A DNA stretch of 64,000 nucleotides, taken from contig NZ_AOIQ01000009.1 of NCBI RefSeq assembly GCF_000337515.1, forward strand, positions 1-64,000, read 5' to 3'. Shown one piece after another: positions 1 through 64,000 of the stretch (position 1 is the first letter of the stretch; each line of letters starts with the position of its first letter). The DNA is from Halovivax asiaticus JCM 14624 (GTDB lineage Archaea > Halobacteriota > Halobacteria > Halobacteriales > Natrialbaceae). A program made the translations under genes and the position numbers. The notes beneath the pieces were generated by a model. It made no database searches. It was not told the DNA's origin and saw only the letters and a list, made by a program, of their open reading frames with translations.

Positions 1-20
1 GAGATGTGTATAAGAGACAG
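1..20 (+). other. Nextera/Tn5 mosaic-end adapter remnant
   Basis: Bases 2-20 equal the 19-bp Tn5 mosaic end used in Nextera libraries, and the G before it fits the read-2 adapter arm. Translated in the purA frame it gives the well-known artefact peptide MCIRDS, and in another frame MYKRQ. This is not genomic DNA. It marks a contig end. Confidence 0.97.
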
Positions 21-21
21 C

Positions 22-762
22 CTCGACAACGACGAGGAGATCATGTTCGAAGGCGCACAGGGGACGGCGCTCGACATCGATTACGGCGTCTACCCGTACG
101 TCACGTCCTCGAACCCGACCGCCGGCGGGGTCGCCGTCGGCGCCGGCGTCGCCCCCTCGGTCGTCGGCGACGGCGAGGTCGTCGGGATCGTGAAAGCCTA
201 CCTCTCACGAGTTGGAACCGGTCCACTCCCGACCGAACTGGGCGGCGTCGAGGGACAGACGCCGGCGTACGAACCCGGCTCCGCGCCAGACGACGAGGAA
301 GAACTGGCGACCTGGATCCGCGACGAGGGCGGCGAGTACGGCACCGTAACTGGCCGACCCCGCCGCGTCGGCTGGCTCGATATGCCGATGTTGCGCCACG
401 CAGCCCGGACGAGCGGGTTCACCGGGATCGTCGTCAACCACGTCGACACGCTCGCCGGCCTCGACGAGGTCGCGGTCGGTCACACGTACACGATGACGAC
501 CCGCGACGGCGACACCGTCGAACGCGACGTGATGCCGCCCACGACGGAGCAGTGGGGCCGGTGTGAGGCCACCCTCAGGACGTTCGAGGGCTGGCCGGAC
601 GTCGACTGGGACGCCGTCGCAGCCGAAGGCTGGGAGGGCCTGCCGGGGGCTGCGCGGACGTACCTCACCTACATCGAGGACGAACTCGATGTCCCGATCT
701 ATGCCGTCGGCGTCGGCCCCGGCCGGGACCAGACCGTCGTTCGGTCCGATCCGTTCGCCTGA
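22..762 (+). CDS. purA: Adenylosuccinate synthetase, C-terminal part
   Basis: PurA joins IMP and aspartate using GTP to make adenylosuccinate, the first committed step from IMP to AMP in the cytoplasm. The fragment (about 247 genomic codons) begins just before the conserved FEGAQGTALDIDYGVYPYVT stretch. It continues through the TSSNPTAGG and GTGPLPTEL segments and ends with the usual C-terminal region (AVGVGPGRDQT). Family members are roughly 430-460 residues, so about the first 200, including the GTP P-loop, are missing. The loss is caused by the contig edge and adapter, not by a mutation. No pathway genes lie next to it in this window. Confidence 0.93.
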   Translation, partial: LDNDEEIMFEGAQGTALDIDYGVYPYVTSSNPTAGGVAVGAGVAPSVVGDGEVVGIVKAYLSRVGTGPLPTELGGVEGQTPAYEPGSAPDDEEELATWIRDEGGEYGTVTGRPRRVGWLDMPMLRHAARTSGFTGIVVNHVDTLAGLDEVAVGHTYTMTTRDGDTVERDVMPPTTEQWGRCEATLRTFEGWPDVDWDAVAAEGWEGLPGAARTYLTYIEDELDVPIYAVGVGPGRDQTVVRSDPFA

Positions 763-770
763 GCCACGCC

Positions 771-781
771 CTCGTTTTTCC
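771..781 (+). terminator. T-run terminator after purA
   Basis: A run of five T (775-779) lies in GC-rich sequence 13 nt after the purA stop codon. T-rich runs are the usual archaeal termination signal. There is no clear stem before it. Confidence 0.4.
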
Positions 782-909
782 GGGTCGATCCGATCAGTCT
801 GAGTCCTCCGTGGCCGAGAGATATCGATCCGATCGACCGAAATTCACCACGAAACGCTCGCCATCGAGTGGCCTCCCGAGACGTCGGGATACCAACTGAC
901 GGGCCGAAC

Positions 910-2985
910 TCACACGATCGGATACAGCAACCGGCGTTGTTCGTCCGGCAAATACAACCCGTCGTCGAGCAGGACCGGCTGATTGTTGTGGAGGAAGTGC
1001 TGGCTGTACGCGCTCGCCTCGACGTCGTACGAGTAGGCCGCCGGCATGAGGTGGATGCGGGAGTCGTAGTCGGGTCGCCAGTGGGCGCCCACGGGATCGA
1101 CGGAGAACGGGACGACGGTCACTTCGAGGGAGTCCCCAGCGTGCGCCGAGATCGTCTGAATGCCGGTCGGTTTCCACTTCGCCACGTAGCGGTGGGCCCC
1201 GTCACCGACGACGGAGAGCGTCGGATCGAAGTCGACGAGTTGGCTACACTGAGCGGCCGTCGCGACGCTCTGACCGTACAGGAGGAGCGTTCCGAGCCGC
1301 GATCCCGCCCGTCCCTCGTGCACCCGGTCACGGCTGGCGACGGCGACGGCGCCGGCAGTCACGAACGCGTCTGCCACCGATCGTGCCCCGGAACCGTCCA
1401 GTTGAACGACCGTGGGATCGATCCCGGAGAGCGAGTTCGGATCGAGGGGGCCGTCCAGACAGCCGAGACCGTCCGTACACGTGCCGACGTAGTGGAAAAA
1501 CTCGGCGCCGTCGGTGAGCGCTCGGCGAAGTGTGTCCCGCGTCGGCTGGGCGAGCGTCTCGACTGTCGTCGGGACGGTCTCCTCGCGATCGGTGTAGGCC
1601 GCCGCGAGTTCCGCACCGAGCGCAGGGTCGACCGACGGGCCGGTCGCGACCACGACCGACGTTCGTTCGGTTCCGCGTTCGAGCGAGCGGATCCGGTTCT
1701 CGTAGGCCGCAAGCCTGGCCTCGAAGTCGGCCTCCCGATCGACGCTGCCGACAGTTCCGTGCAGTGGCTGCGTGTCGAGCAGCGCCTGGTGAGGTGGCTT
1801 CGACTCGACGGGGGCTGAGGTCCCGTGACCCTGACTCGTCTGGGGCGTGTCGATCGCCGCCAGATCGTAACACAGGTGCGGTAGTGCGGGAGCGTACGAC
1901 GGGTCGGCGGCCATCGTCATCCGGTACGGCCAGCCGGGAAGGATATCGTCGACGGGATCCGCTGGGAGGTCGAGATAGGTGGCGACGCGTCCGGCGAGCG
2001 AGCGATCCCGACAGGGTTCAAGGTCGATACCCGCCTCCGCTAGTTGGGTGTGTTCGGCGAGCGTCGGGGCGTCGGGTTGAATCCAATCGACCAACAGGTC
2101 GAGGAAGAACGTCCGTCTGAGTACCGTGGTGATCCCGGTAGCGAGCGAGGGGTCGGTCGGGATCTGGAACGAGAAGTCGGCCGCCTCGGCGACGAGCCGC
2201 GGGGACCGGTCCGACGTTGGGACGACTCGTGCCCCCAGGAAGTACGCGACCGGGGCGGCGGTGTAGATCGCGTCGATCGTGTCGGGAACGAGCAGGTCGA
2301 GTCCCGTCTCCGGTCGACTTTCACGCACCGACTCGGGAACGACCGTCTCGTCGCCGACGCGTACCAGCGGTGGGTAGGCCCGATGACTCCGGTGGACACG
2401 TGAGGGACCCGTGGTCCTGAGTGCAGCGGACAGATTCGTGATCGCCGTCGCGAGACCGGCCGTCGTCGGTTCGATCGTGAGACGGTTTCGCGGAACCTCG
2501 ACGGTCGACTTGAATCCGATAGTCAGTGGGGTCGGGTGCGGGAAGGTGATCGAGAGTTCGCCGTGGGACCGATTTCGGATCCGCGCCTCACCGTCGAATC
2601 GGATCCGTGTGAATATTTCACAGTCGTACCGGCAGTAGTACTCACCGGCCGGCAATCGGACGGTGACGTCGTCTTCGAATCCGATGTCGAAGTGTTCGCC
2701 CTCGATCGGTTCGTCCCGATTCACGAAGCGGAGCGGGGCGTCACGACGTTCGAGCGCGATCGCGTTCCTGAGATCACATCGCAACTCGGAGACGCGCCCG
2801 GAGAGCGTCGCGTCGATCGGTTCCTCGAACGAGTGGGCCCACGAGAGTTCACTGAATCCGGTGAGGTCACAGGTAAAGACGTTTCCGGCAGTATCCGTCG
2901 CTCGAAGGCTCGTTCCCTGCAGTTCGATATCGACGGGGCTGTCGGACTCGTCGATCAGTCGATCGCTGGCCGCCATCTCGGTCAT
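910..2985 (-). CDS. CHAT-like protein paired with histidine kinase, copy A
   Basis: No named family recognised; 691 residues, no signal peptide or membrane segment. It is paralogous to the protein at 41774-43804. Shared anchors are a TIGF.S.V..PR segment near residue 155, PETGL near 226, a PVAYFLGAR block near 245, LRRTFFLDLLV near 290, and DGAEFFHYVG near 492. Residues about 440-590 resemble a CHAT (caspase/HetF-associated) domain in layout: a His-containing strand, a loop with DG, a VVQLDG strand, an A.AFVTAGAVAV helix-strand, then a G.SVATA helix. The second His of the usual ATHG motif and the catalytic Cys of the LSAC motif are not present, so peptidase activity is doubtful. The start overlaps the kinase stop codon by 4 nt (ATGA), so the two are translationally coupled. 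Possible role: output or partner of the kinase (inference). Confidence 0.85.
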   Translation of the reverse strand: MTEMAASDRLIDESDSPVDIELQGTSLRATDTAGNVFTCDLTGFSELSWAHSFEEPIDATLSGRVSELRCDLRNAIALERRDAPLRFVNRDEPIEGEHFDIGFEDDVTVRLPAGEYYCRYDCEIFTRIRFDGEARIRNRSHGELSITFPHPTPLTIGFKSTVEVPRNRLTIEPTTAGLATAITNLSAALRTTGPSRVHRSHRAYPPLVRVGDETVVPESVRESRPETGLDLLVPDTIDAIYTAAPVAYFLGARVVPTSDRSPRLVAEAADFSFQIPTDPSLATGITTVLRRTFFLDLLVDWIQPDAPTLAEHTQLAEAGIDLEPCRDRSLAGRVATYLDLPADPVDDILPGWPYRMTMAADPSYAPALPHLCYDLAAIDTPQTSQGHGTSAPVESKPPHQALLDTQPLHGTVGSVDREADFEARLAAYENRIRSLERGTERTSVVVATGPSVDPALGAELAAAYTDREETVPTTVETLAQPTRDTLRRALTDGAEFFHYVGTCTDGLGCLDGPLDPNSLSGIDPTVVQLDGSGARSVADAFVTAGAVAVASRDRVHEGRAGSRLGTLLLYGQSVATAAQCSQLVDFDPTLSVVGDGAHRYVAKWKPTGIQTISAHAGDSLEVTVVPFSVDPVGAHWRPDYDSRIHLMPAAYSYDVEASAYSQHFLHNNQPVLLDDGLYLPDEQRRLLYPIV

Positions 2986-4778
2986 GGCGACTCACCGACT
3001 CCAGTGTCGGTCGAATCGAACGACGACTCGTCGGTTTCGGTATCGATCGAATCGGACGATGATTCGCCCGTTTCGGTGTCGGTCAGGTCGAACGACGGCT
3101 CACCGGTGACGAAGTCGAATCGAGCCCCGCCGTCGACCCCGACGCCGACGGTCGCGTCCCAGTCGTGTGCCTCCCGTATCTGGTCGACGATCGCAAGGCC
3201 GAGTCCGGTGTTCTCCTCGGCCGTCGTGTAGCCGGATTCGAAGATCCGCTCGCGGTCTTCGGGTGGAATACCCGGCCCGTCGTCCGCGACGAAGAAGCCG
3301 TCCGGTGTGGAGCCGAGCCGGACCGAGACGGCGGTATCCGCCCCATCGTCCGTCGACGGGTGGTCGTCCGTCGCAGGGTGATTGCCCGTCGCTGGGGATT
3401 CGATGGTCGTCGACTGGCACGTCGAGCCGTGCTCGACACTGTCGTCGACCTTTGGCCGACTGCTCGTGGAACCATGTTCCACACTGTCGTCAGGGCGGGA
3501 ACCGCCCTGACTGCTTGTCGAGCCGTGCTCGACACTGTTTCGAAAGAGGTTCTCGAGAAGTCCCAACAGTTGCCCGGGGTCGGCCTCGACGATGGCGTCG
3601 CCGTCGATCTCGATTTGGGCGTCGGTCGTCGAGACGTTGTCCCAGGCCTCTCTGGCGACGGTTCCGAGGTGGACGGGCTGGACCTCGTCGACGGTATCAC
3701 CGGCCCGCGCGAGCGACAGCAGGTCCTCGATGAGTCGCTCCATTCGGCGGTGTGCCTGTTCGATCGAGCGAAGCTCAGCACAGTCGTGTTCCTCCCGTGC
3801 GAGGTCGAGGTAGCCGGCGGCGACGTTGAGTGGGTTTCGCAGGTCGTGGCTCACCATGCTAGCGAACTGATCGAGGCGCTCGTTCTTTCGTTCGAGTTCT
3901 CGTTCGCGGGCTTTGAGCGCCTCGAGATCGGTGTAGATCAGGTAGCCGCGGGTCACTTCGTCGTCCGATCGCATCGGGACGTTACGGAGCAGAAACGGAC
4001 GCGGTCCATCGACGGTCTGTCTGGTCACTTCGACGTCGGCCCGACGACCGATTTCGCCAGTCGAGTGCGGTTCCGAAACCGAGTCGGTCGCCGACGGGCG
4101 AACGACCGACGAGACGGGTTCGTCGACGACGTCTTCACCGGTAACGCCAAAGACGCTGACGAACGCGGAGTTGACGGCCTGGATCGTCTTGACGCCGTCT
4201 TCGACGCGGTAGGACAGCGCCGCGTCGGGAACGTTCTCGAAGAGTGCCGCGAACTGGTCGCGTTCTCGATCGCGCGCTCGTTCGTACCTGATCCGATCGA
4301 GGGCGCTGGTCGCGATCGAGACGAAGAGTTCACCGAATTCCCGATCGACCTGGGAGAACGCGCCGGGTTCGTGGTGGTGAAATTGCAGGACATCCTCGCC
4401 GAACGGGATCGAGAGGGCCGACCGGTACGGGCCGGTCGGGTTGGCAGCGGCCTCGGTTCGAACGTCGTCGACGACAGTCGTCGTCCCGGACGCGAGCGTG
4501 GCGCCGGCGATACCCCCATCGTCGGCCAGCGGCTCCGTTGGCCGGAGCTGTGTCGTGTAGGCGGCCCGCGGAACGAAGACGTCCGCCTCCACGGTTGCGA
4601 CGATCGCCGCGTCGAAGTCGAGGACGTGCCCATCAGGGGTGACACACCGTTCGTAGAGTTCGTCTGCGGACTCACAGGCATCGATCGAGTCCGCGAGCGT
4701 ACGCAGTCGTGTCACTCGATCGGCCAACCCGGAGTGAGAGACGCCCTCGATCGCTTCCGTCGCAGTTCCGTCCGCCAT
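2982..4778 (-). CDS. GAF-PAS sensor histidine kinase with N-box repeat insert
   Basis: Soluble sensor kinase of 598 residues. Order: GAF about 20-165, PAS about 175-290, a short coiled coil, HisKA with phospho-accepting His311 in SHDLRNP, then HATPase with N box near 410-420, G1 box DDGPGIP at 499 and G2 box near 523. Between the N and G1 boxes is a low-complexity insert in which the N-box peptide SVEHGSTS occurs three times. The C-terminus carries three 12-residue acidic repeats. There is no receiver domain and no adjacent response regulator; the next gene is the CHAT-like protein, overlapping by 4 nt. I chose the ATG at 4778 because a TATA-like box lies about 28 nt upstream. A longer frame to 4844 would run through that box. 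The ligand sensed cannot be read from the sequence. Confidence 0.93.
   Translation of the reverse strand: MADGTATEAIEGVSHSGLADRVTRLRTLADSIDACESADELYERCVTPDGHVLDFDAAIVATVEADVFVPRAAYTTQLRPTEPLADDGGIAGATLASGTTTVVDDVRTEAAANPTGPYRSALSIPFGEDVLQFHHHEPGAFSQVDREFGELFVSIATSALDRIRYERARDRERDQFAALFENVPDAALSYRVEDGVKTIQAVNSAFVSVFGVTGEDVVDEPVSSVVRPSATDSVSEPHSTGEIGRRADVEVTRQTVDGPRPFLLRNVPMRSDDEVTRGYLIYTDLEALKARERELERKNERLDQFASMVSHDLRNPLNVAAGYLDLAREEHDCAELRSIEQAHRRMERLIEDLLSLARAGDTVDEVQPVHLGTVAREAWDNVSTTDAQIEIDGDAIVEADPGQLLGLLENLFRNSVEHGSTSSQGGSRPDDSVEHGSTSSRPKVDDSVEHGSTCQSTTIESPATGNHPATDDHPSTDDGADTAVSVRLGSTPDGFFVADDGPGIPPEDRERIFESGYTTAEENTGLGLAIVDQIREAHDWDATVGVGVDGGARFDFVTGEPSFDLTDTETGESSSDSIDTETDESSFDSTDTGVGESP
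3004..3111 (-). repeat. Three 36-bp tandem repeats in kinase C-terminus
   Basis: Units at 3004-3039, 3040-3075 and 3076-3111 each encode a diverged 12-residue Ser/Asp/Thr/Glu unit (of the form SSDSIDTETDES). The repeats end just before the kinase stop codon and make an acidic tail outside the ATPase domain. Confidence 0.85.
3421..3533 (-). repeat. Triplicated palindromic N-box segment
   Basis: Three 17-nt palindromes sit at 3421-3437, 3466-3482 and 3517-3533, each coding VEHGST. The outer two read GTCGAGC-CGT-GCTCGAC and the middle one GTGGAAC-CAT-GTTCCAC on the + strand. The spacers also form hairpins: 3491-3509 is CAGGGCGG-GAA-CCGCCCTG, and the 3445-3460 spacer is an imperfect stem around TTT. 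Reading frame is kept throughout. Confidence 0.9.
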
Positions 4779-4802
4779 CTGAAGCTGTATTATCGGGGAT
4801 GT

Positions 4803-4812
4803 GTAATAAATA
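4803..4812 (-). promoter_or_regulatory. TATA-like box of the first kinase/CHAT-like operon
   Basis: On the minus strand this reads TTTATTACAC, centred about 28 nt before the ATG at 4778. The spacing fits a leaderless haloarchaeal transcript that would cover both the kinase and the CHAT-like gene. Confidence 0.6.
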
Positions 4813-4961
4813 TCACCCGCGTCCGTTGACGAACGGACTGTCATCAGAACCGAATTGAATCCCGACGGTTCGTGAGTCGACCAGTGATTGGGCCTCGATT
4901 GCTGAACGGAGACACGTGGCGTTCCCGAAACCTTTTGGCCTCCCCCAACCGGATATCAGCC

Positions 4962-5153
4962 ATGAAGGAGTCACTGCTCGACGTTCTCTGCTGTCCGCTC
5001 GACAAACACGACCTCGAACTCGAGGACGCAGTCGGTGACGACGACGTCGAATCCGGGACGCTCGTCTGCACCGAGTGCGGCGAACGGTATCCGATCGAGG
5101 ACGGGATTCCGAACCTCCTGCCACCGGACATGCGAGAAGAGACACCCGCCTGA
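4962..5153 (+). CDS. Trm112-like zinc-binding methyltransferase partner
   Basis: A 63-residue protein starting MKESLLDVLCCPLDKHDL. It has the CP..K beginning, a second cysteine pair (VCTECGERYP), and the IEDGIPNLLP ending typical of the Trm112/UPF0434 family. Trm112 proteins bind and activate several RNA and protein methyltransferases in archaea and eukaryotes. The zinc site here would use CC and C..C. The start at 4962 is supported by a box CCTTTTGG about 27 nt upstream. The next gene begins 12 nt after its stop, so the two probably share a transcript. Confidence 0.85.
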   Translation: MKESLLDVLCCPLDKHDLELEDAVGDDDVESGTLVCTECGERYPIEDGIPNLLPPDMREETPA

Positions 5154-5165
5154 GGTGTCACACAC

Positions 5166-5771
5166 GTGCCCGAGTCGATCAGCGTTTACCTCAACCGGTC
5201 CGGACACGGGACGATCGACGTCGGCCAGTCGACACTCTCGACCGACCGTGCGTTCGAGCTGACCGTCGAAAACCACGGCGACCCGGTTCACCTCTACGTC
5301 AGCCCAGGGTCGACACTCGCCGACACACTCACTGTACAGCGCCCGAATACGTACGTCGAGGCCGACGAGACCGTCACCGTGCCGATTTCGGTCCACGGAC
5401 ACGACGGACCGCTGTCCGGGTCGCTCTCGGTCGAAACGCGATTCGGCGCCAACTCGACGGCGATCGACGTCACGCTGACCGGTGGCGTCGGTGACGACAA
5501 CCGCGTCGATGTCGACGAGCAGCTCGCGACGCCCGCGACAGACGACCGATCGACCGACGGCCCGCTCGATCGCGTTGGTGACGCGATCGGACCCGAAACG
5601 ATCGCGCTGGGTGGGCTCGCCGCCCTCGCGCTACTCGTTGGACTCGCCACAGCAGCCGTCGTCGAGGGGCCGCTCGCCATCCTCGGAATCGGCATGGTTC
5701 TGTCCGGCATCGCGGTCGGGGTCGCACTGCTCGTCCGCGGTGCCAGTCCTCCTGACGATCCACATTCGTAA
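5166..5771 (+). CDS. Haloarchaeal membrane-anchored beta-rich protein
   Basis: 201 residues, GTG start. The first 110 residues look like an immunoglobulin-type beta domain (alternating polar/hydrophobic strands, no cysteines). An acidic linker follows, then two hydrophobic helices at about 145-167 and 172-190, then a short tail. There is no N-terminal signal peptide, so topology is uncertain; the N-domain may be cytoplasmic. It follows the Trm112-like gene closely. I recognise it only as a type common in haloarchaea, with no known function. Confidence 0.75.
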   Translation: MPESISVYLNRSGHGTIDVGQSTLSTDRAFELTVENHGDPVHLYVSPGSTLADTLTVQRPNTYVEADETVTVPISVHGHDGPLSGSLSVETRFGANSTAIDVTLTGGVGDDNRVDVDEQLATPATDDRSTDGPLDRVGDAIGPETIALGGLAALALLVGLATAAVVEGPLAILGIGMVLSGIAVGVALLVRGASPPDDPHS

Positions 5772-5912
5772 CGTCCAGTCTACCCGCCCACCCGTTCGTC
5801 AGCCTAGAACAGTGACATCGCTTCGTGAAGGGACCCTGCAAGTGGTTCACCGATTCTCGTACTGTGGGAATCAGCGAAACCAGTACGCTTCGTCGGCCCC
5901 TCCGATTCCGTA

Positions 5913-6038
5913 ATGTCACTCGCGGAAGTACTGGACGGAGAAGCGCTGACTGGAAAACAGGCGGTTGCGATCTTCTTCGGCTGGCTCGGCCTCGTCGTCC
6001 TGGCGGGACTCTTGCTCGTCGTGAGCCTCCCGTTCTGA
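5913..6038 (+). CDS. Small 41-residue membrane protein
   Basis: ATG at 5913, stop at 6036-6038. The peptide starts with a short amphipathic part (MSLAEVLDGEALTGKQ) followed by one strong transmembrane helix (about residues 17-40, FFGWLGLVVLAGLLLVV). Codon third positions favour G/C as in the neighbours, which argues for a real gene. It sits between the membrane-anchored protein and the F420-type oxidoreductase on the same strand. Function unknown. Confidence 0.6.
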   Translation: MSLAEVLDGEALTGKQAVAIFFGWLGLVVLAGLLLVVSLPF

Positions 6039-6125
6039 TCGACCGGAGTCCTCGTCGGTAGCAACCAGCCGCCCGCGGGGTTCGAACAGCCATCGTTATT
6101 ATCCTCGCCGTTCCGTTCACGGTCG

Positions 6126-7133
6126 ATGCCCGAGCTGGACTGGTTTCTCGACGTCTCCCAGTACGATCGGCCACAGGCGGTCGCCGAGCGCGCCGCCAGC
6201 GCGGAGGAACTCGGCTACCGGACGGTCACGGTGGGCGAGACGACCGGCTGGAACGTCGTCCCGGGGCTCTCGCTGATCGCCGACCGAACCGACGAGATCG
6301 ACATCGGGACGGCGGTGCTGTCGCCGTACGGACGGTCACCGGCGCTGCTGGCCCAGACCGCGCTGACGCTCGCCGACACGTCGGACGGACGATTCCGACT
6401 CGGCCTCGGGCCAAGTTCGCCCGCGATCACCGAGCGCTGGCACGGCCGCTCGTTCGACCGCCCGCTGCGTCGACTCCGCGAGACTGTCGAGCTCGTCCGG
6501 ACGATTTCGACCGAGGGAACCTCGGCCTATCACGGTGACGTGATCGACATCGACGGTCTCTCCTACGAGCGGGGTCTCCCAGAACGCCCACCGGCCATCG
6601 ACCTGGCCACGCTGGGACCAACGGCGACGGAGCTCGCGGGACGATTCGGCGACGGGTGGCTGCCCCAGCTGTTCACCCGCGACGGCCTGGAGACCCGCCT
6701 CGAGGATCTTCGCCGGGGTGCAAACCTGGGTGATCGAACGATCGACGACGTCCGCGTCGCGCCGATCGTCAGGTGCGTCGTCGACGACGATCCCGACCGG
6801 GCCCGATCGCTCGCCCGATCCGCCGTCGCGTTCATGCTCGGCGCGTACGGCCCATTCTACGGCAAGTCCGTCGCCGAACAGGGTTATCCGGACGTCGTCG
6901 AGGCGATCAGAGACGCCTGGACAGAGCGGGACACCGACGCGATGGCGAACGCGTTGCCGGACGACCTGCTCGACGAACTCGCCGCGACGGGGACGCCGGA
7001 CGAGGTTCGCGAGTGGGTGGCCGATTACGCGGCCATCGACGGCGTGGACGCGGTCCAGGTCACGTTTGTCGACGAAATGGACGAGGCGGACAGAGAGCGG
7101 ACGCTCTCGGCGCTTGGAGAACTCGCAGAGTAA
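6126..7133 (+). CDS. F420-dependent luciferase-like oxidoreductase
   Basis: A 335-residue TIM-barrel protein of the luciferase-like monooxygenase (LLM) class, related to F420-dependent methylene-tetrahydromethanopterin reductase. Visible family features are the early DVSQYDRP stretch, the GTAVLSPYGRSP strand, RFRLGLGPSS, and the DGWLPQLFTRDGL region near residue 180. Members in haloarchaea probably use reduced coenzyme F420, but the substrate is unknown. The start follows a TTATTAT box about 27 nt upstream. It stands alone; the next gene is convergent. Specific methylene-H4MPT reductase activity cannot be claimed, because haloarchaea lack methanogenesis. Confidence 0.85.
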   Translation: MPELDWFLDVSQYDRPQAVAERAASAEELGYRTVTVGETTGWNVVPGLSLIADRTDEIDIGTAVLSPYGRSPALLAQTALTLADTSDGRFRLGLGPSSPAITERWHGRSFDRPLRRLRETVELVRTISTEGTSAYHGDVIDIDGLSYERGLPERPPAIDLATLGPTATELAGRFGDGWLPQLFTRDGLETRLEDLRRGANLGDRTIDDVRVAPIVRCVVDDDPDRARSLARSAVAFMLGAYGPFYGKSVAEQGYPDVVEAIRDAWTERDTDAMANALPDDLLDELAATGTPDEVREWVADYAAIDGVDAVQVTFVDEMDEADRERTLSALGELAE

Positions 7134-7151
7134 CGAGTCTGACCGGTCGCC

Positions 7152-7778
7152 TCAGAAGCCGTCGAAGTCGGCGACTGCGTCGTCGCAGTTGGCCGCCCAC
7201 TCGTCGCTCGAAACGGTGTATCGAACGACGTCGACGTGATCGTCGCCAAAGGTGTCCCAGTTGCGAAGCGTTCCCTCTTTCCGCCCGCCGTGGGCCGTCA
7301 CGTATCTCTCGATCGCCCGATTCGATTTCTCGTTGTCGACGTGGGCGGTGACCGCGACCATGTCGAGATCAAGGCGGTCGAACGCCAGTTGCATCATCGC
7401 CGCGGCGCGCTCGCCGGAGTAGCCCCGGCCCCAGAACGGCTTCCGGAGCCAGGTGCCGAGGGTCATCGTCTTGCGGTCCCAGTCGACGGTGAACCCGGCG
7501 ACGCCAGCGAACTCGTCGGCGCCGCCCTCGCTTTCGAGGGGGCGGATCGTGTACGTCGCTCCCTCACCGGACCCATACTGCTCGCCGACGTGCTCGACGA
7601 ACTCGAGCGTCGCCTTCGGCGTCTCGTGGGGCTCCCAGGTAAGATACCGCGTGATTTCCTCGATATCGGGATCGGTGCCGGCGTGGTCGTAGAACTCGAA
7701 GAGGTCGACCGTCTCCGGCGTGACGACGTTCAGCCGGAGCCGATCGGTGTGAATCGTATCGGGGAAGAGGTCGGTCAT
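7152..7778 (-). CDS. GNAT acetyltransferase (RimJ/RimL type)
   Basis: 208 residues starting with the typical TDRLRLNVVTPET segment of RimJ-like acetyltransferases. The acetyl-CoA loop is seen as KPFWGRGYSGERAAAMM, followed by a VDNEKSNRAIERYV helix. It transfers acetyl from acetyl-CoA, possibly to a protein N-terminus or a small amine; the acceptor is unknown. The next gene upstream on the same strand is a clear paralogue (same PFWGRGYSGERA core), so the pair arose by tandem duplication. Confidence 0.9.
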   Translation of the reverse strand: MTDLFPDTIHTDRLRLNVVTPETVDLFEFYDHAGTDPDIEEITRYLTWEPHETPKATLEFVEHVGEQYGSGEGATYTIRPLESEGGADEFAGVAGFTVDWDRKTMTLGTWLRKPFWGRGYSGERAAAMMQLAFDRLDLDMVAVTAHVDNEKSNRAIERYVTAHGGRKEGTLRNWDTFGDDHVDVVRYTVSSDEWAANCDDAVADFDGF

Positions 7779-7841
7779 CGGTCGAACACGTGCGAACGTC
7801 GTTTCTCGACAGACAGAATAAACGTTGGTGTCGACCGTCGG

Positions 7842-8450
7842 TCAGTCGACGTCGGCGGTTGCAGCCAGGTACTCGCTCCGGGAGATCGAGAACCAGTGGA
7901 GATCGACCGGCTCCCCATCGATCGCGTGGGCGTGACGCAATCGGCCGTCGTACCGCCCGCCGTGTGCGCCGACGTATTTCTCGATCGCGCGTTTCGACCG
8001 GTCGTTCCCGGCGACGCAGGACACCCCGAAGTGAGCCAGGTCGAGTCGATCGAACGCCAGCCCGAGCAGTGCACCTGCCCGCTCGCCGGAGTAGCCCCGT
8101 CCCCAGAACGGTTTTCGCAGGACGATCGCGGAGGACGCCGCCTCACGGTCCCACTCGACGAACAGAGTCGCCGTTCCGGCGAGGGTGCCTGCCATCGGTT
8201 CGTCACCCGTCAGGTAGATCGCGTAGGTGACCGCGTCGGCGTCGTCCCGGTTCGAGCCGGCGTTTTCGACGAAGACGCGGGATTCGTCGGGTGTGGTCGG
8301 CTCCGAGACCAGCACGTACTCGTAGACCGTCTCCGGGTCTGGATCGTCCGCGAACGCCTCGTAGTGCTCGGACGCGTCCGTCGACGCCGGGTCCACGACG
8401 TCGAGCCGGAGACGGTCGGTCTCGAGTCGGTCCGGGAACAGTACCGTCAC
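7842..8450 (-). CDS. GNAT acetyltransferase, paralogue of the adjacent gene
   Basis: 202 residues with a GTG start at 8450. The frame stays open to 8627, but the longer N-terminus is not like the family, and it would run over an A/T-rich box (about 8474-8484) that fits a leaderless start. It contains TDRLRLDVVDPAS, the KPFWGRGYSGERAGAL acetyl-CoA loop and the NDRSKRAIEKYV helix. It shares its layout with the neighbour at 7152-7778. The acceptor substrate is unknown. Confidence 0.87.
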   Translation of the reverse strand: MTVLFPDRLETDRLRLDVVDPASTDASEHYEAFADDPDPETVYEYVLVSEPTTPDESRVFVENAGSNRDDADAVTYAIYLTGDEPMAGTLAGTATLFVEWDREAASSAIVLRKPFWGRGYSGERAGALLGLAFDRLDLAHFGVSCVAGNDRSKRAIEKYVGAHGGRYDGRLRHAHAIDGEPVDLHWFSISRSEYLAATADVD

Positions 8451-8565
8451 GGGCGACTGTTCGCCCGAACCCACAAAAATGTAGGCGGCCAGCCACGAAC
8501 CCGGCTCCGTCCGGTCCAGTGCGTCAAGTTGATAGTGCGACCGTCCCAGAGATTCATCAGTACCC

Positions 8566-9588
8566 GTGACTAACCCGGACTCGATGCTCGCGGCCGGCGG
8601 ACACAGCGTGACCGCAGTCGCCGGCATGGTCGAGTCAATCCCGCAACTCCCGCTTTCGGCTGCGGACGCGACGATGGGGCCCGTCGACTACCTCGCGTGG
8701 ATCTCGATCGGCGCGTTCCTCGTCGCGATCATCCTGGAGTGGCGTGACGAGATCGACGCCGCCCGCTACGTTGGTGCCGTCGCCAGCGTCCTCTTCGGGA
8801 GCTTCTGGCTGGCGATGGTCCCCTACTACTGGACGGAGATGCAGAGCCCGCTCGAGACGATGCTCGCCCTCGCAGCGTTCCCGCTGTGTCTGTACGCCGC
8901 GTACCTCCTGTTCCAGGGCCGGGAGTCGATGCTCATCCTCGTCCGGGCCGTCGCCGTCATGGGGATCATCTACCTGCCAGTCGAGACGATCCCGCTCGCC
9001 CGCCAGTGGCTCATCGAGACGACCGCGTACCAGACCCACCTCGCGATGGACATCGTCGCGGAGAGTCCGGGCCTCGAAACCGGCGGCAACGGCTACCACA
9101 GCCGGTTCGCCTTCGACACCGACACCGTCCCCACCGGACGGACGACCTACATCGTGCTCGCGTGTACCGGCATCGGGAGCATGGCCATCTTCGGCGGCCT
9201 CATCGCCGCCGTTCGCGCGCCGCTGCGTCGCAAAGCGGCGGGCTTCGTCGTCGCCGTCGGGATCATCTGGTTCCTGAACCTCGTCCGCAACGTCTTCATC
9301 TCGCTCGCCACGCCGTACGGCTGGTTCCAACAGGACTTCTTCGTCTACCTCGCAACCGAGTGGATGGGCGCCGTTCCCGAACGCACCTCGTTCCTGATCT
9401 CACATAACGTCATCTTCCAGCCGGGCGCGGTGATCGCCCTCGTCGGGATCGCCTACATCGTCGTCAGGATCGTCCCCGAGGTCGTCGAGCCGTTAGAAGA
9501 GGTGCTGTTCGTCCTGACCGGGACCGAGTACGACCTCGGCGAGGTGCTCGGCCCCGACTCCGAAACGGGCAAGGTCGCGGGTGACTGA
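8566..9588 (+). CDS. artA: Archaeosortase A
   Basis: Multi-spanning membrane enzyme of about 340 residues. ArtA cleaves surface proteins carrying a C-terminal PGF-CTERM signal and links them to a lipid; in Haloferax this includes the S-layer glycoprotein. The catalytic set is visible in the second half: Cys in LACTGIGS, Arg in NLVRNVF, and His in ISHNVIF. About eight hydrophobic helices surround these. The start is uncertain: GTG 8566 is used, with ATGs at 8584 and 8626 as alternatives. The phosphoesterase gene follows within 10 nt and is probably co-transcribed. I found no PGF-CTERM substrate in this window. Confidence 0.92.
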   Translation: MTNPDSMLAAGGHSVTAVAGMVESIPQLPLSAADATMGPVDYLAWISIGAFLVAIILEWRDEIDAARYVGAVASVLFGSFWLAMVPYYWTEMQSPLETMLALAAFPLCLYAAYLLFQGRESMLILVRAVAVMGIIYLPVETIPLARQWLIETTAYQTHLAMDIVAESPGLETGGNGYHSRFAFDTDTVPTGRTTYIVLACTGIGSMAIFGGLIAAVRAPLRRKAAGFVVAVGIIWFLNLVRNVFISLATPYGWFQQDFFVYLATEWMGAVPERTSFLISHNVIFQPGAVIALVGIAYIVVRIVPEVVEPLEEVLFVLTGTEYDLGEVLGPDSETGKVAGD

Positions 9589-9597
9589 CGGCTGGTG

Positions 9598-10338
9598 ATG
9601 ACCCCAGCAGGGGGACACCCCCTGTCGTTCGCCGAACGCGCCGTCTACGTCCAGCCCGCCGAGACGCTCGTCCTCGCAGACGTTCACCTCGGGCGCGGGG
9701 CGACGTCCGCCGTCGACGCGCCGATCGACGCCGCCGACGACCCCGTCGGACGTCTGGAGTCCCTCCTCGATCGGTTCGACCCGCAGACGGTCGTGATCGC
9801 CGGCGATCTGCTCCACTCGTTCTCGTGGATCCCGGACGGCGTTCGCGAGACGGTCGCCGAGATCGAGCGAGTCGTCACCGACGCCGAGGCGTCGCTCGTC
9901 TGTACGCCGGGCAATCACGATAGCGTCCTCGACGAAGCGTTCGACGGCGAGACCGCAGCCGCGTACCAGCTCGACGACGAGGAAACCGTCGTCTGTCACG
10001 GTCACGAACGACCGCCCACCGAGTGGGTATCCGACGACGGCTCGCCACCGTCGCTGTACGTGATCGGCCACGACCACCCCGCGCTCTCGATCGACGGGCG
10101 AAAGTATCCCTGCTTTCTGTCCGTTCCATCGGCAGAAACCACGGTAAGCGGCGACCTACTCGTTCTCCCGGCGTTCTCGCAACTCGCACGCGGAACGACG
10201 ATCAACACGCGCCGCGCCCGGGACTTCCAGTCGCCACTGGTGACCGGCGTCGGTGGGGCCTCACCGGCCGTCAGGGACGTCGACGGTGAGGAGACGCTCT
10301 GGTTCCCGCCACTCGACGAGTGCCGACACGCCCTCTGA
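9598..10338 (+). CDS. Metallophosphoesterase (calcineurin-like)
   Basis: About 246 residues with all five metal-binding blocks of the family: DVHLGRG, AGDLLH, PGNHD, CHGHE and IGHDHP. The fold binds two metals and hydrolyses phosphodiesters or monoesters; the substrate is unknown. It begins 9 nt after artA (a GTG lies one codon earlier at 9595), suggesting one transcript. Related single-domain archaeal enzymes are often annotated simply as phosphoesterase, and no helicase or ligase gene lies beside it. Confidence 0.9.
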   Translation: MTPAGGHPLSFAERAVYVQPAETLVLADVHLGRGATSAVDAPIDAADDPVGRLESLLDRFDPQTVVIAGDLLHSFSWIPDGVRETVAEIERVVTDAEASLVCTPGNHDSVLDEAFDGETAAAYQLDDEETVVCHGHERPPTEWVSDDGSPPSLYVIGHDHPALSIDGRKYPCFLSVPSAETTVSGDLLVLPAFSQLARGTTINTRRARDFQSPLVTGVGGASPAVRDVDGEETLWFPPLDECRHAL

Positions 10339-10357
10339 CCGCCGCGGGCGCCGACTA

Positions 10358-11677
10358 TCACTCCGAGCCGAGATCCGCCAGCAGCGCGGCCGCCGCGTCC
10401 TGTCCGCTTGCCATCGCCCCCTGGATCGACGACCAGCGCGTGTACTCACCGGCGAGGTAGACGGGGCCGTCTGGGGCGCGAACGTCGGGCAACCGGTCGT
10501 GGATCCCCGGCGGCTGGTCGAACTGGGCGAACGGGATCCGATCCGTGTGCAGGCGTTCGAGGCCGTCGAATCGGCGCGCTGGGAACCACGATTCGAGCGC
10601 GCGGCGGCTCCGCTCGGCGAGGGCCGCGTCGGTCGCGTCGGGGACGCCCAGGTACGTCGCGCTGACCAGCGCTGCGCCGTCCGGCGCGTACGAGGGCGCC
10701 ACGGCGCTGTGCGGGACGACGTGGTTGGGCCACGCTTCGCTCTCCCCACGCTCCGAGGGTAGGTCGGCGTTCAGCACCAGCCGACGGCTGACGTCCAATT
10801 CGCCGCCCGGGAGCGCGTAGTACTGGGTGACACAGCCTCGTCCGTCGGTCGGGATGGCGTCGACGGCCGTCAGCTCGCGAGCGGTGGGCGGCTCGGTCGC
10901 GACCACCGCCGCGTCCGCGAAGCGGGTCTCGCCACCGATCGAGAGTTCGACGCCGCCTTCGGAGTCGACCGCATCCGCGGCGGTCTCTAAGCGGTCGACA
11001 GCGGTTCCGGTCTCGATCGCTGCGCCCGCGCGCCGCGCCCGTTCGGCCAGCTGCGCGGGGATCGCACCCATCCCAGCTGCGGGGACAGCCGTGTGACCCT
11101 CGGCCAGGGCCTTGAAGACGTACCGAAACACCCGTGCAGAGGTCGAGAGCGAGCGGTCGAGCGTGATCCCGCCGAGGAATGGTGCCGCGAACCGATTCCT
11201 GAAGCGGGCCGAAAAGCCGCGGTCGGCGAGGTAGGTTTCGATATCGGCGTCGGGTCCCTGGAAGACGTCCTGGAAATCCCTCCGCCCGAGCGCCCACCGG
11301 AGTCGCAGAACGCGGAGTTTGTCACCGAAGGTGACGTCCATGTTGCGCAGCGTCGCCGGAAGCGCCCTCGGCTCCCGGAGCGGATCGGCGAGGGTCGAGC
11401 GGCCGCCCGGGCGCGCGAGGCAGGCTCCCGGCGTGAACCGCCGGAGATCGAGCCCGTCCAGGTCGAGCTCGCGGCGGACGGCCGGATAAGCGGTGAACAG
11501 CACCTGGAATCCACGGTCGAACCGGTAGCCGTCCCGTTCGCGGGTTGCGACGCGCCCGCCGACGCGTCTCGTCCGCTCCAGGAGCCGCACGTCAGCGCCG
11601 CCCGCGGCGAGGTGGCGAGCGGCCACCAGCCCGGCAAGTCCGCCACCGACGACGATCACCGACGGGCGATCGGTCAT
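10358..11677 (-). CDS. FAD-dependent amine oxidase/desaturase-like protein
   Basis: 439 residues with a Rossmann dinucleotide site at the very N-terminus (VVGGGLAGLVAARHL) and the following ERTRRVGGRVATRE and YRFDRGFQVLF segments. These are typical of protoporphyrinogen oxidase, phytoene desaturase and monoamine oxidase relatives. A C-terminal FAD-contact segment (PVYLAGEYTRWSSIQGAM) is also present. Substrate unknown; a carotenoid or isoprenoid role is possible but no pathway genes are adjacent. It is convergent with the phosphoesterase gene. Confidence 0.88.
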   Translation of the reverse strand: MTDRPSVIVVGGGLAGLVAARHLAAGGADVRLLERTRRVGGRVATRERDGYRFDRGFQVLFTAYPAVRRELDLDGLDLRRFTPGACLARPGGRSTLADPLREPRALPATLRNMDVTFGDKLRVLRLRWALGRRDFQDVFQGPDADIETYLADRGFSARFRNRFAAPFLGGITLDRSLSTSARVFRYVFKALAEGHTAVPAAGMGAIPAQLAERARRAGAAIETGTAVDRLETAADAVDSEGGVELSIGGETRFADAAVVATEPPTARELTAVDAIPTDGRGCVTQYYALPGGELDVSRRLVLNADLPSERGESEAWPNHVVPHSAVAPSYAPDGAALVSATYLGVPDATDAALAERSRRALESWFPARRFDGLERLHTDRIPFAQFDQPPGIHDRLPDVRAPDGPVYLAGEYTRWSSIQGAMASGQDAAAALLADLGSE

Positions 11678-11774
11678 ACTGGAGCTATTTGTGATCGGGT
11701 CACATAGGCTCCCCGACGCGGCCGATCCGGTGAGAATCGATCCGTCCGACGACGCGAATCCGTCGACCGCCGGG

Positions 11775-12185
11775 CTATCGTGGTTCGAACGTCGGCAGCA
11801 CCACTGACTCGGACACCCGTTCGAACGTGACCGACACCGGTAACCCCCGTTCGACCGTTTCGGGCTCGCACTCGACGATCCGCGTGAACAGCCGCGGTCC
11901 CTCCTCGAGTTCGACGTACGCGGTGACGTAGGGAACCTCGTCGCGGAACGCGGGATTCGAAACCGGTCGACGGATCACCGCGTGGCTGTACACCGTTCCC
12001 AGCCCGGACGCCTCGACCCAATCGACCGATCCCCCGCACGCCCCACACCGCGGTCGCGGAAAGTACTGCGTCGTGGTACACGCCTCACACCGCTGAACGA
12101 CCAGTCGCCCCTCGTTGGCGGCGTCCCAAAATTCGCGCGCGTACGACGCCTCCGCGAGCGACGGAAGCGGTCGCGAGTCGGTCAC
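11775..12185 (-). CDS. Zinc-ribbon OB-fold (DUF35) acyl-CoA partner protein
   Basis: 136 residues. The N-terminal helix (SYAREFWDAANEGRL) is followed by a rubredoxin-like zinc ribbon with CEAC and CGACGG pairs, then an OB fold (GTVYSHAVIRRP, PYVTAYVELEEG). Such proteins bind a thiolase partner and shuttle or gate acyl-CoA. The GTG start overlaps the thiolase stop by 4 nt, the standard arrangement for thiolase/DUF35 pairs, so the two almost certainly form a complex. Confidence 0.9.
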   Translation of the reverse strand: MTDSRPLPSLAEASYAREFWDAANEGRLVVQRCEACTTTQYFPRPRCGACGGSVDWVEASGLGTVYSHAVIRRPVSNPAFRDEVPYVTAYVELEEGPRLFTRIVECEPETVERGLPVSVTFERVSESVVLPTFEPR

Positions 12186-13381
12186 GACCGATCACCTCGC
12201 TCGAGCACGAGCACGGAGCAGTGCCGGAGGTTTTTCCCGTACGCCACGCCGCCAGCCCCGGTGACGACGCCACGGGTCGCCCCCCGAACCTGTCGGTCGT
12301 CGGCGTCGCGGCGGAGCTGTCGGATCCCCTCGACGAGCTGGACGAAGCCGGCCGCCATCCCCGGCTGGCCGGCCGAGAGTTGCCCGCCGGACGTGTTCAG
12401 GGGGACGTCGCCGTCGAACCCGAGGTCGGTGCCAGCGACGTACGGCCCGCCATCGCCTTTGTCACAGAGTCCGAGGTCCTCCAGTTGCATCGCGACGACG
12501 ATCGGGTAATCGTCGTACACCTGCCAGCAGTCGATCGCGTCCGGGCCGACGCCAGCACGGTCGTAGGCCGCTCGACCGGCGACGGTAACGCCCGTCGTCG
12601 TAACGTCCGGCGATCGCGAGTCGCCGTAGTTCGAGCACTCGCCGAAGCCGGCGATTTCGACGGGGTCGACGTCGAGTTCAGACGCGCGCTCGGCCGACGC
12701 GAGGAGCACGCCGAAGCCGCCGTTGACCGGGATCACGCAGTCGAAAAGGCCGATCGGATCGGCGATCGGCGTCGCGTCCAGGTACGCCGCCAGGTCGATC
12801 GGGTCGTCGAACCACGCGCGGGGATTCAGCGCCGCGTGGCGTCGCTGGACGACGGCGATGTGGCCCAGCTGTTCGCGCGTCGTGCCGTACTCGCTCGCGT
12901 GGACGGTCTGGACGTGGGCGAGTCGGGAGTTCGGCCCCTGGGTGCCGAACGGGTCCATGTAGTTTCGCACGTACCCCCGAGGATCGCGCTCGAACAGTCC
13001 CGCCGGAGGGGCCGTCGGATCGACGGGCGCGTCGGCGCCGAGACACAGGAACGTCTCGACGATGCCGGCGTCGATCGCCAGCGCCCCTTGCAGCAACAGG
13101 GAGACCGCGTTCGACCCGCCGGTATCCGCCGTAGTCGCCCACCGCACGTTCTCGAACCCGAGCGTCTCGACGAGGTGGCCGACGAAATTGGCCGGGGTTT
13201 GGACCCCCGACCGAATGACGCCGACGCCGTCGATCGCCGCGTGCTGGAGTCCGGCGGAGTCGAGCGTGCTCGCGGTCGCGTCCGCGTACAGCCGTTCGAG
13301 ACTCCGCAGTTCGGCGGGATCGTCCGGCCGGCGCTTTGCCGTCTCGCCGATGCCGACGATCGCCACGTCTTCGAACGTCAT
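12182..13381 (-). CDS. Thiolase-fold protein lacking usual catalytic residues
   Basis: 399 residues of the archaeal thiolase/SCP-x type, starting VAIVGIGET. The nucleophilic Cys of the NCASG block is absent: the equivalent stretch reads TADTGGSNA. The GHP motif reads SAGQPG (His to Gln), and the C-terminal CGG-type motif reads GAGGVAYG. The overall fold blocks (NYGDSR, CWQVYDDYPI, LNTSGGQLS) are kept. With its zinc-ribbon/OB partner it may act on acyl-CoA by a different mechanism or serve as a scaffold. It is not a standard acetoacetyl-CoA thiolase. The first gene of a two-gene operon. Confidence 0.87.
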   Translation of the reverse strand: MTFEDVAIVGIGETAKRRPDDPAELRSLERLYADATASTLDSAGLQHAAIDGVGVIRSGVQTPANFVGHLVETLGFENVRWATTADTGGSNAVSLLLQGALAIDAGIVETFLCLGADAPVDPTAPPAGLFERDPRGYVRNYMDPFGTQGPNSRLAHVQTVHASEYGTTREQLGHIAVVQRRHAALNPRAWFDDPIDLAAYLDATPIADPIGLFDCVIPVNGGFGVLLASAERASELDVDPVEIAGFGECSNYGDSRSPDVTTTGVTVAGRAAYDRAGVGPDAIDCWQVYDDYPIVVAMQLEDLGLCDKGDGGPYVAGTDLGFDGDVPLNTSGGQLSAGQPGMAAGFVQLVEGIRQLRRDADDRQVRGATRGVVTGAGGVAYGKNLRHCSVLVLERGDRS

Positions 13382-13555
13382 CGCTCACCGACCGCGATTC
13401 CTGCGATCGTATTCCATCGTTTCTCGGGAGAGCGATTCACCGGCCAATGAAATAAAGCGCAGGTGGGTGAACCGTCGATCGGGCGGTGTTCGATGCCGGA
13501 CGCTCACGACGACAGCAATGGATAGGAATTTGGCCGCGGACACGAACACCGCTGT

Positions 13556-14749
13556 ATGGAGACCACCGAGGCGTTCACCGGACTCGAGTGCCATGACTGT
13601 GATCGGTTGTACGCTCCGGAGGCGGGAACGCACCGCTGTGCAGACTGCGGCGGGATCCTGGATCCGACCTACGACTACGACGCGATCGACGTCACGCGAG
13701 AGTCGTTGGCTGATCGCCCGTTCGACTCACTGTGGCGCTACGCCGAGCTCCTGCCGTTCGAGCGTGACGTGGCCGTGTCGATGGACGAGGGTGCGACGCC
13801 GGCGATCGAGTGCGAGACGCTCGCGGACGAACTCGGCGTCGGGGAGGTACTGATAAAGGACGAGGGGCGAAACCCGACTGGCACGTTCAAGGATCGGGGC
13901 GCCTCGATGGCCGTGACGGCGGCGGTGGCCCACGGGGCGACCGACGTCGCCCTCCCGTCGGCCGGGAACGCGGGGCAAGCCGCCTCGGCGTACGCCGCTC
14001 GCGCGGGCCTGGACGCACACGTCTTCCTCCCGTCGCGCTCGAGTTTCACGACGAAGGCGATGGTGAACGTCCACGGCGGAGATCTGACGGTCAGTGGCGG
14101 TCGCATCGGTGACGCCGGCGCCGCAGCGACGGACGCGATGGCCGAGCACGACGACTGGTATTCGCTGTCGTCGTTCGTCACACCCTATCGCCACGAGGGA
14201 AAGAAGACCATGCTCTACGAGCTGGTCGAACAGCGCGACTGGCAGGTGCCGGACGCGATCGTCTATCCGACCGGTGGCGGCGTGGGCCTCGTCGGTATGT
14301 ACAAGGCGGCCCGCGAATGGCGCGAACTCGGCCTGATCGACGAGCTACCCGCGTTCTACGCCGCGCAGGCGTCGGGCTGTGCGCCGATCGTCAAGGCGTT
14401 CGACGCCGGCCGAGACGAACACGAACCGATCGAGAATCCGGATACCATCTGCGGCGGTATCGAAATTCCGGATCCGGGTGCGAGCCGGTGGATTCTAGAC
14501 GCCCTTCGCGAGAGCGGAGGCGGTGCCGTCGCCACCGACGACAACGAGATCTTAGACGCCGCGGTTGCCGTCGCTCAGAACGAGGGCCTCGAGATGGCGC
14601 CAACCTGTGCTGCCGCGGCGAGCGGGGCGTGGGCCCTCGCCGAACGGGGTGAGTTCGCCCCCGACGACACGGTCGCGATCGTCAACACCGGGGCCGGGAA
14701 CAAGAACGCCGACGTCCTCCGCAGTCACCTGATGGGCCAGGGAGTCTAG
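13556..14749 (+). CDS. thrC: Threonine synthase (PLP enzyme)
   Basis: 397 residues. It converts O-phosphohomoserine to threonine. An N-terminal zinc ribbon (CHDCDRLYAPEAGTHRCADC) precedes the fold-type II PLP domain. The PLP lysine is in NPTGTFKDRGAS, and the PLP-phosphate loop is in PTGGGVGLVGMYKA. Length and order match archaeal threonine synthases. The start follows a GAATTTGG box about 27 nt upstream. Monocistronic by spacing. Haloarchaea often have more than one paralogue, so it may be a threonine-synthase-like enzyme rather than the main ThrC. Confidence 0.88.
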   Translation: METTEAFTGLECHDCDRLYAPEAGTHRCADCGGILDPTYDYDAIDVTRESLADRPFDSLWRYAELLPFERDVAVSMDEGATPAIECETLADELGVGEVLIKDEGRNPTGTFKDRGASMAVTAAVAHGATDVALPSAGNAGQAASAYAARAGLDAHVFLPSRSSFTTKAMVNVHGGDLTVSGGRIGDAGAAATDAMAEHDDWYSLSSFVTPYRHEGKKTMLYELVEQRDWQVPDAIVYPTGGGVGLVGMYKAAREWRELGLIDELPAFYAAQASGCAPIVKAFDAGRDEHEPIENPDTICGGIEIPDPGASRWILDALRESGGGAVATDDNEILDAAVAVAQNEGLEMAPTCAAAASGAWALAERGEFAPDDTVAIVNTGAGNKNADVLRSHLMGQGV

Positions 14750-14918
14750 GGACGAGGTACCGGTCAGGACCCACGACATCCATCTCGACGAAAAATCGAC
14801 ACGGTAGCTCCGAGTGGAACCGAGACCGCAGGAGAGAAATCGGAGGCAGGTTTCGACGCTATCGAAAACCCTGCTTCACGTCGGCGTGACGCTGTCCTGA
14901 TAGCGCTCACCGCACTCG

Positions 14919-15788
14919 TTACCAGAAGGAGGAGGCAACCGGCACGACGAGCGAACGAATACTACCCGCGTCAGCCACCCAGTTCACGCCAGCCGTGCTC
15001 GCTGCTGTCGAATCGGCTGATCCCGGATCGGCGTTTCCTGGCGAGTCGTTGCCGTTCCCGGGAGCGCCAGCTCCCCCGTTACCGTTTCCCTGGCCACCGT
15101 CTCCCGGGGACTCGGTACCGTTTCCGGGAGCACCAGCCCCCGAGTTACCGTTTCCCGAACCACCCTCTCCCGGTGGGTCGCTACTATTCCCGGGGCCACC
15201 GGCTTCCGAGTTCCCGTTTCCAGCCCCCTGATTACCGTTTCCCGGATGGGCGTCTTGCAAGCCCGGCGGGTTGACACCAGCCATCCCGGTCGCGATCTCG
15301 GCTACTTCCGGGCCAGTCAGTTCGGAGGCGTTCGCCCGCAATGTCTCCAGGCGCTCGGTGTCCACCCCGACGGCCCGAGCGTGGTCACCAGTTTCCTCGA
15401 TCGACGCGTTGAGCGAGTCGAGTTGCATCGTCAGGCGAACTAGCGTCGCCCGGCGGGCCGGGGCCGGTACCGACGAGTTCGTATCGATCGACGCCGACAG
15501 GTTTCTGGCTTCCTCGTATTCGGCCTCGAGCGCTTCGATACGCTCACGGACGAGCGCCTCCTTGTCGGCCGATTCGTTGAGCGATTGGTCGAACATCCCA
15601 CGGTCGATACTCCCGTCGGCGGACGCCGAGCTAGCCTGCATGAACGCGCCGATACGGTCACCCATCGTCGACTCGTTGTCGTCCGGCGATGCGGGCGCGT
15701 CGCTCCCCACCGCAACGACCCCCACTGACGTGAGCGCAAGCGCGCCAACGACGAGTGCGGCGACGAACGCGATCCGATGTGTCGTCAT
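14919..15788 (-). CDS. Secreted protein with Gly/Asn/Pro-rich repeat tail
   Basis: 289 residues. A Sec-type signal peptide (MTTHRIAFVAALVVGALALTSVGVVAV) is followed by a helical, coiled-coil-like domain (about 40-165) rich in Glu, Leu and Ala. A region of G/N/S/P-rich repeats (GNGN-GAG-PGN units) covers about 180-260. The short C-terminal end is not strongly hydrophobic, so there is no PGF-CTERM anchor. Several N-x-S/T sites could be N-glycosylated. No known function. The gene is flanked by 169 and 266 nt without genes. Confidence 0.75.
   Translation of the reverse strand: MTTHRIAFVAALVVGALALTSVGVVAVGSDAPASPDDNESTMGDRIGAFMQASSASADGSIDRGMFDQSLNESADKEALVRERIEALEAEYEEARNLSASIDTNSSVPAPARRATLVRLTMQLDSLNASIEETGDHARAVGVDTERLETLRANASELTGPEVAEIATGMAGVNPPGLQDAHPGNGNQGAGNGNSEAGGPGNSSDPPGEGGSGNGNSGAGAPGNGTESPGDGGQGNGNGGAGAPGNGNDSPGNADPGSADSTAASTAGVNWVADAGSIRSLVVPVASSFW
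15030..15245 (-). repeat. Imperfect tandem repeats coding G/N/P-rich tail
   Basis: Four or five imperfect units built around the + strand phrase CCGTTTCCnGGnnCACCnnC. They lie wholly inside the secreted protein gene. They keep the reading frame and vary mostly at third positions, so they behave as coding repeats, not as CRISPR. Confidence 0.7.
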
Positions 15789-16054
15789 TAGGTGTCCATT
15801 CTACTGGTCGTCCATAAAAGGATAAATCTTCGTTCGAAGCGTTCAGACCGTTCGAACCACCGTTTACTGGCGCCGGTTCCGTTCCCCGCTGCCTGTTGGT
15901 TTCGGTGATTTGGAGTGGGATCTATGGCACCCGTTCGGAACGACGGTCGAGCAGTTCACCCGTTTCACGGACGCGAAAGAAGTGCCTGAAAGCCCTTCGA
16001 CGTAAAGGTTCCCGCACAACGGTTATCCGTGATCGGTTCCTGTTACCACATGGC

Positions 16055-16450
16055 ATGTTCGAGCGGTTTTCGCAACACTACTACCTGGGTCGTCTCTACG
16101 TGACGCCGACCGAGACCGACCGGGTCACCATGGAACGAACCCAGCACGAGCGCGTCAACGAACAATTGTACGCGAGCGGCGACGGCGTCGAACGACTCGA
16201 TACGCCGCTGGTGATGAAACTCGAGACACAGCACTTCCCGGTCCACGGAACCGAATCACTCCCGGCGAACACGCTCGCCGTCCCGACAGCCGTCCTCGAA
16301 CAGACGGAGATCGACAACCCGCCAGCGCTCTCGTCGGTCTTTCTCGCCAGTCGCGACCGGGCACGTCAGCTCCTCCAGTTCGCTGGCTGGGATCCCGACA
16401 CCCCAGTGCGCGGGGACGAGCCGGACGGGACCCCGCCGGCGGGGATGTAA
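16055..16450 (+). CDS. Conserved haloarchaeal protein (DUF5802-like)
   Basis: 131 residues beginning MFERFSQHYYLGRLYV, with a central block HERVNEQLYASGDGVERLDTP and an LVMKLETQHFPVHG strand. These resemble a haloarchaea-restricted family that I recall as DUF5802. No signal peptide, helix span or catalytic motif is visible. The long frame extends upstream to 15896, but only the part from 16055 has the acidic haloarchaeal composition. Function unknown. The Vms1-like gene follows on the same strand. Confidence 0.75.
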   Translation: MFERFSQHYYLGRLYVTPTETDRVTMERTQHERVNEQLYASGDGVERLDTPLVMKLETQHFPVHGTESLPANTLAVPTAVLEQTEIDNPPALSSVFLASRDRARQLLQFAGWDPDTPVRGDEPDGTPPAGM

Positions 16451-16531
16451 GGCCACCACAGGTTGACGCGACGCGCGGCGCCACGCCGCCCGTCGGAACC
16501 TAGAAGTACCAGCGCCGCCCGGATTCGATCG

Positions 16532-17452
16532 ATGTCGAAGCTCGACGAGTGGTTGGGCCGGGCGTCGCTCAGGGACCGCATCGACGAGCTAGAGCGCGAG
16601 TGCGAACGCCTTCGTGAGCGCTACGAGGCCGAATCCGACCGGCGTCGCGAGGCGGTTCGGGAGCGTCAAACCGCCGAAGAGCGGGTCAATCGGCTCGAAG
16701 ACCGCATCGCACAGCTCGAGGGAGAGCTCGATCGGCACGACGACGATGGCGACGACCTGACCTATCGCCGCCGCGAGACGCTCCGGGGCGACCGACTCGT
16801 GGACATCCTCTCCCGGCTCGATTCGCTCCGCACGGAGCCGGAATCCGTCCTGACGGCGTCGATCGAACCGGACGCCGTTCCGGAGTCGGTGGCGTCCGCG
16901 CTGGGCGATCGAGCCCGCCTCGCGACCGACGCCGCGCCCTGCCTCGTCGTGGTCGACGATGCCGGACTCGTCTCGGTCGCCCTCGATGGCCCGCTTCCCG
17001 TCGACGTGGAACCGACCTGGAGCGATCGCATCGAATTCGACCCGTCCCGCTTCCGGCCGGCGGGGCCGCACTTCCTGGCGCTCGTTCGGTCAGACCGGTT
17101 CGCGATCGGGCGCTACGACGGCACCGAGCGGGTCGAGTACGCTGGATTCGAGAGCGACGTCAAGGGCGCCCACTCGAAGGGTGGCTTCTCGCAGGCTCGA
17201 TTCGAGCGGATTCGAGAGGAACAGATCGACGACCACGTCGCCCAGGCGAGGGCGGCGATCGAAGACGTTCGCGACGAGGCGGCCGACCTGCCCCTCTACC
17301 TGGCCGGCCAGCGCAACGTGCTCGACGAACTCGCAGACCAGCTGGATCCGGGCCCCACCGCCCTCGCGGCGGTCGACGCGACCGGTGAGACGGAACGCGC
17401 CCTCGACGACGCCCACCGCTCGTTCTGGTCGACGGAGTTGCTCGTTATTTAG
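16532..17452 (+). CDS. Vms1/Ankzf1-family (VLRF1) peptidyl-tRNA release factor
   Basis: 306 residues. An N-terminal coiled coil (about 8-75, heptads rich in Arg/Glu/Leu) precedes an eRF1-like VLRF1 domain. Its signature, KGGFSQARFERIREEQ near residue 230, contains the catalytic Gln loop that cleaves peptidyl-tRNA on stalled 60S/50S subunits in eukaryotic Vms1. The helix after it (DDHVAQARAAIEDV) and the NVLDELADQL end also match. The archaeal role is probably ribosome rescue in the cytoplasm (inference). The start at 16532 was chosen because upstream residues are basic and unlike the family. Confidence 0.85.
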   Translation: MSKLDEWLGRASLRDRIDELERECERLRERYEAESDRRREAVRERQTAEERVNRLEDRIAQLEGELDRHDDDGDDLTYRRRETLRGDRLVDILSRLDSLRTEPESVLTASIEPDAVPESVASALGDRARLATDAAPCLVVVDDAGLVSVALDGPLPVDVEPTWSDRIEFDPSRFRPAGPHFLALVRSDRFAIGRYDGTERVEYAGFESDVKGAHSKGGFSQARFERIREEQIDDHVAQARAAIEDVRDEAADLPLYLAGQRNVLDELADQLDPGPTALAAVDATGETERALDDAHRSFWSTELLVI

Positions 17453-17547
17453 ACCGATAGCGGATCGGAGATCCGTCGTGGTTCTCGACGGATGACACAG
17501 GTCACCGCATCTCAAACGTCTAAGTACCGGGTCGACAATGTGGCGAT

Positions 17548-18564
17548 ATGCGCGTTGCACTCCTCGCCCACGAGCAGTTTCCCGACCGGGCCAAGACCGC
17601 CCAGGGCATCCTCAGGTACGCAGACTACGACGTGGTCGCCGTCCTCGATCGCGAGACGACCGGCGACCGCGTCGCCGAGCACGTCCCGGACGTCCAGGAC
17701 GCCCCGATCGTCGCGGGGATGGACGACGTGGACGAGTCGATCGACGCCCTGGTGATCGGCATCGCCCCGATCGGCGGCGGCTTCGAGGAGTCTTGGCGGC
17801 CAGACGTCCGAACCGCCCTCGAACGCGGCTGCGACGTCGTCTCCGGACTCCACTACTTCCTCGCCGAGGACGAGGCGTTCGCCGCCCTCGCCGACGAGCA
17901 CGGCGGCGACATCTGGGACGTCAGGAAGCCGCCCGAAGACCTCACGGTCAGCGAGGGCGTCGCCGCCGACGTCGACGCCGAGGTCGTCTGCACGGTCGGC
18001 ACCGACTGCTCGGTCGGGAAGATGACGGCCACCATGGAACTCGTCGAGGCCGCCCGCGAGGCGGGCCACGACGCGGCCGTCATCCCGACGGGTCAGACCG
18101 GTATCGTGGTCGAAGGCTGGGGTAACCCCGTCGATCGCGTGATCAGCGACTTCACCGCGGGCGCCGTCGAGCAGATGATCGTCGAGAAGGGCGACGAGCA
18201 CGACCTGCTCGTGGTCGAGGGACAGGGCAGCATCGTCCACCCGGCGTACTCCGCGGTCACCTGCGGCATCCTCCACGGCGCGATGGCCGACCGGCTCGTC
18301 CTCTGTCACGAGGCCGGCCGCGAGCGGATCCACGGCTACGAATCCTTCGCCCTCCAGCCGATCCCGACGTACGTCGACCTCTACGAGTCGCTCGCCGCGC
18401 CGGTGAACGAGTCCGAGGTGGTCGCGGGGATGTTGAACACGCGGAACGTCGACGGCGACGACGCGGCACGGGAGGCGGTCGACGCCTTCGCCGACGAACT
18501 GGGTGGGCCCGCGACCGACCCCATCCGCTTCGACGCGGCCGAGGTCCTGGAGGCGATCCGATGA
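17548..18564 (+). CDS. dgcN: DUF1611 protein, D-glutamate N-acetyltransferase type
   Basis: 338 residues with an N-terminal Rossmann part (ILRYADYDVVAVLDRET) and a P-loop NTPase-like DUF1611 core: GTDCSVGKMTATMEL, PTGQTGI, and VVEGQGSIVHPAYS. As I recall, DgcN acetylates D-glutamate and the DgcA partner racemises the product, in marine proteobacteria and haloarchaea. The next gene starts inside its stop codon (ATGA overlap), which supports that pairing. An older view is a dipeptide-related function. Cytoplasmic. Confidence 0.85.
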   Translation: MRVALLAHEQFPDRAKTAQGILRYADYDVVAVLDRETTGDRVAEHVPDVQDAPIVAGMDDVDESIDALVIGIAPIGGGFEESWRPDVRTALERGCDVVSGLHYFLAEDEAFAALADEHGGDIWDVRKPPEDLTVSEGVAADVDAEVVCTVGTDCSVGKMTATMELVEAAREAGHDAAVIPTGQTGIVVEGWGNPVDRVISDFTAGAVEQMIVEKGDEHDLLVVEGQGSIVHPAYSAVTCGILHGAMADRLVLCHEAGRERIHGYESFALQPIPTYVDLYESLAAPVNESEVVAGMLNTRNVDGDDAAREAVDAFADELGGPATDPIRFDAAEVLEAIR

Positions 18565-19601
18565 GCCTCGAGACGGATTTCGAGCGCGTTTCGCTGCCCC
18601 TCGAGTTCCCCTTTACCATCGCGCGAGGGACGCAGACGGCGGCCGAGAACGTGATCGTCCGGGTCGAGGACGACGAGGGGCGCGTCGGGATCGGCGGCGC
18701 CGCACCGTCGCCACACTACGGCGAGACGGCGGCGACCGTCGAGGCGGTGCTTCCCTCGCTGCTCGAAGTCGTCGAAACCGTCGGCGACCCCCACCAGCTC
18801 GGCCGGATCGAACGCCGGATGCGCGCGGAAATCGCGGACAACCCGGCCGCACGCTGTGCGGTGAGCATCGCCCTGCACGACCTCGTCTGCAAGCACCTCG
18901 ACGTCCCGCTGTATCGCTACTGGGGACTCGATCCGACCGAGACCGTCACCTCATCATACACCATCGGCATCGACGATACCGAGCGGATGCGCGAGAAGAC
19001 TGAGATCGCGCTCGATCGTGGCCACGACACGCTGAAGGTCAAACTCGGGACCGACAGAGACGTCGAGATCGTCGAGACCATCCGAGACATCGCGCCCGAC
19101 GTCCGTCTCTACGTCGACGCGAACGAGGCCTGGACGCCGAAGGAGGCCGTCCGTACGATCGAACGGCTCGCCGCCTACGACCTGGAGTTCGTCGAACAAC
19201 CCGTTCCCGCCGAGAACCCGGAGGGGCTTCGATACGTCTCCGAACACAGCCCGCTCCCGATCGCGGCCGACGAGTCGCTCATCACGGTCGACGACGTCCC
19301 CCGGGTCGCCGATCGTTGCGACGTCGCGAACCTGAAGCTGATGAAGTGCGGCGGCCTCCGGGAGGCGAAACGGATCGTCCACGCCGCCCGCGCCCACGGG
19401 CTCCAGGTGATGTGCGGCTGCATGTCGGAGTCCAACGCCTCGATCGCCGCGGCCTGTCACCTCGCACCGCTGCTCGACTACGCCGACCTGGACGGCTCGC
19501 TCCTGCTCGACGACGATCCATACGACGGCGTCCCGCTACCCGGTGGCCGGATCGATCTCGAAGCGATGGATCGACCGGGAACCGGCGTCGGGACGCAGTA
19601 G
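18561..19601 (+). CDS. dgcA: Enolase-superfamily racemase (N-acetyl-D-glutamate racemase/dipeptide epimerase)
   Basis: 346 residues of the muconate lactonising subgroup. The KVKLG lysine (DTLKVKLGT), the metal ligands VDANEAW, EQPVP and ADES, and the second catalytic lysine in LKLMKCGG are all present. This set is found in L-Ala-D/L-Glu epimerases and in DgcA. Coupled by a 4-nt overlap to the DUF1611 gene. The two would turn D-glutamate into an N-acetyl-L-glutamate intermediate (family knowledge; substrate not provable here). Confidence 0.87.
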   Translation: MSLETDFERVSLPLEFPFTIARGTQTAAENVIVRVEDDEGRVGIGGAAPSPHYGETAATVEAVLPSLLEVVETVGDPHQLGRIERRMRAEIADNPAARCAVSIALHDLVCKHLDVPLYRYWGLDPTETVTSSYTIGIDDTERMREKTEIALDRGHDTLKVKLGTDRDVEIVETIRDIAPDVRLYVDANEAWTPKEAVRTIERLAAYDLEFVEQPVPAENPEGLRYVSEHSPLPIAADESLITVDDVPRVADRCDVANLKLMKCGGLREAKRIVHAARAHGLQVMCGCMSESNASIAAACHLAPLLDYADLDGSLLLDDDPYDGVPLPGGRIDLEAMDRPGTGVGTQ

Positions 19602-19736
19602 GCCAGTTTCGGAGCCGACATTCCAATGCGACCCTCCAGTGCGACACCACAGAAAGACATCACAGTACGACAACGCTGACCGACACCGTAGCGCGACACC
19701 GCATTTTATGCCGACACGGGCGGAACCTGGTCGCTG

Positions 19737-19979
19737 ATGAGTGATCTCACAGCCGACCTGCAATCTGCATACGAAGCCGCCGGCTACGACGTCAGCGACG
19801 TAACGACGAACCGCGACCTCGTCAGGATCGTCCTCGCCGAGGACGCGGGCGCCGAGGCGGTTCGGTCGATCGTCACGGAGACGCTCGACGAGGAACCCCG
19901 ATTCGGCGTCGACGTCGCCACGGAGGCCGTCGACGGCCAGGACGGCGTGTCGACGGTCGTCTCGTTCCGGGACCGGTAG
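19737..19979 (+). CDS. Small conserved haloarchaeal protein
   Basis: 80 residues, acidic, predicted alpha/beta (SDLTADLQSAYEAAGYDV, then a strand RDLVRIVLAED, a helix, and TVVSFRDR). No cysteines or membrane span. A TTTTATG box lies about 30 nt upstream, consistent with a leaderless transcript. Function unknown. Confidence 0.75.
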   Translation: MSDLTADLQSAYEAAGYDVSDVTTNRDLVRIVLAEDAGAEAVRSIVTETLDEEPRFGVDVATEAVDGQDGVSTVVSFRDR

Positions 19980-19994
19980 GGCGTCGTCCGCCGA

Positions 19995-20993
19995 TCAGTT
20001 GGTCTGTTCCGTCTCGCGGAGGATGAACGGCCCCATCGCGAGGGTTCGCTTGGCCACCGTGACGATGCGAACGATGAACGTGATGAAGATGACGAACGGC
20101 GAGAGCCCGACGACAACCCCGGCGCTGACGACCCAGACCAGGTGGGAAACGCCCAGCGTCGACCCGACGAACGTGCCCGCGTCGACGTACATGATGAACA
20201 TCGCCATCACCGTGAGTGCCGGGATCGAGGCGTACAACAGCGCGCGCGAGAGGTTGATCAACTCCCACTGGAAGTAAAGCGTCTTGAAGTGCTCGCGAGT
20301 CGGCCCGAAGAACGTCAACAGGTCGACGGCGGTATCGATCTCGGCGTCAACGTCGTCGGGCAGGTCGTGTTCATCACGGAGCGACCGCCCCTGGTGGATC
20401 AGCCGCGAGTACTCGAAGTGCATCATCGCCCAGATGACGTCGAAGGTGCCGAACTGTGCGGACGCGAGCATCTCGTGTACCTGGTCGGCTACGTCACCTA
20501 GCTCTGTGGCGTAGGCGTCGATATCGTCGCGAGCGTCAGCGTCCGTGTTAGACCCCACCTCCCGAATCGTCCCGGCCTGGTCGCGGATCCCGACGAGCAG
20601 TTCCCTGACGAAGATCGACGGCTCCGGCTCGGTGATGTCGATATCGATCGCCTCCTCGACATCCCGCTGAAACGTCATCGCCGAATCCATCCGGTCGCGC
20701 TGGTCGCCGACCGCACCGAGTTCCTGCGAGAGGACCAGTTGATTGATCGTGACGACGATCGACGTGCCGGTGATGATCGCCCCGATGAACGCGGTGAAGA
20801 AGTAGCCCATCCCACCCTGGGCCTCGTTTATCTGCCGGAGCGGCGTGAGGCCGAGGCGGCTCGTCAGGACGAGCGCCGCGTAGACGACGAGCAGAATACC
20901 GGCGGAGAGGAGCCAGCGATCCATCCGAAGCAACAGGTACTCTCTGAGCGCGCGCAGGCGGCCGCCGTTCCGGTCGTCGGCAGTCGAGACCAT
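19995..20993 (-). CDS. Four-helix membrane protein A beside HPP protein
   Basis: 332 residues: two hydrophobic helices at about 27-49 and 62-84, a long soluble helical middle (about 90-250), then two more helices at about 255-280 and 285-315. It shares with the gene at 21688-22776 a VVTINQLVLSQE block after helix 2 and an REHFKT.YFQWEL block before helix 3. The two are paralogues. The layout resembles bacterial bestrophin-like or DUF-type channels but I cannot name a family. The HPP gene lies between them on the same strand. Confidence 0.8.
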   Translation of the reverse strand: MVSTADDRNGGRLRALREYLLLRMDRWLLSAGILLVVYAALVLTSRLGLTPLRQINEAQGGMGYFFTAFIGAIITGTSIVVTINQLVLSQELGAVGDQRDRMDSAMTFQRDVEEAIDIDITEPEPSIFVRELLVGIRDQAGTIREVGSNTDADARDDIDAYATELGDVADQVHEMLASAQFGTFDVIWAMMHFEYSRLIHQGRSLRDEHDLPDDVDAEIDTAVDLLTFFGPTREHFKTLYFQWELINLSRALLYASIPALTVMAMFIMYVDAGTFVGSTLGVSHLVWVVSAGVVVGLSPFVIFITFIVRIVTVAKRTLAMGPFILRETEQTN

Positions 20994-21108
20994 TGTCAGT
21001 TCGAATGCCCGGCGCGCCGGCCGGTCTGTCCCCAGATACGACCGCCGTCGGCAAAATACCTCGCCCGACGAACTGGGCACCGTACTCACCGCGCTTCGTG
21101 AGACACAC

Positions 21109-21633
21109 CTATCGTGGATCCGTCGGTTCGACGCCGTAGAAGTCCTGTACTCGTTCGACGACGATCCCGTGGAAGGCGACGAGGAGTGCGACAGAGACGA
21201 CGATAATGGCGACCTGGAGTGGCGTCGACATGAGCCCCAGGGCGACGATGAGCGTCGTCGCGCAGGCGGCCGGGTGGTTCGTGTTCGACCAGAGCATACC
21301 GACCGTCGTCAGGACCATCGCGACGAGCCCCGAGAGGACCAGCCGTCCCACGGCCGGCGAGAACGGCGCTTCCACCCTGAACGTCTCGACGGCGACGAGG
21401 CCGTCCGCGAAGACGACGTAGGTGGCGAATCCGGCGACGGCTGCGATGGCGTGGCCGCCGATGACGTGGTAGGCCCCCTCCGCACGCGGGTTCTCGCCTG
21501 TCGCGAGCAGGTACGCCGAGGGGCCCAGGCTCGGAAAGAGGATCGGCTGGCCGGTCGCCCAGGCGAGTCCGCCGAGTAACGAAAAGTGCAGGGCGACGTT
21601 TATCCCCGCGCTGACGTCGTCTCTGACACTCAT
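21109..21633 (-). CDS. HPP family membrane protein
   Basis: 174 residues with four or five hydrophobic helices. The FPSLGPSAYLLATGE segment and the NTNHPAACATTLIVALG segment are typical HPP-family blocks. Some bacterial HPP proteins have been linked to nitrite transport; function in haloarchaea is not established. It sits between two paralogous four-helix membrane proteins with gaps of 115 and 54 nt, so all three may be expressed together. Confidence 0.85.
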   Translation of the reverse strand: MSVRDDVSAGINVALHFSLLGGLAWATGQPILFPSLGPSAYLLATGENPRAEGAYHVIGGHAIAAVAGFATYVVFADGLVAVETFRVEAPFSPAVGRLVLSGLVAMVLTTVGMLWSNTNHPAACATTLIVALGLMSTPLQVAIIVVSVALLVAFHGIVVERVQDFYGVEPTDPR

Positions 21634-21687
21634 CCGGCGGTTCGACGACTCGCGACTGGATAAGTAGGGAGTCGGTACGCACCGCGT

Positions 21688-22776
21688 TCAGGTCCCATCG
21701 TCCGCTTCAGTCACGTCGAACGGGCCCTCGTCCGCCGCCTTCGCTGGCAACATTGGCCCGGTCGAAGCGGTTCGACGCGTGATCGTCGCCGTCCGCAGGA
21801 TGTAGGCGGCAAGCAGGGCCACTGGCGCGATGGCGATCGTTACGATGACGCTCACGACCGCGGGCAGCGCGGTGTAGGAGAGTGTCGGCCCCGCCGCGTC
21901 GGCGTAGGTGACGCCGAGTAACACGGCGGCGAGGATCGACGGGACGCCGAAGCCGATCGTCAACTGGGAGAATCGCGTCAGTTCTCGCTGGAGATAGGTC
22001 GTCTTGAAGTGTTCCCTGGCGACGGCGAACAACCGCAACCCGGAGCTGATGTCGTCGAAGGCGTCCGTCGCCTCGGGATTGAGGGAGTCCTCACGTGCGG
22101 CCCGCAGATGCTCACCGGCGTACCGGTACCAGCCGTCGTCGAACCGGGCGGTGAGCGACAGCGTGTCGAACGCGTCGAACGAGGTCGAATCCAGCGCGTC
22201 GTCGATTCGATCCGTGTCGCGGCGCAACTCGGCGGCGTAGCGCTGCACGGACAGCCCGTTCGACGCGCCCGCCGAGTCGGAGATCGATTCGCGAGCGTCC
22301 GTCGGCTCGACGGCCGATTCGAGCGCCCCCGCTCGCCGGTTGACCGTCTCGGCCAGCAGCTCGAGCAATGCCGCTGGTGCCGCCGGGGCCGCGGGGACGC
22401 CGGCGAGGTCGGCGATATCGTCGCGGACGGACTCGACGCCCTCGAGGCGATCTTCGGCCGTCCCCGCGGCGACGAACTCACTCGAGAGGATCAACTGGTT
22501 GATCGAGACGACGACCGTCACCAGGGAGAACGTGCCGGCGATCAAGCCGCTCGCCACCCGCGTCATCGAGTTCGGGTTGGTGAACGATATCGCCCCGACC
22601 GCCTCGAGAACGAGCGTCGCCAGCAAGACGACGAGGACGAGCAGCGTCGCGACCACGAGGCGGTCGCCCTCGAGCAGGAGCCACTCCAGCGCCCGACCGA
22701 ACGGGGACGTGTCGTCGATCGTCGAGTTCGCGCCGGTCCGACCGGGCGTCCCGCGGTCGTCGGCGTCTCCGGCCAT
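21688..22776 (-). CDS. Four-helix membrane protein B beside HPP protein
   Basis: 362 residues and a paralogue of the protein at 19995-20993. Helices lie at about 37-60 and 73-95, a soluble helical middle spans about 100-270, and two helices follow. Shared blocks are VVVSINQLILSSE and REHFKTTYLQREL. ATG 22776 is preferred over GTG 22791 because a CCTTTTGC box sits about 27 nt upstream. Function unknown; it may assemble with the HPP protein (inference from position). Confidence 0.8.
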   Translation of the reverse strand: MAGDADDRGTPGRTGANSTIDDTSPFGRALEWLLLEGDRLVVATLLVLVVLLATLVLEAVGAISFTNPNSMTRVASGLIAGTFSLVTVVVSINQLILSSEFVAAGTAEDRLEGVESVRDDIADLAGVPAAPAAPAALLELLAETVNRRAGALESAVEPTDARESISDSAGASNGLSVQRYAAELRRDTDRIDDALDSTSFDAFDTLSLTARFDDGWYRYAGEHLRAAREDSLNPEATDAFDDISSGLRLFAVAREHFKTTYLQRELTRFSQLTIGFGVPSILAAVLLGVTYADAAGPTLSYTALPAVVSVIVTIAIAPVALLAAYILRTATITRRTASTGPMLPAKAADEGPFDVTEADDGT

Positions 22777-22932
22777 CGGCGGAAGGTTCACTGGACGGCC
22801 GCAAAAGGCTCGGCGTTGCGACGCTCGTATGCACTGCGTACCATCTCCCGGCCGATCGGGATCAGCCCGTACGTCGGGTAATCCGGCGGGGGCAGGCTGT
22901 AGACTGAAATGGAATCGCGGTGTCGATGAGGT

Positions 22933-23493
22933 ATGCCCAACGGGGAGTCGTCGATATCCGTGGCGGAGTCGTCGATACCCGACGGGGAGCCGTCGATGTC
23001 CGCGGGGGAATCACCACGACCCGGGCGGCGTCGCTGGCTGTCCGTCGTCGGCGCCAGCATCGTCGGAGCCACATTCGTCGGCTGCCTCGGGGGTGGTGGA
23101 CCATCGTACGAATCCGGATCGATCCCGGCAGTCAACGGGAGTAATCGAACCGCCCAGCAACAGGTCGCGGCAACTGCAAGCGCAACCACGAGTACCGCAA
23201 GCGGCGTCTCACCGGTGGAGTCGCTCTCGCTCGTCGAGCACTCGTTCGTCTACGAGGGCGGCTATCAGGGATCGACGGTTCAGGGGACCGTCAAGAACAC
23301 TGGAGCCAGCCAGGCGCAACTCGTCGAGGTCCGCACCAGAGTGTACGACGAATCTGGAGCCCAGCTCGGGCAATACATGGCCAGAACCGGTGACCTCGCC
23401 GGTGGCGACAGCTGGGCGTTCACCGTTATCATCCTCGAGAATCCAGCAGTGCTCGACCGCTACGAGATCACCGTCCTCGGGGTTCCCGGGTGA
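22933..23493 (+). CDS. Tat-type lipoprotein with FxLYD-like domain
   Basis: 186 residues. The N-terminus has short Ser-rich repeats, followed by a twin-arginine-like stretch (RRRWLSVVGASIVGATFVGC) ending in a lipobox Cys near residue 55. The mature part has a Thr/Ala/Ser linker and a beta domain with NTGASQAQLVEVRTRVYDESG, as in FxLYD/DUF3426 extracellular domains. It is probably anchored to the outside of the membrane by a lipid. The start may lie downstream of the Ser-rich repeats, but no ATG fits better. Function unknown. Confidence 0.75.
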   Translation: MPNGESSISVAESSIPDGEPSMSAGESPRPGRRRWLSVVGASIVGATFVGCLGGGGPSYESGSIPAVNGSNRTAQQQVAATASATTSTASGVSPVESLSLVEHSFVYEGGYQGSTVQGTVKNTGASQAQLVEVRTRVYDESGAQLGQYMARTGDLAGGDSWAFTVIILENPAVLDRYEITVLGVPG

Positions 23494-23764
23494 GCGAGCC
23501 CGAGGGAACGCAGGAGTAAGCGTCGCCAGGATAGCGAACAGCACGTCGGGGCTCACAGGCGAGGGCAGTTGGGCGGTAGCCGATTTCGATCAGTTGCTGC
23601 TGCCGTGCCGTTACGCAATCAATTGCCGCAGTCGGTCTAGTACTGTTCGAGAACGTATCGACGAGATGAATTAATCGGACGGCTCCGGCGACTCGGCGAA
23701 CGACGACACGCCGCGGCCGTCGAGCAGACACGCTTTTCAGCGTCCATCGCTTACCCGAGGGCAG

Positions 23765-24433
23765 ATGGATTCCGCGGCTCTGCTCAACCTGCTCGGGAAC
23801 GAGAATCGCCGGCGGATTCTCCGGCTGCTCTCGCGGAAGCCCTGCTACGTGACCGAGATTTCCGAGTACCTGGGCGTGAGCCCTAAGGCCGTCATCGAAC
23901 ACCTCCGGAAGCTAGAAGAAGCCGGCCTCGTCGAGAGTCGAACCGACGACCAGCGACGAAAGTACTTCCACATCGCCCGTAACGTCCGCCTCGAGGTGAA
24001 CCTCTCGCCGTACGGCTTCGCCAGTAAGAGCGCCTACCCCGAAGGGACGAACGTCGACATCACGAGCTGTCGCCACCTCAGCTTAGACGTCGGCCGCGAA
24101 GACGACGACGCGCTCTCGGGGCTCCTCGGCCAACTCGAACGCCTCGAACGCCTCGAGAACGAGCTCTCGCTGGCCCAGCGGTGGGTACAGGGCCAGCTCT
24201 GTGAGGTACTCGACGAAATCTCAGAGTCGGTCGGCTCGAACGGTGACAGTCGGGTCTACGCGGACCTCCTCGCGAGTATCCGCCGCGAACCAAAGAGCGT
24301 CAGCGCCATCAGCGCAGACCTAGACGCCCCGCGCGAGGTCGTCGCAGAACTGCTGGAGGCGATGGCCGATCGGGGGATCGTCCGCCGGACTGAGCGCGGC
24401 TGGGAACTCACCCAGCAATCGACGGTGGCGTAA
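23765..24433 (+). CDS. ArsR-type winged-helix transcription regulator
   Basis: 222 residues. The N-terminal winged helix (about 1-75) reads LLNLLGNENRRRILRLLSRK, VTEISEYLGVSPKAVIEHL and EAGLVESRTDDQRRKYFHI. A linker and a coiled-coil-like helix (LGQLERLERLENELSLAQRWV) follow, and a second helix-turn-helix-like domain ends the protein (SVSAISADLDAPREVVAELLEAMADRGIV). No metal-binding Cys cluster is seen. This architecture is common in haloarchaeal regulators; target unknown. Confidence 0.85.
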   Translation: MDSAALLNLLGNENRRRILRLLSRKPCYVTEISEYLGVSPKAVIEHLRKLEEAGLVESRTDDQRRKYFHIARNVRLEVNLSPYGFASKSAYPEGTNVDITSCRHLSLDVGREDDDALSGLLGQLERLERLENELSLAQRWVQGQLCEVLDEISESVGSNGDSRVYADLLASIRREPKSVSAISADLDAPREVVAELLEAMADRGIVRRTERGWELTQQSTVA

Positions 24434-24556
24434 CGCGATCGTCGAACGGACGGGAGACAGACAGCCCGATCTGGCGATCGGGTCGTACTTTTCACAGTTG
24501 CCGTGTTGCAACTCCTCGCTGCAACCGACAGATTGGAGCCCGCAATTGTCGTCGTG

Positions 24557-25189
24557 TTACGGTTCCCGCGTCAGCCCAGCACGAAGGTCTCGGCCGAAGT
24601 AATAGCCGAAAAGACAGGCGAGCAGACCAGTCGCGAGCCCGACCAGTACGAGCCGGCTGCTGAACCCGCCGACGATCACGACGAAGTAATCGAACAGCGC
24701 CGTCACGCCGCCGACGGCGCTTCCAGCAGCGACCATCTCCGTGTAGCGTCGTTTCGACGTCATCGCGCCGATCAGGAACGCGACGACGAACAGCCCGATC
24801 AGCGAGCCAGCGATGGGGATCGTCATGCCACCGCCGACGTACCCGATCCCGAGCGCGGCGACGAGTCCGAGAAACGCCCGAACCGAGAAGAGCGACGACA
24901 GGCTGGGCGACGGCAGCGACGGCGTGAGCCGAGCACGCCACGAGCGGCCCGCGTCAGTGCGCTCGTCCGACCGATCGGCCTCAGTCTCGGGAGGGAACGC
25001 CCCACCCAGCCCAGTGTCGGCGGCTCCGTTCGTTTCGGAGCTGGCTGGTGTTGCACGATCCGCTCCTGACGAGTCGAGTGAGCCGTCACCGGAGTCGCCG
25101 CCCGTCTCCGAGAGCAGCTGCTCGGTCTCTGCCAGAATCTCTTCCGTCGAACGTGCCTCCGAGACGGTTTCCTCTGACTCGCCGGCCAT
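24557..25189 (-). CDS. Membrane protein with long acidic N-terminus
   Basis: 210 residues. The first 100 are acidic and disordered-looking, with EEILAETEQLLSETGGDS at the start. Four hydrophobic helices follow at about 107-128, 130-150, 158-178 and 180-200 (glycine-rich). The ATG at 25189 starts the acidic haloarchaeal composition; the frame upstream is Arg-rich and not coding-like. The next gene is divergent. Function unknown. Confidence 0.75.
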   Translation of the reverse strand: MAGESEETVSEARSTEEILAETEQLLSETGGDSGDGSLDSSGADRATPASSETNGAADTGLGGAFPPETEADRSDERTDAGRSWRARLTPSLPSPSLSSLFSVRAFLGLVAALGIGYVGGGMTIPIAGSLIGLFVVAFLIGAMTSKRRYTEMVAAGSAVGGVTALFDYFVVIVGGFSSRLVLVGLATGLLACLFGYYFGRDLRAGLTREP

Positions 25190-25341
25190 ACCGCTCCTTC
25201 GGCGTCGACCGGGATGGGTTTTTCCCACCACGCGAAGAGCCAGTGTCGCCCCGTCGGGGTGGGTGACGGCTCCCGTCGCCGTCGGGCTCGGGCATACTGA
25301 TGGCCCCAGCGTATAGGAGACTGCGCGTCCGAATCGAGGCC

Positions 25342-25548
25342 ATGGAGTGGCTGCTGGCGATCGTGATGGGAATCGGCGGCTACGCGGCCGCCGGGATCGC
25401 CGGCGGGCTCGCACTGACCATGGAACGCCAGCCCGAAACCGTGGGGCCGCTGTTCGGCGCCGTCCGAGTGGTCGGTCTCGTCATCGCCGGGCTCGCGCTG
25501 GTCTTCGCCACGCTCCTCGTCGGTCACGGGTTGCTCGCCCTCGTGTGA
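25342..25548 (+). CDS. Small two-helix membrane protein
   Basis: 68 residues with two transmembrane helices (about 3-25 and 40-65) and a short loop MERQPETVGP. Third positions are G/C-biased as in its neighbours. It is followed 58 nt later by gatD. Function unknown. Confidence 0.7.
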   Translation: MEWLLAIVMGIGGYAAAGIAGGLALTMERQPETVGPLFGAVRVVGLVIAGLALVFATLLVGHGLLALV

Positions 25549-25606
25549 AGCGCCCACTCACTGTCGAAAAGGTGGGTTCAAGTCGCCGCGCGGACAATCG
25601 CCAGGT

Positions 25607-26911
25607 ATGAATCCAGGCGACCGGATCCGCGTCGAACGGGCGGATCGAACCGTCGAAGGGGTCTGTCTTCCCTCGAGTACGCCGGACCACCTCGTCGTCA
25701 AGCTCGATGGCGGCTACAACGTCGGCATCGAACGCGACGACGCCAGCGTCGAAGTCCTCGAGCCGGGCGTTCACGACGTCGGTGCCGGTGACGGAGCCGA
25801 CGACGCGACGTCCGAGATCGCGTTCGACGACTCGCTCCCGACGATCGCACTGCTCTCGACCGGTGGCACCATCGCCTCGACCGTCGACTACCGGACGGGT
25901 GCCGTGACCGCCCAGTTCGACGCCGAAGACGTGCTTCGCGCCGTCCCCGAACTCGCCGGGCGGGCGAACTACCGCGGGCGCGTCGTCTCGAACATCCTCT
26001 CAGAGAATATGGAACCGGCGATCTGGCAGGATCTCGCTCGGGCCGTCCACGAGGAGATCGACGCCGGCGCCGACGGCGTCGTCGTCATGCACGGCACCGA
26101 CACCATGCAGTTCACCGCCGCCGCGCTCTCGTTCATGCTCGAGACGCCGGTTCCGATCGTCTTCACCGGCTCGCAGCGCTCGGCCGACCGACCCTCCTCG
26201 GACAACGTCATGAACGCCGTCTGCGCGGTCGAAGCGGCCAAGGCCGACTGCGCCGAGGTCCTCGTCTGTATGCACGGGAACGAGTCGGACGACACCTGTG
26301 CGCTCCACCGGGGCACCCGCGTCCGGAAGAACCACACCTCGCGACGGGACGCTTTCGAGACCGTCGGCGCCGAGCCGCTCGGCACCGTCGACTACCGGGC
26401 CGCCGAACTCCGGCGGGACGGGGACGGCCAGGCGATCGAGTCCACCGAGACGGACGCCGTCACGTTCCACGGCGACTATCGCGAGCGCGGTGGGGCCGAG
26501 CTCACCCTCGCCGACGACCTCGAAGCAGACGTCGAACTCGTCAAATTCACGCCCGGGATGGACCCAGCGTTCCTCGACGTGGTCGAGGGGAAAGAGGGAC
26601 TCGTCGTCGAGGGGACCGGCCTCGGGCACGTCCACACCGACTTCATTCCACGCATCGAAGCACTCATCGAGGACGGAACCACCGTCGTCATGACCAGTCA
26701 GTGTCTCGAAGGGCGCGTCTGCGATCGCGTCTACGACACCGGCCGCGACCTGTTGGACGCCGGCGTGGTCGAAGCCGGCGACACCCTCCCGGAAACCGCC
26801 CTCGTGAAACTCATGTGGGCGCTCGAAAACGCCGACGGTGAGACCGTCGACGAGATTATGAGTCGCTCGATCGCCGGCGAACTGCAGGAACGGTCCGTAC
26901 CGTGGACCTGA
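25607..26911 (+). CDS. gatD: Glu-tRNA(Gln) amidotransferase subunit D
   Basis: 434 residues. GatD is the asparaginase-like glutaminase of archaeal GatDE, which converts Glu-tRNA(Gln) to Gln-tRNA(Gln). The N-terminal small domain (about 1-60) is followed by an asparaginase fold with LLSTGGTIASTVDY (catalytic Thr), VVMHGTDTMQ, and a TSQCLEGRV segment. Length matches archaeal GatD. GatE is not in this window, so the partner is encoded elsewhere. Confidence 0.95.
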   Translation: MNPGDRIRVERADRTVEGVCLPSSTPDHLVVKLDGGYNVGIERDDASVEVLEPGVHDVGAGDGADDATSEIAFDDSLPTIALLSTGGTIASTVDYRTGAVTAQFDAEDVLRAVPELAGRANYRGRVVSNILSENMEPAIWQDLARAVHEEIDAGADGVVVMHGTDTMQFTAAALSFMLETPVPIVFTGSQRSADRPSSDNVMNAVCAVEAAKADCAEVLVCMHGNESDDTCALHRGTRVRKNHTSRRDAFETVGAEPLGTVDYRAAELRRDGDGQAIESTETDAVTFHGDYRERGGAELTLADDLEADVELVKFTPGMDPAFLDVVEGKEGLVVEGTGLGHVHTDFIPRIEALIEDGTTVVMTSQCLEGRVCDRVYDTGRDLLDAGVVEAGDTLPETALVKLMWALENADGETVDEIMSRSIAGELQERSVPWT

Positions 26912-27002
26912 ACCGGCGACAATTCGCGCACTACGGGTGCCGAACGGACTAGTCACCAGCTGGGACACGCGAGCCCACCCACACCCGATTACAACTGACC
27001 CA

Positions 27003-27923
27003 ATGACACACGCGACCGACATCGAGATCCGACGCGCAACGCACGACGACTACGAGGGCGTCGCCGCTTTCACCCGCGACCTCTGGGACGACCACGGCGG
27101 CGACTACCTCCACCACGTCTACCACGACTGGCTGGAAGACGAGGACGACGACCACAAACGAACGTTCCTCGCGACCGTCGGCGACGACGTGGCGGGGATC
27201 GTCCAGGCGGTCATGCTCTCGCCCGACGAAGCCTGGTTCCAGGGTATGCGTGTCAACCCCGCGTACCGCCGACAGGGCGTCAGCCGGCGGCTCAACGAAG
27301 CCGGCTTTGAGTGGGCGATCGAACAGGGCGCGACCGTCGGACGCCTGATGACGTTCTCCTGGAACGTCGCCGCCCTCGGCGCCGCCCGCGCCGGCGGCTT
27401 CGCTCCCGAAACCGAGTTCCGCTTCGCCCAGCCCGACCCGGATCACGACGCCGACGGCCCCCACACCGTCTCGACCGACCCCGACGCGGCCTGGCGCTTC
27501 TGGACGACGAGTAACGCCCGTACCCACCTCCGCGGACTCACACTCGACGCCGACGAGTCCTGGGCCATGCGCGACCTCACCCGCGACGACCTCGCCACCC
27601 TCGCCGACGACACCGCCGTCTTCGCCGTCGACGGCGACACCGGCGTCTCGGGAATGGCCTACCGAAGCCGCGACTACGAGCGTGAAAACGACGACGGCGA
27701 AACGGTCCACTGGGCCGAGTACGGCGTCGGCGCCTGGGCCGACGTGCCCGCCGCGAAATCCCTCTTCGCCGCCATCGCCCGTGACGCCGCCGAGCTCGGG
27801 GCCGACGAGACGCGCGTCCTGATCCCCGAAACCGTCACCGCCGTCAGCGACGCCTCCTACGCCGGCGCCGACCTCTCCGACGAACCCGACTTCGTCCTCG
27901 GGATCGATCTGACGAACTACTAA
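27003..27923 (+). CDS. GNAT acetyltransferase, two-domain
   Basis: 306 residues. The N-terminal GNAT domain has EIRRATHDDYEGVA, the acetyl-CoA loop RVNPAYRRQGVSRRLNEAGF and a following helix with GATVGRLMTFSWN. The second half (about 165-306) resembles another diverged GNAT fold ending DFVLGIDLTNY. Acceptor unknown. The start at 27003 begins MTHATDIEIRRA; the frame upstream is non-coding in character. Confidence 0.87.
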   Translation: MTHATDIEIRRATHDDYEGVAAFTRDLWDDHGGDYLHHVYHDWLEDEDDDHKRTFLATVGDDVAGIVQAVMLSPDEAWFQGMRVNPAYRRQGVSRRLNEAGFEWAIEQGATVGRLMTFSWNVAALGAARAGGFAPETEFRFAQPDPDHDADGPHTVSTDPDAAWRFWTTSNARTHLRGLTLDADESWAMRDLTRDDLATLADDTAVFAVDGDTGVSGMAYRSRDYERENDDGETVHWAEYGVGAWADVPAAKSLFAAIARDAAELGADETRVLIPETVTAVSDASYAGADLSDEPDFVLGIDLTNY

Positions 27924-28222
27924 CGAACTTTTTCCCTGCGGGCCGGCGGAGCCGGCCCTCGGAAAAACTTCGATGAAAAGCACTCCTCCTTCCGTTTCGG
28001 GCCGCTTCGCGGCCTGCTCACGGCTACGCCGTTCGCATAAACGCGGCGCTTCGCGCCGCGCACTCCACATCAGTCGTCGGCCCGCTCGCTCACTGCGTTC
28101 GCTCGCGGAACAAATGATCTACCGCGCACAGAAACTAGATGCATCGCGGGCTCGCGGCCATTCGAGACTAAGCATCCAGCGGATCACGGCTCAATCGATT
28201 CAGAACCCGTCCGCCGACCGAA
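27924..28222. other. Intergenic cluster of GC-rich stem-loops
   Basis: No gene seen. Four perfect triloop hairpins occur: 27940-27958 (arms GGGCCGGC/GCCGGCCC), 28000-28014 (GGCCGC/GCGGCC), 28020-28032 (ACGGC/GCCGT) and 28042-28060 (CGCGGCGC/GCGCCGCG). A phrase GCTCGCTCACTGCGTTCGCTCGC-like follows near 28084, which occurs often between haloarchaeal genes. A T-run (27929-27933) after the acetyltransferase may end its transcript. Confidence 0.7.
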
Positions 28223-28501
28223 CTACCCGCCGCTGACCGGCGGAAACATCGCGAGTTCGTCGCCGGCTTCGAGCGTCGTCTCCAGCCCCTCCTGTTGGGT
28301 GTGGATCTCGCTGCCGTTGCGGAGGACGTTGATGCCGTCGCTGAGCTGGCCATCCTCGTCGAGGACGCGCTCGCGGAGGTCGTCGTGATCGTCGAGAAGC
28401 GCGTGTAACGCGTCCTCGACCCTCTCCCCGGGTTCGACGTCGACGGTCAGGTGTCTGTCGCCGGCGCGTTCGGCCAGGTCGGCGAACAGCTTCCACTCCA
28501 T
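28223..28501 (-). CDS. Ubiquitin-like small archaeal modifier (MoaD/SAMP type)
   Basis: 92 residues of beta-grasp type (MEWKLFADLAERAG, AGDELAMFPPVSGG). The C-terminus is Gly-Gly, as needed for adenylation by an E1-like enzyme. It can serve as a sulfur carrier for molybdopterin or tRNA thiolation or as a protein modifier (SAMP). Which SAMP it equals cannot be decided here. The ATG at 28501 removes a basic non-family N-terminus. Confidence 0.87.
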   Translation of the reverse strand: MEWKLFADLAERAGDRHLTVDVEPGERVEDALHALLDDHDDLRERVLDEDGQLSDGINVLRNGSEIHTQQEGLETTLEAGDELAMFPPVSGG

Positions 28502-28653
28502 ACCGCGCCGTTCCGGCCGGGAAGAAAAGTACTTACCGCTCTCGGGTGGCGATTTCTCTCTCAACCGGTCACCGACCGGAGTCCCATTTCGACCACGACG
28601 AGGTGGCGACGCGAGACGAGCGCCTTTTTGTCAGCGGCGACGAAATCGCCGAT

Positions 28654-29379
28654 ATGACACAGCCGCACCTGCTGGTCGAGGAGGGAGACGTCCACGATCT
28701 CGCGCTCGTTCCCGGCGATCCGGGACGGGTCGACCGTATCGCGAGCCACTGTGACGAGGCCGAGACGGTCGCGGAGAATCGAGAGTATCGCGTGGTCAAT
28801 GCGACATACGAGGGTCGAGAGCTCACCATCTGTTCGACGGGGATCGGCTCGCCGTCGGCCGCGATCGCCATCGAAGAACTCGCCGCCGTCGGCGTCGAGA
28901 CGGTCGTTCGCGTGGGGACGACGGGCGCCCTCCAGACGGACCTCGAGATCGGCGACATGATCGTCGCGAACGGCGCGGCGAAGGACGAGGGAACGACCAA
29001 GCGCTACGAAGCGAAGACGATCCCGGCCGTTCCCGACTACGAGGTACTCTCGGCGCTCGTCGACGCCGCCGAGGCCGAATCCACGGACGTCCACGTCGGT
29101 CCCGTCGCGACCGACGACGCGTTCTACGCCGAGACGGACGCGTACGTCACCGCCTGGGAAGAGGCGGGCATGCTCGCCGTCGAGATGGAAGCGGCGGCCA
29201 TCTTCACGCTCGCACGCCGGAAGGGCCTGCGCGCCGGCGCCATCTGCACCGTCGACGGTAACCTCGTCGAGGGAACCCAGAAGGGCACGGACACCGACGA
29301 CGAAGAGCTCCCGGAGAAGGCGAAGAACAACGTCGCCCGCGCGATCGATATCAGTCTTGACGCGGCGACGCGACTCTAA
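28654..29379 (+). CDS. Nucleoside phosphorylase (uridine phosphorylase-like)
   Basis: 241 residues. It cleaves nucleosides with phosphate to base and ribose-1-phosphate. PGDPGRVDRIA (phosphate loop), STGIGSPSAAIAIEEL, RVGTTGALQ and the substrate segment GMLAVEMEAAAIFTLA are all present. These match the PNP/UDP family with uridine phosphorylase as the best guess. A CCTTTTTG box lies about 28 nt before the ATG. Single gene. Confidence 0.9.
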   Translation: MTQPHLLVEEGDVHDLALVPGDPGRVDRIASHCDEAETVAENREYRVVNATYEGRELTICSTGIGSPSAAIAIEELAAVGVETVVRVGTTGALQTDLEIGDMIVANGAAKDEGTTKRYEAKTIPAVPDYEVLSALVDAAEAESTDVHVGPVATDDAFYAETDAYVTAWEEAGMLAVEMEAAAIFTLARRKGLRAGAICTVDGNLVEGTQKGTDTDDEELPEKAKNNVARAIDISLDAATRL

Positions 29380-29496
29380 CGGTCGCGTTCGATCTATCGA
29401 GTCGGCTTCTCAGTCGTTCGCGTTCAGATCTTCTCACACGATTTTAGTGAACGAATTGAGCTTCGGGACAGGATCCGCCGGTAGACGCGAGAGAGC

Positions 29497-29844
29497 CTAG
29501 ACGACCAGCGACAGCATGTAGAGATTGACGATGGCCGCCGCGCCCCACGGAATCGCGAGCGCGGCGGGCACGATCGATCGATACGTCGGCGCAACGAGCC
29601 CCCGACAGGCGACGGCGATGGCGACCGCCCCGGCTTTCAGCGCCAGCATGCCGACGACGCCCCAGCCGTCGATGGCCGATCTGGCGATGGGATTCGACTC
29701 GGAGAGACCGAGGTGGAGGCCGACGATCGTCGTCACGACGTCGCCGATCAACACGATAGTGACCAGGCCCCACAGGACACGTTCGGTGTCGGACGGGGTC
29801 GGCACCGGCGACCAGTCGAGGGCGTGCTGCGTACGGCTGCTCAT
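29497..29844 (-). CDS. DUF5658-like membrane protein
   Basis: 115 residues with about four helices. The motif GDVVTTIVGLHLGLSESNPI after helix 1 is the typical DUF5658 signature (a polar Asp/Thr/Gly helix, then E.NP). The frame is open to 29922, but residues there are not family-like. Function unknown. Confidence 0.8.
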   Translation of the reverse strand: MSSRTQHALDWSPVPTPSDTERVLWGLVTIVLIGDVVTTIVGLHLGLSESNPIARSAIDGWGVVGMLALKAGAVAIAVACRGLVAPTYRSIVPAALAIPWGAAAIVNLYMLSLVV

Positions 29845-30177
29845 GGAGGCCACTTCGCCGGACTCGAACCGATCGCCGGGTCCACGAGACCACACATGCC
29901 ACGAAACCCGAACCGGGTCCACCGCTACCCCGAAGTGACTCGTCCGAGCGGGCCACCGCTCGACGAATAGTTATCCCAGGGATACGGACACAGCGGGGGC
30001 GCTAGTCGGTGCTTACGGGGAGAGTGCCGTGCTTCGAGGCTCGGTAGGAGGGAGTTACCCGTCGTACAACCGGGAAAGGAGTCACCCGCTACGGAATCGC
30101 CGCAGAAAGACGTGATCGACCCCTCGCGATGAGATTGGGACGGGACAGTGAGCGAGTCGGACGGAGTGGGCTGCCGG
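29845..30177. other. Gene-free stretch before carboxylase gene
   Basis: 333 nt with no convincing gene. It holds a 7-bp inverted repeat CACTTCG/CGAAGTG at 29851-29857 and 29931-29937 with a GGTTCGAGTCC-like segment between, which looks like a tRNA T-arm but is not a tRNA (see rejected list). No IS or terminator seen. Confidence 0.5.
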
Positions 30178-31932
30178 CTACAGGACCGTCCCGTGTTTCT
30201 TGCTCGGAAGCTCCTTCTCGACACCTTCGTAGAAGGCGAAGCGGTTGGCGAGTTCGGTTCGAAGCTCGCTCGGCGGGACGATCTCGTCGATGACGACCTC
30301 GCTGGCCATCCGGTGGATGTCGATGTCCTCGCGGTACTCCTCACGAAGTTCGGCCTCCATCTCGGCGCGTTCGTCCTCGTCGTCGATCTCGGACAGCTTG
30401 CGGGCGTAGACGGCGTTGATGGCGGCTTCGGGACCCATGATCGCGATCTCGCCGGAGGGGAGTCCGATGACGCTCTCGGGTTCGTAGGCGGGCCCGCCCA
30501 TCGCGTAGATCCCGGCGCCGTAGGCCTTGCGCACGACAACCGTCTGCTGGGGCACCGTCGCCGAGGAGGTGGCGTAGATGAACTTCTTGCCCTTCTCCAG
30601 GATCGCGTCCTTCTCGACTTGCGAGCCAGCCATGAAGCCGGGCGTATCACAGAGATAGAGGATCGGGACGTTGAACGCGTCCGACTTCCAGATGAACTCG
30701 GCGGCCTTCTCGGCGGCGTCGGGGAAGATCGCGCCCGCGCGGTGGTTCGGCTGGTTGGCCACGATACCGACCGGCCGGCCATCGATCCGGGCGTAGGCCG
30801 TGATGATCTCCTTGCCGTAGTCCGGGCTGAGCTCGAAGTACGATCCCTGGTCGACGACGCGGTCGATCAGGTCGACCATATCGTAACCGCGATTCGGCTC
30901 CTGCGGGACGATCGAGTCGATCCCCGCCGGCGACGCGACCGGCTGCCGACCGGGCGTCTTGGGCGGCTGTTCGTCGGCGTTGTTCGGCAGATACGTGATC
31001 AGCTGGGAGACGAGTTCGCGGGCGTGTTCCTCGTCGCGGGCCACGAGGTCGGCGCTGCCCGACTGGCGGGCGTGCATCGACGCGCCGCCCAGTTCCTGCA
31101 TGCTGATCTCCTCGCCGGTGACCATCTGGACCATCCGCGGCGAGGCGATCGCCATCGCGGACATCCCCTCGACCATGATCGTGAAGTCGGCGAAGACCGG
31201 CGTGTACGCGGCGCCGGCGATACAGGGACCGTAGAGCACACAGATCTGCGGGACACGCCCGGAGAGCATCGAGTGGTTGTAATAGTACTTGCCGATGCCC
31301 TCCCGATTGGCGAAAAAGCCCGTCTGCTGGTCGATTCGGCCGCCGGAGGAGTCCATCAGATAGAGGACGGGTTGGCCGGTCTTCAGCGCGCGCTGTTGCA
31401 TTCGGAGGAACTTCTCGACACCCTTGGCGGCCATCGACCCGCGCTTGACCGTGTAGTCGTTGGCCATGAAGTGGACGTCCCGGTCCTCGAACGTCGCGGC
31501 GCCGGTGATGAGGCCGTCGGCAGGGAGCTGGTCGTCGGCGTCGAACTCCGCGAACCGGCCGTCCTCGAAGAGAAAGTCGTTCCCGTCCCCGGAAAACCAG
31601 AGATCGATCCGATCGCGGACGAAGAGTTTGTCCTCCTCGGGGAGTTGCTCCTTGTACTTCTCCGGGCCGCCGTCTAGGATCTCGGCGATCTCCGCACGAA
31701 GCGTCGCTTCGCGGTCGGTCGGTCCCAGATCGTCCGCCGCCGGCGTGACCGTACCGGTCGTCCCGCCTGTCCCAGGTGGTGAGTTGGTGTCACCAGCGAC
31801 GTCCTCGACTGCGGCCGGCTCGGCGTCGTCACCGACGTAGACCGAAACCTCACCACCGACGTGTTCGGCCATCGCCGATGCGATTGCTTCGGCCTCGTCG
31901 GCCGACGCGTCCGCCCCGATGCGTACTTTCAT
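30178..31932 (-). CDS. Acyl-CoA carboxylase carboxyltransferase (beta) with N-terminal extension
   Basis: 584 residues. Carboxybiotin-dependent transfer of CO2 to acetyl- or propionyl-CoA. The carboxyltransferase core (about 95-584) has DSSGGRIDQQ, GPCIAGAAYTP, HARQSGSADL and IPFASPD-like second-half blocks (CDTPGFMAGSQVE, KAYGAGIYAMGG). In front is an extra domain: MKVRIGADASADEAEAI resembles the small epsilon/PccX-type subunit, then a Gly/Thr linker. ATG 31932 is preferred; ATG 31971 adds 13 residues. Biotin carboxylase and carrier genes are not nearby. Its CoA substrate is not certain. Confidence 0.9.
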   Translation of the reverse strand: MKVRIGADASADEAEAIASAMAEHVGGEVSVYVGDDAEPAAVEDVAGDTNSPPGTGGTTGTVTPAADDLGPTDREATLRAEIAEILDGGPEKYKEQLPEEDKLFVRDRIDLWFSGDGNDFLFEDGRFAEFDADDQLPADGLITGAATFEDRDVHFMANDYTVKRGSMAAKGVEKFLRMQQRALKTGQPVLYLMDSSGGRIDQQTGFFANREGIGKYYYNHSMLSGRVPQICVLYGPCIAGAAYTPVFADFTIMVEGMSAMAIASPRMVQMVTGEEISMQELGGASMHARQSGSADLVARDEEHARELVSQLITYLPNNADEQPPKTPGRQPVASPAGIDSIVPQEPNRGYDMVDLIDRVVDQGSYFELSPDYGKEIITAYARIDGRPVGIVANQPNHRAGAIFPDAAEKAAEFIWKSDAFNVPILYLCDTPGFMAGSQVEKDAILEKGKKFIYATSSATVPQQTVVVRKAYGAGIYAMGGPAYEPESVIGLPSGEIAIMGPEAAINAVYARKLSEIDDEDERAEMEAELREEYREDIDIHRMASEVVIDEIVPPSELRTELANRFAFYEGVEKELPSKKHGTVL

Positions 31933-32098
31933 GTCGCCATCTGCGGCGGTCGACGCCAAACCGTTTTCCATTCGTGTTGGTCACGGGCGGAGGGATTCGT
32001 CACCGGCCCGTTAGGTCGGCGACACGCACCTCGCAAGCACAACTGCCACCGAGTCGGCCATCCTCTCTCCGCCGACCCGATAACCCGGGCTGGGATCG

Positions 32099-33367
32099 AT
32101 GACCGACCGAGAACCACCCGACGAACGGGACCATCAGTCACCCGACGAACCGACCACCGTGACCGATCACGACGGCGATCCGTCGAGTGAGTCGACGGCA
32201 CGCGCCGCAGGTCGGTTCGCCTCCCGGCGCTCGGTCCTCGCGTCCGTGGGGAGCGTCGCCGGTGCGCTCGGCCTGACGCGCGTCCTCGGCGTGGACCGAG
32301 TCCTCGATCCGCCGGAGGGAACCGTCTCGGTCGAGACCGCTCTCGTCCACCCGGGCCCCGGCGACGGCGGGATCGACCCGTCGACGATCCAGTCCCGGAC
32401 CCGGACGGTGCCCGCCGACTGGCGAGCGCGAGTCGAGGCCGCCTTCGACCTCCACGAACGGCTGCTCGCGACGCGCCTTCCCGGCTACCTGAACAGTGCC
32501 GTCGTCCCCGGTTCCTACGAGGACGGAACCGCTCGAATCTCGATCCACGCCAGCCCAGACGAACTCGGCGCGATCCCCCGGACGATCGGTGAGCTGGTGT
32601 CGACGCTTGACATCGAGTGGCACGGGATCTTCGAGGGAATCGGGGTGCGAGTCACGCGGACGGAGGTGATCGACGACATTCGAGACGCCGACGTCGAACG
32701 CGAGGACCACCTCGCGCTCGGCTGGTCGATAGATCCGGTCCCCGGCGGCGTCCGCTGCCAGACCGGGGGCCACGCGGCGACACTCACGCCGGCGCTGTAC
32801 GATGTGGACGGAAACCCGACCTTCGGGACAGCACTCCACGCCTTTCGAGACACGGAGCAATTTCACGGGACGGCGATCACGGTGCCGATCGACGGGCGTT
32901 CTGAGCCGGAGACCGTCGGCCTCGCGTCGACGGCACTCACAGACAGTGACGTCGCGATCGGGACACCCACGAACGGCCACACGCCGGGAAGCGTGCTGGG
33001 AAATCGAGGCCAACTGACGATCCGCGGGCAACTCACGCGCTGGGGGCTGGCAGATCGCGTCGCCCGTGGCGTCACCCTCGCAAAAGTCGGCGGTTCGACC
33101 GGTTACACGAGCGGCCCGATTCACGGCATCGACGCCGCCACCTGCGTGACGGCCGACGGCTGCCGACTGGGACAGGTGACCTGGGGGAACGAATCGACCC
33201 TCGGAAACGGCGACAGCGGCTCCGTCACCGTCGATCCGGATCCGGCAGGCGTCGACGGCGCGCTCGTCGCCTCGGTCAACAGCGCCCGAACCTGGTGGCC
33301 GGGACAGAATCACTGCTGGGGGATCGCAGCCCACGCACTCACCAGCGCCCACGGCTATCACTTCTGA
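32099..33367 (+). CDS. Tat-exported chymotrypsin-fold serine protease-like protein
   Basis: 422 residues. A long hydrophilic lead is followed by a twin-Arg signal (FASRRSVLASVGSVAGALG, about 41-60). A propeptide-like part covers about 100-200. The protease part shows His248 in GTALHAF, Asp284 in DSDVAI and Ser373 in GNGDSGS. The S1-fold block KVGGSTGYTSGPI lies before the Ser. The C-terminus is HCWGIAAHALTSAHGYHF. Order H-D-S and spacing fit family S1. Probably acts outside the cell. The next small membrane gene starts 5 nt after its stop. Confidence 0.8.
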   Translation: MTDREPPDERDHQSPDEPTTVTDHDGDPSSESTARAAGRFASRRSVLASVGSVAGALGLTRVLGVDRVLDPPEGTVSVETALVHPGPGDGGIDPSTIQSRTRTVPADWRARVEAAFDLHERLLATRLPGYLNSAVVPGSYEDGTARISIHASPDELGAIPRTIGELVSTLDIEWHGIFEGIGVRVTRTEVIDDIRDADVEREDHLALGWSIDPVPGGVRCQTGGHAATLTPALYDVDGNPTFGTALHAFRDTEQFHGTAITVPIDGRSEPETVGLASTALTDSDVAIGTPTNGHTPGSVLGNRGQLTIRGQLTRWGLADRVARGVTLAKVGGSTGYTSGPIHGIDAATCVTADGCRLGQVTWGNESTLGNGDSGSVTVDPDPAGVDGALVASVNSARTWWPGQNHCWGIAAHALTSAHGYHF

Positions 33368-33371
33368 GACA

Positions 33372-33590
33372 ATGTACGACACCCTGTCACTCCAGCAAGT
33401 CGGCGCCGCGCTGTGGCGACTCGCGTGGCTCGCACTGACGGTGACCGGCTGGGTGGTCGGGCTCACGCTGCTTTTCGTCTCGACCGGCTGGCCCCGCTGG
33501 GCGTTCTACGTCGCGGTGATCGGCGGGACCATCACCTTCGCGATTCTCGGGGCGGCGACGGGAAGTGTTGCCGGACCCGCCGACAGCTGA
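33372..33590 (+). CDS. Small membrane protein following protease
   Basis: 72 residues with two or three hydrophobic segments (about 15-38, 44-64). It starts 5 nt after the protease stop, so it is likely co-expressed. Possibly a membrane partner of the protease (inference). No family recognised. Confidence 0.7.
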   Translation: MYDTLSLQQVGAALWRLAWLALTVTGWVVGLTLLFVSTGWPRWAFYVAVIGGTITFAILGAATGSVAGPADS

Positions 33591-33648
33591 CCAACCCGGA
33601 TTTCGAGGCAGGTAGCGCTTTATCGGCACAGGCAGTGTATCGTGCGCT

Positions 33649-34092
33649 ATGAGGCACCTCGTGGCAATCGACGACTCCGATCCCGCCGACCGCGCCCTGT
33701 CGTACGCCGCCGAGATTACCGCAGCGATGGACGCCTCGCTCACCGTCGTCCACACGGTCGACCCGGCCGTCTACGACCTCGGCGGCAGCGAACCGATCTC
33801 GTCGCGCTCCGACGCCGACCAGCGACTGATCGTCGAGAACATCGCGGACACGGAGACCAGAGGGCAGGCCATCCTCGACTCCGCGCTCGAAACCGTCGAC
33901 TCGGTCGACGCCGAGGGGGAACTCCTCTACGGCGATCCCGACGTGGCGATCACCGACTTCGCCGACGAACAGGGGTTCGACGCCATCTTCGTCGGCCACC
34001 AGGGACGGTCACGTCGCGCCGAGGCCATGCTCGGCAGCGTCGCGAAGGCGGTCGTCGAACGGGCGACGGTTCCGGTAACCGTCGTCCGCTGA
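33649..34092 (+). CDS. Universal stress protein (UspA family)
   Basis: 147 residues: HLVAIDDSDPADRALSYA start, and the nucleotide-binding GHQGRSRRAEAMLGSVAKAVVERA end (G-2x-G-9x-G-S pattern) found in ATP-binding Usp proteins. Stress-related; specific role unknown. Single gene; 56 nt after the small membrane gene. Confidence 0.93.
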   Translation: MRHLVAIDDSDPADRALSYAAEITAAMDASLTVVHTVDPAVYDLGGSEPISSRSDADQRLIVENIADTETRGQAILDSALETVDSVDAEGELLYGDPDVAITDFADEQGFDAIFVGHQGRSRRAEAMLGSVAKAVVERATVPVTVVR

Positions 34093-34220
34093 CGCCTGTC
34101 GATCACAGCGGATCGAACTGGCGGGTACAGCGGAACGATCGGGCCGATCACAGCGGAGCGATTGGAGCGGCCACAGCCGAGCAATCCTGCACTCGGAAAA
34201 CGAGACGCGGTTTTGGTCCA

Positions 34221-35153
34221 CTATTCGAGGGTGGCTTCGAGGCGGTCGATCAACACGGCGGTACCCACGTGGAGGGGGACCCGGTCGTGCAGTTCGTTCG
34301 GCTCGACAGAGAGCAGTGACCGGGAGCCGTCGGACGAGCGACCGCCGGCCGTCTCGATCAGGTGCCCGATGGGGTTGCCCTCGAACTGGAGGCGGAGTTT
34401 ACCGCGGGGATTGTCCGCGAGCGCCGGGTAGGCGAAGATGCCGCCGTAGGTGAGGACCTGGTTAACGTCGCCGATCATCGCGCCGCCGTAGCGGAGTTTG
34501 TGCGAGGGATCGGATTCGACCGCCCGGGCGAACTCCGCGAAGTCGTCGGGCCAGTCAGGGACGCGACCGCCGAAGCCGTAGACGAGCGGATCGTCGGGGA
34601 TAGTGACATCCTCCTCGACGACGGTCGGTTCCTCGCCCGAGAGTTCGAACTTCGTGACGGTGCCGCCGCGAGCGACGGCCATCGTCGTGATCGGACCGTA
34701 CAGCACCCAGCCCGAGGCCACGATCGACGTTCCGGGTGCGGGAAGCGGCTCGTCGTAGACGGCGAAGACCGTCCCCATCGTGTTGTTCGGTTCGAGGTTC
34801 GAGGAACCGTCGAGCGGATCGACGGCGACGGCGACCGTATCGGCTGCGGTCGCCTCCTCGCCGCAGTCGACGACGTCGGCGCGCTCCTCGCTCGCATACT
34901 CGGCGACGCCGTCGATCGCCGACAGACGCGCCTCGAGCAGGTCGTCGGCGTAGACGTCCGCCTCGGCCTGCACGTCGCCGCTCGGATTCTCCCGATCGGA
35001 CTTGCCGCGCCGACCGACGAGGCCGCTCCGGATGTCCTCGGCCGAGTCCGCGACGACGTCGACGATCGCATCGATCGTCGCGGCGCGACCGGTGTCAGCA
35101 CGCTCGCCACCGGTTCCGTCGGCGTCCGTTCCGCCGCCGTCGCGCTCGCTCAT
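34221..35153 (-). CDS. fbp: Class I fructose-1,6-bisphosphatase
   Basis: 310 residues. Dephosphorylates fructose-1,6-bisphosphate in gluconeogenesis. Metal and substrate motifs: VDPLDGSSNLEPN and the sugar-binding LRYGGAMIGDVNQVL, YGGIFAYPA, and a C-terminal ETAGGRSSDG segment, typical of archaeal class I FBPases. It overlaps the aldolase stop by 4 nt, forming a two-gene gluconeogenic operon. The N-terminal 20 residues are low-complexity. Confidence 0.92.
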   Translation of the reverse strand: MSERDGGGTDADGTGGERADTGRAATIDAIVDVVADSAEDIRSGLVGRRGKSDRENPSGDVQAEADVYADDLLEARLSAIDGVAEYASEERADVVDCGEEATAADTVAVAVDPLDGSSNLEPNNTMGTVFAVYDEPLPAPGTSIVASGWVLYGPITTMAVARGGTVTKFELSGEEPTVVEEDVTIPDDPLVYGFGGRVPDWPDDFAEFARAVESDPSHKLRYGGAMIGDVNQVLTYGGIFAYPALADNPRGKLRLQFEGNPIGHLIETAGGRSSDGSRSLLSVEPNELHDRVPLHVGTAVLIDRLEATLE

Positions 35154-35938
35154 TCGTCGAGCGCGGCGTCGGCGGTCTCGCCCTCGTAGATGACCTTCTC
35201 GAGGGCGTCGAGCAGGTGCGTCGGATCCTCACGCTGCCAGACGTTGCGGCCGACGGCCAGGCCTTTCGCGCCGGCGTCCATGACGGCCTCGACGGTCGAG
35301 AGGAACTCGTAGTCGGAGGTCTTCGAGCCGCCGGACATGACGACCTTCATGTCACCAGCGCAGTCGACGGCATGGGCCATCGCCTCCTTGCTGCCGGGAT
35401 ACTTGACCTTCGCGACGTCGGCGCCGAGTTCGAGTGCCAGACGGGTCGCGTAGGAGATCGTCGACGGCTTGGTATCGTTCTTGAGTCCCTGCCCGCGCGG
35501 GTACGACCACATGACGGTCGGGAGATCGTGTTCGCGTCCGGCCTCCTGCACGTCGCGGAACTCCTCGACCATCTCGATCTCGTTGTTCGAGCCGCCGTAG
35601 ACGGTGAAACCGAGCGCGTCGGCACCGATCTCCGCGGCGTAGTCGACCGAGCAGTTGACCGCCGAGTCGGGTTCGCCCATCCAGAGGTTGGAGGTCCCGT
35701 TGATCTTCAACAGGAGGTTGACGTCGTCCTCGTAGCTGGGGTAGTAGCCCTCGGCGATACCCTTCTGGACGGCCATCGCGGTAACGGCGTCGTGCGTCGC
35801 CGTCTCGAAGACCGTCGACGGATCGAGCTTTGCCGGGACGTTCTCGAAGTCGACGGGGCCGTGCTCCAGGCCGTGGTCCATCGCGAGAATCAGTACCTTT
35901 CCGTCGCGGACGATCGGGGAGTCGTCGATCGGAATCAT
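35150..35938 (-). CDS. Class I fructose-bisphosphate aldolase (archaeal DhnA type)
   Basis: 262 residues. Schiff-base aldolase joining triose phosphates to fructose-1,6-bisphosphate. Blocks: MDHGLEHGPVDF near the start, VMWSYPRGQGL, the Schiff-base lysine region VAKVKYPGSKEAM, and the phosphate site VMSGGSKTSDYEF plus GAKGLAVGRNVWQRED. Distinct from bacterial class I. First gene of the operon with fbp. A dehydroquinate-pathway homologue (ADH synthase) is the main alternative, but the fbp partner favours FBA. Confidence 0.9.
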   Translation of the reverse strand: MIPIDDSPIVRDGKVLILAMDHGLEHGPVDFENVPAKLDPSTVFETATHDAVTAMAVQKGIAEGYYPSYEDDVNLLLKINGTSNLWMGEPDSAVNCSVDYAAEIGADALGFTVYGGSNNEIEMVEEFRDVQEAGREHDLPTVMWSYPRGQGLKNDTKPSTISYATRLALELGADVAKVKYPGSKEAMAHAVDCAGDMKVVMSGGSKTSDYEFLSTVEAVMDAGAKGLAVGRNVWQREDPTHLLDALEKVIYEGETADAALDE

Positions 35939-36024
35939 CTGTTTGAGTGGTGCTACAGACGCGTATTTATCTCTGATGGTCCGGGCCGGAGGCGGGTCGT
36001 TCGAGCCAGGTCAGGCCGGCACCA

Positions 36025-36924
36025 TCAGTCGGCTGTCGGCACGTCGTGCCGGAGGGCAGGCCACCGGATCGGGTCCACCATCGCGACGTACGTCGTCTCC
36101 TCGTAGGTCGCGATCCAGTAGGCCCGATCGTCGTCGCTCGCGAAGGGGCCGTGGTCGAAGAACGTTCGCGCGACGCCTTCGAACGCTTCGTCGTCGGTCG
36201 AGTCGGCGTAGTAGCCACCCTCGTCGATGGCCTCCTCGACGACATCGCGTTCAGCGTCGGAGAGGCCCGCGAGGGAAAATCGATGGTCGGCCGCCAGCTC
36301 GTCGGCGTAGCGCCCCTCACTCCCCAGTTCGTCGACCAGCGTGTACTCGTAGGTCGTCACCGTCGTCTCGATCGGCTCGATCTCGACGCCCATCCGCTCG
36401 CCGTCGACCACGAGGACGTCGAACGCTGGTTCGGGGACGATGGCGGATTCCGCCCGCTCCGATTCGGTGTAGGACAGGTCGGCGCCGACGGCATCGTCGC
36501 CCGACGCACGCGAGGCGAGGAGTGAGTCGAGTTTCTCGGCGTCCACGCTCGGGAGCGCGTCGAACCGACGTTCGGCAGTGTCGGCCGCCCCGGGATCGGC
36601 CTCGAGAACGACCCGGTAGTCGGTGCGAGTTTGGTCGCCCGTCTCGGTACGAGCCAGCTCGTAGACGGTTCCGTCGTAGGTAACCGGCTGATCGACCCCG
36701 AGCGGCGGTCGCTCACCGGAGACGATCGCCGAACCGGTGTCGAGAACGTCGACGACGATGTTGCGCTCCTCGCCGGTCCGACCGACCTCGACCGTCGTCG
36801 GATCGAGAATCTCGTCCGTCGTGGCCTCGTCCATCTGCAGGACACCGGCAGCGTCGATACAGCCCGCGAGCGTGGCGCAGAGACCGGCTGCCACGGTTCC
36901 GAGAACACGACGTCGGGAGGGCAT
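36025..36924 (-). CDS. Tat lipoprotein of unknown function
   Basis: 299 residues. It begins MPSRRRVLGTVAAGLCATLAGC, a twin-Arg signal with lipobox Cys22. The acidic mature part has a mixed alpha/beta look and no cofactor motif. The ATG at 36924 is supported by a TACTTATG-type box about 28 nt upstream. Probably a membrane-attached extracellular protein. Function unknown. Confidence 0.82.
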   Translation of the reverse strand: MPSRRRVLGTVAAGLCATLAGCIDAAGVLQMDEATTDEILDPTTVEVGRTGEERNIVVDVLDTGSAIVSGERPPLGVDQPVTYDGTVYELARTETGDQTRTDYRVVLEADPGAADTAERRFDALPSVDAEKLDSLLASRASGDDAVGADLSYTESERAESAIVPEPAFDVLVVDGERMGVEIEPIETTVTTYEYTLVDELGSEGRYADELAADHRFSLAGLSDAERDVVEEAIDEGGYYADSTDDEAFEGVARTFFDHGPFASDDDRAYWIATYEETTYVAMVDPIRWPALRHDVPTAD

Positions 36925-36943
36925 CACTCGACGGTTTCGTGTC

Positions 36944-36958
36944 ACACATAAGTACTTT
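36944..36958 (-). promoter_or_regulatory. TATA-like box of lipoprotein gene
   Basis: Minus strand reads AAAGTACTTATGTG; the TTATG core is about 26-28 nt from the lipoprotein ATG, typical for a leaderless start. Confidence 0.5.
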
Positions 36959-37107
36959 CTCCGTTCGACAACAGATCGCGCGCAGGTGTCCACGCAACCG
37001 GTGGACCGTCGCAGCTGGTGTTTCGTTGCGACCATTCGTCCAATACGGTCGTCTCATCGTGTTCGGCTCGCCGTGGCGGTTATCCCCTCGCACGTCGAAA
37101 TCAGACC

Positions 37108-37272
37108 ATGGCATCGACGACCTACCGCTGTGTCTGTGGTGCCGAACTCCGCTTTCGGCAGGACCTGGAGAAAGACGAGAGCGGTGTCTATCCCACCTGG
37201 AAGTGCAAAGACTGTCAGACGCCAGTCCCGGGAAAGATCGGCGAGCGCCTCAAGCACCAGCATCCGTCCTGA
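37108..37272 (+). CDS. Small zinc-ribbon protein
   Basis: 54 residues with one Cys pair YRCVCG and one KCKDC, a four-Cys zinc site. The start MASTTYRCVCG is preferred to an upstream frame with random composition. Many haloarchaea carry such stand-alone zinc ribbons; some affect growth and biofilm in Haloferax. Specific role unknown. Confidence 0.72.
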   Translation: MASTTYRCVCGAELRFRQDLEKDESGVYPTWKCKDCQTPVPGKIGERLKHQHPS

Positions 37273-37324
37273 CTCGTGCCAGTTCGTCGCTACGTCCGCC
37301 ATAGCGACTCCGTCAGTCGCCCAA

Positions 37325-38443
37325 TTATCGAACCAGCGGCATGTTGTAACTCGTCTCCAGTTCCATCACCGTCTCCCAGGTCGTCTCGCACTCACAGGAG
37401 ACCTGCTCGAAGACGGAGGGGTCTTGCCGAAGGTCGAAGTCCTTGATCGCCTTCTGGACGAGATCGTCACACTCCTTGCAGTTGTGCGGGCCGCGGTCGG
37501 AGCCGTGGCCGACCGGGTCGGAGACGACGATGGCGTCGACCTCGGCAGTCTCCTCGAGGACGTGGGCGACCGACCAGAGCCATGGCGGGCGGTAGCCGTC
37601 GTTGAAGTAGAGGTCGTCGACCATCGTGTAGCGCTGGACGTTACACGGGTTCATCGAGACGGTGTGACAGCCCTCGACGTCGGCACAGCGTTCGATCGAA
37701 GAGATCATGTCCTCGACGGCCTCCGATTCCGCGAGGAACGGCGGTTTCATCAGGAGGTAGGCCTTGATCCCGGCCGAGGCCCCGCGGTCGACGTCCGGTT
37801 CGGCATCTGCTTCCGCGTCCGCCGCGGCGGCCTCTGCGCAGGCATCCTCGAAGTCGGCGAAGTCGAAGTACTTGTTCACGCAGTCGTGACGGACGCGGTC
37901 CGTGGCCGTCTCCAGGCCGATGGCGACGTCCGTGTCGATGCCGTACTGGGTGAAGTCGGCGATCTTCTCTCGGTCGACGAAATCGGGGAGCGATTCGACG
38001 ACGATGCGCTCGCGGTCGGCGAACGTCTCGGCGATGGCCCGGCGAGTCTCGGCGCCGACCTCGCGCTCGTCCAAGAAGGAGCCGGAAGTGTAGATCTTGA
38101 TGAGTGTGGCCGGCTCGTCTGCGTTATCTGCCTCGTGTGCCAGACAGACGTCGATCTGGTCCATCAGCGCGTCGTGGGAGACGGAGCCGCCGTCGACGCT
38201 CTCGGCGACGTACCCACACATCGTACAGCCGCCGGCGCGGGCCCAGCGACAGCCGCCCGTGTTGAGGATGATCGTCAGACTCCGTTTGACGCCGTCGGGC
38301 GTGTTGTCCTCGTCCAGCCAGACGCGCGTCGGCTCGTGGGGGTCGTAGCTCGCCTCCTTGCGCGAGCGGATCTCCCGCATCACCTGGTTGTGGGCGTCCA
38401 TACCCTTGCCCTGCTCGTAGACCTCGGGCGTGGGAGTACTCAT
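37325..38443 (-). CDS. Archaeosine synthesis radical SAM enzyme RaSEA
   Basis: 372 residues. RaSEA works with ArcS to form archaeosine at tRNA position 15. The radical-SAM Cys cluster is GCRWARAGGCTMCGY (near residue 65-78), followed by IKIYTSGSFLDERE, VAIGLETATDRV and MNPCNVQRY. The C-terminal part adds PHNCKECDDLV and CECETTWE cysteines. Length fits the family. ArcS is not in this window. Confidence 0.9.
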   Translation of the reverse strand: MSTPTPEVYEQGKGMDAHNQVMREIRSRKEASYDPHEPTRVWLDEDNTPDGVKRSLTIILNTGGCRWARAGGCTMCGYVAESVDGGSVSHDALMDQIDVCLAHEADNADEPATLIKIYTSGSFLDEREVGAETRRAIAETFADRERIVVESLPDFVDREKIADFTQYGIDTDVAIGLETATDRVRHDCVNKYFDFADFEDACAEAAAADAEADAEPDVDRGASAGIKAYLLMKPPFLAESEAVEDMISSIERCADVEGCHTVSMNPCNVQRYTMVDDLYFNDGYRPPWLWSVAHVLEETAEVDAIVVSDPVGHGSDRGPHNCKECDDLVQKAIKDFDLRQDPSVFEQVSCECETTWETVMELETSYNMPLVR

Positions 38444-38575
38444 TGCCGGGCAAAGCGCCCCGACGCGTATAGCCGCTTCGTCTCACCGGGAGAGCCCTCG
38501 TCGCACGCCGGGCGACATTGCTATTTAATCGCACCCCGTCCTCCTACCCCTACCCGCTCACCACCGCCCGCTTTG

Positions 38576-38770
38576 CTACGCCGGAAGGCGAATTTCCCGA
38601 CGCTCACGAGCCCCACAACTGAGACACTCGCGCTCGTACCGGACCGAGCGACCGCTGGCACGGACGGTCCACCCGCTCGCGTCCTCACTCCCGCAGGACG
38701 TACATCGAGTGTCGGCCTCGTACGTTCGACGCAACCGATCGAACGGGCTGACGGCGGCAAACACAGTCAT
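38576..38770 (-). CDS. Small zinc-finger protein (HVO_0649-like)
   Basis: 64 residues with CTSCGSEDASG and CLSCGARERRE, two CxxC pairs of a zinc ribbon, preceded by SPFDRLRRTYEAD. This layout resembles a haloarchaeal zinc-finger family I know as HVO_0649-like. No function known. Confidence 0.75.
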   Translation of the reverse strand: MTVFAAVSPFDRLRRTYEADTRCTSCGSEDASGWTVRASGRSVRYERECLSCGARERREIRLPA

Positions 38771-38981
38771 AAGCTACCATACCACATGCAAAGAGATAAC
38801 GCTACCGCCGGCACGCCTCGAATACTGTCGTGATGACACACCGCGTACAGATAAAAAACGGGAGGAATATCGGCCAGATCGTCGAATGCGGCAAGTACGC
38901 ACTCATTACTCGTGTCAGTTGACGGATTTGTGAAGCGAACAGTGTTCAGCACTTAAGGTCGGTTTCGTTGCAGCCCAGTCC

Positions 38982-39167
38982 ATGGTCGACACCGTCTCAC
39001 TCCAGTTCGGCAACGGCGGGTTCCTGTACTGGGCGGTCATCTTCTTCGTACTGGCGCTCGTCGCCGCCGCGGTCGGCGCTCGCGGTGTCGCCGGTATCTC
39101 GATGGAGATCGCTCGGATCTTCGTGCTGCTGTTCATCGTCCTCGCCATCGTCGCACTCTTGCTCTGA
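38982..39167 (+). CDS. DUF1328 family small membrane protein
   Basis: 61 residues with two helices: FLYWAVIFFVLALVAAAVGARGVAG and a second IARIFVLLFIVLAIVALLL. The central G.RGVAGIS turn is typical of DUF1328 (YtjA-like). Single gene; function unknown. The kinase gene starts 105 nt later on the same strand. Confidence 0.85.
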   Translation: MVDTVSLQFGNGGFLYWAVIFFVLALVAAAVGARGVAGISMEIARIFVLLFIVLAIVALLL

Positions 39168-39272
39168 GGAGAGGCAGTCTGGACTCATCGAACGAACGGT
39201 TGTGCCGACAGCCAGCCGAGGTTTCGGTCGGGCCGGAACGGTTTTGGGGATTCTGGACCGAGTACGGTCGAA

Positions 39273-41594
39273 ATGCGCCGTCACCAGGCTGCAGTCCTCG
39301 TTCTCGACGGCTCCGGCCACGGCACCGACCTCGCGACGCAACTCACCGAGTCGGGATGGGAATCATCTCACGTCGCGACGCTGGATGCGGCCGCGACTGC
39401 ACTCGACGAACGAGCCGTCGACCTCGTCTGCTGCGGGACACCCGACGACGGCGACGTAATCGCGGGGATCGAGACCGTCACGCGTGTCGCACCCACGACA
39501 CCAGTCGTCGCGCTCGTCGACCCAGAGACCGACGTGACGGCGACGGCTGTCCTCGACGCCGGTGCAGTTGACGCCGTCTGCGCGGCTGGCCCGACGGACG
39601 AGTGGTATCCGCTCCTCACTCGACGGCTCGACGCCGCCCACTCGACAGTTCCAGAGAGCCTCTCCCGGGCCGTGATCGATCGACTCGCCGCCGAGCGAGA
39701 CGGACTGATCTGTCTCTTCGACGAGAATCGACGTCACCACATCGTCGCCGGGGGCACCGACGACGAAGCTGGGCTCGACCCCGGCCGATTCGACGGCACC
39801 ACCCTCGACGCCGTCGGACTCGATCCGGCCGTTTCCACCCAGCTTCGAGCGAACTACCACGCCGCCTGTGACGGCGAGACCCGATCGCGAACGGTACAAC
39901 TCGACGGCCAACTGTTCACGGTCGAGACGGAGCCGATCGGCCCGGCCGAGGCGGGGTTCGGACTGGCGACGTACGCGCCTGCAGCCACCGCCGAAGCGTT
40001 CGGCGCGGACGACGAGACGACGCGTGCGAGGGTCGACCGGCTCCACGAGACCGTCGCCGCGCTCGACGATCGATCCGAGGTCGACGCGGTCTGCGAGTTC
40101 GTCGTCGAACGGGCGGTCGAACTCTTCGCCGCCGACGCCTGCGGCATCGCCGAACTGGACGAGGGGGTGCTCGCCTCCGTCGCCGCAACCGCCGAACGCC
40201 CGTACCAGTTCGACGGGCGCCTCGAAGCCGGCGATGGACTGGCGGGTCGAACCATCGAGCGCCAGGAGACGATCGCCGTCGCCGACGTCACCGACGAGTT
40301 CGGTCCCGAAAACGGGGACGAGCTCGATAGCGAGGACGGTGACGAACTCGATCTCAGGAGAGCGGACGAATTCGACGCCGGCACCACGCCCTATCGATCC
40401 GTGCTGTCGATTCCGATGGGGCCGGACGGCGTCTTCCAACTGTTCTCGACCGAGGTGGATGCCTTCGCACCCGTCGATCGAGTCCTCTGTGAGCTGCTCG
40501 TGGCTTACGCCACCCACGCGGTCGCTCGGGTTCGGTTCGAGCGCGCCCTCACTCGCGAACGGGATCGCTTCGCCGCGCTCTTTCAGAACATCCCGGACGC
40601 CGCGATCCAGTACGAGGTCGTCGACGGCGAGCCGACCATCGAGTCCGTCAACTCCGCGTTCGTCCGGCTGTTCGGCTTCGAACCCGACGTAGCGGTGGGG
40701 TCGTCGGTGGTCGAGACGGTGGTTCCCGCGGACGAACGGGACGACGCACGACGCCTCTACGACGAGGTGCTCGAAGGCAACCGTGTGGACGCGGAGGTCG
40801 ACCGGCTCACCGACGACGGCGTTGCCCCGTTCTTGCTCCGAAGTGTGCCCATCCCAGCCGACGGGGACGACCAGCACGGCTACTTCATCTACACCGACAT
40901 CTCCACGCTCGTCCAGCGCGAGCAAGAACTCGAGCGCCAGAACGAGCGCCTCGACGCGTTCGCCTCGATCGTCAGTCACGACCTCAGGAATCCCCTCTCG
41001 ATCGCCGAAGGCTATCTCCAGACGGCCATCGAGTCCGGTGACGTCGACAACCTGACGATCGTCGACGAGGAACTCGATCGAATGCGTCGCATGATCGAGG
41101 ACCTCCTCACGCTCGCACGAGACGGTGAGGCAATCGGTGCGTTGGAGCCGGTCGAACTGGCGACGGTCGTCGAAGCGGCCTGGGGTGGCGTCGACACCGC
41201 CGACGGGAGCCTCACCATCGGCAGCCTCCCGACCGTCGAGGGCGACCCGGACCGGCTGCGGCAACTCTTCGAGAACCTGTTTCGCAACGCCGCCCTCCAC
41301 GGCGGAGACGACGTCGCGGTCGACGTCGATACCTTCGACGAGGGGATCTACGTCGCCGACGACGGTCCCGGCGTCCCCGACGATCTGAAAGACGAGATCC
41401 TCGACGCGGGCGTCTCGACCGCGAAGGGAGACGGGGGTACCGGCTTCGGCCTCGCGATCGTCACACAGATCGCGTCCGCCCACGGCTGGACGGTCACCGT
41501 CGAGGATAGCACGTCCGGTGGCGCCCGATTCGAACTTCGGCTGCAGCCCGACGAGGACAGTCAAGCCGGCGCACCGACCGGTGCGGTGCGGTAG
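39273..41594 (+). CDS. Sensor histidine kinase with pseudo-receiver, PAS, GAF, PAS
   Basis: 773 residues. Order: a receiver-like domain (about 5-122) in which the phospho-Asp position is Gly in LVCCGTPDDG; a PAS-like domain (about 130-235); GAF (about 255-420) with an acidic insert DELDSEDGDELDL; PAS (about 435-545); HisKA with His569 in SHDLRNP; and HATPase with N box ENLFRNAALHGG, G1 DDGPGVPDD, and G2 GGTGFGLAIV. From the PAS onward it is clearly related to the kinase at 2982-4778 but without the N-box insert. A TTTTGG box lies 27 nt before the ATG. The CHAT-like copy B follows after 179 nt. Confidence 0.93.
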   Translation: MRRHQAAVLVLDGSGHGTDLATQLTESGWESSHVATLDAAATALDERAVDLVCCGTPDDGDVIAGIETVTRVAPTTPVVALVDPETDVTATAVLDAGAVDAVCAAGPTDEWYPLLTRRLDAAHSTVPESLSRAVIDRLAAERDGLICLFDENRRHHIVAGGTDDEAGLDPGRFDGTTLDAVGLDPAVSTQLRANYHAACDGETRSRTVQLDGQLFTVETEPIGPAEAGFGLATYAPAATAEAFGADDETTRARVDRLHETVAALDDRSEVDAVCEFVVERAVELFAADACGIAELDEGVLASVAATAERPYQFDGRLEAGDGLAGRTIERQETIAVADVTDEFGPENGDELDSEDGDELDLRRADEFDAGTTPYRSVLSIPMGPDGVFQLFSTEVDAFAPVDRVLCELLVAYATHAVARVRFERALTRERDRFAALFQNIPDAAIQYEVVDGEPTIESVNSAFVRLFGFEPDVAVGSSVVETVVPADERDDARRLYDEVLEGNRVDAEVDRLTDDGVAPFLLRSVPIPADGDDQHGYFIYTDISTLVQREQELERQNERLDAFASIVSHDLRNPLSIAEGYLQTAIESGDVDNLTIVDEELDRMRRMIEDLLTLARDGEAIGALEPVELATVVEAAWGGVDTADGSLTIGSLPTVEGDPDRLRQLFENLFRNAALHGGDDVAVDVDTFDEGIYVADDGPGVPDDLKDEILDAGVSTAKGDGGTGFGLAIVTQIASAHGWTVTVEDSTSGGARFELRLQPDEDSQAGAPTGAVR

Positions 41595-41773
41595 CGGCCA
41601 CACCTTGCGAGTGATCCGTCGTGTGCCGGTCGACCACACGGGAGGAACGCCATCCCGATCGACTTCGCAACTGTACAGCCGATCGACATCCTGTACAGTG
41701 CGACATTCTGTACCGTGACGGGGCCCCGACCACGGGCCGGTACACGTATGCCCCGGTATTCACATGTGGAGGT

Positions 41774-43804
41774 ATGGTTTCGGTCGAGCTGATCGATACG
41801 ACCATCCGGGCGACCGACCGGGTGGCCAACGTAAGTACGATCCAGACGGTCGGCTGGGACGAACCAGCTCCGTCGCTGCCGATCCCGATGCAGCTCGATG
41901 CGGCGGTGAGCGGGCGTGCGGCGGCCCTCTCGACGGACGCCGCCTTTCCCGAAGTGTCCGAAATCGAAGCGGGTGAACGAACCGCCTCCCGCCAGATCGA
42001 CGCCGGCACGTCGGTCGTCCTCGACGACGGCTCCCACATGGTTCACGCGGAGGGGCCGCTCATCACGCATTTTCGATTCGACGGGGCGGCCACCGTTACC
42101 TTCACCGAGAACGACGTGGTGCGTCTGTCGTTCGAGCAGCCGAAGGCAGTGACGATCGGATTCGTGAGCCGCGTTTCCTACCCCCGTCACACGATCACCG
42201 TCCCACGAACGCCCGAGGGGGTCGCGACCGGCCTCTCGCACTTCGCCGCGGCCGTCCAGGAACGAGATGCCCGCCGGACGGCCAACATGAACCTGCGCCA
42301 CCCGCCGCGACTCGCCTTCGGCGACGAACTCGACGTCCCCCACGCCGTCGGTGATCACGTCCCCGAGACGGGACTCGTTCTCAGGCTGCCCTCCCAGCTC
42401 GAATACCTGTTTCCGGCGGCGCCCCTCGCATACTATCTGGGTGCGCGAATCGAACTCGACGACGAAGCCGAACCCGCCCTCGCGACACGAACGGGCTCGG
42501 TACTGACCGAGTTCGGCACACAGCCTGGCTACCAGTACGCCGTCGCTGGACTCCTGCGCCGCGTGTTTCTCCTGGACATGCTGGTTCGGTACGACCAGTA
42601 CTCGAGCGCGAATCCGGCCGACCTCGACCTGCTGTCGGCGCTGGACGCCGACACCGACGTGATTCGAGAACGCACGGATCCGGAGCGCCTAGAAGCGCTC
42701 CTCGCACTCGATTTCGATCGAATCAGCAACGGGTTGCCGGAGTGGCACTTCGCGAGTTTCGTCGAGCCGACGTTCGAAAACGTTCGAGCGCTCCCCTACC
42801 TGATCCGCAACGTGTCAGCGATCTACCTCCCGGATGCGGCGCGACCCGGTCGCGACCGAGCTGCCGATCACGCCCCCTATCGACGGGTTCCGAAGACGAT
42901 ACCCGGGCGCGTCGTCGAGGGTGGCCGGCACGGGAGTTCGATCGCCTGGCTGTGTGACGATCCGCCGCCCGCCGAGACGATGTTCCGTCCGGATCCGGAC
43001 GTGTACGAGCACGCGTCTCGATTCATCGACAGGACGGATGCGGACGAATCTGTGGTCGTCGTGGGTGGCGCGGAGACCGACGCGGCGATCCTGGCGGCGC
43101 TGCGCTCGCAGTACGACACCCACACGGCCGCGACGGTCTCGGTCGAGGTTCACGAGGCGGTCACCCGGGACGAACTCGCGGCGATATTCGAAACCGGTGC
43201 CGACTTCGTTCACTTCGTCGGCAACGTCGCGAACGGGTTCGCGTGTACGGACGGAACGCTCGCGCCCGCCGAACTCGATCGGTCGAACGTCAGACTGTGT
43301 CTACTCGACGGTCCCAGCGGTCGTGACACCGGCCTCGAGTGCGTTCGCCGCGGCAGCGCCGCCGGCATCGTTCGAGACGGCCACGACCGCCCGCTCGATG
43401 CGGAAACGCGCGAGCGACTCGTCGGACTCCTCACCCGCGGCTTCACGCTCGACCAGGCCGTTCGCTACGCGACTGCGCCGGGGGCGGCTGCTTCCTTCAT
43501 GGCGGTCGGCGATGCGTTCCTCCAGTTGACCCAGTCGATGAAGCTCTACGCCACCCCCGCGACGATCGACCCCGTCAGGACCGACCGGTTCGCGGTCGAC
43601 GCCCACGTCTATATCCCGCTCGCCGGGTTCATCTGGCGACCGGAGCTGCACGACGTTCCAGCGGAGTTTTGCAACCGGTCGGTCCGCTTTTCGGCGACCG
43701 GGCCGGAACTCGAAACGCTCGTCGAAACCCAGAACATCGTCCCCATCGTCGACGGGATCGCCCACTGGGACGACACCGAGCCGCTGTTCTACCCATATCT
43801 CTGA
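41774..43804 (+). CDS. CHAT-like protein paired with histidine kinase, copy B
   Basis: 676 residues, paralogue of the product at 910-2985. Shared blocks: KAVTIGFVSRVSYPRHTITV, PETGLVLRLP, PAAPLAYYLGARIEL, LRRVFLLDMLV, TGADFVHFVGN (His at 480), FACTDGTLAP and a final ..PLFYPYL. The CHAT-like part (about 425-575) again lacks the second His and has LLDGPSG where a catalytic Cys would be. GGAGG at 41767-41771 lies just before the ATG. It follows the second kinase on the same strand with a 179-nt gap, so here it may have its own promoter. Function unknown. Confidence 0.85.
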   Translation: MVSVELIDTTIRATDRVANVSTIQTVGWDEPAPSLPIPMQLDAAVSGRAAALSTDAAFPEVSEIEAGERTASRQIDAGTSVVLDDGSHMVHAEGPLITHFRFDGAATVTFTENDVVRLSFEQPKAVTIGFVSRVSYPRHTITVPRTPEGVATGLSHFAAAVQERDARRTANMNLRHPPRLAFGDELDVPHAVGDHVPETGLVLRLPSQLEYLFPAAPLAYYLGARIELDDEAEPALATRTGSVLTEFGTQPGYQYAVAGLLRRVFLLDMLVRYDQYSSANPADLDLLSALDADTDVIRERTDPERLEALLALDFDRISNGLPEWHFASFVEPTFENVRALPYLIRNVSAIYLPDAARPGRDRAADHAPYRRVPKTIPGRVVEGGRHGSSIAWLCDDPPPAETMFRPDPDVYEHASRFIDRTDADESVVVVGGAETDAAILAALRSQYDTHTAATVSVEVHEAVTRDELAAIFETGADFVHFVGNVANGFACTDGTLAPAELDRSNVRLCLLDGPSGRDTGLECVRRGSAAGIVRDGHDRPLDAETRERLVGLLTRGFTLDQAVRYATAPGAAASFMAVGDAFLQLTQSMKLYATPATIDPVRTDRFAVDAHVYIPLAGFIWRPELHDVPAEFCNRSVRFSATGPELETLVETQNIVPIVDGIAHWDDTEPLFYPYL

Positions 43805-43874
43805 GTCGACGCGATCGAGTACCGAACGGCTGGACCCGATCGGCGGCTCACCCGGATCGATTCCAAATCAGCGG

Positions 43875-44750
43875 CTATCTCCGAGAGCCGGCCCGGACGA
43901 GTGAGCGCAGTGCAGTCGCGTCGATGGGCGCCGGCAAGGATTCGATCGCCGTTAGCACCTCGTCACGCCGCTTTTCCGCCCGGCGACGGAGATCGTCGTC
44001 TCCGGGCGCCGAACCGTCGCACTCGACGCCGAGAAACGGCGTCACGGGCCCGGGAACGGCCGACGGATCGAGGACGTGGCGAAGTTGCCGGTGAACACTC
44101 GCTGCACGGCCGATCGACGCGATCGTCTGGCGGTGGACAGGGGGGACACCGGCCAGCACCGCCCCGGTTCGTGCCGCCCACCAGCCGAGCGCACCCGCCG
44201 TCTCCTCGATCACATCCGCGTAGGCGTCAGGAGATGGCGGCTGGCGTTCGTCGGTGGCCATCGCCTCGATACTCCGCTCGGCGGTCCCGGCGAGGGTCTC
44301 GAAGCACGACTCGAGTCGGGCGGTATCGTCGTCGCTCGCCACGGAATCCCCCAGACGCTCGAACGCCGCGGCGAAGAGATAGTCACTCGAGAGGAGTTCC
44401 GGCGTCACCGACTCGAGTGAGCGGTCGTCGCCATCGCGCAGAAGCAACGCGTACCGGAGCGAACAGTAGCCACGGAGTAACTCGATGGCAGCCGCGGCGC
44501 CAACCGTGGACGCTGTTTCGTCACCGAACGCCGCCCTGGTCGTCGAGTCGGGTACATCGCCTGCTGACACGTCACCGGCCTGTCCCGCCGCGGCTGATAC
44601 GAAAACGAGCCGGCCGTACCACCGGTCCTCGAACGCGTCCATCTGCGCGTCGGCAGGCGCCAGACAGCCGGTCGGGTCGGACGGGAGTGCGTGTTCGATG
44701 GACTGGTCGATGGCTGCGCGTCGGTCCGTGTGGTCGGTGAGGTGCATCAT
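43875..44750 (-). CDS. Polyprenyl-synthase-like protein without Asp motifs
   Basis: 291 residues, all-helical. Its pattern follows isoprenyl diphosphate synthases: AAAIELLRGYCSLRY where the family has an E-hydrophobic-H helix, TPELLSSDYLFAAAFERLG where the family has the GD-hydrophobic helix, and a later GRAASVHRQLRHVLD. The first DDxxD motif is replaced (YALLLRD) and the second as well (QLRHVLD). It is therefore probably not a prenyl synthase in the usual sense. It starts 2 nt from the MATE stop, as third gene of a TetR-MATE operon. Confidence 0.72.
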   Translation of the reverse strand: MMHLTDHTDRRAAIDQSIEHALPSDPTGCLAPADAQMDAFEDRWYGRLVFVSAAAGQAGDVSAGDVPDSTTRAAFGDETASTVGAAAAIELLRGYCSLRYALLLRDGDDRSLESVTPELLSSDYLFAAAFERLGDSVASDDDTARLESCFETLAGTAERSIEAMATDERQPPSPDAYADVIEETAGALGWWAARTGAVLAGVPPVHRQTIASIGRAASVHRQLRHVLDPSAVPGPVTPFLGVECDGSAPGDDDLRRRAEKRRDEVLTAIESLPAPIDATALRSLVRAGSRR

Positions 44751-44752
44751 CG

Positions 44753-46255
44753 TCAGTCGTCGTCTGTCGGTTGGGCGTCGGGTGCCGGCACGTCGGACGT
44801 CGGGTCGCTCTCCGTCAGGTTACCGTCGCGCCAGGTCCCGCGTTTGAACCAGAGGTACGCGACGACGCCGCCGACGATATTCGAGATGGGGAACGCGATC
44901 CACAGGCCCATCACGTCGAGCGGGCCCGACGCGATCCAGGCGACCGGAAGGCGGACGAAGCCGAGCGTCACGAGCGAGATGACGGCCGCGACCATCGTGT
45001 GCCCGGCACCGCGGAACCCACCGGTGTAGGCGCGCATGACGCCGATGAATCCGAAGGTGAGCCCGGTCACGCGGAGGAAGGTCGTTGCGTGGTCGACCAC
45101 CGCAGGATCGGGTGAGAAGATGCTGGCGATCGGTCCCGCAGCGAGCATGATGAGACCGCCGCCCACCGTGAGCAGCACGAGCATGGCGCGTGCGCCGAAG
45201 TGATTCGTCTCGGCGGCGCGTTCCACCGATTCGGCGCCGATGTTCTGGCCGGTCATCGTCTCGATCCCCTGCGAGACGGCGAGCGCCGGCAGGAATATCA
45301 CCGAGAACACCCGCGTGCCGATGCCGTACGCCCCGCTGACGGCGTTCGGGAAGGTCGCCACGACGGCCAGCAAGAGCGTGATCGAGAGCGACCGAGCCGC
45401 CCCCTCCACGGAGGCCGGCAAGCCGATCTCGACGATGGTCCGCCCGAACGAGCGGTCGGGCAGCATCTCCGAGAGGCGGATCTGTACGCCGTGATTCCCG
45501 CGGAACATGATCACGAGCCCGACGACGAGTGCGAGCGCCCGGGAGCCGACCGTCGCGATGGCGGCGCCGCCGATTCCCCAGCCAGTAAAGCCCGTCGCGG
45601 CGAGCGCCGCGGCTTCGAGGCCGTCGAGTCCGAACGCCCCGAACAGCGGGTTCGCCTCGAAGCCGAAGATGAGGATCGGGTCGAGGACGATGTTGAGTAC
45701 CACGGAACCGGCCATGACGTACATCGGCGTCACGGTGTCGCCGTAGCCGCGCATGAGCGCCATGAAGACCGCGAAGCCGAAGACCGCGAACAGGCCGATC
45801 GCGTAGACCTGCATGTACTCAACGACGAGGGGCTCGACGGAAGCGTTCACGCCCATGAGCGCGGTGACGTCGTCGACGAAGACGTAGCCCAGGACCCCCA
45901 GCACGATGGAGATGACGGCCGCGTAGGCCATCGTCTGCGAGGCGGCGTATGCGGCGCGGCCCTCGTTGCCGGCCCCAATGTGCTGGGCGACGAGGACGCT
46001 CCCCGCGACCGAGACGCCAAGCGCGAGCGAGATCATCAGGAAGACGATCGGAAACGCGAACGTGATCGCCGACAGCGCCTCGGTGCTGTGGCGGCCGAGC
46101 CAGAAGGTGTCGGCCAGGTTGTACAGCACCTGAAAGAGATTCTGGACGATGATCGGCAACGAGAGGTAAAAGAGCGGCCAGCCGATGCCGCCCGACGTGA
46201 GGTCCATTCCCTCGGGCCCTCTGAGCAGCGAGTCGACGGACTCCCGCAGCCCCAT
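44753..46255 (-). CDS. MATE family efflux transporter
   Basis: 500 residues with 12 hydrophobic helices. GIGWPLFYLSLPIIVQNLFQVLYNLADTF-type start and the repeated half (GLPASVEGAARSLSITLLL, YGIGTRVFSVIFLPALAVSQG) are typical. Exports drugs or metabolites with an ion gradient. The ATG overlaps the TetR stop (TGATG), so the pair is co-translated and likely repressed by that TetR. Confidence 0.92.
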   Translation of the reverse strand: MGLRESVDSLLRGPEGMDLTSGGIGWPLFYLSLPIIVQNLFQVLYNLADTFWLGRHSTEALSAITFAFPIVFLMISLALGVSVAGSVLVAQHIGAGNEGRAAYAASQTMAYAAVISIVLGVLGYVFVDDVTALMGVNASVEPLVVEYMQVYAIGLFAVFGFAVFMALMRGYGDTVTPMYVMAGSVVLNIVLDPILIFGFEANPLFGAFGLDGLEAAALAATGFTGWGIGGAAIATVGSRALALVVGLVIMFRGNHGVQIRLSEMLPDRSFGRTIVEIGLPASVEGAARSLSITLLLAVVATFPNAVSGAYGIGTRVFSVIFLPALAVSQGIETMTGQNIGAESVERAAETNHFGARAMLVLLTVGGGLIMLAAGPIASIFSPDPAVVDHATTFLRVTGLTFGFIGVMRAYTGGFRGAGHTMVAAVISLVTLGFVRLPVAWIASGPLDVMGLWIAFPISNIVGGVVAYLWFKRGTWRDGNLTESDPTSDVPAPDAQPTDDD

Positions 46256-46851
46256 CAGGCGCTCACCTCCGCGGCGTCCTCTCCGACGAGATACGCGTCG
46301 ACGTACGTGCGTGCGGCCTCGTAGGAGCGGTCGAGCGGGTGGCGGACGGCGACCTGCCGGGTGTGTGCGCCCTTGATCGCCGTCGTCAGGAGGTCGGCGG
46401 CAAGGTCGGGATCGACGCGCTCGTCGAACTCGCCGGCGTCGACGCCGTCAGCGATCGTCTCGCGGAGGCGAGCGACCAGCGCCTCGTCGAACGCGGAGAG
46501 CGTCTCCTGAATGGCCTCGTCGTACGGCGCCTGCGCCCGGACTTCGAGCATCGCGGTCTGAAAGTCGATGCCAGGGTCGGCCGCCTCGTCCGCGAGCTGG
46601 ACGGTGAGCAACGCGTCGAGTCGGTCGCGCGCGCTCGCGCCAGTTGCCCCGTCGAGCCGATCGGTGTACCGGTCGTAGAGGTACTCGAGAAACTGCTCGA
46701 AGAGGTGCTCTTTACTGTCGTAATGGTAGTGGATCGCCGCCTTGCTCAGCGTCGACTCGTCCGCGATCCGCTGCATCGTCAGGTCCGCGTAGCCGTGTTC
46801 GCAGAGAGCGCGATAGGTCGCATCGAGAATCGTTCGTTCCGGTTCGTCCAT
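46255..46851 (-). CDS. TetR family regulator of MATE operon
   Basis: 198 residues. N-terminal helix-turn-helix: RTILDATYRALCEHGYADLTMQRIADESTLSKAAIHYHY (about 5-45). The C-terminal ligand domain has MLEVRAQAPYDEAIQETL. Paralogue of the TetR at 47061-47663 (MLEMRSQAPYNEPF). First gene of the operon with MATE and the prenyl-synthase-like gene. The palindrome 46868-46881 lies 17-30 nt before its ATG and is the likely operator for auto-repression. Confidence 0.9.
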   Translation of the reverse strand: MDEPERTILDATYRALCEHGYADLTMQRIADESTLSKAAIHYHYDSKEHLFEQFLEYLYDRYTDRLDGATGASARDRLDALLTVQLADEAADPGIDFQTAMLEVRAQAPYDEAIQETLSAFDEALVARLRETIADGVDAGEFDERVDPDLAADLLTTAIKGAHTRQVAVRHPLDRSYEAARTYVDAYLVGEDAAEVSA

Positions 46852-46867
46852 TGCGGATAAGGTACTT

Positions 46868-46881
46868 ACTAACCAGTTAGT
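46868..46881. promoter_or_regulatory. Palindromic TetR operator, MATE operon
   Basis: ACTAAC-CA-GTTAGT, a perfect 6-bp inverted repeat around CA. It covers the region where the core promoter of the leaderless TetR gene would lie, so binding would block transcription. A near copy lies at 49593-49606. Confidence 0.7.
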
Positions 46882-47060
46882 CAAAAGTCTTGGGAACGCG
46901 GCCGTGTGTGTCGCCGAGCCGGGCGGCCAGCCGGATCCGCGACCGATTTCGACGGCGAATCCCAGCCGGGCCCGAAACTCGACAGGTCCCTCACGATCGA
47001 GAGAACGGCGATAGCTGGCGTACAAAACCGTTATCCCCCCGACGGTGTATGCTGTATTCG

Positions 47061-47663
47061 ATGGCCGACGATCCGGATCGATCGAGCGCGGACCCTGACG
47101 AGGCGATTATGCGTGCGACCTATCGCGCGCTTTCTACGCACGGGTACGCGGATCTCACGATGAAACGGATCGCCGCGGAGTACGGCAAGTCAACGGCGGC
47201 GATCCACTACCATTACGACACGAAAGACGACCTGCTCGCGGCGTTTCTCGACTACGTCCTCGGGCGATTCAAGGACGCCGTCCACGAGGTCGAGACGACC
47301 GACCCGGAGGAGCGCCTGGAGTTACTGCTCGATCAGTTGCTGGTGAGCGCGGGCGACCACAGCGATCTCCTGATCGCGATGCTCGAGATGCGAAGTCAGG
47401 CACCGTACAACGAGCCGTTCGCCGAGCGATTTCGACAGAACGATGCCTACGTCCGGTACCTGCTCGAGACCGTGATCGACCAGGGGATCGACGCGGACGT
47501 CTTCGCCGACGCGGACGCCGAACACGTCGCCCGGGCGCTCATGACCATCGTCGACGGGGCGCACACCCGGGCGGTCGTGCTCGAAGAGGAGACGGCGTTA
47601 GCGACCGCGAGGCGGGCAGCCGCCGAGTACCTCGCGGCGACGCTCGATCACCGACCGGCGTGA
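47061..47663 (+). CDS. TetR family regulator, second paralogue
   Basis: 200 residues. HTH: DEAIMRATYRALSTHGYADLTMKRIAAEYGKSTAAIHYHY, then a ligand domain with MLEMRSQAPYNEPFAERF. It is closely related to the TetR at 46255-46851 and is divergently transcribed from it. An ATG at 47049 would add four residues. No transporter is transcribed with it; the MFS exporter 570 nt beyond is a candidate target (inference). Confidence 0.88.
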   Translation: MADDPDRSSADPDEAIMRATYRALSTHGYADLTMKRIAAEYGKSTAAIHYHYDTKDDLLAAFLDYVLGRFKDAVHEVETTDPEERLELLLDQLLVSAGDHSDLLIAMLEMRSQAPYNEPFAERFRQNDAYVRYLLETVIDQGIDADVFADADAEHVARALMTIVDGAHTRAVVLEEETALATARRAAAEYLAATLDHRPA

Positions 47664-47749
47664 TCGTCTGGCGATGGAACTGGGACGATAGAGAGGATAA
47701 TTTTCGCGCGCGAACACACCGACGTGCGTGCCACCGATTGACGTGCGTG

Positions 47750-48160
47750 TCACCGTTCGGCGTCGTCGATCGACGTCGTACACCACTGACAGAAGTCGAG
47801 GTCCGGATCGAGCTCCTTCCCACAGTTCGGGCAGGTGCTGACCGTCGACTCGTCTTCGTTCACTACCGCCGCAGCCGCCTGGTTGCGCATGTTGAGCGCG
47901 CGTGCGACGAGGTAGGCGTCGACGACGCTAAACGCTCCGACGAGCAGCGACGGGGCGAGGGCGACGGGGTCGATCGCGCCCTCGTTGACGAGTGCCTCCA
48001 TCGCTTCCGGCGGGACGAACAGCGCACCGGTCACGAAGACGACGAACAGCCAGCCGAGTGCACGTCGCCATCGCCTGAGATACAGGTGGCCGAGCCCGGT
48101 CACGAGCGTCGCGAGCACCGCGGCGAGCCACGGCCGTTTTCGCGAAATCGAGTGGCCCAT
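47750..48160 (-). CDS. Membrane protein with C-terminal zinc ribbon
   Basis: 136 residues. Three hydrophobic helices (about 12-32, 36-52, 65-88) are followed by a zinc ribbon CPNCGKELDPDLDFCQWC. Similar proteins in haloarchaea carry a ribbon of DUF7575 type. A CTTATTG box lies about 28 nt before the ATG. Function unknown. Confidence 0.8.
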   Translation of the reverse strand: MGHSISRKRPWLAAVLATLVTGLGHLYLRRWRRALGWLFVVFVTGALFVPPEAMEALVNEGAIDPVALAPSLLVGAFSVVDAYLVARALNMRNQAAAAVVNEDESTVSTCPNCGKELDPDLDFCQWCTTSIDDAER

Positions 48161-48231
48161 ACGAGAACTTACCGGATAGTAAGCAATAAGCCTTTCACAC
48201 CGGTCACGTGGCGCGGACGGTCACGAGCCCG

Positions 48232-49407
48232 CTAGCTTCCCGTCACCGTCGTCGACTCCCACGTGATTCGTCTGACGGCTCCCGACGCGACGGTGGCGAT
48301 CGCGATTTCGAGCCCGCCCGCGACGAGGAACGCTGCCAGGTAGCCGTACGCGTCCGTGACGAGTCCACCGACGAGGAAGCCGGAGAACATCCCGAGACTG
48401 CCGAAGACGTTGAACCCACCCATCGCCGCACCGCGGCCCGACGACGGGACGATGTCGGTGACCAGCGCCATCGTCGTCGGCGAGACGAGTGCGCCGCAGA
48501 TCCCGACGACGACCATCAGCCCAGCAGCGAGGAGGTAGGTCGGGGCGAGGCCGACCGCGACGATCGCCACGCCGTAGAGCATCGAGCCGACGACGACCGG
48601 GAGGAATCGGCCCACGCGATCCGAGATCGAGCCGACCGGGTACTGCAGGACGGCGAACGGGACGAAGAAGAGCGCCAGCGTCAGTCCCGCCTGCCCCGCG
48701 TCGATACCGAACGCGTCCCGGAAGTACGCGACGCCGGTCAGCGCGAAGAACCCGGCCGTCAACCGGTCGACGTAGCCGAACGCGTAGGGGACGAGGAGCG
48801 TCGGTCGGTCGCGAACGCGCGCGACGAGCGTCCCGACGGGGAGGCCGTCCCCGGGTCCGCGGTCGGGGACGGTCGCCGCGAGGGCCGCAGCACCGGCGAG
48901 CAGCGCGGCGCCGGCGTACAGCGGGGCCAGGGGATCGACCGTGGCGAACTGCCCGCCGACGACCGAGCCGAGCGCTGCTCCGAGGCCGATCGCCGTCCCC
49001 GCCGCACCCATGTTACGGCCGTGGCCGCCCGAGAGGTCCATCAGCATGGTGATCGCCAGCGAGAAGGCGCCGATCGTGAACGCCCCGCCGACAACACGAA
49101 GCGCCAGCACGACACCGAATCCCAGGCCCAGCGTCGGTGACAGCGCGACCGCGAGATAGCTCGCCGCGCCGCCGACGGCGCCGAGCACGACCAGCGGCGT
49201 CCGCCGGCCGAGCGCGTCGCTCGCCACCCCCCACAGCACGGCACAGCCGACGAACGCACCGAACTCCGCGACGAGGAACCACGTGCCGGCGAGGATGTCG
49301 TCGCCGCCGCCGAGCGCGACGACCGTCTCCGAGAGCCCCGGATAGAGGAACACTTGCGAGACGAGGACGCTCCAGACGACGAGCGCGAGGCGCGATCGAT
49401 CGGTCAT
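48232..49407 (-). CDS. Major facilitator superfamily transporter
   Basis: 391 residues with 12 hydrophobic helices. The loop 2-3 motif is WGVASDALGRRTPLV, and the second-half equivalent is GSISDRVGRFLPVV. Typical of drug or metabolite exporters of the DHA1 group. ATG 49407 is overlapped by the stop of a 60-codon upstream frame (49404-49586). The TetR-type site at 49593-49606 lies 186 nt upstream. Substrate unknown. Confidence 0.9.
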   Translation of the reverse strand: MTDRSRLALVVWSVLVSQVFLYPGLSETVVALGGGDDILAGTWFLVAEFGAFVGCAVLWGVASDALGRRTPLVVLGAVGGAASYLAVALSPTLGLGFGVVLALRVVGGAFTIGAFSLAITMLMDLSGGHGRNMGAAGTAIGLGAALGSVVGGQFATVDPLAPLYAGAALLAGAAALAATVPDRGPGDGLPVGTLVARVRDRPTLLVPYAFGYVDRLTAGFFALTGVAYFRDAFGIDAGQAGLTLALFFVPFAVLQYPVGSISDRVGRFLPVVVGSMLYGVAIVAVGLAPTYLLAAGLMVVVGICGALVSPTTMALVTDIVPSSGRGAAMGGFNVFGSLGMFSGFLVGGLVTDAYGYLAAFLVAGGLEIAIATVASGAVRRITWESTTVTGS

Positions 49408-49834
49408 CGGTCTCGGCCCCAGCTGGGGGCCGAACGCATGTACGTGGTTCGATCGCGGTCGGCGCCGCGGACCACACACCGACCCGGACGTTCGCTCGTA
49501 GCGAGCCGTGCCGTTTCGAGTCGCACCGTCGAGTGTCCCGCCGTCGCGACCCAGCTCGACCGAGCGTGATCGACGCGATCCTGCATAAACTAACTATCCA
49601 ATTAGTCAGTCCTCCGTCTTTCGCTTCGATACCGTGTACGAGGGCCCACCGTCGGCACCTGCATACGACGGGTACAGGAAGACCAGCCGCCGGAACGTAC
49701 CCGCTCGGGTACCGACGCGCTACGAGTGAATCGACGGCGAGACGGCACGGGTTCGGACGGTCACCGGGTTCGGACGGTTCTGGTCAGCGCGTACGGGTGG
49801 ACAGTCCCCGGCCGAACGATCGAGGCCCTCGACA
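49408..49834. other. Divergent MFS/antiporter promoter region
   Basis: 427 nt without a sure gene. It contains the TetR-operator-like site at 49593-49606 and a minus-strand 60-codon frame 49404-49586 that ends in an ATGA overlap with the MFS start. That frame is Arg-rich, unlike haloarchaeal proteins, so I do not call it a gene. The antiporter start is at 49835. Confidence 0.55.
49593..49606. promoter_or_regulatory. TetR operator-like site before MFS gene
   Basis: ACTATCCAATTAGT matches 12 of 14 bases of the operator at 46868-46881 (ACTAACCAGTTAGT). The centre CCA and the TTAGT half are identical. On the minus strand it lies near ACTAATT and TTTATG stretches that could be core promoter elements. 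Confidence 0.55.
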
Positions 49835-51070
49835 ATGGTCGAAACCGTCAGCATCGACATTCTCAGTCTCCTGCTGGTCCTCACCGTCGCGTGGGTCTTC
49901 GGGGCGGTCGCCGAGCGGTTCGGTTACCCGACGATGATGGGCGAGCTGTTCGCCGGCATCGCCTTCGGCCCGCCGCTGCTGGGCCTGCTCGAACCGTCGA
50001 CCCTGCTCTCCGTGTTCGCGGAGTTCGGCGTCTTCCTCCTGATGGTCTACGTCGGTATGGAGGTCGACCTCCGGGAGCTGTTCAAACTCGGCCCGCCGTC
50101 GCTGTTGATCGCCTTCGGCGCGTTCGTCGTCCCCTTCGGACTCGGGTACGGGGCCGGCGTCTGGCTGGGCGTGTCGACCGGCGCGGCGCTCTTTCTCGGG
50201 CTCGCGATGGCGGCGACCTCGCTGGCGACGAAGTCGCGTATCCTCGCCGATCTCGACCTGCTCGACACTCGAATCGCGAACGTCCTCCTCGGCGGCGCGC
50301 TCGCCTCCGACGTCGGCGTACTGGTCGTCTTCGCCGGCGTCGACAGCTACGTCACGGCCGGGACGCTCGACCCCGTCGAGGTCGTGGCGATCCTCGGGAA
50401 GGCACTCGGCTTCTTCGTCGTCACACTCCTGCTCGGCTACCTCTTCCTGCCGCGGGCGTGGGCGCTCATCGAGACGTTACGCGAGCGATACGGCTTCGTC
50501 GACCAGACGACCGGGTTGACGTTCGCCCTGCTGGTCTCGCTCCTGTTCGCTCAGCTCGCGACGCTCGCCGACTTGCACATGATTATCGGCGGCTTCGTCG
50601 CCGGGATGTTCCTCCGCCAGTCGGACGTCGAACCGGGCCTGCACGAACACATCCACACGGTGATATACACCCTCGCGATGGGCGTGTTCGCTCCCGTCTT
50701 CTTCGTCACCGTCGGGTTCGACATCACGTTCGACGTCTTCGCCGACTCGTTCGGCATTCTGGTCGTCCTCGTCGCGATCGCCTTCCTCGGCAAGATCCTC
50801 GGCTCGTGGCTGTTCGCCCTGCCAACCTCGCTGACGTCGCGTGAGGGCCTCGTCATCGGTTTCGGCATGAACGGCCGCGGCACCGTCGAGATCATCATCG
50901 CCTCGGTCGCGCTGTCGGCCGGCGTCATCGACACCGAGCTGTTCTCGATTCTGGTCTTCATCGCCATCTTCACGACCGCGCTCGTCCCCGTGACGGTCAC
51001 CTGGGGCGTCCGGATGCTAGAACGGGCCGACGAACTGGTGTACGTGGAACGAGCTGGGAGCGGTCACTGA
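49835..51070 (+). CDS. Cation:proton antiporter (CPA2 family)
   Basis: 411 residues, about 12 helices. Blocks: GAVAERFGYPTMMGELFAGIAFGP (helix 1-2), VFLLMVYVGMEVDLRELF, ASDVGVLVVFAG (ion-site Asp), and GMNGRGTVEIIIASVALSAG. Typical of Na+/H+ or K+/H+ exchange in the KefB/NhaS group. No TrkA-type RCK domain is attached. Helps keep the ion balance of a halophile (family knowledge). Confidence 0.92.
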   Translation: MVETVSIDILSLLLVLTVAWVFGAVAERFGYPTMMGELFAGIAFGPPLLGLLEPSTLLSVFAEFGVFLLMVYVGMEVDLRELFKLGPPSLLIAFGAFVVPFGLGYGAGVWLGVSTGAALFLGLAMAATSLATKSRILADLDLLDTRIANVLLGGALASDVGVLVVFAGVDSYVTAGTLDPVEVVAILGKALGFFVVTLLLGYLFLPRAWALIETLRERYGFVDQTTGLTFALLVSLLFAQLATLADLHMIIGGFVAGMFLRQSDVEPGLHEHIHTVIYTLAMGVFAPVFFVTVGFDITFDVFADSFGILVVLVAIAFLGKILGSWLFALPTSLTSREGLVIGFGMNGRGTVEIIIASVALSAGVIDTELFSILVFIAIFTTALVPVTVTWGVRMLERADELVYVERAGSGH

Positions 51071-51393
51071 TCTCCGCATTCGACAGGCACATCGGCCCGC
51101 CCACCGTCGCACTCCGATATCTCCCAGCGAATTTTTCTCTCCTGAATAGATACACCATATCTAATATTGGAGCAAATATCCTATTCAGGCCCTCTATACA
51201 GCTATTTCGACAGATGTCGCTATCGACCGGAGGCACTCCGTCGGCAGAATTTCGTATCGCACTATATAATTTACTATATAAATGGATGGCGGGTGTGACG
51301 GCTCCCGGCGTGATCGCTCCCGTTCGACGTCGAAATCGGAAAATCGGAAGACGGTCACCGTCGCTTAAGATTCTCCAACGTGAACAGACGACC
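51071..51393. other. A/T-rich region upstream of orc1
   Basis: 323 nt without a gene. From 51125 to 51290 it is much richer in A/T than the rest of the window. It contains a 9-bp inverted repeat CCTGAATAG (51141-51149) / CTATTCAGG (51181-51189), with an imperfect CCATAT-CTA-ATATTGG dyad between. It also has two ACTATATA direct repeats (51261-51268 and 51273-51280). I saw no long ORB-type element, so an origin is possible but not shown. Confidence 0.6.
51363..51370 (+). promoter_or_regulatory. TATA-like box of orc1
   Basis: GCTTAAGA, centred 28 nt before the GTG at 51394. This decides the start in favour of a leaderless GTG. Confidence 0.55.
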
Positions 51394-52416
51394 GTGATCG
51401 TCGACGATCGGGTGCTGACCGAAGCGTTCGTTCCGAGCGAAGTGGTTCACCGGCACGAGGAGATCTCACGCCTCTCCGAAGCCGTCGAGCCGCTGCTCTC
51501 TGGCGGACGAGCCGATCCCGCGTTCCTCTTCGGGCCCACGGGCGTCGGGAAGACGTGTATCGCCCGGTACACCCTGGATCAACTGGCCGAGCGGCGGCCC
51601 TCGATTCGCGTCGCGTACGTCAACTGCTGGCAGGAGTACACCCGGTTTCGCGTCCTCTACAGCCTCCTCGAAGCAGTCGATCAGGCGTACGACGTCCACC
51701 GCTCGACCGCCCAGGACGAGTTGTACGGTCGGCTCCGATCGGCCGACGAGGCACCGATCGTGGTCATCCTCGACGAGGTCGACCAGCTAGAGGAGAGCGA
51801 GGTGCTCTACGACGTCCACCGGTTGCCGCACGTCTCGGTCGTCCTCGTCGCCAACCGCGAGGAAGAGCTGTTCGCCCGCTTCGACGACCGGGTTCGGTCG
51901 CGGTTTCGAGCGGGCACGCGCGTCACGCTGGACCGCTACGGCGTGGACGAACTCGTCGCCATCCTCGCAGAACGGGTCCGACAGGGACTCGAACCCGAGA
52001 GTGTGACCGACGAGCAGCTTCGCCAGATCGCCGACGCGGCGGCGGGTGACGCCCGGGTCGCGATCGGGATCCTTCGATCGGCCGCGACGCGTGCCCAGGG
52101 ACGCGGCGACGATCGCCTCACCGACTCACTGCTCGAAGACGCCATTCCGGATGCCCGGAACGCGATCCGCCAGAAGACCATCGAGAACCTCCCCACCCAC
52201 CAGCGGACGCTCTACGACGTGATCGACGAACACGGCGAGATCGAACCCAGCGACCTCTACGAAGCCTACGAGGACCGCGCCGACGAGCCGAAGACGCGCC
52301 GGACCGTCCGCAACTACCTCACGAAGATGGCCCACTACGACCTCGTCGAGGCCACCGGAGAGAACCGCGGGCGGACGTACCGAATCGTCGAGTCGACCAT
52401 CGTGGACACCCGTTAG
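51394..52416 (+). CDS. Orc1/Cdc6-type AAA+ protein
   Basis: 340 residues from GTG 51394, giving the usual haloarchaeal N-terminus VIVDDRVLTEAFVPSEVVHR. Walker A is GPTGVGKT (near 50), Walker B VVILDEVDQLEE (near 125), sensor 1 VVLVANREE, and arginine-rich DDRVRSRFRAG. A winged helix ends the protein (RTVRNYLTKMAHYDLVEA). It may start replication from a local origin or, as Orc1-2 does in Sulfolobus, act as a regulator of DNA-damage genes. The nearby PolB2 operon makes the second role worth testing. The frame upstream (to 51214) is not family-like. Confidence 0.88.
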   Translation: MIVDDRVLTEAFVPSEVVHRHEEISRLSEAVEPLLSGGRADPAFLFGPTGVGKTCIARYTLDQLAERRPSIRVAYVNCWQEYTRFRVLYSLLEAVDQAYDVHRSTAQDELYGRLRSADEAPIVVILDEVDQLEESEVLYDVHRLPHVSVVLVANREEELFARFDDRVRSRFRAGTRVTLDRYGVDELVAILAERVRQGLEPESVTDEQLRQIADAAAGDARVAIGILRSAATRAQGRGDDRLTDSLLEDAIPDARNAIRQKTIENLPTHQRTLYDVIDEHGEIEPSDLYEAYEDRADEPKTRRTVRNYLTKMAHYDLVEATGENRGRTYRIVESTIVDTR

Positions 52417-52612
52417 CGGAGTCGCGTCGGTACACCGCAGCCCTATCGGACGAGCCATCCGATTTTCGGCACAACTGAGCGATATCGCGCGAGCGAACGA
52501 GTACTATCGAACGATCGAATGGACACGTGGAGCGACGCCGGCCGGACGACTGACTAAAGGTGGTGGGACGTGCACGCCGGAGGGTTTTCGTGACAGGGAG
52601 TGACTGACGGGT

Positions 52613-53041
52613 ATGGGCGCATCTGGCGAGGGCGACGAGCCAGTGGTGCGGGGCGAGAGCGGTCACTCACCGGCGCACGTCTTCGCACTGCTCGCGAGCG
52701 ACGGTGGGCGACGACTGCTGACGACGCTGTACGATCGTGGGGGAACCGTCCCGGTCGACGAACTCGCCGACGAGCTCACCGCGGGAGAACAGGGCGACGC
52801 CGGCGCACCCACCAACAGACACGCCCAAAAGCGACTCCGCCACGCCATCCTTCCGACACTTGCCGATACTGGACTCGTCACGTACGACCGCGAAACGGAC
52901 GCGGTGACGCTCGCCGATCGCGGCGACCGGCTCGAACCGTACCTCGCGTGCGTCCGCGAGGCAGCGGCCACCGACGTCGCCTGGTACACCGACACCACCA
53001 CGACCGGGTGGACACCCACGGAGTCCGATACGCGCCGATAA
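52613..53041 (+). CDS. Winged-helix protein (DUF7344-like)
   Basis: 142 residues. A single winged helix spans about 20-105: HVFALLASDGGRRLLTTLYD, VPVDELADELTAGE, QKRLRHAILPTLADTGLVTYD, then a wing TDAVTLADRG. Such haloarchaeal proteins are usually regulators. A GGTTTTCG box lies 27 nt before the ATG. It sits between orc1 and the RecA-like/PolB2 operon and may control one of them. Confidence 0.8.
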   Translation: MGASGEGDEPVVRGESGHSPAHVFALLASDGGRRLLTTLYDRGGTVPVDELADELTAGEQGDAGAPTNRHAQKRLRHAILPTLADTGLVTYDRETDAVTLADRGDRLEPYLACVREAAATDVAWYTDTTTTGWTPTESDTRR

Positions 53042-53062
53042 CACGATGAGGAACGCCGGTAT

Positions 53063-53096
53063 CGGAAATTCCGGAAACGGTATTCCGACCCTTAAC
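53063..53096 (+). promoter_or_regulatory. CGGAA-palindrome operator and promoter of PolB2 operon
   Basis: CGGAA-A-TTCCG at 53063-53073 is followed directly by CGGAA-ACGGTA-TTCCG at 53072-53087. A TATA-like CTTAAC lies at 53091-53096, 27 nt before the ATG at 53120. Two overlapping inverted repeats right before the core promoter look like a regulator site. Confidence 0.6.
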
Positions 53097-53119
53097 TCCC
53101 GGGCCAGTGACGTGCCGGT

Positions 53120-53854
53120 ATGCATCACGTCGAGTTCGACACCGGCCTGACGGTGCTCCGGGTGACGTCGCCGCGGTCGACGGTCGTCCCCGATCTCGTC
53201 TGTACCAGACTGGTCGACGAATCGGGTCCGATCCACTGGGTCGACGCGAGAAACACTGCGAGTACGCACGTCCTGTACGACCGGGCGCCGAGCGCGACGA
53301 CGCTGGCCCCGCTCCGCATCGCCAGAGCGTTCACCGCATATCAGCACCACTCGCTGATCCAGGCGCTGGCACGCCAGGCCTCTGCGCGCTCGTCGATGCT
53401 CGTGGCGCCGAACGTCGACTCGCTGTACCACGACGACGATCTCGACGAGTGGGAGCGAGAGCGGTTACTCGCGGCGTCGCTTTCGACGCTCCGGGAACTC
53501 GGCCACTCGCTCGACGTCCCGGTGCTCGCGACGACCACTGGTGACACTGTTTCGCCGCGGGTCGACGAGTACGCCGATCACACGCTTGAATCCGTCACCA
53601 CGCGCGTGGGCACGCGCCTGAACGGTGACGGCGTCGAATCGGTCGGCTACTGGGACCACCACGGCTGGCAGACGACGATCCCCTACTGGGCGGACCGCTA
53701 CGGGACCACCGACGCGCTCGATCCCGCGACCGCAGTCCACGACCGGGGCCTGCTGGCACCCGACCTCACCCGGAAGTGGGAACCACCGACGACGGATCGA
53801 GAGAGCGGTCCACTGACGCGCTCGACGCCAACCATCGACGGTGGTGAGGCCTGA
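53120..53854 (+). CDS. RecA-like ATPase-fold protein without Walker A
   Basis: 244 residues. The middle follows the RecA/RadA core: a strand IHWVDARNTAS, a helix LRIARAFTAYQHHSLIQALARQ, a Walker-B-like strand MLVAPNVDSLY, and LRELGHSLDVPVLATTT. There is no GxxxxGKT in the N-terminal part, so ATP binding is doubtful. Bacterial ImuA and SulA-type proteins have the same state. First gene of an operon: its stop overlaps the next start by one base (TGATG). Likely a scaffold or accessory factor for the polymerase (inference). Confidence 0.78.
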   Translation: MHHVEFDTGLTVLRVTSPRSTVVPDLVCTRLVDESGPIHWVDARNTASTHVLYDRAPSATTLAPLRIARAFTAYQHHSLIQALARQASARSSMLVAPNVDSLYHDDDLDEWERERLLAASLSTLRELGHSLDVPVLATTTGDTVSPRVDEYADHTLESVTTRVGTRLNGDGVESVGYWDHHGWQTTIPYWADRYGTTDALDPATAVHDRGLLAPDLTRKWEPPTTDRESGPLTRSTPTIDGGEA

Positions 53855-54210
53855 TGGGGCGGACCAACCCGACCTATCGCGACGCCCTCGCACAACTCGA
53901 AGCAGAGTGGAAACCGATGCGACGCGCGCTCCGCCGCGAGTACCAGCACGACTTCGACCGGCTGTTCGATCGGGCGCGCGGGTACGCCGATGCAGCGGGC
54001 TACGCCAACCAGCCGGATCCCGAGCGCGCACTCGTCCTCTCGCTCTTGCTCGCCCACGAAGCCGAGATTCGTTGCCTCCACGACCGGCTCGACGAACTCG
54101 AACGGTCGCGCCAATCCGGCGCCTCCGAGGCGGAGACGTCGATGGAAGCGGACGCCGGAGCGACCCGGGACAGCACTCACGACACCGATACAGGGGTGGG
54201 TGCGGAGTGA
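53854..54210 (+). CDS. Small helical protein between RecA-like and PolB2
   Basis: 118 residues, helical. It starts MGRTNPTYRDALAQLEAEWKP, has an ARGYADAAGYANQPDPERALVLSLLLAHEAEIRCLHDRLDELE helix pair (about 45-90) and an acidic disordered tail. No catalytic motif. Overlaps the RecA-like stop by 1 nt and the polB2 start by 4 nt (GTGA). Probably a subunit or adaptor of the polymerase complex (inference). Confidence 0.8.
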   Translation: MGRTNPTYRDALAQLEAEWKPMRRALRREYQHDFDRLFDRARGYADAAGYANQPDPERALVLSLLLAHEAEIRCLHDRLDELERSRQSGASEAETSMEADAGATRDSTHDTDTGVGAE

Positions 54211-56609
54211 CGAGCGAGACCGAGCCGTTCACCGTCGAGTTCGAGGACGACGAGGTCCGCGCCTGGTACCTGACCGAAACCGGCGCGGAGGCAGTCGTCG
54301 ACGAGTCGTACACACCGACCACGTATCTCCACGGGCCGCCTGACGCGTTAGCGGCGGTTCGGGACGATCTCGCGACGGATCCGAAGGTGGCGGATACCCG
54401 GCTCGTCGAGAAATATACTACATTACGCGATACGAAACGGGAGTTGGCGACCGAACCCATGCTTTCGGTCTCGCTCGACCGGATGGAGGAGGTTCGGACG
54501 CTCGCACGGGAACTCATCTACCGGTACGAGGGTCCAGTCGGCCAGTACGAGAAGTCAGTATCGGCTCGATTGGCCGAGAGTGGCGATCGATCGACCGCCC
54601 CCCAGGATCGAGGGCAGCACGATCGTGAGCTACAGTTCGCTCCCGGGACGTTACGCCTGTTCGACGTGGATCTCGCGCCGGGGTTTCGGTACTGTCTGGA
54701 TCGGGGCGAATCGCCGGCGTCGTCGGCACCCGGCCGGCCGCTTCGACGATTCCACATCGCCGTCGACGAACGAGCGCTCGTGGACGGCGATGTCTCGTCC
54801 CTGCGAGTCGGGAGTGGGACAGCCGCCGACGGGTCGATCGAGTACGAGCGCCTCGACGGGCAGCCAGCTGCGGTCCTGCGGGCACTGTCGGACCGGCTGG
54901 ATCGGGTGGATCCCGACGTACTGGTGCTGAGCCACGCCGAACTGGTCCCGCTGCTCTGCGAGACGGCAGCCGACGAAGGGGTCGCCGACTTCCAACTGGG
55001 CCGGCTGCCGGGCTGGACGCGTATCGCAGGCGAGAACGCGTACGCCAGTTACGGGCAGATCGGACACTCGCCGGCCCGATACCGCGTTCCCGGCCGAGCG
55101 ATCGTCGACGAATCGAACAGCTTTCTCTGGCACCAGTCGGGGCTCCCGGGACTGCTGTACATGGTCGAAGCGAGCGGTCGACCGCTCCAGGAGGCCGCGT
55201 GGGGGAGTATCGGAACGCTCCTCACCTCGCGACAGATTCGACTGGCGCGGGCGCGAGACGTCCCCGCCCCCTGGAACAAGTGGGAGCCCGAAGCGTTCAA
55301 AGACGTCCGGACGCTGCACGCGGCCGATCGCGGGGGCTTTACCTTTTCTCCGGAGGTGGGCCTCCACGAGAACGTCCACGAGATCGACTTCGCGTCGCTG
55401 TACCCCCGGATCATCTGCGAGCGAAACGTGAGTCCGGACACCGTCAATTGTGCGTGCTGCGGGCCGGACGGCGACCGGCAGCCGCTTGATGCAGTTCCCG
55501 GATTCGACTCCCACGTCTGCCAGGACCCAGGATTCCTCCCCGACGTCCTGTCAGATCTGCTGATAGACCGTGCCGATATCAAGCGACAGCTAGCCGAAGA
55601 CGACCTCGAGGCATGCGAGCGTCGGCGACTGCGCGGCCGGTCGGGCGCGATCAAGTGGGTTCTCGTCTCGTGTTTCGGCTATCAGGGCTATCGCAACGCC
55701 AAGTTCGGCCGCATCGAGTGTCACGAGGCGATCAACGCGTACGCGCGGGAGATCGCCCTCTCGGCCAAGCAGCGCCTGGAGACCGGGGGCTGGCGGATCG
55801 TCCACGGCATCGTCGACAGTCTCTGGGTGACGCCGGCCGTCGACGATCCGGAACCTCTTGCGGACGTGATCGCCGACGTGAGTGACGACGTCGGCATCCC
55901 GCTCGAACACGACGGGACCTACGAGTGGGTGTGTTTCGTCCCCTTGCGCGACTCTGCCGGTGGTGACGAGACGCGCAAAACGGGCGGGCGGACGGTAAGC
56001 GACGCCGCCGGGGTCGAGCGGAGGCCATCCACGGCGCCGGGTGCGCTCACCCGCTACTTCGGCAAGCGCGCGTCCGGCGAGTACAAGTTCCGTGGAATCG
56101 AGCTTCGCCAGCGCTCGACGCCGGCGTTCGTGGCCGACTGCCAGCGTGAGTACGTGGACGTCTTAGACGCCGAGAGTGACCCGACGGCCGTCTGCGATCG
56201 ACTGCGTCGCCACGTCTCCGCGCTCGAACGCGGCGCCGTGGACCCGGCCGATCTCGTGACGACGAAGCGCGTCTCGAAGTCGCTCGAGGCGTACACACAG
56301 GCGACGCACACGGTCGCCGCGCTGGAGCGCCACGAGACGGTCGGCGTGCCCCGCCAGCCCGGCCAGTCGGTCGAGTACGTCGTGGTCGACGACGGAGCGC
56401 GTCGGACGAGCGAGCGCGTCCGATTGGGACTCGAACTCGGCGGCGAACTCGAGACCGGCTCAGGTCCGGACTACGACGTCGAGTATTACACCACCCTCCT
56501 GATCCGGGCGGCCGAAAGCGTCGTCTCGCCGCTCGGCTGGGACCGCGGCCGGATCCGGGGCTACCTCGCGGAGAGCGAACCGGTCTCGCTGTCGGCCTTC
56601 GGAGCGTGA
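54207..56609 (+). CDS. polB2: Family B DNA polymerase, PolB2 type
   Basis: 800 residues from GTG 54207. Motif A DFASLYP is at 394-400. Motif B is KWVLVSCFGYQGYRNAKFG at about 483-501. Motif C is HGIVDSLWV at 533-541, where the usual GDTDS has lost its first Asp; the second Asp (537), the more important catalytic one, is kept. A Cys cluster NCACC...C (415-438) is typical of PolB2. The exonuclease region is weak (LFDVDL near 151). PolB2 enzymes were first described as inactivated, but a Sulfolobus member was later reported active in lesion bypass. Last gene of a coupled operon with the RecA-like and helical proteins. Confidence 0.88.
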   Translation: MTSETEPFTVEFEDDEVRAWYLTETGAEAVVDESYTPTTYLHGPPDALAAVRDDLATDPKVADTRLVEKYTTLRDTKRELATEPMLSVSLDRMEEVRTLARELIYRYEGPVGQYEKSVSARLAESGDRSTAPQDRGQHDRELQFAPGTLRLFDVDLAPGFRYCLDRGESPASSAPGRPLRRFHIAVDERALVDGDVSSLRVGSGTAADGSIEYERLDGQPAAVLRALSDRLDRVDPDVLVLSHAELVPLLCETAADEGVADFQLGRLPGWTRIAGENAYASYGQIGHSPARYRVPGRAIVDESNSFLWHQSGLPGLLYMVEASGRPLQEAAWGSIGTLLTSRQIRLARARDVPAPWNKWEPEAFKDVRTLHAADRGGFTFSPEVGLHENVHEIDFASLYPRIICERNVSPDTVNCACCGPDGDRQPLDAVPGFDSHVCQDPGFLPDVLSDLLIDRADIKRQLAEDDLEACERRRLRGRSGAIKWVLVSCFGYQGYRNAKFGRIECHEAINAYAREIALSAKQRLETGGWRIVHGIVDSLWVTPAVDDPEPLADVIADVSDDVGIPLEHDGTYEWVCFVPLRDSAGGDETRKTGGRTVSDAAGVERRPSTAPGALTRYFGKRASGEYKFRGIELRQRSTPAFVADCQREYVDVLDAESDPTAVCDRLRRHVSALERGAVDPADLVTTKRVSKSLEAYTQATHTVAALERHETVGVPRQPGQSVEYVVVDDGARRTSERVRLGLELGGELETGSGPDYDVEYYTTLLIRAAESVVSPLGWDRGRIRGYLAESEPVSLSAFGA

Positions 56610-56692
56610 TAGTGGGGGTTCCGGTACTCGGTCACGTCTTCGATCCACGAGCGGGAGTCTGGTGCGCCACGGCAAGCGATAGCGACGGCAAC

Positions 56693-57937
56693 TCACTCAT
56701 CACCGCCGGTATCGGCCGGGGAGCCGTCGGCCGATGGCGCACGATCCAGCCGACCGGTCTCGTGGCCGGTCCAGTCGAACCGCCGTTGAAAGTAGATCGC
56801 GACGTGGACGAGCGCGAGTAAGACGGGAACCTCGATCAGCGGGCCGACCACGGTCGCGAAGGCGACGCCGGAACTGACGGTGAAGATGGCGACCGCGACG
56901 GCGATCGCGAGTTCGAAGTTGTTCGATGCCGCGGTGAAGCCGATCGCGGTCGTCGTCGAGTAGTCCGCGCCGATCGCGTGGCCCATCCCGAAGCTGACGA
57001 GGAACATGACGACGAAGTAGATCGTCAGCGGGACGGCGATCCACAGGACGTCCGTCGGCTGGGCGACGATCCGATCGCCCTGCGTAGCGAACATCACGAC
57101 GATAGTGAACAGGAGTGCAACGAGCGTGAGGGGGCTGATCGACGGCGCGAACGTCTCGTCGTACCACCGCTCGCCCTTCGCGCGGGTTCCGACGTACCGC
57201 GAGCCGATGCCTGCTGCAAAGGGAACCCCGAGGAAGACGGCGATCGCTCCGAAGACGTCCCACGGACCAATGTCGAACGTCTCGATGCCGGTGGCCATCG
57301 CGTCGAGGCCGAGCTGACCCGGCAGGAAGAGGGCGAAGAACCAGACGTAGACGCCGTAGGTGAGGATCTGGAAGACGCTGTTGAACGCGACGAGGCCGGC
57401 GGCGTACTCGCTCGAGCCGTCGGCGAGGTCGTTCCAGACGAGTACCATCGCGATACAGCGCGCCATCCCGATGAAGAGCAGGCCGAGGAAGTACTCGGGG
57501 CGGGCGGGGAACCAGGGGACGACGCCGCCGAAGAAGACGACGGCGAGGGCGAACATCAGCGTCGGCCCGATGAGCCAGTTCTGCACGAGGGAAAGCGAGA
57601 GGATTCGCCACTGGCTGAACACGCGCGGGAGGCGCGCGTAGTCGACATTCGCGAGCGGCGGGTACATCATCGCGATCAACCCGATCTCGACGAGGTGGAG
57701 GTCCTGAATGGGGTCGACCACACCGGGTGCGACGGAGCCGAGTCCCACGCCGACCACCATCGCGGCGACGATCCAGGCGGTGAGGTACTTATCGAGAAAA
57801 TCCATGGTCCGGGGGTCGCCGCAGTCCGGACAGCCACAGTCCGGGCCGTGGTCGTGCTGGACGGCCGGGTCGGGTCCCCGATCGTGCTGGGCAGCCTGAT
57901 CCGATCCAGTGCTGTCAGCGGTCGATTCGTCAGTCAT
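56693..57937 (-). CDS. acr3: Arsenite efflux pump ACR3
   Basis: 414 residues, ten helices. Exports arsenite. The ACR3 signature GMARCIAMVLVWNDLADG (with the essential Cys) and FNSVFQILTYGVYVWFF are present. A His/Asp/Cys-rich N-terminal tail (HDHGPDCGCPDCGDP) could bind metal or arsenite. The start at 57937 overlaps arsC by 8 nt. Last gene of arsR-arsC-acr3. Confidence 0.92.
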   Translation of the reverse strand: MTDESTADSTGSDQAAQHDRGPDPAVQHDHGPDCGCPDCGDPRTMDFLDKYLTAWIVAAMVVGVGLGSVAPGVVDPIQDLHLVEIGLIAMMYPPLANVDYARLPRVFSQWRILSLSLVQNWLIGPTLMFALAVVFFGGVVPWFPARPEYFLGLLFIGMARCIAMVLVWNDLADGSSEYAAGLVAFNSVFQILTYGVYVWFFALFLPGQLGLDAMATGIETFDIGPWDVFGAIAVFLGVPFAAGIGSRYVGTRAKGERWYDETFAPSISPLTLVALLFTIVVMFATQGDRIVAQPTDVLWIAVPLTIYFVVMFLVSFGMGHAIGADYSTTTAIGFTAASNNFELAIAVAVAIFTVSSGVAFATVVGPLIEVPVLLALVHVAIYFQRRFDWTGHETGRLDRAPSADGSPADTGGDE

Positions 57938-58397
57938 CGAGACCGGCCTCCAGTTCGTCGAACAGGGCGCGAACTCGTGAGTCGACGGCGTCTCGGATCC
58001 CGCTGACGGTCTCCGGGTCCGCACCGTGGGGATCGGCGAGGTTCCAGTCTCGGGCGTCACCGCGCCAGGTGGCTGGACAGATGCCGTCGACCGAACAGCC
58101 CATCGTACAGACCACGTCGCAAGTGGCCAACTCGTCGGGCGTGATCGCCCGAGGCTCGCGGTCCACGGGGTCGAGTCCGACCTCGACCATCGCGTCGGCG
58201 ACGACCGGGTGGATCGCGTCGGCGGGGTCCGTGCCGCCGGTGACGATCTTGACGGCGTCCAGGCCGCGTCGATCGCGTTCGCGTTCGGCGAAAGCGGTCG
58301 CCAGTTGGCTTCGGCCGGCGTTCTGGACGCAGACGAACGCGATCGTAACGGGCGCATCGACGTCCGCGAGGGGGACGGCGTCCGGCCGGTCAGTCAT
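57930..58397 (-). CDS. arsC: Arsenate reductase (low-Mr phosphatase type)
   Basis: 155 residues. Reduces arsenate to arsenite. The PTP loop FVCVQNAGRSQLA (C-x5-R) and the two further Cys in CTMGCSVDGICP form the thiol relay of thioredoxin-coupled ArsC. Start 58397 overlaps arsR by 8 nt. Supplies the substrate for the ACR3 pump. Confidence 0.92.
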   Translation of the reverse strand: MTDRPDAVPLADVDAPVTIAFVCVQNAGRSQLATAFAERERDRRGLDAVKIVTGGTDPADAIHPVVADAMVEVGLDPVDREPRAITPDELATCDVVCTMGCSVDGICPATWRGDARDWNLADPHGADPETVSGIRDAVDSRVRALFDELEAGLDD

Positions 58398-58788
58398 CGA
58401 TGTTACCTCGCGTCGCATCGAGCGCGGCGACGAGTCGGTCGGCCCGCTCGGTCGGGCGATAGTACCGCCAGGTGCCTTCCTTCCGTCGCGTGACGAGCCC
58501 CGCGTCGGTCAGATCCGAGAGGGCGTGACTGATCGCGCTGTCGCTGACGTCGACCAGCGGCGACAGTTCGCAGACGCACAGCTCGTCCGCAGCAGCGACG
58601 AGCAGCCGGACGAGGCGGTAGCGAGTGTCGTCGCCGAGCGTCGAGAGCGCCGCGAGGTCGGACGCCGGATCGTCCGGAACGTCCGCAGCGAGTGATTCGA
58701 GCGTCTCCAGCCGGGCGGTCACGTCCGCGTCGCAACACTCACCGAGTTCGTCCGCGACGAGTCGGTGCAATCGGTCGGGCTGGGCCAT
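58390..58788 (-). CDS. arsR: ArsR arsenic-responsive repressor
   Basis: 132 residues. Winged helix with the metalloid site ELCVCELSPLV (CVC motif) in the alpha-3 helix region, DSAISHALSDLTDAGLVTRRKEG recognition helix, and WRYYRPTE wing. Additional CC near residue 20 (LGECCDAD). Represses the operon until arsenite binds (family knowledge). The operator at 58802-58815 lies just upstream. Confidence 0.92.
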   Translation of the reverse strand: MAQPDRLHRLVADELGECCDADVTARLETLESLAADVPDDPASDLAALSTLGDDTRYRLVRLLVAAADELCVCELSPLVDVSDSAISHALSDLTDAGLVTRRKEGTWRYYRPTERADRLVAALDATRGNIDD

Positions 58789-58801
58789 ACGAATGATCAT
58801 C

Positions 58802-58825
58802 TGAGCAGGTGTTCATATAGATACC
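58802..58825 (-). promoter_or_regulatory. ars promoter and ArsR operator
   Basis: TGAACACCTGCTCA (58802-58815, minus strand) is an imperfect palindrome TGA.CA..TG.TCA. It touches a TATA-like ATCTATATGAA at 58812-58823, about 27 nt before the ATG at 58788. Confidence 0.6.
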
Positions 58826-58945
58826 GAATCGACCGTCAGCGAGGCAAGTGCAGCAGGAACCAGCCGCGAGAAAGCACCAACAAGAATCGGCAGCGAACGG
58901 CAGACAGGACGAACCGAATCCCGGGCCAGTACCGAAGACAGCGAC

Positions 58946-59167
58946 TCACCTGGCCGACTCGAGGTCGACGAACGCGGACTGGTCCGCCGAGAGCCAGGTC
59001 GTCAGTTGCTCGGCGGGCTCACACGCCGGTGGAAAGATCGTACACCGATCCGGCGACGACTCGTACCGAACGATCCGATGCTCGAGGGCAATCGAGCGTA
59101 CCAGCTGTGGACGTCGCACGGCGCCGCGCAGGTGGCGGTCAGACGGGGAGGGGTCGAGATTCGTCAT
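58946..59167 (-). CDS. Small haloarchaeal protein (DUF7511-like)
   Basis: 73 residues. The C-terminal block RIVRYESSPDRCTIFPPA and TTWLSADQSAFVDLESAR matches a widespread haloarchaeal domain I know as DUF7511. ATG 59167 starts the family part; the frame upstream is not protein-like. Function unknown. Confidence 0.75.
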   Translation of the reverse strand: MTNLDPSPSDRHLRGAVRRPQLVRSIALEHRIVRYESSPDRCTIFPPACEPAEQLTTWLSADQSAFVDLESAR

Positions 59168-59480
59168 GGTGAGGCGGACACCCGATATGCTTCGGACGCC
59201 GAGAAAAACGGTGCTAGTTGTCCTATATGGTGGTATGGATCGAGCGGGAGCAATGTGTTCCACTCGGTCGGGTTCCGACCGGACGGATCGATAGAGACCG
59301 AGTCGAGGAGACGGTGATCGATCGTCGCGAGGGCTCCCCAACCGACGGCACCGATAGAGAATATATAGATCACAGTATCGGACCGGACGTCACTGATCGA
59401 TCAGAGTCCGCGGTAGTACTCAGAGACGACCGTACCACTATTATAAACCGCTTTACAAACGTGCGCTCCGGTATTCGGTG
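59168..59480. other. Intergenic region before pst operon
   Basis: 313 nt with no gene seen. It contains A/T-rich patches GAATATATAGATC (about 59358-59370) and TTATAAACCGCTTTACAAAC (59441-59460). The latter holds the likely pst core promoter. No PHO-box type repeat could be recognised. Confidence 0.6.
59441..59460 (+). promoter_or_regulatory. Core promoter of pst operon
   Basis: TTATAAA at 59441-59447 and TTTACAAA at 59452-59459 both suit a TATA box. The second is about 27 nt before the pstS ATG (leaderless), the first would leave a short leader. Expected to respond to phosphate (family knowledge). Confidence 0.55.
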
Positions 59481-60548
59481 ATGGCACACGACTCAGAGCG
59501 TCTGAACGGGCTGGTATCGCGGCGTAACTTCGTGGGTGCATCGGCAACTGTTGGGACCGTCGCACTGGCGGGCTGTTTGAGTGAGGTCCTGGGCGACGAC
59601 TCCGACTCGGGGCCAGCGGACCTGACCGTCGACGGCTCCTCGACCGTCTATCCGATTACCAACGACGCGGACTCGTTATGGAACGGGAATCCACCGGCCG
59701 ACGACCAGGAGTACTGGGGACCGGGCCAGTACGGTATCGAGACGGACGAAAATCTCGCCGACTACTGGGCGGGGTTGTACGGCTTCGAGGCCACCGAAGA
59801 GCGCAGCGTCCCGCCGTTTCCGACGCAGGTGGCGCTCAGCCACTCCGGCACGGGCGTCGAGGCGGTCATCAACGAACGGACCGACATCGGCGACGCCAGT
59901 TCGACGGCCGAATCGATCCTCGGGTCCGACCACGAGGAACTGGACAAGATCGTCGATCACGTCGTCGGCGTCGACGGCCAGCCGATCGTCGTGAGTCGAG
60001 AGATTCGCGACGCCGGCGTGACGCAGGTCACCGGGGACGAACTCCGGGCGATCTACAAGAAGGAGATAACCAACTGGAGCGAGCTCGGCGGCCCCGACAA
60101 GGATATCTACGCGGTCGGTCGGTCGGAGGACTCGGGCACCGACACGGCGTTCCGGCAGAACCTCTACGGCGACCCCGACGCACCCATCGACCCCGACACC
60201 CGGAAGGGACAGAACCAGCAGGTCGCGACCCTCGTCGAGCAAAACGACAACGCCATCGCCTACATCGCGCTCGCGTTCGTCGAACCCGACGGCGCCACGC
60301 CGCCCATCGGCCTCGAGCTCGACGGGACGCTCTACGAGTACGGCACGAACCTCGGCGCGAAGGAGTACCCACTCAGCCGTGACCTCCACTGTTACACCTA
60401 CGACGGGACCGACAAGCGCGAGAGCGCATTCCTCAACATGATTCTCTCGGACTTCGGACAGCAGAACTTCGTCGAGCCGAACAACTACTTCAAACTTCCA
60501 CCGGAACGCCGCGAGGAAGAGCGAGCGAAACTCGCCGATCAGGCGTAA
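59481..60548 (+). CDS. pstS: Phosphate ABC transporter substrate-binding lipoprotein
   Basis: 355 residues. Twin-Arg lipoprotein signal SRRNFVGASATVGTVALAGC, then PstS fold: VDGSSTVYPIT (phosphate-binding Ser/Thr loop), ALSHSGTGVEAVINERTDIGDASS, GRSEDSGTDTAFRQNL. Captures phosphate outside the membrane and passes it to PstCA. First gene of the pst operon. Confidence 0.93.
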   Translation: MAHDSERLNGLVSRRNFVGASATVGTVALAGCLSEVLGDDSDSGPADLTVDGSSTVYPITNDADSLWNGNPPADDQEYWGPGQYGIETDENLADYWAGLYGFEATEERSVPPFPTQVALSHSGTGVEAVINERTDIGDASSTAESILGSDHEELDKIVDHVVGVDGQPIVVSREIRDAGVTQVTGDELRAIYKKEITNWSELGGPDKDIYAVGRSEDSGTDTAFRQNLYGDPDAPIDPDTRKGQNQQVATLVEQNDNAIAYIALAFVEPDGATPPIGLELDGTLYEYGTNLGAKEYPLSRDLHCYTYDGTDKRESAFLNMILSDFGQQNFVEPNNYFKLPPERREEERAKLADQA

Positions 60549-60641
60549 GCACATGACTGGCCGGCAGGCGTACTCACCTGACTCGCCGACCCCTCCATCT
60601 TCAGGCGGCCGAGTCGGGGTCGCTGTACGACGAGATCCATA

Positions 60642-61751
60642 ATGAGTAACAGACACACACGACTCTCACGAGCAATACCGGCCGTTTCGCGCCGGACGAA
60701 CGCGCTGATCCGGACGGTGCGGGACGCCGATCGAATCGCGTTACTCCTCGGAACGGCACAGCTCCTCCTGATCACCGGCGCGTTCGCCGGCTTCCTCTGG
60801 CAGTCGACCTGGACGTTGACCCTCCTCTACGGGTTCCTCGTCGCGGTGGGCGTCGGGTGGGTCACCCGGCAGGCGCTGACGGCCCGGCTCGTGACGCTCG
60901 CGATGACGGTGACGACGCTGGTGACACTCGCACTGATCGTCGTTTTCCTGGTCCGGGAGGCGCTCCCGGCGTTTCGTCACGCGGGCCTCGGACTCGTGTG
61001 GCCAGGCGGTTCGAACGAGTGGAGCGTCGCCCAGGGACAGTTCTCGCTCGTCCCCATGATCTGGGGGACCGCCCTGACGACCGTCGTCGCCATCCTCATC
61101 GCCGCGCCGTTCGGCGTCGCCGGGGCGTTGTTCATCAGCGACGTTGCGCCGCCGTGGCTCCGCGAGATCGTCAAACCGGCCGTCGAGCTGCTGGCCGGGA
61201 TCCCGTCGATCGTGTACGGGTTCATCGGCTTTACCGTCATCAACCCCTACGTCGGCGACCTCCTCTCGATCAATTCCGGTGCGCTGGTCGTCATCGGCGT
61301 CGTCATCGGGTTCATGGCGCTGCCGACGGTCGTCTCCGTGGCGGAAGACGCACTCTCGACCGTCCCAGATTCGATGAAGGACGGTTCGATCGCGATGGGC
61401 GTCACGGACTGGCAGACGATGACCGGTGTCTCGATCCCGACGGCGTTCTCCGGAATCTCGGCCGCGGTGTTGCTCGGCGTCGGCCGGGCGATCGGGGAGA
61501 CGATGGCCGCAACCGTCATGATCTCGCACAGTCGCCGACTGCCCGAACCCACGGCATACAACGTGTTCGACAGCACGGAGACGCTCACCACGTTGATCGC
61601 CGACAGTTACGGGTCCGCGACGCCCGGATCGCTGTTCTGGAATATGCTGTTCGCCGCCGGCGTCTTCCTGCTCGTGATCGTCACGGGGCTGGGGATCGTC
61701 TCCCAGCTGATCGAACGACGGATGCACCGAAAACTGGAGGGAAGCCCATGA
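60642..61751 (+). CDS. pstC: Phosphate ABC transporter permease PstC
   Basis: 369 residues with six or more helices. The permease loop (EAA-like) region is VAEDALSTVPDSMKDGSIAMG and the following IPTAFSGISAAVLLGVGRAIGETMAA. The GIPSIVYGFIGFTVI helix is typical of PstC. 93 nt after pstS; its stop overlaps the pstA start (ATGA). Confidence 0.93.
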   Translation: MSNRHTRLSRAIPAVSRRTNALIRTVRDADRIALLLGTAQLLLITGAFAGFLWQSTWTLTLLYGFLVAVGVGWVTRQALTARLVTLAMTVTTLVTLALIVVFLVREALPAFRHAGLGLVWPGGSNEWSVAQGQFSLVPMIWGTALTTVVAILIAAPFGVAGALFISDVAPPWLREIVKPAVELLAGIPSIVYGFIGFTVINPYVGDLLSINSGALVVIGVVIGFMALPTVVSVAEDALSTVPDSMKDGSIAMGVTDWQTMTGVSIPTAFSGISAAVLLGVGRAIGETMAATVMISHSRRLPEPTAYNVFDSTETLTTLIADSYGSATPGSLFWNMLFAAGVFLLVIVTGLGIVSQLIERRMHRKLEGSP

Positions 61752-63937
61752 GCTCCGGACACGCGTCCGGAATCGTCCACGAAGGCGACGCGGCCGACGA
61801 ACGCGTCGCCGCGGCCGTCGTGGTCGGGGCACTGGTGATCTTCATCGTCGGCGCCGGAGCGCTCTTCGACTGGATTCCGGCCGATGGGCGTCTCGGAGGC
61901 ATCTCGACGGCCACCGGCATCGGCGGCGGCGTACTCGCGCTGGGCGTCGCGACCGGTGCGCTGGGCGTCCGTTCTCGGTGGGGAAGCGCACGGACGTCGC
62001 CCGATCGCACCACCGGACTCGTCGTCGGATTCGCTCAGGCCGGCCTCTGGCTGGTCACCGTCGGGCTGATCGCCGGAAACACGTTCGGGCTCGAAGGAAT
62101 CGGCTGGCTCGTCGCCGTGCCGGCGGGTGCGCTCGCCGGCATCGCGACGGTCGCCGCGCGCGAGGACGTGGGAATCACGGTCCCCACGGCCGCGTTCGTG
62201 TGTTTCGTCGGCCTCGTCGTTCTCTCGGGGACGATCACGCCCGCGTGGGCCTGGACGCCCGCGGCGTTCGACGCCAGCATCCCGGGGACGGTCGTGATTC
62301 CGTTACTCGCGATGGTCGCGAGTTTGCTCTCGGGATGGGCCGGCGCCGCGGCCCACCAGGGGTTCGGCGCGCGCGGCAGGCAGAACGGCGCGTTCATGCT
62401 GATCTCGCTCGTCGTCGTGCTCGTCCTCTCCGTCCTCGTCTACCTCGTCGCCTTCGTGTTCGAACGAGGATACGCGGCCGTTCTCGAAAACCTCACCGTC
62501 GGCGCCGGCACGGTGGGACTGCTCCTTTCGACCGGACTCGTCCTCCTCATCACGTTCGGGCGGGTCCGACCACGAACGGCGCACGGCACCGATCGGATCG
62601 TCGCGTTCGTCAACCTGGCCGCGGCGATCGCGCTCGGGCTCGTCGGAAGCTGGCTCGGCTACGCGATCGTGACCGGCAGCACGCTCGCCAGCGGGGCGGT
62701 CACGATCGAGCCGACCGCGACCGTCGGTTCGCTCCCCGGACTCCTCGCCGGCGCGGCGTTGCTCGCCGCGCTTCGAGTGACGGACACGTCGTGGCATCCG
62801 GCGACGGCCGCTGGCGAGCGCGTCGCCAAGGCTCTCCGGATCGGGACGGGCGCCCTGTGTCTGGTCGGCTTCGCCGAAGTGCTCGTGGGACTCCCGTTCA
62901 CCGTCGGCGGCGTCGCGATCGTCTCGCTGATGGCAGCGCTGGGCTGCCTCCTCGCCGCCGGGCTAGCGCTCCCGAGAGTCGCGGCATCACTCTCGGAGAC
63001 GGTCGACGTACCCGCGTGGACGCCGCCGCTCTCGCGATCGACGACCGTGGCACTCGTCGCGTTCACGGTCGCGTGTCTCCACGTCGTCGTCACCGGCCTC
63101 CCCATCGACTGGGGACCGACCGGCGTCGTCGCCGGCGGGGCGATCGACTGGCCGTTCGTGATGAACCCGTCGAAGGGGCTCGGGATTCAGAAAGGAGTGA
63201 TGCCGGCGCTGTTCGGGACGGTCTGGATCGTCCTCGGGGCGGTCGTCTTCGCGGTCCCTCTGGCCGTCGGCGCCGCCGTCTACCTCACCGAGTACGCCGA
63301 GAACAGCGTCTTCACCAGCGCGGTGGACGTCGCGACGAACGGCCTCTGGAGCACGCCGAGCATCGTCTTCGGCCTGTTCGGGCTCGCGTTCCTGGTCCCG
63401 CGATTCGGCGGCGGCCCCTCGATATTCGCGGCGCAGTTCGTCCTCGGCTTCATGCTGCTCCCGCTGGTCCTCATCACGAGCCGGGAGGCGATGAAGAGCG
63501 TCCCCGACGAGTACCGGGACGCGAGCGCCGCCCTCGGCGTCTCGAAGTGGCAGACGATCAGAAGCGTGGTGATTCCCGCCGCGATACCGGGGGTCACCAC
63601 CGGGATCATCCTCGGTGTCGGCCGAATCGCCGGCGAGACGGCGCCACTCTTGCTCGTCCTCAACGGACCGGTGTCTCCGACTTCTTCGCCGGGGATCCTC
63701 TCTAGCTTCACGGTCGAACTGGGGTCCCAGCCGCCGTTCGTTCACGTCACCAACCCCGCGCTGTTAGAGCGAGCGAGCGCCCTCCCGTACCAACTGTACG
63801 CGATCATCACCGCCGGCGTCGATGCCGAGGAGTCTTTCGGCTGGGGGACGACGCTCGTCCTCCTCGGGGTCGTCCTCGCGTTCTTCGCGATGGGGATCCT
63901 CACCCGCCGATACTTCAGGAGGAAACTGTACCAATGA
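61748..63937 (+). CDS. pstA: Phosphate ABC transporter permease PstA, long form
   Basis: 729 residues, whereas bacterial PstA is near 290. The last 290 residues are the permease: KGVMPALFGTVWIVLGAV, TNGLWSTPSIVFGLFG, EAMKSVPDEYRDASAALGVSKWQT (EAA loop), GRIAGETAPLLLV. The first 430 or so hold about 11 extra hydrophobic helices. Long PstA proteins occur in haloarchaea, but this one seems long even so. Overlaps pstC and pstB by 4 nt each. Confidence 0.92.
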   Translation: MSSGHASGIVHEGDAADERVAAAVVVGALVIFIVGAGALFDWIPADGRLGGISTATGIGGGVLALGVATGALGVRSRWGSARTSPDRTTGLVVGFAQAGLWLVTVGLIAGNTFGLEGIGWLVAVPAGALAGIATVAAREDVGITVPTAAFVCFVGLVVLSGTITPAWAWTPAAFDASIPGTVVIPLLAMVASLLSGWAGAAAHQGFGARGRQNGAFMLISLVVVLVLSVLVYLVAFVFERGYAAVLENLTVGAGTVGLLLSTGLVLLITFGRVRPRTAHGTDRIVAFVNLAAAIALGLVGSWLGYAIVTGSTLASGAVTIEPTATVGSLPGLLAGAALLAALRVTDTSWHPATAAGERVAKALRIGTGALCLVGFAEVLVGLPFTVGGVAIVSLMAALGCLLAAGLALPRVAASLSETVDVPAWTPPLSRSTTVALVAFTVACLHVVVTGLPIDWGPTGVVAGGAIDWPFVMNPSKGLGIQKGVMPALFGTVWIVLGAVVFAVPLAVGAAVYLTEYAENSVFTSAVDVATNGLWSTPSIVFGLFGLAFLVPRFGGGPSIFAAQFVLGFMLLPLVLITSREAMKSVPDEYRDASAALGVSKWQTIRSVVIPAAIPGVTTGIILGVGRIAGETAPLLLVLNGPVSPTSSPGILSSFTVELGSQPPFVHVTNPALLERASALPYQLYAIITAGVDAEESFGWGTTLVLLGVVLAFFAMGILTRRYFRRKLYQ

Positions 63938-64000
63938 CCGAATCACGCACGACACCCGCGACAGCGGGCGAGGCGGATGCACAGAGCGGCGAATCTATCG
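63934..64000 (+). CDS. pstB: Phosphate ABC transporter ATPase PstB, N-terminal fragment
   Basis: ATG 63934 overlaps the PstA stop (ATGA). The visible 22 codons code an acidic leader MTESRTTPATAGEADAQSG, as often precedes the ATPase in haloarchaeal PstB. The Walker motifs lie beyond the window, so the call rests on operon order. Confidence 0.7.
   Translation, partial: MTESRTTPATAGEADAQSGESI

Follow-up and report, generated by a model that had tools for sequence, protein, structure and literature searches.

Within the 64,000-nt stretch of Halovivax asiaticus JCM 14624 that was analysed here (the window; contig NZ_AOIQ01000009.1), an iRadA-PPB2-PolB2 operon was found which belongs to the PolB2 mutasome already described in the literature (PMC4104785, PMC11791011) and is not a new system. 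What appears to be new, from the promoter sequences, is a CGGAA direct repeat, hereafter motif A, which stands as a putative operator before both this operon and the neighbouring orc gene. On balance, the mutasome is probably controlled by the linked Orc through these CGGAA repeats, providing a damage-switched, error-prone bypass.

Organisation of the locus

Five genes follow each other on the forward strand: orc (51394-52416, GTG start), coding for an Orc1/Cdc6 AAA+ winged-helix protein of the PolB2-linked clade; a DUF7344 winged-helix gene (52613-53041; PF24035, E=1e-11); iRadA (53120-53854, ATG start at 53120), with a RadA/Rad51 fold devoid of Walker A; PPB2 (53854-54210), a small helical, arCOG07300-like protein; and PolB2 (54207-56609, GTG start), a B-family DNA polymerase. 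All five are located where a previous sequence-only reading had placed them. The stop codon of iRadA overlaps the start of PPB2 (TGATG, 53852-53856) and that of PPB2 the start of PolB2 (GTGA, 54207-54210), the three genes forming a same-strand operon (53120-56609) 0.7 kb 3' of orc. The (orc)-iRadA-PPB2-PolB2 order is found again in the majority of 80 haloarchaeal loci, and no second copy of iRadA was found in the organism's own genome.

That reading had assembled a mutasome-like set from a polymerase, a RecA-like partner, an adaptor, a regulator and the winged-helix protein. The polymerase, the RadA-like partner, the adaptor and Orc as likely regulator are retained, whereas the winged-helix protein is not: DUF7344 occurs at this place in only two of four genomes from the genus (G001 and G003) and at no other locus, and was thus ruled out as a mutasome component.

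Components of the mutasome

PolB2 scores 793 bits against the type-B polymerase model NF004418 (cut-off 692) and matches PF00136 (DNA_pol_B) with E=4e-21, while no exonuclease family was detected in Pfam at E≤1; in the mutasome, PolB2 is described as having a decayed exonuclease domain that has lost its active site. Its polymerase motif A, DFASLYP (55386-55406, forward strand), has an intact catalytic Asp, and 80 of 81 relatives show D[FSAG]SLYP. Motif C reads HGIVDS (55803-55820, forward strand) in place of YGDTDS, with loss of the first Asp of DxD, and HGIVDS or HGVVDS is likewise found in 80/81 relatives; a substituted first DxD Asp along with a preserved polymerase motif A is the pattern by which PolB2 of the mutasome is defined. 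A search for clamp-binding motifs showed a C-terminal L..[FY] in 71/81 PolB2 proteins vs. 7 expected, the canonical Q-box in only one PolB2 and, in iRadA, an invariant QTT near the C terminus.

The match of iRadA in Pfam is faint (Rad51, E=0.08), and its AlphaFold model has a pLDDT of 82. Since this model matches the ATPase domains of DMC1/RAD51/RadA structures in the PDB (Foldseek, E=2e-11, TM about 0.6) and GxxxxGK[ST] is found in none of 73 relatives, the description of the protein as a RecA fold without Walker A proved correct. A RadA-fold partner devoid of both Walker A and the N-terminal domain is what the PolB2 mutasome requires. As for PPB2, it begins with MGRTNP, and MGRT is common to most relatives.

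The PolB2 mutasome was described by Makarova et al. 2014 (PMC4104785) and Timinskas et al. 2025 (PMC11791011), and haloarchaeal members have already been noted. The three proteins and their order, the orc1/cdc6 neighbour, the lost first Asp of DxD, the RadA fold without Walker A and the MGRT start of PPB2, a motif described in PMC11791011, are all shared with the locus analysed here. The definition also includes a heteropentameric complex and damage-induced expression, both of which are predictions for the present locus. The view that such a system is little studied in haloarchaea thus holds for experiments only, the system itself being already described from genomes. The resemblance to the bacterial ImuA-ImuB-DnaE2 mutasome stands as an analogy only: ImuA-ImuB-DnaE2 and Pol V mutasomes also combine an error-prone polymerase, a RecA-like partner, an accessory protein and damage control, but with other polymerase families and partners, those found here being of the RadA and PolB types.

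Motif A before orc and iRadA

At orc, the putative operator is a CGGAA-AAT-CGGAA direct repeat (51337-51349), followed by a TATA-like box, CTTAAG (51364-51369), the start codon lying 26-27 nt further 3', as in nearly all relatives. The putative operator of the operon is CGGAA-ATTC-CGGAA (53063-53076), with a TATA-like box, CTTAAC (53091-53096), 25-26 nt 5' of the ATG at 53120, a geometry that is the same in relatives; all four elements are on the forward strand. The CGGAA-N3/4-CGGAA motif therefore stands just 5' of a TATA box in both cases, and the gap between them is nearly fixed (13-17 nt). The pattern CGGAAN{3,4}CGGAAN{12,16}TTA has only three matches in the 3.24-Mb genome, two of which are the orc and iRadA promoters, vs. 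none for the reversed-pattern control.

Among relatives, 29/46 Orc genes and 40/73 iRadA genes of the clade have motif A in the 170 bp or so 5' of the gene. For other Orc genes the count is 1/27, and for control ORFs 9/1998 (Fisher, 3e-45 and 3e-55, for relatives that are not independent). A blind scan of 145 genomes of the class for the combined operator, TATA and start pattern gave 24 matches in 22 genomes against a single control match, and in at least 22 cases the gene that follows is this Orc. Conservation together with motif A was seen for no other gene, and no report of the motif was found in the literature searched.

The Orc protein matches TIGR02928 (E=8e-57), with Walker A (here GPTGVGKT; a Walker A is present in 46/46 members of the clade) and Walker B (VVILDE) motifs; its C-terminal winged helix is only weakly recognised (Cdc6_C, E=0.0015, below the cut-off). 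In a quick tree, it falls in a clade of 66-67 rows separate from initiator-type Orcs (SH-aLRT 96-98), and the genome encodes two further full Orcs. It is thus likely, judging from this tree, to be a non-initiator-type paralogue, and a role as origin or plasmid initiator is not favoured, because the clade stands apart from initiator-type Orcs. Among 18 genomes selected because no Orc of this clade is linked to their polB2, a member is encoded elsewhere in 17 (392-538 bits). Motif A still precedes orc in this unlinked situation, most of these promoters carrying the CGGAA repeat or a TTTCCGGAA half-site (L182, where contig ends are close by, was left out). With the long-branch Orcs of L017 and L021, the iRadA region carries TTCCGTGAA 9-bp repeats in place of motif A, and the RNYL of the Orc winged helix is changed to RRYL.

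Probable regulation by Orc and alternative explanations

The candidate operator is shared by the promoters of orc itself and of the polB2 operon, as in Orc1-2-type regulators. In Sulfolobus, Orc1-2 binds to the promoter of its own gene and is an activator of damage-response genes (PMC9738581); Dpo2 is induced by damage, and targeted mutagenesis depends on it (PMC7390963), so that the precedent cited in the sequence-only reading is real. Like Orc1-2 (PMC9738581), the Orc found here would be a non-initiator AAA+ winged-helix protein with a site in its own promoter and a functional link to PolB2/Dpo2. They differ in that the Sulfolobus element is the DDRE hexamer ANTTTC and not a CGGAA direct repeat, and in that here orc and polB2 are usually neighbours and the control is predicted. 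Each of the three genomic sites contains ANTTTC on its reverse strand, although it is embedded in only 22/69 of the relatives' sites (vs. about 4% expected). By the promoter sequences, Orc most likely regulates both its own gene and the mutasome in response to damage, in the manner of Orc1-2; the promoter evidence makes its likely regulatory role, already suggested earlier, much more specific.

According to this model, PolB2 would act as a translesion polymerase tethered to an inactive RadA (iRadA) through the PPB2 adaptor, RadA filaments or stalled forks being the probable sites. The linked Orc, as a non-initiator AAA+ winged-helix regulator, would bind CGGAA-N3/4-CGGAA 5' of BRE/TATA at its own gene and at the operon, thereby controlling mutasome expression. 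DNA damage, via the ATP state of Orc or another signal, would raise the Orc level, leading to self-amplification and to error-prone bypass.

An activator is expected from the location of motif A, just 5' of BRE/TATA being the usual place of archaeal activators. This position, together with the nearly fixed gap, argues against Orc being a LexA-like repressor released or inactivated after damage, even though placing its own gene and the operon under one operator would also be typical of SOS repressors. In bacteria, lexA adjoins PolB2 operons (PMC11791011), but Sulfolobus Orc1-2 is an activator (PMC9738581), and repression seems unlikely. It is slightly less improbable, yet still doubtful, that motif A is bound by another, unlinked regulator, Orc being a mere target that acts elsewhere, e.g. 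as a replication factor at an origin, an idea raised in PMC4104785. In favour of such a regulator, some genomes with the motif TTTCACTTTCA at iRadA still encode an Orc of this clade, and L026 has TTTCACTTTCA at orc and motif A at iRadA. Conversely, the association of motif A with orc even when unlinked, the different operator where Orc has diverged and the lack of any other gene seen conserved with motif A all point to Orc as the binder.

A catalytically inactive PolB2, within a complex having a structural or regulatory function in replication restart rather than in mutagenesis, is quite improbable. The first Asp of DxD is missing in nearly all relatives, and an early prediction was that of an inactive polymerase (PMC4104785); however, polymerase motif A keeps its Asp and motif C its second one, and Sulfolobus Dpo2, which has lost the same Asp, is an active enzyme on which targeted mutagenesis depends (PMC7390963, PMC8764526).

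Exchange with the UV-B motif

TTTCACTTTCA is the motif of the UV-B-induced Halobacterium radA1 and top6B genes, also present 5' of vng17 and vng280 (PMC2556686). In the H. asiaticus genome, it precedes radA and top6B and not the PolB2 operon, while in several other haloarchaea it takes the place of motif A at iRadA, and it precedes some orc genes. Both elements are direct repeats and share their location, some 50 bp 5' of the start codon, but they differ in sequence and targets. As the two replace each other before the same operon, the mutasome is linked to the published UV-B motif; and as TTTCACTTTCA, not motif A, is found at iRadA in some genomes with this Orc, another regulator must exist. 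TTTCACTTTCA is the only promoter element found reported for the haloarchaeal UV response, with no regulator found for it in the literature searched; motif A would add a second element, and Orc a candidate regulator, for a haloarchaeal switch to error-prone repair.

A third site and the integrase module

The third genomic motif A site (C21:315822) precedes an integrase module whose structured leader is conserved, and may drive it, judging from this arrangement. In IMG/VR, integrase and leader gave only unrelated matches, and in Rfam the leader gave one sub-threshold chance match only. A haloarchaeal Orc-controlled, SOS-like regulon can be put forward tentatively. Through CGGAA-N3/4-CGGAA, it would turn on an error-prone polymerase complex and also integrase modules that rearrange the genome and have a structured RNA leader. 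If true, the Orc regulon would correspond, in archaea, to the control that LexA exerts on Pol V and on integron/prophage integrases, but built from a replication-initiator protein. The Orc clade, the candidate operator, the presence of Orc when unlinked and the integrase target would be the additions made here to the PolB2 mutasome as it appears in the available sections of PMC11791011 and PMC4104785, which mention no operator or regulon.

Finally, a viral origin of the operon was rejected, no PolB2 or PPB2 match being found in haloviruses. Distant relatives of Orc are carried by haloviruses.

The PolB2 operon of the window

The genes of the locus all lie on the forward strand: orc (51394-52416; Orc1/Cdc6, TIGR02928 with E=8e-57 in the family scan), a DUF7344 winged-helix gene (52613-53041), iRadA (53120-53854), PPB2 (53854-54210) and PolB2 (54207-56609; type-B polymerase, NF004418 with 793 bits in the family scan). 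Since iRadA and PPB2 overlap by 1 base and PPB2 and PolB2 by 4 bases, these three very likely form a single translationally coupled operon, in agreement with the sequence-only reading, which had placed here a coupled set of a RecA-fold protein, a small helical protein and PolB2. The winged-helix protein, which the same reading had included, was discarded as a part of the system, since just two genomes of the genus were found to have its gene in this position. An arsenic-type cluster with transporter-like, ArsC-like and ArsR-like putative ORFs lies 3' of the operon on the reverse strand (56693-58800), and an inverted repeat, CCTGAATAG...CTATTCAGG, was found in an AT-rich stretch about 200 bp upstream of orc (51141-51189).

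The iRadA sequence is too diverged for Pfam, where Rad51 is reached at E=0.08 only. Its AlphaFold model, built from an alignment of 30 relatives (mean pLDDT 82), has the ATPase domains of DMC1, RAD51 and RadA as top PDB matches (E about 2e-11). SPRST occupies the expected position of the Walker A loop, and a search for the Walker A motif among the iRadA relatives found none, which bears out the RecA fold without Walker A initially noticed.

According to Makarova et al. 2014 (PMC4104785), polB2 occurs with arCOG07300 and inactivated radA genes, among them the strongly decayed arCOG07763; extra arCOG07763-arCOG07300 copies exist in haloarchaea, and an arORC2 gene lies near polB2 in many euryarchaea. 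The names iRadA and PPB2, a modelled heteropentamer and the term mutasome come from Timinskas et al. 2025 (PMC11791011). The proteins of the window have the sequence features of this published PolB2 mutasome family, as the proposed resemblance to a mutasome implied; the operon, already known as such, is a new member of it. The Sulfolobus precedent named in that reading also holds: there, Dpo2/PolB2 is induced by DNA damage and accounts for targeted mutagenesis (PMC7390963), and the damage-response regulator is Orc1-2 (PMC9738581).

A direct repeat shared by orc and iRadA

Motif A, CGGAA-N3/4-CGGAA, first emerged from 73 loci in which the 110 bases preceding iRadA were read; there it is followed by 13-17 bases, CTTA and, about 26 bases on, the start codon. 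It stands directly 5' of a TATA-like box, and also precedes orc; in the window, the sites are at 51337-51349 (orc) and 53063-53076 (iRadA). With the TATA constraint, the strict motif has three matches in the 3.24-Mb genome and none in the reversed control. In the set formed by the window and 80 further loci, motif A occurs no more than about 170 bp before the gene in 29 of 46 cases for the Orcs of this clade and in 40 of 73 for iRadA; the corresponding figures are 1 of 27 for other Orc genes and 9 of 1998 for control ORFs. The Fisher values (3e-45 and 3e-55) overstate independence, since the loci are related; the contrast with the controls holds regardless of this kinship. A scan of 145 genomes of the class for operator, TATA and start codon, ignoring gene identity, gave 24 matches, spread over 22 genomes, against a single one in the control; for at least 22 of the 24 matches, the gene that follows is an Orc of this clade. 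No report of the operator or its regulon was found in the literature searched; most subscription journals lay outside its scope, so their novelty is provisional.

Orc as candidate binder

In the tree, the initiator-type Orcs fall outside the single clade made up by the linked Orcs. Eighteen genomes were picked in which no Orc of this clade is linked to the polB2 locus; 17 encode one elsewhere (392-538 bits), other Orc matches reaching at most 184 bits, save for one at 297 bits and one at 332 bits. The remaining genome, G069 (only 1.7 Mb of sequence covered), has one weak match of 149 bits. Of the Orc promoters, 22 were readable: the repeat is complete, with both halves, in 12, and in nine a lone TTTCCGGAA half-site occupies its position; the last one, that of locus L184, carries TCTGGAC repeats. 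Loci L017, L020 and L021 hold an Orc sub-clade on a long internal branch, with RNYL changed to RRYL in the recognition-helix region; upstream of iRadA, TTCCGTGAA-type repeats of 9-bp period replace the CGGAA motif in two of them (L017:6905-6919 and L021:6899-6913).

The chief alternatives are that a factor other than Orc binds motif A, and that the motif mediates repression instead of activation. Orc is the likely binder predicted from these comparisons, because motif A goes with orc and not with the locus alone, because the sub-clade with the altered recognition-helix region has changed iRadA repeats in two loci, and because the self-site and its position upstream of BRE/TATA match those of Sulfolobus Orc1-2. 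Building on the observed sequence, fold, gene order and operator sequence, we infer a model in which a damage signal would bring ATP-bound Orc onto the CGGAA repeats, activating orc itself and iRadA-PPB2-PolB2; iRadA and PPB2 would hold PolB2 in a complex, and PolB2 would extend primers past lesions, with mutations as the cost.

Orc relatives 35-38% identical to that of the window are also found in the haloviruses LSV-48N, Natrinema J7-1 virus 2, ChaoS9, BJ1 and Harhisp1 (phage records with Orc relatives: PP151251, OP012469, MK310226, AM419438 and MW344767).

Link with the UV-B motif

The Halobacterium UV-B motif, published in 2008, precedes the UV-B-induced radA1, top6B, vng17 and vng280 (PMC2556686). 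Where iRadA lacks motif A, CACTTTCACTTTCAC or close forms stand at the same place in loci L015, L018, L019, L023 and L025, and related forms in L042 and L082. Since the UV-B motif thus replaces motif A at iRadA in some loci, the mutasome operon has either the one element or the other, and experiments connect the UV-B motif with UV induction. In the genome of the window, the UV-B motif TTTCACTTTCA precedes radA (L254, C17:61406) and top6B (L253, C6:61906), both named from their translations, as in Halobacterium; the mutasome carries motif A and not the UV-B motif. At orc, the UV-B motif is present in three loci (L020, L021 and L026) and a variant of it in L017; L026, which has motif A at iRadA, would fit a regulatory cascade.

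An integrase module and other motif A sites

The genes behind the third strict site of the genome (C21:315822, equal to L087:4823) are a short ORF resembling zinc-finger proteins and a tyrosine integrase, the latter identified as Pfam Phage_integrase from its relatives. The module (L087:4823-7085) consists of the motif A promoter, a GC-rich leader of about 180 nt, the small ORF and the recombinase; related modules (L117, L119, L121, L123, L127, L133 and L263-L278) were found in each of the four genomes of the genus and elsewhere in the Natrialbaceae. A search of 145 genomes with the leader sequence alone gave 16 copies, carried by 12 genomes; 14 copies are preceded by strict motif A and the other two by variants with other spacing. 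The leader hairpins are conserved, and five pairs with compensatory change, among only seven sequences, are suggestive of a structured leader.

At a distance from the PolB2 locus, PPB2 or iRadA is present a second time in L125, L126 and L134, in each case directly behind a motif A promoter. Strict motif A also precedes a short gene of about 110 aa at +26 (L122:488-620), for which a Pfam search gave no match, and one of 106 aa at +24 (L118, reverse strand, site 516). In Haloarcula marismortui pNG600, a SRAP (SOS response-associated peptidase) gene (L167:1039-1728) separates the Orc gene from the iRadA-PolB2 genes, with variant motif A sites before iRadA and before PolB2.
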